Source of the DNA: a virus | Virus record (IMG/VR): IMGVR_UViG_3300044961_000702 | Location: 1-21,461 of that record | Strand: one strand, 5' to 3' | DNA: 21,461 nucleotides | Part shown: positions 1 to 21,461 of the stretch, one piece after another | Layout of the letters: each line of letters starts with the position of its first letter | Numbering within the stretch: position 1 is the stretch's first letter | Program-made: the position numbers and the translations under genes | Notes under the pieces: generated by a model | The model's input: the letters and a program-made list of their open reading frames with translations, nothing else | Database searches by the model: none | Told to the model about the DNA's origin: nothing

Positions 1-2
1 CA

Positions 3-179
3 GCGGTGGCGGACTGGCAAGCGCGCGAGCGTGTGCCCTCGCGCCACTGGCTGACCATCTGGCGCATGGCGCGGGAGGCCGGGCTGGATTGGCGCCCGCC
101 CGGCGCCGAGGGCCTCGACCTGGTCGCCGCCCCGGGCGGCGATCCGGTCAGCGCCGATCAGCAGGGGCAGGCGGCGTGA
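3..179 (+). CDS. C-terminal fragment of a Cro/CI-like small phage regulator (5' end outside window)
   Basis: The reading frame is open from the left edge to a TGA at 177-179 and gives 58 residues. The start lies outside the window. The visible part contains the pattern V-x-D-W-Q-A-R-E-R-V-P-S-R-H-W, followed by an I-W-R-M-A-x-E-A-G helix. In small Cro-like phage regulators this is the end of the recognition helix ('S/D-W..R..IP..HW') followed by the last helix. Such proteins bind operators and set the lysis/lysogeny balance or early transcription. The stop overlaps the GTG of the next gene (GTGA at 176-179), so the two are probably translated from one message. The family call rests on about 30 residues, and another small HTH protein is possible. 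Confidence 0.5.
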   Translation, partial: AVADWQARERVPSRHWLTIWRMAREAGLDWRPPGAEGLDLVAAPGGDPVSADQQGQAA

Positions 180-433
180 ACGAGGCGCTGCGCGGCCGGA
201 TGGATGCGGTCCTCTACGGCACGCCGGAGCAGGCCATGCACGCGGCGATCGCGGAGCGGGTGCGGCGGCTGGTCAGGTGCGCCCTGTTCGCGCCGGCGCC
301 GCGCTTCACGCGCCTGCAGCGGCAGATGGCTAGGCCGGCGGTGCTGGCCCGTTGGCAGCGATGGCTTGCCACGCGCCGTCCAGCATCGCGTTCAGCGCTG
401 CGTGCATCCGGGTCGTCGGGGGGCGCGCCATGA
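176..433 (+). CDS. Small basic protein of unknown function
   Basis: This is an 85-residue product from a GTG start that overlaps the upstream stop as GTGA. An in-frame ATG at 89 would lie wholly inside the upstream gene, so the GTG is preferred. The protein is strongly basic, with repeated R-R and R-x-x-R segments, and has an N-terminal helix-like stretch (NEALRGRMDAVLYGTPEQAM). Its C-terminal 25 residues are low-complexity Ala/Arg/Ser. I do not recognise a family. The position between a Cro-like gene and another small gene suggests an accessory early protein. The TGA overlaps the ATG of the next gene (ATGA at 430-433), which is the best evidence that it is real. Confidence 0.5.
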   Translation: MNEALRGRMDAVLYGTPEQAMHAAIAERVRRLVRCALFAPAPRFTRLQRQMARPAVLARWQRWLATRRPASRSALRASGSSGGAP

Positions 434-726
434 GCCGCCGCACGCGCCTCGTTCATGTGCAGGACGGGCCGGAGCGGCGGGTGGTGATGCTGACCGTCTC
501 GCCCTGCGGCGCGGTCGAGGCCTGCGGCGTGCCGGCGACCGACTGGAACACCTGGTCGGCGAACGAGCGCGCCTTCGTCACCCGCCTCGGCCTGGTCAAT
601 GAGGGGCTGCGCCGCGGCCGGTCCCTGCGTGCCCTGATCCGCCACCACGAGGCGATGCTGAGCCTGCTCGAGCAGCTCGAGGCCGCCGAGCATCTGGCGC
701 AGGCGCCGGTGGAGGGCCGCGCGTGA
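430..726 (+). CDS. Small protein of unknown function, early region
   Basis: This is a 98-residue product starting at the ATG that overlaps the preceding stop (ATGA). An upstream in-frame ATG at 352 would overlap the previous gene by over 80 bases and is less likely. The N-terminal half looks like a beta-rich fold (RLVHVQDGPERRVVMLTVSP, then G-V-P-A-T-D-W-N-T-W). The C-terminal half is helical with leucine spacing (RALIRHHEAMLSLLEQLEAA), possibly a short coiled coil for oligomerisation. There is no catalytic motif and no family is recognised. It is the last gene before the 331-base gene-free regulatory stretch and ends the first group of coupled early genes. Confidence 0.6.
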   Translation: MSRRTRLVHVQDGPERRVVMLTVSPCGAVEACGVPATDWNTWSANERAFVTRLGLVNEGLRRGRSLRALIRHHEAMLSLLEQLEAAEHLAQAPVEGRA

Positions 727-875
727 TGCGCCCCGTCCCCGCCCAGGCTCGGCCCGATGTTGCAAACGGCGGCTTCGTTCCGGCTCCGTCCCACCCCCGA
801 GGGGGAGAGAACAACAGGAATGGACGCCGCCTGTTTCACGCAACTTCATTGCGCGTTTCACGGCGCTTTTCGAGG

Positions 876-940
876 CGGATCAATGGCTTGTGGGTGTTGC
901 ATCATGTTGCAGGTCATGCAACGCGCAAGCCATTGATCCG
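876..940. repeat. 15-bp perfect inverted repeat with nested 7-bp inverted repeat
   Basis: The left arm CGGATCAATGGCTTG (876-890) is the exact reverse complement of the right arm at 926-940, with a 35-base spacer. Inside the spacer a second inverted repeat, GTTGCAT (896-902) and ATGCAAC (916-922), is nested almost symmetrically. Two TGTTGCA copies also lie in the spacer. The arms have lower GC than the surroundings. The structure could be a binding site for a dimeric regulator, a cruciform or a long RNA hairpin. There is no following T-run, so it is not an ordinary terminator. Confidence 0.75.
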
Positions 941-978
941 GCTGGATTTCCGGGCATGTTGCATGTTGCGCCGGAGAC

Positions 979-1010
979 TACATGTGCGCGTGCGCGCGCA
1001 CGCGCACGCG
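979..1010. repeat. 32-base alternating pyrimidine-purine tract containing a 24-bp perfect palindrome
   Basis: From 979 to 1010 pyrimidines and purines alternate without a break. Within it, 984-1007 is a perfect palindrome whose left half is GTGCGCGTGCGC. Alternating GC/GT/AC tracts of this kind are classic Z-DNA formers under negative supercoiling, and a palindrome without a spacer can also extrude or serve as an operator. It lies about 50 bases upstream of the start at 1058. Confidence 0.7.
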
Positions 1011-1057
1011 GCGGGCCGCAACACCGCAACACCGTCCATTTTCCTAGGGATATCAGG

Positions 1058-1636
1058 ATGATGGATGTTGCAGGGGTTGCAACAGGCGCAACAGGGTCGG
1101 AAGGCGCGCTCGCCGCGCCGGCCGGCGGGCGGCCGGCGCCGCTGTCGGCGGCCGAGCGGATGCGCCGTTCCCGCGCCCGGCGGCGGGCCGAGCTGCTCCA
1201 GCGCCGGATGGAGGAGGCGCAGGCGCCGCTGCGCCTGGCGCTGGCCGCGCAGGCCGAGGCCGATCTCGCGCTCATCGAGCAGCACCTGGCCGACGAGCAT
1301 CGCGGCCTGGCGCTGGCCGAGCGGGTGCTCGAAGGCGCGAAGGCGGTGATCCTGCGCCTCTACGGCCACCCGCTGCTGCGCCTGGCCGAGACCGCGATGG
1401 CGCCGCCCGAGGTGCTCGCGGCCCGGCTGGGCTGCACGAAGCTCGAGGCCGCGCGGCTGATCCAGGAGGCCGGCGCCGAGCTGCGCGACCGCCTGTTCGG
1501 CAAGCCGGCGCCGGTGAAGGGCGGCTCCGAGGCGCCGCCGATCGCCGTGCAGCTCAACATCACGCCTGGCATGGCGGCGCCGATGGAAGCCCAGGCGGAT
1601 CAGGCACTTGGCGAGGGCGAGCCATGCGCACTCTGA
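1058..1636 (+). CDS. Helical HTH-like phage protein, possible small terminase subunit
   Basis: This is a 192-residue product. The ATG at 1058 follows AGGGA (1046-1050) by 7 bases; a second in-frame ATG at 1061 is also possible. After a Gly/Ala-rich N-terminus comes a basic segment (AERMRRSRARRRAELL, about residues 30-45). A long helical region follows, then an HTH-like stretch near 118-140 (PPEVLAARLGCTKLEAARLI), and finally a short beta-type tail (PIAVQLNI). Basic tail, helical core and HTH suit a DNA-binding packaging or replication protein. The segment from L-Y-G-x-P-L-L-R-L-A-E through L-G-C-T-K-L-E-A resembles small terminase-like proteins of alphaproteobacterial prophages as I remember them, but this is inference. 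The first codons are themselves made of TGTTGCA-type motifs, so the regulatory sites extend into the gene. It overlaps the possible start at 1624. Confidence 0.6.
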   Translation: MMDVAGVATGATGSEGALAAPAGGRPAPLSAAERMRRSRARRRAELLQRRMEEAQAPLRLALAAQAEADLALIEQHLADEHRGLALAERVLEGAKAVILRLYGHPLLRLAETAMAPPEVLAARLGCTKLEAARLIQEAGAELRDRLFGKPAPVKGGSEAPPIAVQLNITPGMAAPMEAQADQALGEGEPCAL

Positions 1637-1914
1637 CAGCCCGCACTCTGACAGTCTGGCGCAAGCCCTGGCGCAAGCAGGTGATCCGGCCTGCGCGGCG
1701 ACTGATCGCAGATCAGTCGCTCGGCCTCCGCCAGCCGCGCCTGGCGCTGCTGCCGCCGGCGGGCGCTGCGGCCGCGACCCCCCCGCGGGGGTGCCCGGCC
1801 GCCCCCCCGGACGCGCGCCAGCGCGCCGCCGCCGCCCCTTCCGGCTCGATCGACAAGGCATGGGGCACCGGTCTGGGTGCCCCCGGCGCAGCCGCAGCAG
1901 GGGGTGGGGAATGA
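1624..1914 (+). CDS. Doubtful low-complexity small ORF
   Basis: This frame of 96 residues starts at an ATG inside the end of the preceding gene and ends at 1914, where its stop overlaps the ATG of the Toprim gene (ATGA). That overlap is the pattern of real genes in this element. The product is poor evidence by itself: two short repeats (RTLTARTLTV, then WRKPWRK) are followed by an Ala/Pro/Gly-rich tail with no recognisable domain. The same DNA carries tandem repeats and a strong hairpin, so it may instead be a regulatory stretch between 1637 and 1910. I cannot choose firmly between the two. Confidence 0.3.
   Translation: MRTLTARTLTVWRKPWRKQVIRPARRLIADQSLGLRQPRLALLPPAGAAAATPPRGCPAAPPDARQRAAAAPSGSIDKAWGTGLGAPGAAAAGGGE
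1627..1678 (+). repeat. Two short tandem duplications
   Basis: CGCACTCTGACAG occurs at 1627-1639 and again at 1642-1654 (period 15). Directly after, CTGGCGCAAGC occurs at 1656-1666 and 1668-1678 (period 12). Both periods are multiples of three, so the frame of any product is kept. The repeats begin just before the stop of the upstream gene. Confidence 0.7.
1698..1720. repeat. Perfect hairpin: 10-bp stem, 3-base loop
   Basis: GCGACTGATC (1698-1707) and its exact reverse complement (1711-1720) are separated only by GCA. As RNA this would be a very stable stem-loop. No T-run follows, so it is not a standard intrinsic terminator. It could be an operator, an RNA processing site or part of a leader upstream of the Toprim gene. 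Confidence 0.7.
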
Positions 1915-2981
1915 GCGACGGCCGCTTCCTGCACTCGGTCCAGGACATCGCGCGGATGCTGGGGCAGCACGCCGAGACCATCGCGCGCGATTTGCTGCCC
2001 GCCGGCCGGAGGGTGGGGCCGGAGTGGCGCGTGGGTTCGATCGCCGGCGAGCCGGGGCAGTCGCTCGCGATCCGGCTCACGGGCGACAAGCGCGGCATCT
2101 GGGCGGACTTCGCGGCCGGCATCGGCGGCGACATGCTCGAGCTCGTCGCGCAGTGCCGCTATGGCGGGGACAAGCGCGAGGCGCTGCGCTGGGCGCGTGC
2201 CTTCCTCGGCCTGACCGACAGGCCCGCCCCGCCGGGGGCCGCGCCGCCGCCGCCGCCGCCCAAGGCCGTGCCGGCCTCGGAGGTGAACCGCTCCTATGCC
2301 GGCAAGGCGCGCGCGTTGTGGCTCGGCGGCCACCCGCTCGGCGGCACGCCGGCGGCGGCCTATCTCGCCACGCGCGGGGTCGGCCTGACGGCGCTCGGCC
2401 GCACGCCGTCGGCGCTGCGCTTCCGCCCGGACGTGTTCTGCGCCGAGCGCCAGGAGGCCGCGCCGGCCATGCTGGCCGCGATCACCCGCGGCGGCGCGAT
2501 CATCGGCTGCCACCGCACCTTCCTCGCGCCGGGGCCGGCGGGCCGGTGGAGCAAGGCGCCGATCGCCGCGCCGAAGAAGGTGATGGGGCAGGTCGGCGGC
2601 GGCTTCATCCCGCTCTGGCGCGGCGCCTCCGGCCGGCCCATCCGCGAGGCGCCGGAGACCGACACGCTCGCCATCGCCGAGGGCATCGAGGATGCGCTGA
2701 CCATCGCGCTGCACATGCCCGAATGGCGTGTCATCGCCGCCGTCTCGGTCGGCAACATGGCCAACCTCGTGTTGCCGACCACGCTGCGCGACGTGGTGTT
2801 CTGCTGGGACCGCGACGGCGACAACCCCTCGGTCGCGCGGGCGCGGGAGATGGCGGTGGAGCGCCTGCTGCGCGAGGGGCGCAGCGTGCGCGAGATCCGC
2901 CCGCCCGAGGGCTTCAAGGACTTCAACGCCTGGCACCTGGCCGAGATGGCCGAGCACGGCACGCGCAGGAGGCTCGCGTGA
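1911..2981 (+). CDS. Toprim-domain primase-like protein
   Basis: This is a 356-residue product. The ATG at 1911 is chosen because GGGGTGGGGA precedes it; the longer in-frame extension from 1608 is Pro/Arg low-complexity. The N-terminal 80 residues resemble the pre-Toprim part of phage primases (GIWADFAAGIGGDMLELVA, the 'W-x-D-F...GGD' pattern). A Pro-rich linker and a mixed alpha/beta region follow. The Toprim domain begins near residue 253: TLAIAEGIEDALT with catalytic-type E257, then VVFCWDRDGDN with D300, D302 and D304 for metal binding. Toprim proteins of this kind make RNA primers for phage or plasmid replication. No zinc-binding cysteine cluster is seen. The TGA overlaps the GTG of the helicase gene, so primase and helicase are probably made together. 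Confidence 0.85.
   Translation: MSDGRFLHSVQDIARMLGQHAETIARDLLPAGRRVGPEWRVGSIAGEPGQSLAIRLTGDKRGIWADFAAGIGGDMLELVAQCRYGGDKREALRWARAFLGLTDRPAPPGAAPPPPPPKAVPASEVNRSYAGKARALWLGGHPLGGTPAAAYLATRGVGLTALGRTPSALRFRPDVFCAERQEAAPAMLAAITRGGAIIGCHRTFLAPGPAGRWSKAPIAAPKKVMGQVGGGFIPLWRGASGRPIREAPETDTLAIAEGIEDALTIALHMPEWRVIAAVSVGNMANLVLPTTLRDVVFCWDRDGDNPSVARAREMAVERLLREGRSVREIRPPEGFKDFNAWHLAEMAEHGTRRRLA
2967..2972 (+). promoter_or_regulatory. Strong ribosome binding site for the GTG-started helicase gene
   Basis: AGGAGG lies 5 bases before the GTG at 2978, inside the end of the Toprim gene. It supports GTG 2978 as the true start of the helicase gene over any of the long upstream extension of that frame. Confidence 0.8.
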
Positions 2982-4807
2982 GCAACGTCATCCGCGCCCA
3001 TCTCGGCTCGGCCTCCCGCGCCTCCGGCAGCAACCAGGGGCGGCGCATGCCGCCTGGCTGCCCGGTCACGCCGCTCGGCGGCGACGGGCGGACCTTCCAC
3101 TACATCAACGCCATCGGCCAGTACGTGGCGATCGAGGCGCAGCAGCACTCGAAGAACATCATCACCGCGCTCTTCGCGCCGCACGACGAATGGCTGCGCA
3201 AGGCCTACCCCAAGACCTTCGACAAGGAGAGCGGCGAACCGCGCGACTTCGCGGTCGCCGACGTGACCCGCGACCTGATGGCCGAGGCGCAGTCCCGCGG
3301 GAAGTCCTGGGAGCCGGCCGACAACATCCGCGGCCGCGGCACCTGGCCGGGCGAGGACGGCAACCTGCGCGTGCATCTGGGCAACCGCCTGATCGTCGGC
3401 GGCCAGGAGCGCGAGGTGGGTGTGATCGGCAACCAGGTCTATCCGCTGTGCCCGGAGTGGAAGGGGCCGGCGCCCGACGCGCAGGCCGATGGCCCGGCGG
3501 GCCCGGCGGCCGAGGCGCTGGCGCTGCTCGGCTCCTGGCGCTGGGCCGAGCCCGAACTCGCGCCGCGGCTGCTGCTCGGCTGGATCGTCTGCGGCTTCCT
3601 CTGCGGCGCGCTCGACTGGCGGCCGCATCTGTGGCTGGTCGCCCCGCGCGGGGCGGGCAAGTCCACGCTGCTCGAGGCCATCGGCCACATGCTCCAGCGC
3701 GGCTCCTACGCGCTGATGTCCGAAAGCGCCTCGGCGCCCTCCGTGCGCGGCACGCTGAAATTCGACGCCCGCCCCGTGGTGCTCGACGAGACCGAGCCGA
3801 GCGAGGACAACCGCCAGCTCAACCAGGTGGTCGATCTGATGCGCATCGCCTCCACGGGCGGCACGGTGATGCGCGCGCAGGTGGACCAGACCACGGTGAT
3901 GCAGACCGTGCGCTTCGTGGCCATGTGCGCCTCGGTGGTGCGGCCGGCGCTGAAATCGCAGGACGCCAGCCGCATCGCGGTGCTGCAGCTCCTCAAGCCG
4001 CTGCCCGGCGCCGCCGCGCCGCTGCTGCGCCCGGCGGTGCTGGAACTGCTCGGCCGGCGCCTGTTCCGCCGCGCGCTCGACGGCTGGAAGCGCTGGCCCG
4101 AGACGCTGCACGCCTGGCGCAGCGCGCTTGCCGCCGAAGGCCTCGAGGCGCGGGCGCAGGACCAGTATGGCGCCCTGCTCGCCGCCGCCTGGATCGCCGA
4201 GCAGGACCTCGAGCCCGACAGCGACAGCCTGGCCGAATGGGCGCGCATGGTGGCCGAGGCCACGGCGCCCGACCGCGCGGAGGAGCGGCCCGAATGGTTC
4301 CGCCTGGTCGAGACGCTGGCCGCGACGCCGATGAAGGACCAGGACGGGCGGGCCGAGCGCAGCGTGGCGGAGCTGCTCGAGACCGCGGCGCAGGCGCGGC
4401 GCGACTGGGACCCGGAGACCGGCAGCTACATCCAGGTTTCCGAGCAGCGCGCGGCCGCCGCCAACGATCTTCTCGGGCGGCACGGGCTGCGCTTCCAGCC
4501 CATGCGCGACGAGAAGGGCAGACCGCTCCGCCGCGCCTGGGACGACCCCGCCGCCGAGCCGGCCAGCCAGCACAACGGGCCGCTCATCGGCCATGTGGCG
4601 ATCGCCAATGCGCATCCGGTGCTGGCGCGCCTGCTCGAGCGGACGCAATGGGCGGCGCGCGCCGGCGCGCCGGGCGCCTGGAAGGGCGTGCTGTTGCAGG
4701 CGCCGGGCGCGATGGCTGCCGACTGCGTGCGCTTCAACGCGCGCACCGCGCGGGCGGTGCTGGTGCCGCTCGATCTCTTCCTCGACGGGGCGGCGGCGCA
4801 TGAGTAG
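2978..4807 (+). CDS. P-loop phage helicase/primase-type ATPase
   Basis: This is a 609-residue product starting at GTG 2978, which has a perfect AGGAGG and a GTGA overlap with the Toprim gene. Residues 1-180 form an N-terminal domain (FHYINAIGQYVAIEAQQHSK onward) like that preceding the ATPase domain of DUF927-type or primase-helicase phage proteins. A Walker A motif APRGAGKST is at 222-230 and a Walker B motif VVLDETE has D270-E271. It probably unwinds the origin or fork in partnership with the Toprim primase; phage and plasmid elements often carry such a pair. The C-terminal part (about 370-609) is helical and unrecognised. The last 8 bases overlap the terminase start at 4800. The exact helicase superfamily is uncertain. 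Confidence 0.8.
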   Translation: MSNVIRAHLGSASRASGSNQGRRMPPGCPVTPLGGDGRTFHYINAIGQYVAIEAQQHSKNIITALFAPHDEWLRKAYPKTFDKESGEPRDFAVADVTRDLMAEAQSRGKSWEPADNIRGRGTWPGEDGNLRVHLGNRLIVGGQEREVGVIGNQVYPLCPEWKGPAPDAQADGPAGPAAEALALLGSWRWAEPELAPRLLLGWIVCGFLCGALDWRPHLWLVAPRGAGKSTLLEAIGHMLQRGSYALMSESASAPSVRGTLKFDARPVVLDETEPSEDNRQLNQVVDLMRIASTGGTVMRAQVDQTTVMQTVRFVAMCASVVRPALKSQDASRIAVLQLLKPLPGAAAPLLRPAVLELLGRRLFRRALDGWKRWPETLHAWRSALAAEGLEARAQDQYGALLAAAWIAEQDLEPDSDSLAEWARMVAEATAPDRAEERPEWFRLVETLAATPMKDQDGRAERSVAELLETAAQARRDWDPETGSYIQVSEQRAAAANDLLGRHGLRFQPMRDEKGRPLRRAWDDPAAEPASQHNGPLIGHVAIANAHPVLARLLERTQWAARAGAPGAWKGVLLQAPGAMAADCVRFNARTARAVLVPLDLFLDGAAAHE

Positions 4808-6263
4808 CCAGCGCCCCTGGACCCCGCCGGGGCCGGTCTCGGCGGCCTTCTGCTCCACCGCCGCGCCGGTCTCGGTGCTGATGGGCCCCGCCGCGGGCGG
4901 CAAGACCGTGACCTCGCTCCAGCGCGGGGTGCTGACAGCCTTCCGCTGGCCGGAGACCGCGCCCGGCCTGCGCCGCTGCCGCTTCCTGGTGATGCGCCAG
5001 CGCATGACCGACATGGAGGGCAGCACCATCCCCTCCTGGCTCGCCTGGTATCCGCGCAGCATGGGGCACTTCGTCGGCAAGGAGGGCAGCCCCAAGCGCC
5101 ACGCCATCCGCATGGCGAACCCGCTGCATGGCGGCGTGGTCGAGCTCGAGGTGCATTTCCGCGGCATCGGCGAGCAGAGCGTGGACGACGCGCTGCGCGG
5201 CTTCGAATTCTCCTTCGCCTATGTGGACGAGTGCGACCTGATGGAAGCGGAGGTGATGGCCACGCTGTTCAAGCGCGCCGGCCGCTACCCGGCCGAGACG
5301 CTCGCCACCAATCCGCGCCAGGTCTGGGGCTCCTGCAACGCGCCCGAGCCCGACAGTTGGGTCGTGCGCGACATGATCGAGAACCCGCGCCCGGACTGGG
5401 TGCTGTTCCGCCAGCCGTCGGGCCTCAGCCCCGAGGCCGAGAACCTCGCGGTGCTGGGGGCGAACTTCTACCGCGACCAGGCGCGCGTGCTGCCGGACTA
5501 CGAGCGGCGGCGCTTCATCGAGAACATCCCCGGCCTGGTGCGGGAGGAGGCCGCGGTCTATCCCGAATTCAGCGAGGCGCTGCACGTCGCCCCCCGCGCG
5601 CTCGAGCTGCTGCCCCGCGCGCCGGTGCGCATCGGCGTGGATGCCGGCGGCGACCCGGCGGCGGTCCTGTTCCAGCGCGCGCCCGACGGGCAATGGCGGG
5701 CGCTGGCGGAACTCTCGACGCACGACCCGCGCCGCGAAGGCGTCGTCGGCCCGCGCCGCTTCGGCGAGACGCTGGCCGCGCTGCTGGCCGAGCGGGCGCC
5801 GGGCTGCGCCGCCGAGGTGGTGGCCGACCCCTCGGCCGCCTTCGGCGCCGACCGCGAGGCGGGCGAGAGCGCCTGGATCGAGATCGTGGCGCGCGCGGCG
5901 GGCCTCCGCGTGACCACGGCGCGCAGCCAGGACCCGACGCTGCGCATGGAGGCGCTGCGCCGGCCGCTGACGCGCATCCTGGAAGGCGGCAAGCCCGGCC
6001 TGGTGCTCGACCCGTCCTGCCGGCTGATGGCGCGCGCGCTGGCGCGCGACTACCGCTGGCAGGTGACGGCCGGACGGCGCGGCGACCGCGCGGTGAAGAA
6101 CTGGGCCAGCCACCTGATCGAGGCGGCGCAATACGCGCTGCTCGACGGCGAGGGCCTGGCCGAGGCCGCCGCCCGGCAGCGCGCGCAGCCGCAGCGCCCG
6201 ATGGCCGCGCGCACCGATTGGAACCCCTTCACCACCAGCCTGGAGCATGCCCGATGGCCCTGA
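4800..6263 (+). CDS. terL: Terminase large subunit (packaging ATPase and nuclease)
   Basis: This is a 487-residue product, a usual length for TerL. It cuts concatemeric DNA and pumps it through the portal. The ATPase domain shows a Walker A-type GPAAGGKT at 29-36 and a Walker B FSFAYVDECD with D143-E144. The RNase H-like nuclease domain shows acidic residues at GVDAGGD (D281), VVADPSAAFGAD (D343) and a C-terminal SHLIEAAQYALL segment (H438). The start ATG overlaps the helicase gene by 8 bases; longer in-frame extensions are Arg-rich shadow sequence. No conventional small terminase gene lies immediately upstream. The candidates are the protein at 1058-1636 or the small gene that follows. Confidence 0.92.
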   Translation: MSSQRPWTPPGPVSAAFCSTAAPVSVLMGPAAGGKTVTSLQRGVLTAFRWPETAPGLRRCRFLVMRQRMTDMEGSTIPSWLAWYPRSMGHFVGKEGSPKRHAIRMANPLHGGVVELEVHFRGIGEQSVDDALRGFEFSFAYVDECDLMEAEVMATLFKRAGRYPAETLATNPRQVWGSCNAPEPDSWVVRDMIENPRPDWVLFRQPSGLSPEAENLAVLGANFYRDQARVLPDYERRRFIENIPGLVREEAAVYPEFSEALHVAPRALELLPRAPVRIGVDAGGDPAAVLFQRAPDGQWRALAELSTHDPRREGVVGPRRFGETLAALLAERAPGCAAEVVADPSAAFGADREAGESAWIEIVARAAGLRVTTARSQDPTLRMEALRRPLTRILEGGKPGLVLDPSCRLMARALARDYRWQVTAGRRGDRAVKNWASHLIEAAQYALLDGEGLAEAAARQRAQPQRPMAARTDWNPFTTSLEHARWP

Positions 6264-6541
6264 AACTCACCCCCGAGAAGACGGCCGAGGAGGCGCCCGC
6301 GCCGCCGCCCGAGCTGCAGGCCCCGCCGCCCGCGCAGGCCGAGGCCCGCCCGGCGGACGGGCCGCTGACCGTGACGCTGACGCTCGAAGGCGTGTTCAAG
6401 GAATGGCTCAAGGCCCGCGCCCTGGACCACCGGGAGGAGCCGGGCGAGCACGCGGCCGCGCTGCTGCGCGCCTACTGGGCGCATCACGACACCTGGCGCC
6501 ATCGCCAGGCCGGCACGCTCACCGTGCGGAGGGAGGGATGA
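6254..6541 (+). CDS. Small protein, possible ribbon-helix-helix type
   Basis: This is a 95-residue product. The ATG at 6254 overlaps the end of terL by 10 bases. Residues 10-35 are Pro/Ala/Glu-rich and probably disordered. The rest reads as one beta strand (PLTVTLTLEG) followed by two helices (VFKEWLKARALDH and EHAAALLRAYWAHHD). Strand-helix-helix is the layout of ribbon-helix-helix DNA-binding proteins, and some small terminases use that fold. I infer this from pattern only. The TGA overlaps the next ATG (ATGA at 6538-6541). Confidence 0.7.
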   Translation: MALKLTPEKTAEEAPAPPPELQAPPPAQAEARPADGPLTVTLTLEGVFKEWLKARALDHREEPGEHAAALLRAYWAHHDTWRHRQAGTLTVRREG

Positions 6542-6828
6542 GCGGCGGCGACGCCATCGCCGCCCTGGGCGAAGCGCAGTCGCGCGCTTCCGACGCGCTC
6601 CGCCCCGTTCTGCCGAGGGACGTGATGGCGCTGGTCGTGGTCGGCAACCGCCTGTGGATGCGCCAGGACCTGCTGCAGCCCCAGCCGCTGGCGCTGCTGC
6701 ACCTGGCGCAGTCGCTGATCGAGCAGGCGGCGGAGATGCTGCCCGAAGGCGATCCGCTGCGCGAGCAGGCGGAATATGCGGCGTCGCAGCTCCCCGACCG
6801 CTTCGAGGAGGAGGAGGCGGCGGCGTGA
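6538..6828 (+). CDS. Small acidic helical protein of unknown function
   Basis: This is a 96-residue product with a strong Shine-Dalgarno (GGAGG at 6528-6532, 5 bases before the ATG) inside the previous gene. The sequence is mainly helical (LALLHLAQSLIEQAAEMLPEG) and ends in a run of acidic residues (FEEEEAAA). No family is recognised. It lies between TerL and the portal, where podoviruses of this kind often carry small packaging- or head-associated proteins. The stop overlaps the next GTG (GTGA at 6825-6828). Confidence 0.7.
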   Translation: MSGGDAIAALGEAQSRASDALRPVLPRDVMALVVVGNRLWMRQDLLQPQPLALLHLAQSLIEQAAEMLPEGDPLREQAEYAASQLPDRFEEEEAAA

Positions 6829-7283
6829 CCGGCGCGCGCGTGCAGCCCGCGGCCGGTGATGTCGCCGAGCTGTTCCTTGTCTTCCGCCCGCTCGATGCCA
6901 CGACGGGCGCCCGCTGGTGGCAGCGCCTGCTCGACCGCCACCGCGCGCATGTGCTGGCCATCCTGCCGATCGGACCGTCGCGCTCGCTGGCCATGAACCA
7001 CGCCGGCACCGCACTCAGCCTCGAAGTGATGGACATGCCGGCCGAGGAGGCCGCGCGCGGGCTGATGTGGTCCTGGCAGGCCGAGGCGCTGCGCCTCGTG
7101 CCGCCGGCGCTGCCGCCCATGCGCGCCTGCCTGCGCGCGCCCTTGACCTGCGTGGAGGCGGTCAAGGCGCTGCTCGGCATCACCTCGTGGCGGGTGCTCA
7201 CGCCACGCCAGTTGCGCCGCGCCGTCATCCGCATGGGCGCGCGCCCGCTTCCCCCCTTTCCCACCACCACGCAGAGGAGCTGA
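6825..7283 (+). CDS. Conserved-looking phage protein; possible permuted papain-like fold
   Basis: This is a 152-residue product from a GTG that overlaps the previous stop. An in-frame ATG at 6654 lies inside the previous gene and gives Ala/Arg shadow sequence, so it is rejected. The C-terminal half carries RAPLTCVEAVKALLGI followed by W-R-V-L-T-P-R-Q-L-R-R. This is a pattern I associate with small proteins near the portal in podoviruses of alphaproteobacteria. A histidine in MNHAG comes before the cysteine in TCVEAVK. The order His then Cys is that of circularly permuted papain-like (LRAT/YiiX-like) enzymes, so a peptidase or amidase fold is conceivable but unproven. It is followed 3 bases later by the next gene. 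Confidence 0.7.
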   Translation: MTGARVQPAAGDVAELFLVFRPLDATTGARWWQRLLDRHRAHVLAILPIGPSRSLAMNHAGTALSLEVMDMPAEEAARGLMWSWQAEALRLVPPALPPMRACLRAPLTCVEAVKALLGITSWRVLTPRQLRRAVIRMGARPLPPFPTTTQRS

Positions 7284-7286
7284 GCC

Positions 7287-7547
7287 ATGGGCGGCGGCGG
7301 CAAGAAGGTGAACACGGCGCTGATGGATGCGTCCCTCGCGCGCCAGGAGGAGGCCATCCGCAAGCAGGAGGAGGCCATGACCCGGCGCGAGGAGGAGGTG
7401 CGCGCGAAGGAACAGGCGGCGGAGGAGGCGCGGCGCCGCGCGCGCGGCGTGACGGGGACCGGCCGCGCGCTCCTGCTCGGCACCAGTGAGCGCGGCACGC
7501 TCGATCAGGACCCCATCGCGGGCCTGTCCCGCAGGCTCGGCGGCTGA
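7287..7547 (+). CDS. Small coiled-coil protein, probably virion-associated
   Basis: This is an 86-residue product. A purine-rich GAGGAGC lies just upstream of the ATG. A Gly run (MGGGGKK) is followed by a highly charged coiled coil at about residues 20-52 (RQEEAIRKQEEAMTRREEEV and on). The tail holds RALLLGTSERGTL. Small proteins with a Gly-rich N-terminus, a charged helix and such a tail are common next to portal genes in short-tailed phages, but I cannot name a function. The next gene begins 3 bases after its stop. Confidence 0.7.
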   Translation: MGGGGKKVNTALMDASLARQEEAIRKQEEAMTRREEEVRAKEQAAEEARRRARGVTGTGRALLLGTSERGTLDQDPIAGLSRRLGG

Positions 7548-7550
7548 TCC

Positions 7551-9179
7551 GTGGCCGCCGCCGATCCCGCCCTGATCCGCCGCGTGGAGGTGGCCGAGCG
7601 CAAGCGCGACGCCTTCGCCGCGCTGATGCGCGACATCTACGCCTTCGCCATGCCGGAGCGGGACGCCTGGAACGCCTACGGCTACGGCGCCGACCGGCAG
7701 GTCAAGGTCTATGACAGCACGGCGGTGATCGCCGCCGGGCGCTTCGCCAACAGGCTGCAGCAGGCGCTCTTCCCGCCGCAGCAGCGCTGGGCGCAGCTCG
7801 CCCTGCCGCCGGAGATGACCGGCAGCCTGGCCGCCGAGGTCGCGCGCGATCTCGAGGCCGCGACCGACATTCTCTTCGCCCATATCCACGCCTCGAACTT
7901 CGACCAGGTCATCAACGAATGGGCGCTCGACCTCGCGGCCGGCGTGGGCTGCCTGCTGGTCGAGAACGGGCGGCTGGCGGCGCGGCGGCCGGGCGCGCCG
8001 CTGCTGCGCTTCCAGGCGGTGCCGGCCGCGCTGGTGGCCTTCGACGACGGCCCCTATGGCACGGTGGAGGGCATCTTCTTCCAGCAGAAGATCGCCGGCC
8101 GCCTCATCGCCCGCCTCTACCCGGACGCGAGCCTGCCCGAGACGCTGCGCCGCAGCGCCGAGCGCGAGCCGGAGCGGGAGGTGGAACTTCTGCAGGCCAC
8201 GGTGTTTGACGCCGAGCGCGACGACTGGGCGATGACGGTCATCCATCGCGCCTCGAAGGAGGTGCTGGCGCAGCGCCGCTACCGCACCTGCCCCTGGATC
8301 GTCACGCGCTGGTCGAAAAGCCCCGGCGAGGCGCATGGGCGCGGGCCGCTGGCCGCCGCCTTGCCCGACATCCGGGTGCTGAACAAGGTGATGGAGCTCT
8401 ATCTCCGCGCGGCCTCGTTCAGCGTGACGCCCGCCTACACGGTGGCCGACGATGGCGTGCTGAACGCGGCGACCATCCGGCTCGCGCCCGGCGCGCTCAT
8501 TCCGGTGCGCAGCAATGGCGGGCCGATGGGGCCCTCGATCCGCCCGCTCGATCCGCCGGCGTCCTTCGCCGTGTCCAACGACCTGATCGACAAGCTGCGC
8601 ACCAACATCCGGCAGACCCTGTTCGACGACCCGCTGCCGCCCGAGGTTCAGGTGGGCCTGACCGCGACCGAGGTGATCGAGCGCACGCGGCGCTTCCAGC
8701 AGGACACCGGCGCCTTCGGCCGCCTGCAGGCCGATGCGGTGACGCCGCTGGTGGTGCGCTGCCTCGAGATCCTGGACGAGGCCGGCATGTTCGCCGCCGC
8801 GCGCTTCCAGGGCCTGATGAAGAGCCTGCGCGACGACGTGGTGCGCATCCGCCCCGTCAGCCCGCTGGCGCAGGCGCAGGACCGCGCCGACCTCCAGGCG
8901 CTGATGGGCTTCATCCAGGCTTGCGCGGCGCTCGGCCAGCCGGGGGCCGAGATGCTGGCCATGGCGGTGGACTTCCGCCGTGCCGGCCCCTGGGCCGCGC
9001 AGCGCCAGGGCGTGCCGCCGCAGCTCGTGCCCACGCCGGCCGAGCTGGCCGCGCGCGACAAGGCCGCGGCCGAGGCCGAGCAGAAGAAACAGGCGCTGGC
9101 CAGCCCCGTGCTGGCGCAGGCCGTGGGCAACCTGATGCCCGCCATGGCCAGGCAGGATGGAGAGGAGACCGCGCCGTGA
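7551..9179 (+). CDS. T7-like portal (head-tail connector) protein
   Basis: This is a 542-residue product from GTG at 7551, close to the usual length of T7 gp8-type connectors. The N-terminal part has the typical MPERDAWNAYGYG and later QQALFPPQQRWAQLALP segments. A central W-S-K-S-P-G-E-A-H-G-R-G-P segment followed by ALPDIRVLNKVMEL is the clearest family hallmark. Residues after about 340 (DKLRTNIRQTLFDD, then LTATEVIERTRRF) match the connector wing and clip region. The C-terminal 60 residues are Ala/Lys/Gln-rich. The protein forms the dodecameric ring through which DNA is packaged and ejected, and to which the tail tubular proteins bind. The stop overlaps the next GTG. Confidence 0.92.
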   Translation: MAAADPALIRRVEVAERKRDAFAALMRDIYAFAMPERDAWNAYGYGADRQVKVYDSTAVIAAGRFANRLQQALFPPQQRWAQLALPPEMTGSLAAEVARDLEAATDILFAHIHASNFDQVINEWALDLAAGVGCLLVENGRLAARRPGAPLLRFQAVPAALVAFDDGPYGTVEGIFFQQKIAGRLIARLYPDASLPETLRRSAEREPEREVELLQATVFDAERDDWAMTVIHRASKEVLAQRRYRTCPWIVTRWSKSPGEAHGRGPLAAALPDIRVLNKVMELYLRAASFSVTPAYTVADDGVLNAATIRLAPGALIPVRSNGGPMGPSIRPLDPPASFAVSNDLIDKLRTNIRQTLFDDPLPPEVQVGLTATEVIERTRRFQQDTGAFGRLQADAVTPLVVRCLEILDEAGMFAAARFQGLMKSLRDDVVRIRPVSPLAQAQDRADLQALMGFIQACAALGQPGAEMLAMAVDFRRAGPWAAQRQGVPPQLVPTPAELAARDKAAAEAEQKKQALASPVLAQAVGNLMPAMARQDGEETAP

Positions 9180-9415
9180 CCGCATGGCAGCCCTTGCAGC
9201 CGCAGCCTGAGGCGCTGCTGCCGCGCGACCCGGCCTGGGAGGCGCTGGCCGCCGCGCTGCGCGGGGTGGCGCCGCAGGTGCAGGCGGTGGCGATGGCCCA
9301 TCTCACCGCGCCCTCATGGCGGCCTGGCGAGACCGCCGAGCACGCCGCCTATGCCGAGGGCGGCAAGGCGGTGTGGCGCCTGCTGCTCGCCCTGGCGCAG
9401 GAGCGGCCGGCGTGA
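9176..9415 (+). CDS. Small protein of unknown function after the portal
   Basis: This is a 79-residue product from GTG overlapping the portal stop (GTGA at 9176-9179). It reads as helical with a central SWRPGETAEHAAYAEGGKAV segment and ends in LLALAQERPA. No family or motif is recognised. Its coupling to both neighbours (GTGA at 9412-9415 downstream) and its place between portal and scaffold suggest a small head-assembly or head-completion role, which is inference. Confidence 0.65.
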   Translation: MTAWQPLQPQPEALLPRDPAWEALAAALRGVAPQVQAVAMAHLTAPSWRPGETAEHAAYAEGGKAVWRLLLALAQERPA

Positions 9416-9666
9416 CCGCGGCGCGCGAGGAGAGGCTCGCCCTGCTGGCCGAGCGTGCGCGCGCCTGGCTCGGCCGCATCGAGGTGGCCTGGACCGGCGA
9501 TTACGACACGCATGGCGTGCTGATGGTCGGCGCGCTGGGCCAGCGGGGCGGCGGCATGCCGATCGCGACGACCTCAGCCATCAGCGATGCCGAGCGGCTC
9601 GCCGAGCTCATCAACGTCGTCTGCGCCTTCGTGGACGAAATGGAACCGAGGACCAGCCATGAGTGA
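9412..9666 (+). CDS. Small protein of unknown function before the scaffold
   Basis: This is an 84-residue product from GTG overlapping the previous stop. It contains IEVAWTGDYDTHGVLMVG and then a helical stretch (SDAERLAELINVVCAFVDEM). No family is recognised. The ATG of the scaffold gene lies inside its last 8 bases. It belongs to the same coupled head-gene run. Confidence 0.65.
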   Translation: MTAAREERLALLAERARAWLGRIEVAWTGDYDTHGVLMVGALGQRGGGMPIATTSAISDAERLAELINVVCAFVDEMEPRTSHE

Positions 9667-10510
9667 GACCGCGACCGCCACAGAACCCGTTGCCGCCCCG
9701 GCCGCCAGCCCGGCCGCGGCCGAGGCCGCCGTCGCCAAGCCGGAGGCGGCGGCCGAGGCGAGGCCTGCCGAGGCGAAGCCTTCGGGTCTCTTCGCCGCCG
9801 CGGCCGCGGCGCAGGATGGGCGGCCCGAGGGCCTGCCCGACCAGTTCTGGGACGCCGAGAAGAAGGAGGTGCGGCTGGCCGCGCTGGTGAAGGCGGCCAA
9901 CGACATGCGCGCGCGCCTTGCCCGCGGCGGCGAGGAGGCGCCGCCGGCCAGCGCCGATGGCTACGCGCTGCCGGCGGTGGAGGGCCTGCCGAAGGAGCTC
10001 GTGCCCCCCAATGACGATCCGGTCTGGTCGGCGGTGCGCAAGGCGGCGCACGAGGCGGGGCTGACGCAGAAGCAGCTCGAGGCGGTGGCGCGGCCCTACC
10101 TGGCCGCGGTGGCGGAGCAGGCGAAGCAGGGCAGGCCCGCGACGGAGCAGGATGCCGCCGCCGCCTACGAGGCGGAGCTCGCGCGGCTCGGCCCGCAGGG
10201 GCGGCAGGTGGTGCATGAAGTGGGCGCCTGGCTGTCCGGCCTGGTCGCGCGCGGCGTCATGACAGGCGAGGAATTCGCGGCGCTGCAGGGCGTCAGCACG
10301 GCTGAGGGCGTGCGGGCGCTGGCCAAGCTGCGCAGCATGGCCGGCGAGAAGCCGATCCCGCTGAGCGCGCTCGATGACGGGGCGATGAGCTACGCCGATG
10401 CCGAGCGCATGATGCGCGAGGCATTCGAGAAGAAGGACACGAGGCTGGGCGAGCAGGCCGCGCGCGCGCTGCGCGAACTGGCCGCGAAGGGGCGCCTGCC
10501 GGCGGCCTAG
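9659..10510 (+). CDS. Scaffold (capsid assembly) protein, T7-like position
   Basis: This is a 283-residue product. The call rests mainly on position between portal and major capsid, plus composition: acidic, Ala/Glu-rich and largely helical. Residues 1-50 are low-complexity Ala/Pro/Glu. Then come GLPDQFWDAEKKEVRLAALV, which is typical of scaffold proteins of this phage group, and a further helical region with RPYLAAVAEQAKQG. The C-terminus is basic and helical (EKKDTRLGEQAARALRELAA), as expected for the capsid-binding end of a scaffold. Such proteins shape the procapsid and leave before or during packaging. The following 390 bases hold no gene. Confidence 0.85.
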   Translation: MSETATATEPVAAPAASPAAAEAAVAKPEAAAEARPAEAKPSGLFAAAAAAQDGRPEGLPDQFWDAEKKEVRLAALVKAANDMRARLARGGEEAPPASADGYALPAVEGLPKELVPPNDDPVWSAVRKAAHEAGLTQKQLEAVARPYLAAVAEQAKQGRPATEQDAAAAYEAELARLGPQGRQVVHEVGAWLSGLVARGVMTGEEFAALQGVSTAEGVRALAKLRSMAGEKPIPLSALDDGAMSYADAERMMREAFEKKDTRLGEQAARALRELAAKGRLPAA

Positions 10511-10616
10511 GCGAGCGTCGCGCGCTGCTCCTCGCGCGCCCAGCGCAGCATCGGGCTGAGCGCCGCCAGGGCCTTGGCGGGGCTGGAGCGCAGGTGGTGG
10601 ATCACAAAATCTGTCG

Positions 10617-10650
10617 TTGCGCGGCGCGAATCCGGTGATCTAGATTCGCG
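10617..10650 (+). promoter_or_regulatory. Weak promoter candidate overlapping an 8-bp inverted repeat
   Basis: TTGCGC (10617-10622) and TAGATT (10641-10646) are spaced 18 bases apart and could act as poor -35 and -10 elements. The inverted repeat CGCGAATC (10625-10632) / GATTCGCG (10643-10650) covers the same place and could be an operator. The match to sigma-70 consensus is low, so this is only a candidate. Confidence 0.25.
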
Positions 10651-10663
10651 TCCGCAGCGGCGT

Positions 10664-10819
10664 CCTGCCCTATCCGCCTCGCCGGACCGGGATGGCCGCA
10701 AGCGGGCAGCCTGCCCTATCCGCCTCGCCGGACCGGGCTGCTCGTGCCGACGGCGGCCACGTCACGGCCGAAGCACGGACGACCCGGAACCGGGTGGGCC
10801 CTATCCGCTTCGCCGGACC
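10664..10819 (+). repeat. Direct repeats (28 bases, two perfect copies and one partial)
   Basis: A 28-base unit beginning CCTGCCCTATCCGCCTCG occurs identically at 10664-10691 and 10710-10737 (46 bases apart). A third copy at 10799-10819 matches 20 of 21 bases of the inner part. The sequences between copies are unrelated. The spacing is irregular and there are too few copies for a CRISPR array. Confidence 0.8.
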
Positions 10820-10830
10820 CCATCCGCGAC

Positions 10831-10895
10831 TGGCCTATCGGGGTGCGAACCGAGCCCGCCGCGCAAGCGGCATGTTCACGTTCGTCCATAGGCCA
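10831..10895 (+). repeat. Inverted repeat beside the capsid ribosome binding site
   Basis: TGGCCTAT (10831-10838) pairs exactly with ATAGGCCA (10888-10895). The second arm ends at the AGGGGT ribosome binding region directly before the ATG at 10901. In a messenger this long-loop stem could influence capsid translation. Confidence 0.45.
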
Positions 10896-10900
10896 GGGGT

Positions 10901-11728
10901 ATGACCAAGTCCATCGATCCCGTCCAGGCGACCTGGTATTCCAGCGCCGTCAAGGTCGCCTACCAGAACGCCGCCATCCTGCGTCCGCATGTGCGGACCG
11001 AAAGCAACGTCGTCGGCGGCACCGCCGAATTCCCGCGCATCACTCGCGGCATGGCCCGCGCGCATGTGCCGGCCTCCGACCGCGTGCCGATGAATGTCAC
11101 CTACGGCAAGTCGGTCGCGACCATGCAGGCTTGGTCGGCCGCGCAGTGGGCCGACAGCATCGAGAAGACCCGCGTCGCGTTCGACGAGATCCCGCCGCTC
11201 TCCGAGGTGATCGGCGGGGCCATCGCCCGCCGGATGGACCAGGTCATTGTCGATGCCATGGTGGCGTCCTTCGGCACGCCCACCATCGCCGACGGCGGCA
11301 CCGGCATGACCGACGCCAAGCTGCGGCAGATCGCCCGCCTGTTCGATACGAGGGCGGTTCCCCGCGGCAGCCGCAAGCTCGTCGTCTCGGCCAAGGTCTA
11401 TGACGACATCCGCTCCCTGGCCATCGCGCAGAACCGCGACTTCGGCGAGACCGCCGTCGGCCGCACCGGCGTGGTCCCGACCATCTACGGCCTCGACATC
11501 CTGATGATGGACGACGCCCGTGAGGAGGGCGGACTGCCCATCAACACCGGCGTCCGGCAGGGCTTCGCCTTCGACAGCGCGGCGGTCGGGCTGGCCATCA
11601 ACACCGAGTCTTCGCTGGAGATCAACTGGGTCCCGATCCGCGCGGCGTGGCTGCTCGAGCAGCGTTTCTCGGCCGGGGCCTGCGTCATCGACGCCGACGG
11701 CGTCATCCGCGTCGATTGCACGGAGTAA
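10901..11728 (+). CDS. Major capsid protein
   Basis: This is a 275-residue product from the ATG at 10901, just after AGGGGT. The whole sequence has the character of the 'phage capsid protein' family (as I recall it, PF19821). The N-terminus MTKSIDPVQATWYSSAVKVA is very typical. It is followed by VGGTAEFPRI, MNVTYGKSVATMQAWSAAQW, an IARRMDQVIVDAM helix, DGGTGMTDAKL, and near the end REEGGLPINTGVRQGFAF and AVGLAINTE. These subunits build the icosahedral shell. The gene has its own leader rather than being coupled to the scaffold, fitting a need for high expression. Confidence 0.9.
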   Translation: MTKSIDPVQATWYSSAVKVAYQNAAILRPHVRTESNVVGGTAEFPRITRGMARAHVPASDRVPMNVTYGKSVATMQAWSAAQWADSIEKTRVAFDEIPPLSEVIGGAIARRMDQVIVDAMVASFGTPTIADGGTGMTDAKLRQIARLFDTRAVPRGSRKLVVSAKVYDDIRSLAIAQNRDFGETAVGRTGVVPTIYGLDILMMDDAREEGGLPINTGVRQGFAFDSAAVGLAINTESSLEINWVPIRAAWLLEQRFSAGACVIDADGVIRVDCTE

Positions 11729-11734
11729 GCCCTC

Positions 11735-12016
11735 ATGCCCTTCTCCCTGATTGGCTTCCGGCCGGCCGCCGTCACCTCTGGAACCGCGCCGCGCATCCAC
11801 ACCTACCGCACCGAGGACGCGCACGCGACGGTGGACACCGCCGGCTACTTCAACCCCGTCCGCAGCCTGCTCGAGATCGGCGACCTCATCTATGTCGTCG
11901 TCGTGACCGGCGGGGGCGCGCTTTCCACCGCCGGCTGGCATGTGGTGGCGACCAAGACCGCCACCGCGGTCGATGTCACCAACGTCACGGCGCTGACCGT
12001 GACGAACTCGGACTGA
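11735..12016 (+). CDS. Small virion protein next to capsid, probable head decoration protein
   Basis: This is a 93-residue product, 6 bases after the capsid stop, with GGAG at 11722-11725. It is beta-rich: MPFSLIGFRPAAVTSG, then a T-E-D-A-H-A-T-V-D-T-A-G-Y-F-N motif, a hydrophobic GDLIYVVVVTGG strand, and a Thr/Val-rich C-terminus (AVDVTNVTALTVTNSD). Small proteins with 'Y-x-T-x-D-x-x-A-T-V-D-T-A-G-Y-F' recur next to capsid genes of this type. A decoration or head-stabilising role is likely from position and fold but not proven. Confidence 0.75.
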   Translation: MPFSLIGFRPAAVTSGTAPRIHTYRTEDAHATVDTAGYFNPVRSLLEIGDLIYVVVVTGGGALSTAGWHVVATKTATAVDVTNVTALTVTNSD

Positions 12017-12020
12017 GCCG

Positions 12021-12446
12021 ATGGCCGTCGCCGACGGCATCGACCTTTCCATCGCGCGCCGGGAGTGGAGCACCTCCGCCCCCGGCGCGAGCCCTGCGCG
12101 CATGAAGAGGAGCCTGTCCGCCGGCATGAACGACGCCTTCGGTTCCGACCTGCCGGCCGCCACCAAGGCGCTCGCCGCCGCCTTCGCCGGGCGCGCGCTG
12201 CTGCTGCTCGAGGCGCGGCGCGACATGCCCATCACGCTGCGCCGCGTCCTCACCGCGGTGCTTTGGGAGGTGCCGCTGATCGCCGCCTTCGCGCTGATCG
12301 GCTGGCACGCCGCCGAGCTGCTCGGCTTCGAGAGCGAGAGCGCGCGCATCGTGCTGACGGCGCTGCTCGCCAATCTCGGCGCGCGCGGCCTTGACCGCCT
12401 GGTCGCGCGCATCCTGCCCCCGCCCTCCGACCGCGAGCGAGGCTGA
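12021..12446 (+). CDS. Holin (LydA-like / holin superfamily III type)
   Basis: This is a 141-residue product, 4 bases after the previous stop. The first 50 residues are soluble. The C-terminal half has hydrophobic segments: AVLWEVPLIAAFALIGWHAA (about 83-102) and a second, IVLTALLANLGARGLDRLVA (about 110-130). The W-E-V-P-L...H-x-A-E pattern and the G-A-R-G-L-D-x-L motif match LydA-type holins (as I recall, PF16083). Holins open the inner membrane at lysis time. The endolysin gene starts 3 bases later. Confidence 0.8.
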   Translation: MAVADGIDLSIARREWSTSAPGASPARMKRSLSAGMNDAFGSDLPAATKALAAAFAGRALLLLEARRDMPITLRRVLTAVLWEVPLIAAFALIGWHAAELLGFESESARIVLTALLANLGARGLDRLVARILPPPSDRERG

Positions 12447-12449
12447 GCC

Positions 12450-13091
12450 ATGCGCGACCCCCGCGCGAGCCGCGGCTACCGCAACCGCAACCCCGGCAAC
12501 ATCGACTGGAACGAGCGGAACAAGTGGCAGGGGCAGGTCGGCCGCGAGGCTACCGGCAACCCGCCGCGCTTCGCCGTGTTCGAGAGCCACGAATACGGCA
12601 TCCGCGCGCTTGCCGTGTTGCTCATCACCTACCAGGACCGCCACGGGCTGCGCAGCATCGCGGGCATCATCAACCGCTGGGCGCCGGGCAACGAGAACGA
12701 CACCGCCGCCTACATCGCCCATGTCGCGCGGCTGACCGGGCGCGACCCGCATGAGCGGCTGGACCTGCACCGGCACGAGGACCTCAAGCCGCTGGTCACG
12801 GCCATCATCATCCACGAACTCGGCGGCAACCCCTACGACGAGCGGACAATCGAGGAAGGCCTGCGGCTCGCCGGCGTGCCGCGCCCCGTGACCACGCTGC
12901 GCGAGGCCGCCGCCACCGGCACCGGCCATGGGGCGATCACCGTCGGCGCCGTCGCCTCCGCCGCCGCGGCCGCCGCCCCGGCCATCGAGGCGCTCGGCGG
13001 CCTGCCGCCCTGGCTCGGCGTGGCGCTGGTGCTCGGCGCGGCGGCGGTGGCGGTGGCCATGGTGCTGGCGCGCCGGACCAGGGCCGCATGA
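12450..13091 (+). CDS. Endolysin (muramidase-like) with C-terminal membrane segment
   Basis: This is a 213-residue product. The N-terminal 130 residues carry RGYRNRNPGNIDWN, W-Q-G-Q, F-A-V-F-E-S-H-E-Y-G-I-R-A-L-A, IINRWAPGNENDTAAYIAHV and AIIIHELGGNPY. This is the pattern of phage muramidase-like proteins often annotated 'structural protein P5'. It should degrade peptidoglycan at lysis. E in FESHEYGIRA is a candidate catalytic residue (inference). An Ala-rich linker and a strong transmembrane segment (PPWLGVALVLGAAAVAVAMV, about 183-203) with a basic end follow. The tail could anchor or store the enzyme at the inner membrane. The stop overlaps the next ATG (ATGA). Confidence 0.85.
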   Translation: MRDPRASRGYRNRNPGNIDWNERNKWQGQVGREATGNPPRFAVFESHEYGIRALAVLLITYQDRHGLRSIAGIINRWAPGNENDTAAYIAHVARLTGRDPHERLDLHRHEDLKPLVTAIIIHELGGNPYDERTIEEGLRLAGVPRPVTTLREAAATGTGHGAITVGAVASAAAAAAPAIEALGGLPPWLGVALVLGAAAVAVAMVLARRTRAA

Positions 13092-13306
13092 TCGCGGCGC
13101 TGCGCGGCTGGCTCGCCGCCGCCGGCGCGGTGCTCGCCGCCATCGGCGCGGCGCTGATCTACCGCCAGGGGCGCCGCGACCGCGAGCGGGAGGATTTGCA
13201 GCGCCGCGTGCGCGGCGCGGAGGAACGGTCGGATGCTGAACAGGCTGCCCATCGCGCTGCTGATCCTGCTGCCGAGCTGCGCCGCGACTGGCGGCGCGGG
13301 ATGTGA
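13088..13306 (+). CDS. Probable inner-membrane spanin (Rz-like)
   Basis: This is a 72-residue product whose ATG overlaps the endolysin stop. It has an N-terminal transmembrane segment (about residues 5-25, LRGWLAAAGAVLAAIGAALIY) followed by a highly charged helical region (RRDREREDLQRRVRGAEERS). That is the topology of i-spanins, which link the inner membrane to an outer-membrane lipoprotein and disrupt the outer membrane at lysis. It is shorter than most Rz proteins. Its last 74 bases are overlapped in another frame by the lipoprotein-like gene, the usual Rz/Rz1 arrangement. Confidence 0.65.
   Translation: MIAALRGWLAAAGAVLAAIGAALIYRQGRRDREREDLQRRVRGAEERSDAEQAAHRAADPAAELRRDWRRGM
13219..13224 (+). 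promoter_or_regulatory. Ribosome binding site for the nested lipoprotein gene
   Basis: GGAGGA lies 8 bases before the ATG at 13233, inside the upstream spanin-like gene. It supports translation of the overlapping frame. Confidence 0.65.
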
Positions 13307-13430
13307 GGCCTGGCGCCCGATCCTGATCGGTGCCGAGGACATTCTCTCGGCCGAGACCGCGAGGCAGATCCTGGCCCACAACCTGACCGGCGCGCGCCTC
13401 TGCGGCTGGCGGCCCGGCGCGGGGGGCTGA
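13233..13430 (+). CDS. Small lipoprotein, probable outer-membrane spanin (Rz1-like)
   Basis: This is a 65-residue product that begins inside the Rz-like gene in another frame. Residues 1-16 form a signal sequence with a lipobox-like LLPSC (Cys16), so the mature form would be a lipoprotein. The mature part (CEAWRPILIGAEDIL, then TARQILAHN, L-C-G-W) matches a short phage domain with the pattern W-x-P-I...D-x-L-S/T...T-x-x-Q-I-L-x-H-N...C-G. Rz1-type o-spanins are usually Pro-rich, and this one is not. The role is inferred from lipobox, overlap and location after endolysin. Confidence 0.65.
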   Translation: MLNRLPIALLILLPSCAATGGAGCEAWRPILIGAEDILSAETARQILAHNLTGARLCGWRPGAGG

Positions 13431-13434
13431 GGCG

Positions 13435-14037
13435 ATGGACGACTACACCGTGCTTGCCATCGGCAACGAGGCGCTGGCCATGCTCGGCGCGCAGGCGGTG
13501 GCGCAGGTGGATGAGGGCTCCGACATCGCCGCGACGCTCTTCCGCATCGGGCCCACCACGCTCGCGCAGGTGCTCACCGCCCATCCCTGGGCCTGCACGC
13601 TGGCGCAGCCGCGGCTGACCAGGCTCGCCGACCCGCCCGGCAACGGCTTCCGCTACGCCTATGCCATGCCCGCGGGCCTGCTTGTGTTCCGCCGCGCCCT
13701 GGCTTCGCCCCTGCCGGGCGCGCCCTCAATCGGCCGCTGGCGGATCGTCGGCGAGGAACTGCACACTGATGCCGAGGAAGTCTATGCGGATGTGCAGCGC
13801 GAGCCGCCGCTCGAAGCCTGGCCGCCGCATCTGCGCGCCTTCGCACGCGCGGCGCTCGCCGCCGACCTCGCCCTGACCGTCACCGGCAGCGGCAACGACG
13901 CGCAGTTCTGGACGCAGCGCGCCTGGGGCAGCGGCGACCAGTCGCTGCTCCAGCAGGCCCGCCGGGTCGAGGCCCAGCAGCACACGCCTGCGGCGATGGA
14001 GGACTGGCCGCTGCTCGCCGCGAGGTTCGGCGGATGA
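13435..14037 (+). CDS. Tail tubular protein A (T7 gp11-like)
   Basis: This is a 200-residue product, a typical length for gp11-type proteins. The N-terminus (VLAIGNEALAMLGAQAVAQV, D-E-G-S-D-I-A-A) and the segment LTAHPWACTLAQPRLTRLAD are characteristic of the family. So are RYAYAMPAGLLVFRR and the later RAFARAALAADLALTVTGS with QFWTQRA. The protein forms the upper ring of the short tail and sits directly on the portal. The stop overlaps the start of the tail tubular protein B gene (ATGA). Confidence 0.85.
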   Translation: MDDYTVLAIGNEALAMLGAQAVAQVDEGSDIAATLFRIGPTTLAQVLTAHPWACTLAQPRLTRLADPPGNGFRYAYAMPAGLLVFRRALASPLPGAPSIGRWRIVGEELHTDAEEVYADVQREPPLEAWPPHLRAFARAALAADLALTVTGSGNDAQFWTQRAWGSGDQSLLQQARRVEAQQHTPAAMEDWPLLAARFGG

Positions 14038-15758
14038 GGACGCTGCGCGCCATCCAGACCTCCTTCACCGCGGGCGAGCTCGACCCGCGCCTTGATGCGC
14101 GCATCGAGGTCAGCCGCTACTATTCCGGCGCTTCACGGCTCCGCAACGTGGTGGTGCTGCCGCAGGGCGGCATCCAGCGCCGCCCCGGCCTGCGCCACCT
14201 CGACACGCTTCCGCCCGAGGCGGCCGCGGCGGTGCGCCTCGTGCCCTTCGCCTTCTCGGCCGCGCAGACCTTCCTCATCGTCCTCTACCCTGGCGGCTTC
14301 CGCGTCTATCGCGGCAATGACGGCACGCATCTGTTCACCGGCACCTGGCCGGGCACCGCCACCGAGGCGGCGCAGGTGAACTGGGCGCAGTCCGCCGACA
14401 CGCTGCTGCTCTTCCATCACAACCTGTGGCCGCACCGCATCCGGCGCGAGGGCAGCGACACGTCCTGGTCCTCGGCCTCGCAGGTGTTCACCAACATCCC
14501 CAACCACGACTACGGCGCCGGCCCCGAGCCGATGATCAGCGTCACGCGCGGCTGGCCCGAATGCGGCACCTTCCACCAGGGCCGGCTGTGGATGGGCGGC
14601 CTGCGCTCGCGCCCGGCCACGCTGATCTCCTCGCGCGTCGGCGACTACTTCGACCTCCAGGTCGGCACGCTCGACGACCAGGCGATGGTGCTGACCATCG
14701 ACAGCGACCAGTTGAACCAGATCCACCAGCTCATGTCGCACCGGGGCTTGCTCATCTTCACCTCGGGCGCCGAGCACGCCATCACCGTCGCGCCGCCCAT
14801 CACCCCCACCAACGTCGCCATCGAGGAGCAGTCGCGCCGCGGCATCAAGCGCTTCGCCCGCCTCGACGAGGTGGACAGCGCCATCCTGTTCATCCAGCGC
14901 GGCGGCGCGGCGCTGCGCCAGTTCGTCTATTCGGAGCTGGAGCAGACGTGGCAGGCGGAACTGCTTTCCCTGCTCGCGCCCCACCTCATCGCCGACCCGC
15001 GCGATGTGGTGATCCGCAAGGCCGCAGTGCAGGACGATGCCGACCTGGTGCTGCTGCCCGATCCCGCCGGCATCACCGCGCTGAGCACCCTGCGCAGCCA
15101 GGAGGTCGCGGCCTTCACCCGCTGGAGCACCGACGGCGCGGTGCGAGGCGCGGCCGCGCTGGTCAACGGGCAGACTTTCGTGGCGGTGGAACGCGACGGG
15201 GCGGTGCGGCTTCTGCTGCTCGACCCCGCATCCCTGCTCGACCATTCCCTGCGCTATTCCTTCGGCAGTCCGGTTTCCTCCCTGACCGGCCTCTCGCACC
15301 TCAACGGGCGCGAGGTGGTGATGCTGCTCGACGGCCGGCCGGAGGGCACGGCCATCGTCTCGGGCGGCACGCTCGCCCTGCCGCGCGAGTGCCTGACGGC
15401 CGAGATCGGCCTCGGCTTCGAGGTGCAGGCCAGGACGATGCCGATCGAGCCGCGCGACCCGGCCGGCGCGATGATCGGGCGCAAGAGCCGCTTCATCCGC
15501 GTGACGGTGCGCGTGCATCGCTCCGGCCCCTTCGACCTGCGCAACGCCACGCTGGCCACGCGCACGCTCGGCGGGCCGCCGGCGCCGCCGCTCGACATCG
15601 TCCCGCCGCCGCCGCCCGATCCGGTGAGCGGCGAGGTCGCCGTGGAGGGGCTGCTCGGCTGGCACCCGCAGCAGAGCCTCGAGATCACCCAGCCGGCCAC
15701 GCGCCCCGCGCCGCTCACCGTGCAGGCGCTGGCCATGACCGTCGCCGTGGGGGGCTGA
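14034..15758 (+). CDS. Tail tubular protein B-like (T7 gp12-type nozzle)
   Basis: This is a 574-residue product. The N-terminus shows the family hallmark TSFTAGELDPRLDARIEVSR, Y-Y-S-G-A, then LRNVVVLPQGGIQRRPG. The middle is a series of beta strands suiting a propeller-like nozzle. The C-terminal region has a Pro-rich linker (PPPPPDP) and ends with SLEITQPATRPAPLTVQALA, which typically closes such proteins. It is shorter than T7 gp12 (about 790 residues). It should extend the tail tube below tail tubular protein A. It overlaps that gene by 4 bases, and 2 bases separate it from the next. Confidence 0.85.
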   Translation: MRTLRAIQTSFTAGELDPRLDARIEVSRYYSGASRLRNVVVLPQGGIQRRPGLRHLDTLPPEAAAAVRLVPFAFSAAQTFLIVLYPGGFRVYRGNDGTHLFTGTWPGTATEAAQVNWAQSADTLLLFHHNLWPHRIRREGSDTSWSSASQVFTNIPNHDYGAGPEPMISVTRGWPECGTFHQGRLWMGGLRSRPATLISSRVGDYFDLQVGTLDDQAMVLTIDSDQLNQIHQLMSHRGLLIFTSGAEHAITVAPPITPTNVAIEEQSRRGIKRFARLDEVDSAILFIQRGGAALRQFVYSELEQTWQAELLSLLAPHLIADPRDVVIRKAAVQDDADLVLLPDPAGITALSTLRSQEVAAFTRWSTDGAVRGAAALVNGQTFVAVERDGAVRLLLLDPASLLDHSLRYSFGSPVSSLTGLSHLNGREVVMLLDGRPEGTAIVSGGTLALPRECLTAEIGLGFEVQARTMPIEPRDPAGAMIGRKSRFIRVTVRVHRSGPFDLRNATLATRTLGGPPAPPLDIVPPPPPDPVSGEVAVEGLLGWHPQQSLEITQPATRPAPLTVQALAMTVAVGG

Positions 15759-15760
15759 CA

Positions 15761-16288
15761 ATGGGCGTGGACATCGCGGTCTATGCAGCCATCGCATCGG
15801 CGATCGCCGCAGCGGCGACCGCCGGCAGCCAGATCATGCAGGCGCAGCAGCAGGGCACCGCGCAGCGCAACCAGGCCGCGCTCGACCAGATCCGCGCCCG
15901 CCAGCAGGAGCTCGAGGCGCGCGGGGTCGAGGCCCGCGGCACCGCCGAGGCGCTGGACGTGCGCGAGAACCTGCTGCGCACGCTCGCCGCGCAGAACGCG
16001 CGCTATGCCGCCTCCGGCCTGATGCTCGAGGACGGCACGCCAGGCGCGGTGGCCGAGGAGACGCGCGCGGATGCCGAGCGCCAGCTCGACATCCTGCGCA
16101 CCAACACCACCATCGCGGCCGAAAGCGCGCGCATCGGCGCCGCCCAGACGCAGCAGCGCGCGCTGCTGCTGCGCGACCAGGCCGGCTTCACCACCACGGC
16201 CGGCTATGTGGGCGCCGCCGCCACCGCCGCCCGCGCGGGTCTCGACGCCTACAACCGCTCGCCCGGCTCCGTCAGGACCAGCCAGTGA
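15761..16288 (+). CDS. Internal virion protein, T7 gp14-like
   Basis: This is a 175-residue product from the ATG at 15761 with a G-rich ribosome site. The N-terminus is hydrophobic (IAVYAAIASAIAAAATAGSQIM). The rest is a long Ala/Gln/Arg-rich helix with the common pattern ENLLRTLAAQNARYAASGLM, then EDGTPGAVAEETR, typical of this virion family. Such proteins are ejected first and form a channel across the outer membrane for DNA entry. The stop overlaps the next GTG (GTGA). Confidence 0.8.
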   Translation: MGVDIAVYAAIASAIAAAATAGSQIMQAQQQGTAQRNQAALDQIRARQQELEARGVEARGTAEALDVRENLLRTLAAQNARYAASGLMLEDGTPGAVAEETRADAERQLDILRTNTTIAAESARIGAAQTQQRALLLRDQAGFTTTAGYVGAAATAARAGLDAYNRSPGSVRTSQ

Positions 16289-19200
16289 GCCTGCCCCCGC
16301 TCCGCCGCCAGTCCGGCGCCATCCCGCTCCTGGAAGGTCGCGCCCTGCCGCAGCCGCTGCGGCCCACGCCATCGGCCGAGATGCCGGCGGGCGGCGCGGC
16401 CGCGGCCAGCCTCGCGGCGCGGCTCGAGCGGCTGGGCGCCGAACTCTCCGCCACCGCCGACCGCGCCGCGGCCGAGGAGGCCTGGAACGCCGGCACCGTG
16501 GCGGGCGAGGCCAACCCCGGTGCGCAGATGCAGGGCGGCGGCGTGCTCTACCGCACCGCCTTCAACCGCGCCGCGGTGGATGCCTCCGCCCGGCGGCTCG
16601 AAATCCGCACGCGGGAGGAACTGGCCCGCGCCTTCGAGGCCAACCCCGCCGACCCCGAGGCCTTCGCCGCCGCCGCGCAGTCCTGGCGGGAGCAGACGCG
16701 CCAGGGCCTGCCCGAGCATGTGGCCGCCATCTTCGCCCAGCGCTTCGACGCCATCGCGCTGCCCTATGCCAACCAGGCGCGGGAGAATTTGCGCCGCCGC
16801 GTGGCCGATGACGCTGTCTCCACCTACAACGCCGCGCTGCCGGGCCGCGTGGCGGACCTCGAGCGCGCCGCCAGCCAGGCGCTGGCCGACCCGGCGGCGG
16901 CGCGGGCCATGCGCCAGATCGAGGACCAGGCGGTGGCCGAGGCCGTCGCGCTCGGCCCGCGCGAGGCCTTCGAGGCCGGCGGCCGCCGCTTCCCCGCCGA
17001 CCCCTCCCGCACCGGCGCGCTGACCGCCGCGCAGGTCACGGAACAGATCCAGAAGGTCGAGCGCGCGCGCACCGACGCCGCGGTGATGGCCGCCTGGCGC
17101 GCCGCCGGCGGCGGGCTGCAATGGATCGTGGACTTCGAGCGCAACGGCGCGACGCCCGGTTTCAGCCCCTTCGCCCAGCGCCAGGCCGCGCAGGGCCGCG
17201 CGCTCGGCACCGTGGACGCCTTCGCCGCGCGCGTGCCGGAGGCCTGGCGGCCGATCGCCGAGCAGGCGGCGCGCGAGAACGGCCTGCCGCCCGCGCTGCT
17301 GCTGGCGCTGCTTGGGGTGGAAAGCGCCGGCAATGCCCAGGCGCGCAGCCCGGCCGGCGCCGTCGGCCCGGCCCAGATCCTGCCCTCCACCGCGCGCGAT
17401 CCGGGCATTCCCGGCCTCGAACCGCTGCCCGAGGCGGCGCTGACCGACCCGGCGCGCGCCATCCCCTGGGCGGCGCGCTACCTCGCCGGGCTGCGCGAGC
17501 GCTTCGGCGGCGACATCGGCAAGGCGCTCGCCGCCTACAACGCCGGCATGCGGCGCGTGGAGCGCGCCGAGCGCGAGGGCGCCGACCTGCCGGCCGAGAC
17601 GCGCAACTACCTCGCCACGCTGATGCCCGCGGCCGCCGGCGCCGGCGGCGCGCTGCCCTCGGCCGAGACGGCGCGCATCGCCGCCCGGCTTCGCGCCACC
17701 CATGCTGCCGAGACGCAGGCGGCCGCGGCAGGGCAGGCGGCCCAGCGCGCCGAGCTCGAGCGCCAGATCGCGGAGAACCTCGCGGCCATCGGCGTCAATG
17801 GGCGGCCCGTGCATGTGCTGAGCGAGGCGCAGCTCGCCGCCGCCGGCCTGGATCCCGCCCGCGTGCTGGAACGCGAGCGCATGCGCGCCGAGGCCTATGC
17901 GGCGGACCAGACGGCGCGGCTGACGGTCAGCCCGCAGGCCTTGCAGGACCTGGCCGCCTCCTTCGCGCCGGGCACCGACAATTTCCGCGCCGACCCCGAG
18001 GCCGCCACCCGCCTGCTGGCCATGCTGCGCCAGCGCGGCGTGCAGATCGCCAATGTCGAACTGGCCGAGCGCATCCGCGACCTGAGCACCGAGGCCCAGG
18101 CGACCGGCCAGCGCCGCTCCATCACGGCGGAGGAGGGCGCGGCCGCCGGGCTGACGCCCGAAAAGGTGGCCGAGATCAACCGCGACCTGGCGCTGGCGGG
18201 GGACACCGGCGCCATCCGGCGCGAGGCGGCCGGCCTGCCCGAGGCCGAGCGCGAGGCCTTCCTCGCGCGCTTCCCGCTCACCGGGCCGGAGGCGCACCGC
18301 AACGCCCAGCGCGTGCGCGCCACCGCCGAGGCCTTCGCCGAGCGCGACCGCGCCGTGGCGCAGGACGCCGCCGCCTATGCCATGGCGGGCAGCCCGATCC
18401 TGCGGGAACTGGGCGGGCGCATCGCGGCTGGCGACTGGAACGCGCTCGGCCCCTTCATCCGGCAGATGCGGGCCGAGCAGGAACTGCTCGGTATCGCGCA
18501 GGCCGCGCGGCGGGACCTGCCGAAACCCTTCGTGGAGGCGCTCTATCAGCGCATCGCGAACAGTCCGGATGCGGACGCCGCCTGGGCGGCGCTGGCCAGC
18601 CTGACCGAGGCTGCGGGCCTGCCGGCGGTGCAGCGCATCGTGCGCGAATGGCGGCCCGAGGGCGAGCGGCAGGACGACCGCCGCCGCGCCATCGTGGTGG
18701 CCGCCGCCCTGCGCGGCCAGGACGACGAGACGGCGCGGCTGGTGCTGCGCGGGGCCTTCGTGCTCAGGGACAATCCGATGCCGGCCTCGACGCGCCAGAC
18801 GGTGCAGGAGGCAGTGGACAGACACGTCCGCGGCGCGCTGGAACGGCAGCCCGGCGTCCGCGCCGACATCACCGCCGCGGCGGTGGCCGCCGCCGCGGCC
18901 ACGGCCATCGGCGAAGGCCGCATGGCTCGGCCCGCCAGCGCAGGCGATTTCGGCGCGGTGCTCGAACGCATGGCACCCGTGACCACCTATGCCGGCGAAC
19001 GCACCATGCTGCCGCCGGGCATGGGAGAGCGCGCCTTCCACGACCTGCTGGCCGCCCTGCCGCCCGAACGCCTGGATGGCGCGGAGGCACAGGACGGAAG
19101 GCCGATTACCCCGGCCATGCTGGCGCGGGGCGACTTCATCCTGCGCGCCGTGGCCCCGGGCCGCTACATGCTGCGACTGGGCACGCATGTCGTGCCCGAC

Positions 19201-19353
19201 GCGCGCCGGCCGGGCGAGGCCTTCATCCTCGACCTCAACGGCGCCCAGCCCGCGCCTGCCGCGGCCGCGCGGCCCGCCGGCGAGTCCGACCGCCGCCGCG
19301 CCTCCCCGCGCAGCCTGGTGCGGCCGATCGAAGGATGGGAGGACGAGCCGTGA
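16285..19353 (+). CDS. Large internal virion protein with lytic transglycosylase (SLT) domain
   Basis: This is a 1022-residue product from GTG overlapping the preceding stop. The SLT domain lies near residues 330-450: LLALLGVESAGN with catalytic-type Glu346, GAVGPAQILPSTARDPG, then ALAAYNAGMRRVE and LPAETRNYLATLM. It probably opens peptidoglycan during DNA ejection, as T7 gp16 does. The surrounding regions are long Ala/Glu/Arg-rich helices with no further recognised domain. The final 150 residues are more globular (ITPAMLARGDFILRAVAPGR). The SLT domain is internal instead of N-terminal as in T7 gp16, which is usual in related podoviruses. The stop overlaps the next GTG. Confidence 0.88.
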   Translation: MSLPPLRRQSGAIPLLEGRALPQPLRPTPSAEMPAGGAAAASLAARLERLGAELSATADRAAAEEAWNAGTVAGEANPGAQMQGGGVLYRTAFNRAAVDASARRLEIRTREELARAFEANPADPEAFAAAAQSWREQTRQGLPEHVAAIFAQRFDAIALPYANQARENLRRRVADDAVSTYNAALPGRVADLERAASQALADPAAARAMRQIEDQAVAEAVALGPREAFEAGGRRFPADPSRTGALTAAQVTEQIQKVERARTDAAVMAAWRAAGGGLQWIVDFERNGATPGFSPFAQRQAAQGRALGTVDAFAARVPEAWRPIAEQAARENGLPPALLLALLGVESAGNAQARSPAGAVGPAQILPSTARDPGIPGLEPLPEAALTDPARAIPWAARYLAGLRERFGGDIGKALAAYNAGMRRVERAEREGADLPAETRNYLATLMPAAAGAGGALPSAETARIAARLRATHAAETQAAAAGQAAQRAELERQIAENLAAIGVNGRPVHVLSEAQLAAAGLDPARVLERERMRAEAYAADQTARLTVSPQALQDLAASFAPGTDNFRADPEAATRLLAMLRQRGVQIANVELAERIRDLSTEAQATGQRRSITAEEGAAAGLTPEKVAEINRDLALAGDTGAIRREAAGLPEAEREAFLARFPLTGPEAHRNAQRVRATAEAFAERDRAVAQDAAAYAMAGSPILRELGGRIAAGDWNALGPFIRQMRAEQELLGIAQAARRDLPKPFVEALYQRIANSPDADAAWAALASLTEAAGLPAVQRIVREWRPEGERQDDRRRAIVVAAALRGQDDETARLVLRGAFVLRDNPMPASTRQTVQEAVDRHVRGALERQPGVRADITAAAVAAAAATAIGEGRMARPASAGDFGAVLERMAPVTTYAGERTMLPPGMGERAFHDLLAALPPERLDGAEAQDGRPITPAMLARGDFILRAVAPGRYMLRLGTHVVPDARRPGEAFILDLNGAQPAPAAAARPAGESDRRRASPRSLVRPIEGWEDEP

Positions 19354-21461
19354 GCGGCGTGCTCGGCCTCGCGCCAGAAGTCCGGCCCCTCGCCTGGAAC
19401 CCGCTGCCCACCGCGCCGCGCACCGCGGCCGAGCGCTTCCGCCTCAGCCTCGAGGCGCAGCTCGCCACCGGCAACTGGGCTTCGGAGGAGCGCAACCTGC
19501 GCCTCGCCTTCGACGACGCCGCCGGCGCGCTGCGCGAGGCCGGCGCGCAGGTCGAGAACCCCTTCGAGGCGGGCGAGTGGCAGGGCAGCTTCCTCAACGA
19601 CATCAACGCCGCCGCCCGGCGCCTCGCCGCGCCCGTCATCGCCGCGCCGCTGGCCCGCCAGGCGGAGCAGGAGCGCCGCCGCCGCGAACTGGCCTGGGAC
19701 CAGGCCGTGACCCGCCTGCGCGAGGAACGGCCCGAGGAAGCCGAGCGCTACCTCTACACCCACGAAATCCGCGCCATGGCCCGCCGCCGCGCGCAGAACG
19801 CGGCGGCCGAGGCGGCCGCGCCCGAGGATCTCGGCGGCGGCCTCGGCGCCTTCGCGGGCTCGGTCGCCGGCGTCTTCGCCGACCCCATCCAGGTGCTGAC
19901 CCTGCCGCTGGGCGCGGGCCGCATGGCCGGCACGGTGCTGGCGCAGGTGGCGCGCACGGCGGCGATCGAAGGCGCCATCGCCGGGGCGACGCAGGCGGTG
20001 GTGGAGACCCGCGCCGGGCCCTACCGGCAGTCCCTCGGGCTGCCGGACGACAGCCTTGCGCAGGTCGGGATGGCGGCGTTGGGGGGCGCCGTCATCGGCG
20101 GCGGGGTGCGTGCGCTGCTGGCCGGGGCGGAGCGGCTGGCGGCGCGCGCCCCCGCCGGCTCGCCGCTCCAAGTCCAGGCCGCGGATGCGCAAGCGCTGGC
20201 GCAGACCCAGGCGATGGACGCCGCCGCCGCGCCAGCCGCGCCGGAGCGCGCCAATGCCCACCTCGGCGCCCTCGATCAGGCGGTGCGCCAGCAGGTGGCG
20301 GGCGAGACCGTCACCGCCAGCCTGCCGCCGCCCGACCGCCGTGTCCTGGCTGCCTGGATCGAGCAGCCGCCGCCCGAGCGCGAGGCCGAGGCCATCCGCG
20401 CCTTCGTCCAGCGCGCCATCGGCCAGGCCGACGGCCGCGTGCGCGGCATCAGCGGTGGCTGGCTGAGCGAGGAGGAAGCCCGTGCGCTGCGCGCCGAGGG
20501 GCTGCCGGTCGGCACCGAGACCGCGCGGGTCCTGGTCACCGACCGGGTCCGGCACGCCTGGCTGCATCACGGGCCGGACGCGGCGCGGCCGGATGGCGCG
20601 CCGCCCATCACGGCCGAGGACATCGCCAATTGGCGCGAACTGATCCGGGCCGCGCTCGACGCACAGCCGACGCGCACGGGCAGCGGCCAGCCGGCGATGA
20701 CCTATCTGGTGCGCGACGCCCAAGGCAGGCTGGTGGTCATCGAGGAATACCGCGCCCGCACGGGCGTGCTCGCCTTCTCGAACATGTATCGGCTGCCGGA
20801 CGGCCATGGCGCGACGCGGCTCGAGCAGGTGCCCGGCATGCGGGAGCGATTGACGGCGGCGCGCGGGGCACCCCCAGTGCCCAATGCCGACCCTGCCGCG
20901 GCAAGGTCCCCTGAGCATACGTCCGCAACGCCTGGGGGCTTGCCGAAATTTCTGCCAGAGGCGGCCGGCCGCTTCAACGTCTATACGCCGACCGGCCGCG
21001 CCGTGCTGGTCGAGCCGCGCGTCGTGCCCCTCTCCGCCCTGGTGCCGAGCCACGGCCCCGACGGCACGCCCAACCCCGCCTATCCGCATGCCGAGGGGCT
21101 GCAGCCGCGCGATCGCGGCGCCGCGCCCAGCCAGGACCAGGTGCGCGCCATCGCCGCCGGCCTGATCCCGGACCGCCTGCTGCCCAACGTCGAGGCCGGC
21201 ATGGGCGCGCCCATCGTCCACGGTTCCGACAACGTTGTCGAAAGCGGAAACGGCCGCGTCGCCGCCCTCACGCTGGTGCATCGCGACCCCGCGCTGGCGC
21301 ATGTGCGGGAGGCCTACCTCGCCGCGCTGGAACGCGCGGGCTTCGACCTTGCGCGCATTGAGGATCCGGTGTTGGTCTCGGCCCGCGTCAGCCAGTTGAG
21401 CCCGGCCGAGCGCATCGCCTTCGTGCGGGAGGCGAACCTGCGCGGCACCGCCGCCGAGACG
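19350..21461 (+). CDS. Polyvalent internal virion protein with PBECR-type nuclease-like segment and ddrB-like ParB domain (3' end outside window)
   Basis: At least 704 residues from GTG 19350 (GTGA overlap), with no stop before the edge. Residues 1-150 are helical and charged. Three Gly/Ala-rich hydrophobic stretches (about 160-187, 200-220, 238-262) look like internal ejection-protein membrane segments. Residues about 385-490 (RVLVTDRVRHAWLHH with H402, H406 and H407, then ITAEDIANWRELIRAAL, VVIEEYRARTGVL, FSNMYRLP) resemble phage Barnase/EndoU/ColicinE5/RelE-like nuclease domains. From about 555 a ddrB-like ParB-superfamily domain follows: NPAYPHAEGLQPRDRG (Q585 to R589), SQDQVRAIAAGLIPDRLLP, then ESGNGRVAALTLV (E631 to R636). 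Combining virion and effector domains defines polyvalent proteins, and more domains may lie beyond the edge. The ParB-like call is firm; the nuclease call is moderate. Confidence 0.8.
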   Translation, partial: MSGVLGLAPEVRPLAWNPLPTAPRTAAERFRLSLEAQLATGNWASEERNLRLAFDDAAGALREAGAQVENPFEAGEWQGSFLNDINAAARRLAAPVIAAPLARQAEQERRRRELAWDQAVTRLREERPEEAERYLYTHEIRAMARRRAQNAAAEAAAPEDLGGGLGAFAGSVAGVFADPIQVLTLPLGAGRMAGTVLAQVARTAAIEGAIAGATQAVVETRAGPYRQSLGLPDDSLAQVGMAALGGAVIGGGVRALLAGAERLAARAPAGSPLQVQAADAQALAQTQAMDAAAAPAAPERANAHLGALDQAVRQQVAGETVTASLPPPDRRVLAAWIEQPPPEREAEAIRAFVQRAIGQADGRVRGISGGWLSEEEARALRAEGLPVGTETARVLVTDRVRHAWLHHGPDAARPDGAPPITAEDIANWRELIRAALDAQPTRTGSGQPAMTYLVRDAQGRLVVIEEYRARTGVLAFSNMYRLPDGHGATRLEQVPGMRERLTAARGAPPVPNADPAAARSPEHTSATPGGLPKFLPEAAGRFNVYTPTGRAVLVEPRVVPLSALVPSHGPDGTPNPAYPHAEGLQPRDRGAAPSQDQVRAIAAGLIPDRLLPNVEAGMGAPIVHGSDNVVESGNGRVAALTLVHRDPALAHVREAYLAALERAGFDLARIEDPVLVSARVSQLSPAERIAFVREANLRGTAAET

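Follow-up and report, generated by a model that had tools for sequence, protein, structure and literature searches.

A putative polyvalent ejection protein with an exchangeable nuclease-like cassette and a ddrB-like ParB domain in podoviruses of Acetobacteraceae

Our comparison of near relatives at the sequence level showed that a cassette situated between the ejection-type N-terminal part and the ddrB-like ParB domain of one large phage protein is swapped or lost. This exchangeable cassette is the main feature of the protein and was absent from the earlier note on this DNA. Within a T7/epsilon15-like group of podoviruses found in Acetobacteraceae, the protein itself probably serves as a polyvalent internal virion (ejection) protein, which would unite a channel component, DdrB-like protection and a swappable RNase payload. 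The window, that is the whole stretch of DNA analysed, represents an entire virus record of 21,461 bases; the target gene is therefore cut by the contig edge.

The gene, its neighbours and the ejection-type N-terminal part

The features of the late region on which the analysis is based are the following:

14034..15758, + strand: tail tubular protein B-like gene (PHROG 376, E 9.5e-105), used as the bait for relatives
15737..16288, + strand: internal virion protein (PHROG 418, E 7.8e-10), with the limits of the frame and an approximate start
16285..19353, + strand: ejection protein of 1,022 aa with an SLT lytic transglycosylase domain (PF01464, E 4.3e-21; PHROG 342 and 2013)
19350..21461, + strand: polyvalent ejection protein gene (the target gene), an open frame whose 3' end is cut by the contig edge
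19350..20332, + strand: conserved ejection-type N-terminal part, residues 1-328, delimited by PHROG 342 and by DNA identity with the relative L066

The target frame starts with a GTG at 19350; this codon overlaps the TGA that ends the upstream ORF (16285-19353), and a GGAGG-type ribosome site precedes it. As the earlier note had stated, the frame runs off the window edge, with 704 codons and zero stops, and its G+C content is 0.92 at the third codon position and 0.81 and 0.56 at the other positions. That note had also advised reading beyond 21461; the record ends there, and complete relatives were used for the 3' end instead. Since the nearest complete relatives of the protein measure 985-1032 aa, a full gene of about 1,000-1,030 codons is expected.

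The window corresponds to a podovirus late region, with a head-tail adaptor, a major head protein and two tail tube proteins upstream of the target. The gene order (tube A, tube B, PHROG 418 internal virion protein, SLT ejection protein, target gene) together with the PHROG 342 match bears out the earlier placement of the gene where T7-like phages encode ejection proteins. In the prophage of Rubritepida flocculans DSM 14296 (L013) the target gene is followed by a PHROG 684 virion structural protein and then by a T7-type tail fibre. Elsewhere in the window, a gene for a 213-aa protein (12450-13091), located between those for the major head and tail tube proteins, matches PHROG 873 'endolysin' with 221 bits at profile positions 354-566 of 1277, and its product is a possible second cell-wall enzyme besides the SLT protein. 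A Toprim primase-like gene (1608-2981; PF13362, PHROG 510) and a helicase/primase-like gene (about 2990-4807; PHROG 35358) form a pair directly upstream of the terminase.

Residues 54-285 of the target protein match PHROG 342, 'internal virion protein with endolysin domain', weakly (E 1.2e-5, with residues 1-334 as query); the N-terminal part of L065 gives E 2e-9, and the match was obtained in the window and three relatives. Hydropathy agrees with the hydrophobic Gly/Ala segments claimed earlier, placing Gly/Ala-rich stretches around residues 165-190 and 235-260, and the N-terminal part is helical in the AF2 model at moderate confidence. Both marks of podoviral ejection proteins of the T7 gp15/gp16 type, a position after the tail-tube genes and a relation to gp16, were found here, the similarity being weak. 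The location in the ejection cassette suggests that this large protein of a short-tailed phage is probably injected with the DNA. The two adjoining genes 16285-19353 and 19350-21461 match PHROG 342 at positions 17-234 and 198-416, respectively, which suggests an ejection protein that may be split or fused between phage groups.

When viral contigs were scanned with the window protein as sole query, zero matches were obtained. Relatives were gathered through the tail tube B gene, which yielded 54 loci, 9 of them with the target gene whole or in part; an alignment-based scan added more copies, including the Rubritepida prophage, and a search of Acetobacteraceae genomes supplied others. Few of these bacteria have the ddrB-ParB domain, which scores above the cut-off in 7/397 genomes of the Rubritepida family and 3/385 genomes of its class.

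The exchangeable cassette and its PBECR-type domains

Four features mark the central region of the protein:

20333..20963, + strand: exchangeable cassette, residues about 328-539, where DNA identity with L066 stops (gene nt 983) and resumes (nt 1615)
20463..20801, + strand: PBECR3-like domain, residues 372-484, assigned through PF18812 scores of homologues and an independent profile
20553..20555, + strand: His402, helix histidine with a putative catalytic role in the BECR fold, kept in nearly all PBECR3 rows
20781..20783, + strand: Asn478 (codon AAC), aligned where most relatives have Thr or Ser

L066 is the closest full relative of the window, with DNA identity of 82% up to gene nt 983 and 83% from nt 1615; the 631 bp in between are unalignable, and the slot holds a PBECR3-like domain in the window and a PBECR1-like domain in L066. 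L065 and L088 are 87% and 87% identical in the DNA flanking about 560 unalignable bp, and their proteins are 88% and 85% identical in the flanks with nothing alignable between; L065 carries PBECR3 in the slot and L088 carries PBECR1 above the cut-off. PBECR1 occupies the slot of L012 as well. In the comparison of L069 with L089 (59% and 70% protein identity in the flanks), about 195 aa are present in L089 only, where the slot contains PBECR3, and the slot of L069 is empty. A further clade of relatives is devoid of the insert and keeps the rest of the protein. The left junction is a Pro-rich linker, LPPP in close relatives and LPGP in L013. PBECR3-type and PBECR1-type inserts gave neither an alignment nor profile-profile similarity with each other. 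Divergence from PBECR3 to PBECR1 in place was rejected, because the profiles are dissimilar and flanks of ~87% DNA identity leave too little time for it.

The segment had been described earlier as Barnase/EndoU/ColicinE5/RelE-like. It is of BECR type, namely PBECR3, as judged from its homologues, and the window copy by itself stays below threshold, with 17.2 bits against PBECR3 (PF18812) at a curated cut-off of 30. The same segment in relatives scores 26.2 (L013), 41.5 (L065) and 52.9 bits (L089), the latter two passing the 30-bit cut-off. Against an independent profile, for which 11 PBECR3 sequences from unrelated genes were used, the window segment reached 29.2 bits, and the best of 2,000 shuffles reached 6.0. 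The profile search of two segments proposed in the earlier note returned ParB clearly and PBECR3 with the support of homologues and a shuffle control. The window segment is classed as PBECR3-like by descent and is not counted as a family member on its own score.

A helix histidine is expected in BECR RNases (PMC5512222), and the window retains it as His402. The C-terminal Thr/Ser of the PBECR3 active site is absent from the window; this position is Thr in L013 and L065, Ser in L089 and Asn also in L080. The activity of the window copy is doubtful because Asn478 replaces the usual Thr/Ser, so that the former reading of an active effector is weakened. The payload of the window may be weak or non-catalytic, and the copies of L013, L065 and L089 look intact. 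Asn478 may also be a sequencing error. In the PBECR1 slot of L088, GLSYII stands in place of the GLAHII of L012 and L066, and the helix histidine is apparently missing. Catalytic residues may thus be lost repeatedly, and inactivity may extend to several cassettes.

The AF2 model of the slot consists of helices followed by three strands, an order that fits BECR, at a mean pLDDT of only 46.9. Being too poor, this slot-only model was not suited for a structure search, and a longer AF2 model gave no Foldseek match below E 0.001. No match was returned by tblastn of the slot alone against phages, and against plasmids a single weak Rhodococcus match (E 0.1) was left unused. Sequence search of the PDB gave nothing meaningful, and NCBIfam and PADLOC scans gave nothing useful. 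Matches to PF11130 TraC (E 0.028) and CheZ (E 0.16) were set aside as due to chance or composition.

The ddrB-like ParB domain and the C-terminal region

Two features complete the part of the protein contained in the window:

20994..21386, + strand: ddrB-like ParB domain, residues 549-679 (PF18763, E 1.8e-20; 32-36% identity with P1 DdrB)
21387..21461, + strand: start only of the DdrB-type C-terminal region, which is complete in L013, L012, L065 and L066

The ParB-superfamily domain with LQPRDR and ESGNGR signatures, recognized earlier by eye, was readily confirmed: PF18763 matched with 73.7 bits against a curated cut-off of 27.6, over profile positions 3-120 of 121, and scored higher in relatives than in the window. 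LQPRDR corresponds to residues 584-589 and VVESGNGR to residues 629-636, and the arginines of LQPRDR and ESGNGR are invariant across the alignment of 13 relatives, in agreement with the conserved Arg that the family has in its active-site pocket and for which each of them is a candidate. The AF2 model of residues 541-695 is fairly confident over a large part and displays an alpha+beta pattern.

Unknown domains had been anticipated beyond the edge. The relatives reveal instead a DdrB-type C-terminal region only, with one exception that carries a zeta-toxin domain. Complete relatives of the window's group have about 310-350 residues past the ParB domain, a region in which Pfam detected no catalytic family, and the HExxH motif of a P1 DdrB-type zincin metallopeptidase was absent from 9/9 relatives checked. 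Longer tails beyond ParB than in the window's group were seen in L090 and L091; an apparent RelA/SpoT-like tail in L091 received no confirmation from Pfam. L090, an Acetobacteraceae genome contig, encodes an ejection-type relative devoid of the middle nuclease, whose C-terminal part harbours an inserted zeta-toxin domain (PF06414, 52.6 bits), a site that represents a possible second payload position. A motif with the usual form A-A-x-C-[LVAMF]-[IFL]-[GR]-G and a nearly invariant Cys lies in the last 10-15 residues of most complete relatives, including distant ones and Piluca/TPWB-05; it may perhaps serve in packaging or in membrane or partner contact.

Proposed function and relation to known systems

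For the polyvalent ejection protein, which we favour, we infer head packaging, ejection with the DNA, action of PBECR on RNA and DdrB-like protection. The helical, Gly/Ala-rich N-terminal part would be packaged in the head together with its SLT-bearing neighbour and would join a trans-envelope channel at ejection, as its position and the weak profile matches suggest. The ParB domain and the C-terminal region would enter the cell with the leading DNA and shield it from early host defence, a role modelled on P1 DdrB in the Dar system; DdrB forms part of the P1 virion (PMC9024508), and the co-ejected Dar proteins act against type I restriction (PMC12810830). The cassette would be the slot in which small metal-independent RNase-type domains (PBECR3 and PBECR1, fold families assigned by profile) are carried as payload; these may act on host or defence RNA right after entry. 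The exchange of the payload, shown by the alignments, would proceed as swap, gain or loss through recombination at the Pro-rich linkers that flank it, with the backbone left unchanged. More tentatively, with slightly less than even confidence, we consider the slot a dedicated one, in which RNases from mutually unrelated BECR families, and a zeta-toxin kinase at another point of the polypeptide, are swapped at fixed Pro-rich junctions onto a constant injection backbone, so that the first protein to enter the cell would be retargeted against changing RNA-based defences; copies like that of the window may be in an inactive stage.

A mainly structural function appears unlikely but deserves the most attention among the alternatives. 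The protein would then be a gp16-like channel component, with the PBECR-like and ParB domains acting as non-catalytic nucleic-acid binders that hold or guide DNA or RNA in the head. Such a role would accommodate Asn478 in place of Thr/Ser and the several relatives that keep the rest of the protein without a slot domain, and it has precedents in the inactive PBECR domain of phage Mu gp30 (PMC5512222) and in P1 DdrB, listed as aiding DarB into the capsid (PMC9024508). However, the swapping of unrelated BECR families, with His and Thr/Ser mostly kept, fits selection on activity better.

That the slot is merely a fast-evolving linker or an unrelated fold, with a chance weak PBECR3 score and no nuclease, is very improbable: the sub-threshold score of the window and the poor structure model would be expected of it, but the above-cut-off scores of L065 and L089 largely refute it, and the shuffle-controlled independent profile and the presence of PBECR1 in the same slot argue against it as well. 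BECR domains are common in polymorphic toxins and bacteriocin-like effectors, where payload exchange is typical. An effector of this kind directed against neighbouring cells, with immunity encoded nearby, would therefore be in keeping with the use of BECR domains in such toxins (PMC5512222), but is the least probable reading of all. The gene sits in the ejection cassette, the structural gene of the Rubritepida prophage lies within about 170 bp downstream and leaves no room for an immunity gene, and Pfam found no export signal or toxin delivery domain.

With an ejection-type part, a PBECR3-like domain and a ddrB-ParB domain, the favoured polyvalent ejection protein combines at least two disparate domains in one phage polypeptide, the mark of polyvalent proteins. 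It resembles T7 gp16/PHROG 342 in position, the gp16 plan being as if split over two genes, at weak similarity; T7 gp16 is not known to possess either a ParB or a PBECR domain. Fusions of PBECR with DdrB-ParB, including Helicobacter jhp1044, were described in 2017 (Iyer et al., PMC5512222), along with lysozyme and DdrB-ParB fusions and mosaic domain exchange in Helicobacter phages. The suggestion of the earlier note that the domain order may be new does not hold for this combination and holds for the podoviral ejection setting. As in the polyvalent proteins of Iyer et al., PBECR and a DdrB-like ParB occur in one late-context protein; unlike those, the carrier is a T7/epsilon15-like ejection protein of ~1,000 aa with one nuclease slot and no zincin peptidase motif (HExxH). 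The Acinetobacter/Alcaligenes epsilon15-like podophages Piluca and TPWB-05 share the place in the ejection cassette, the ParB domain and the C-terminal region, but have an SLT transglycosylase before ParB, whereas the window's group encodes SLT separately, in a gene of its own upstream. The likeness to P1 DdrB covers ParB and about 80 residues after it. P1 DdrB, a virion protein, has a C-terminal metallopeptidase according to PMC5512222, whereas relatives of the target have no HExxH; no darA/darB operon like that of P1 Dar was noted in the window.

Two points are new: that such a protein belongs to a T7/epsilon15-like ejection cassette of Acetobacteraceae phages, and that exchange at its single slot is sharp to the nucleotide. 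A single odd gene is thereby turned into a comparative system, with either PBECR3 or PBECR1 on near-identical backbones and an empty slot in related ones; one member resides in Rubritepida flocculans DSM 14296, a host in culture. Backbones differing only in the cassette would allow a direct test of the function of injected BECR domains, a question left by the 2017 survey.
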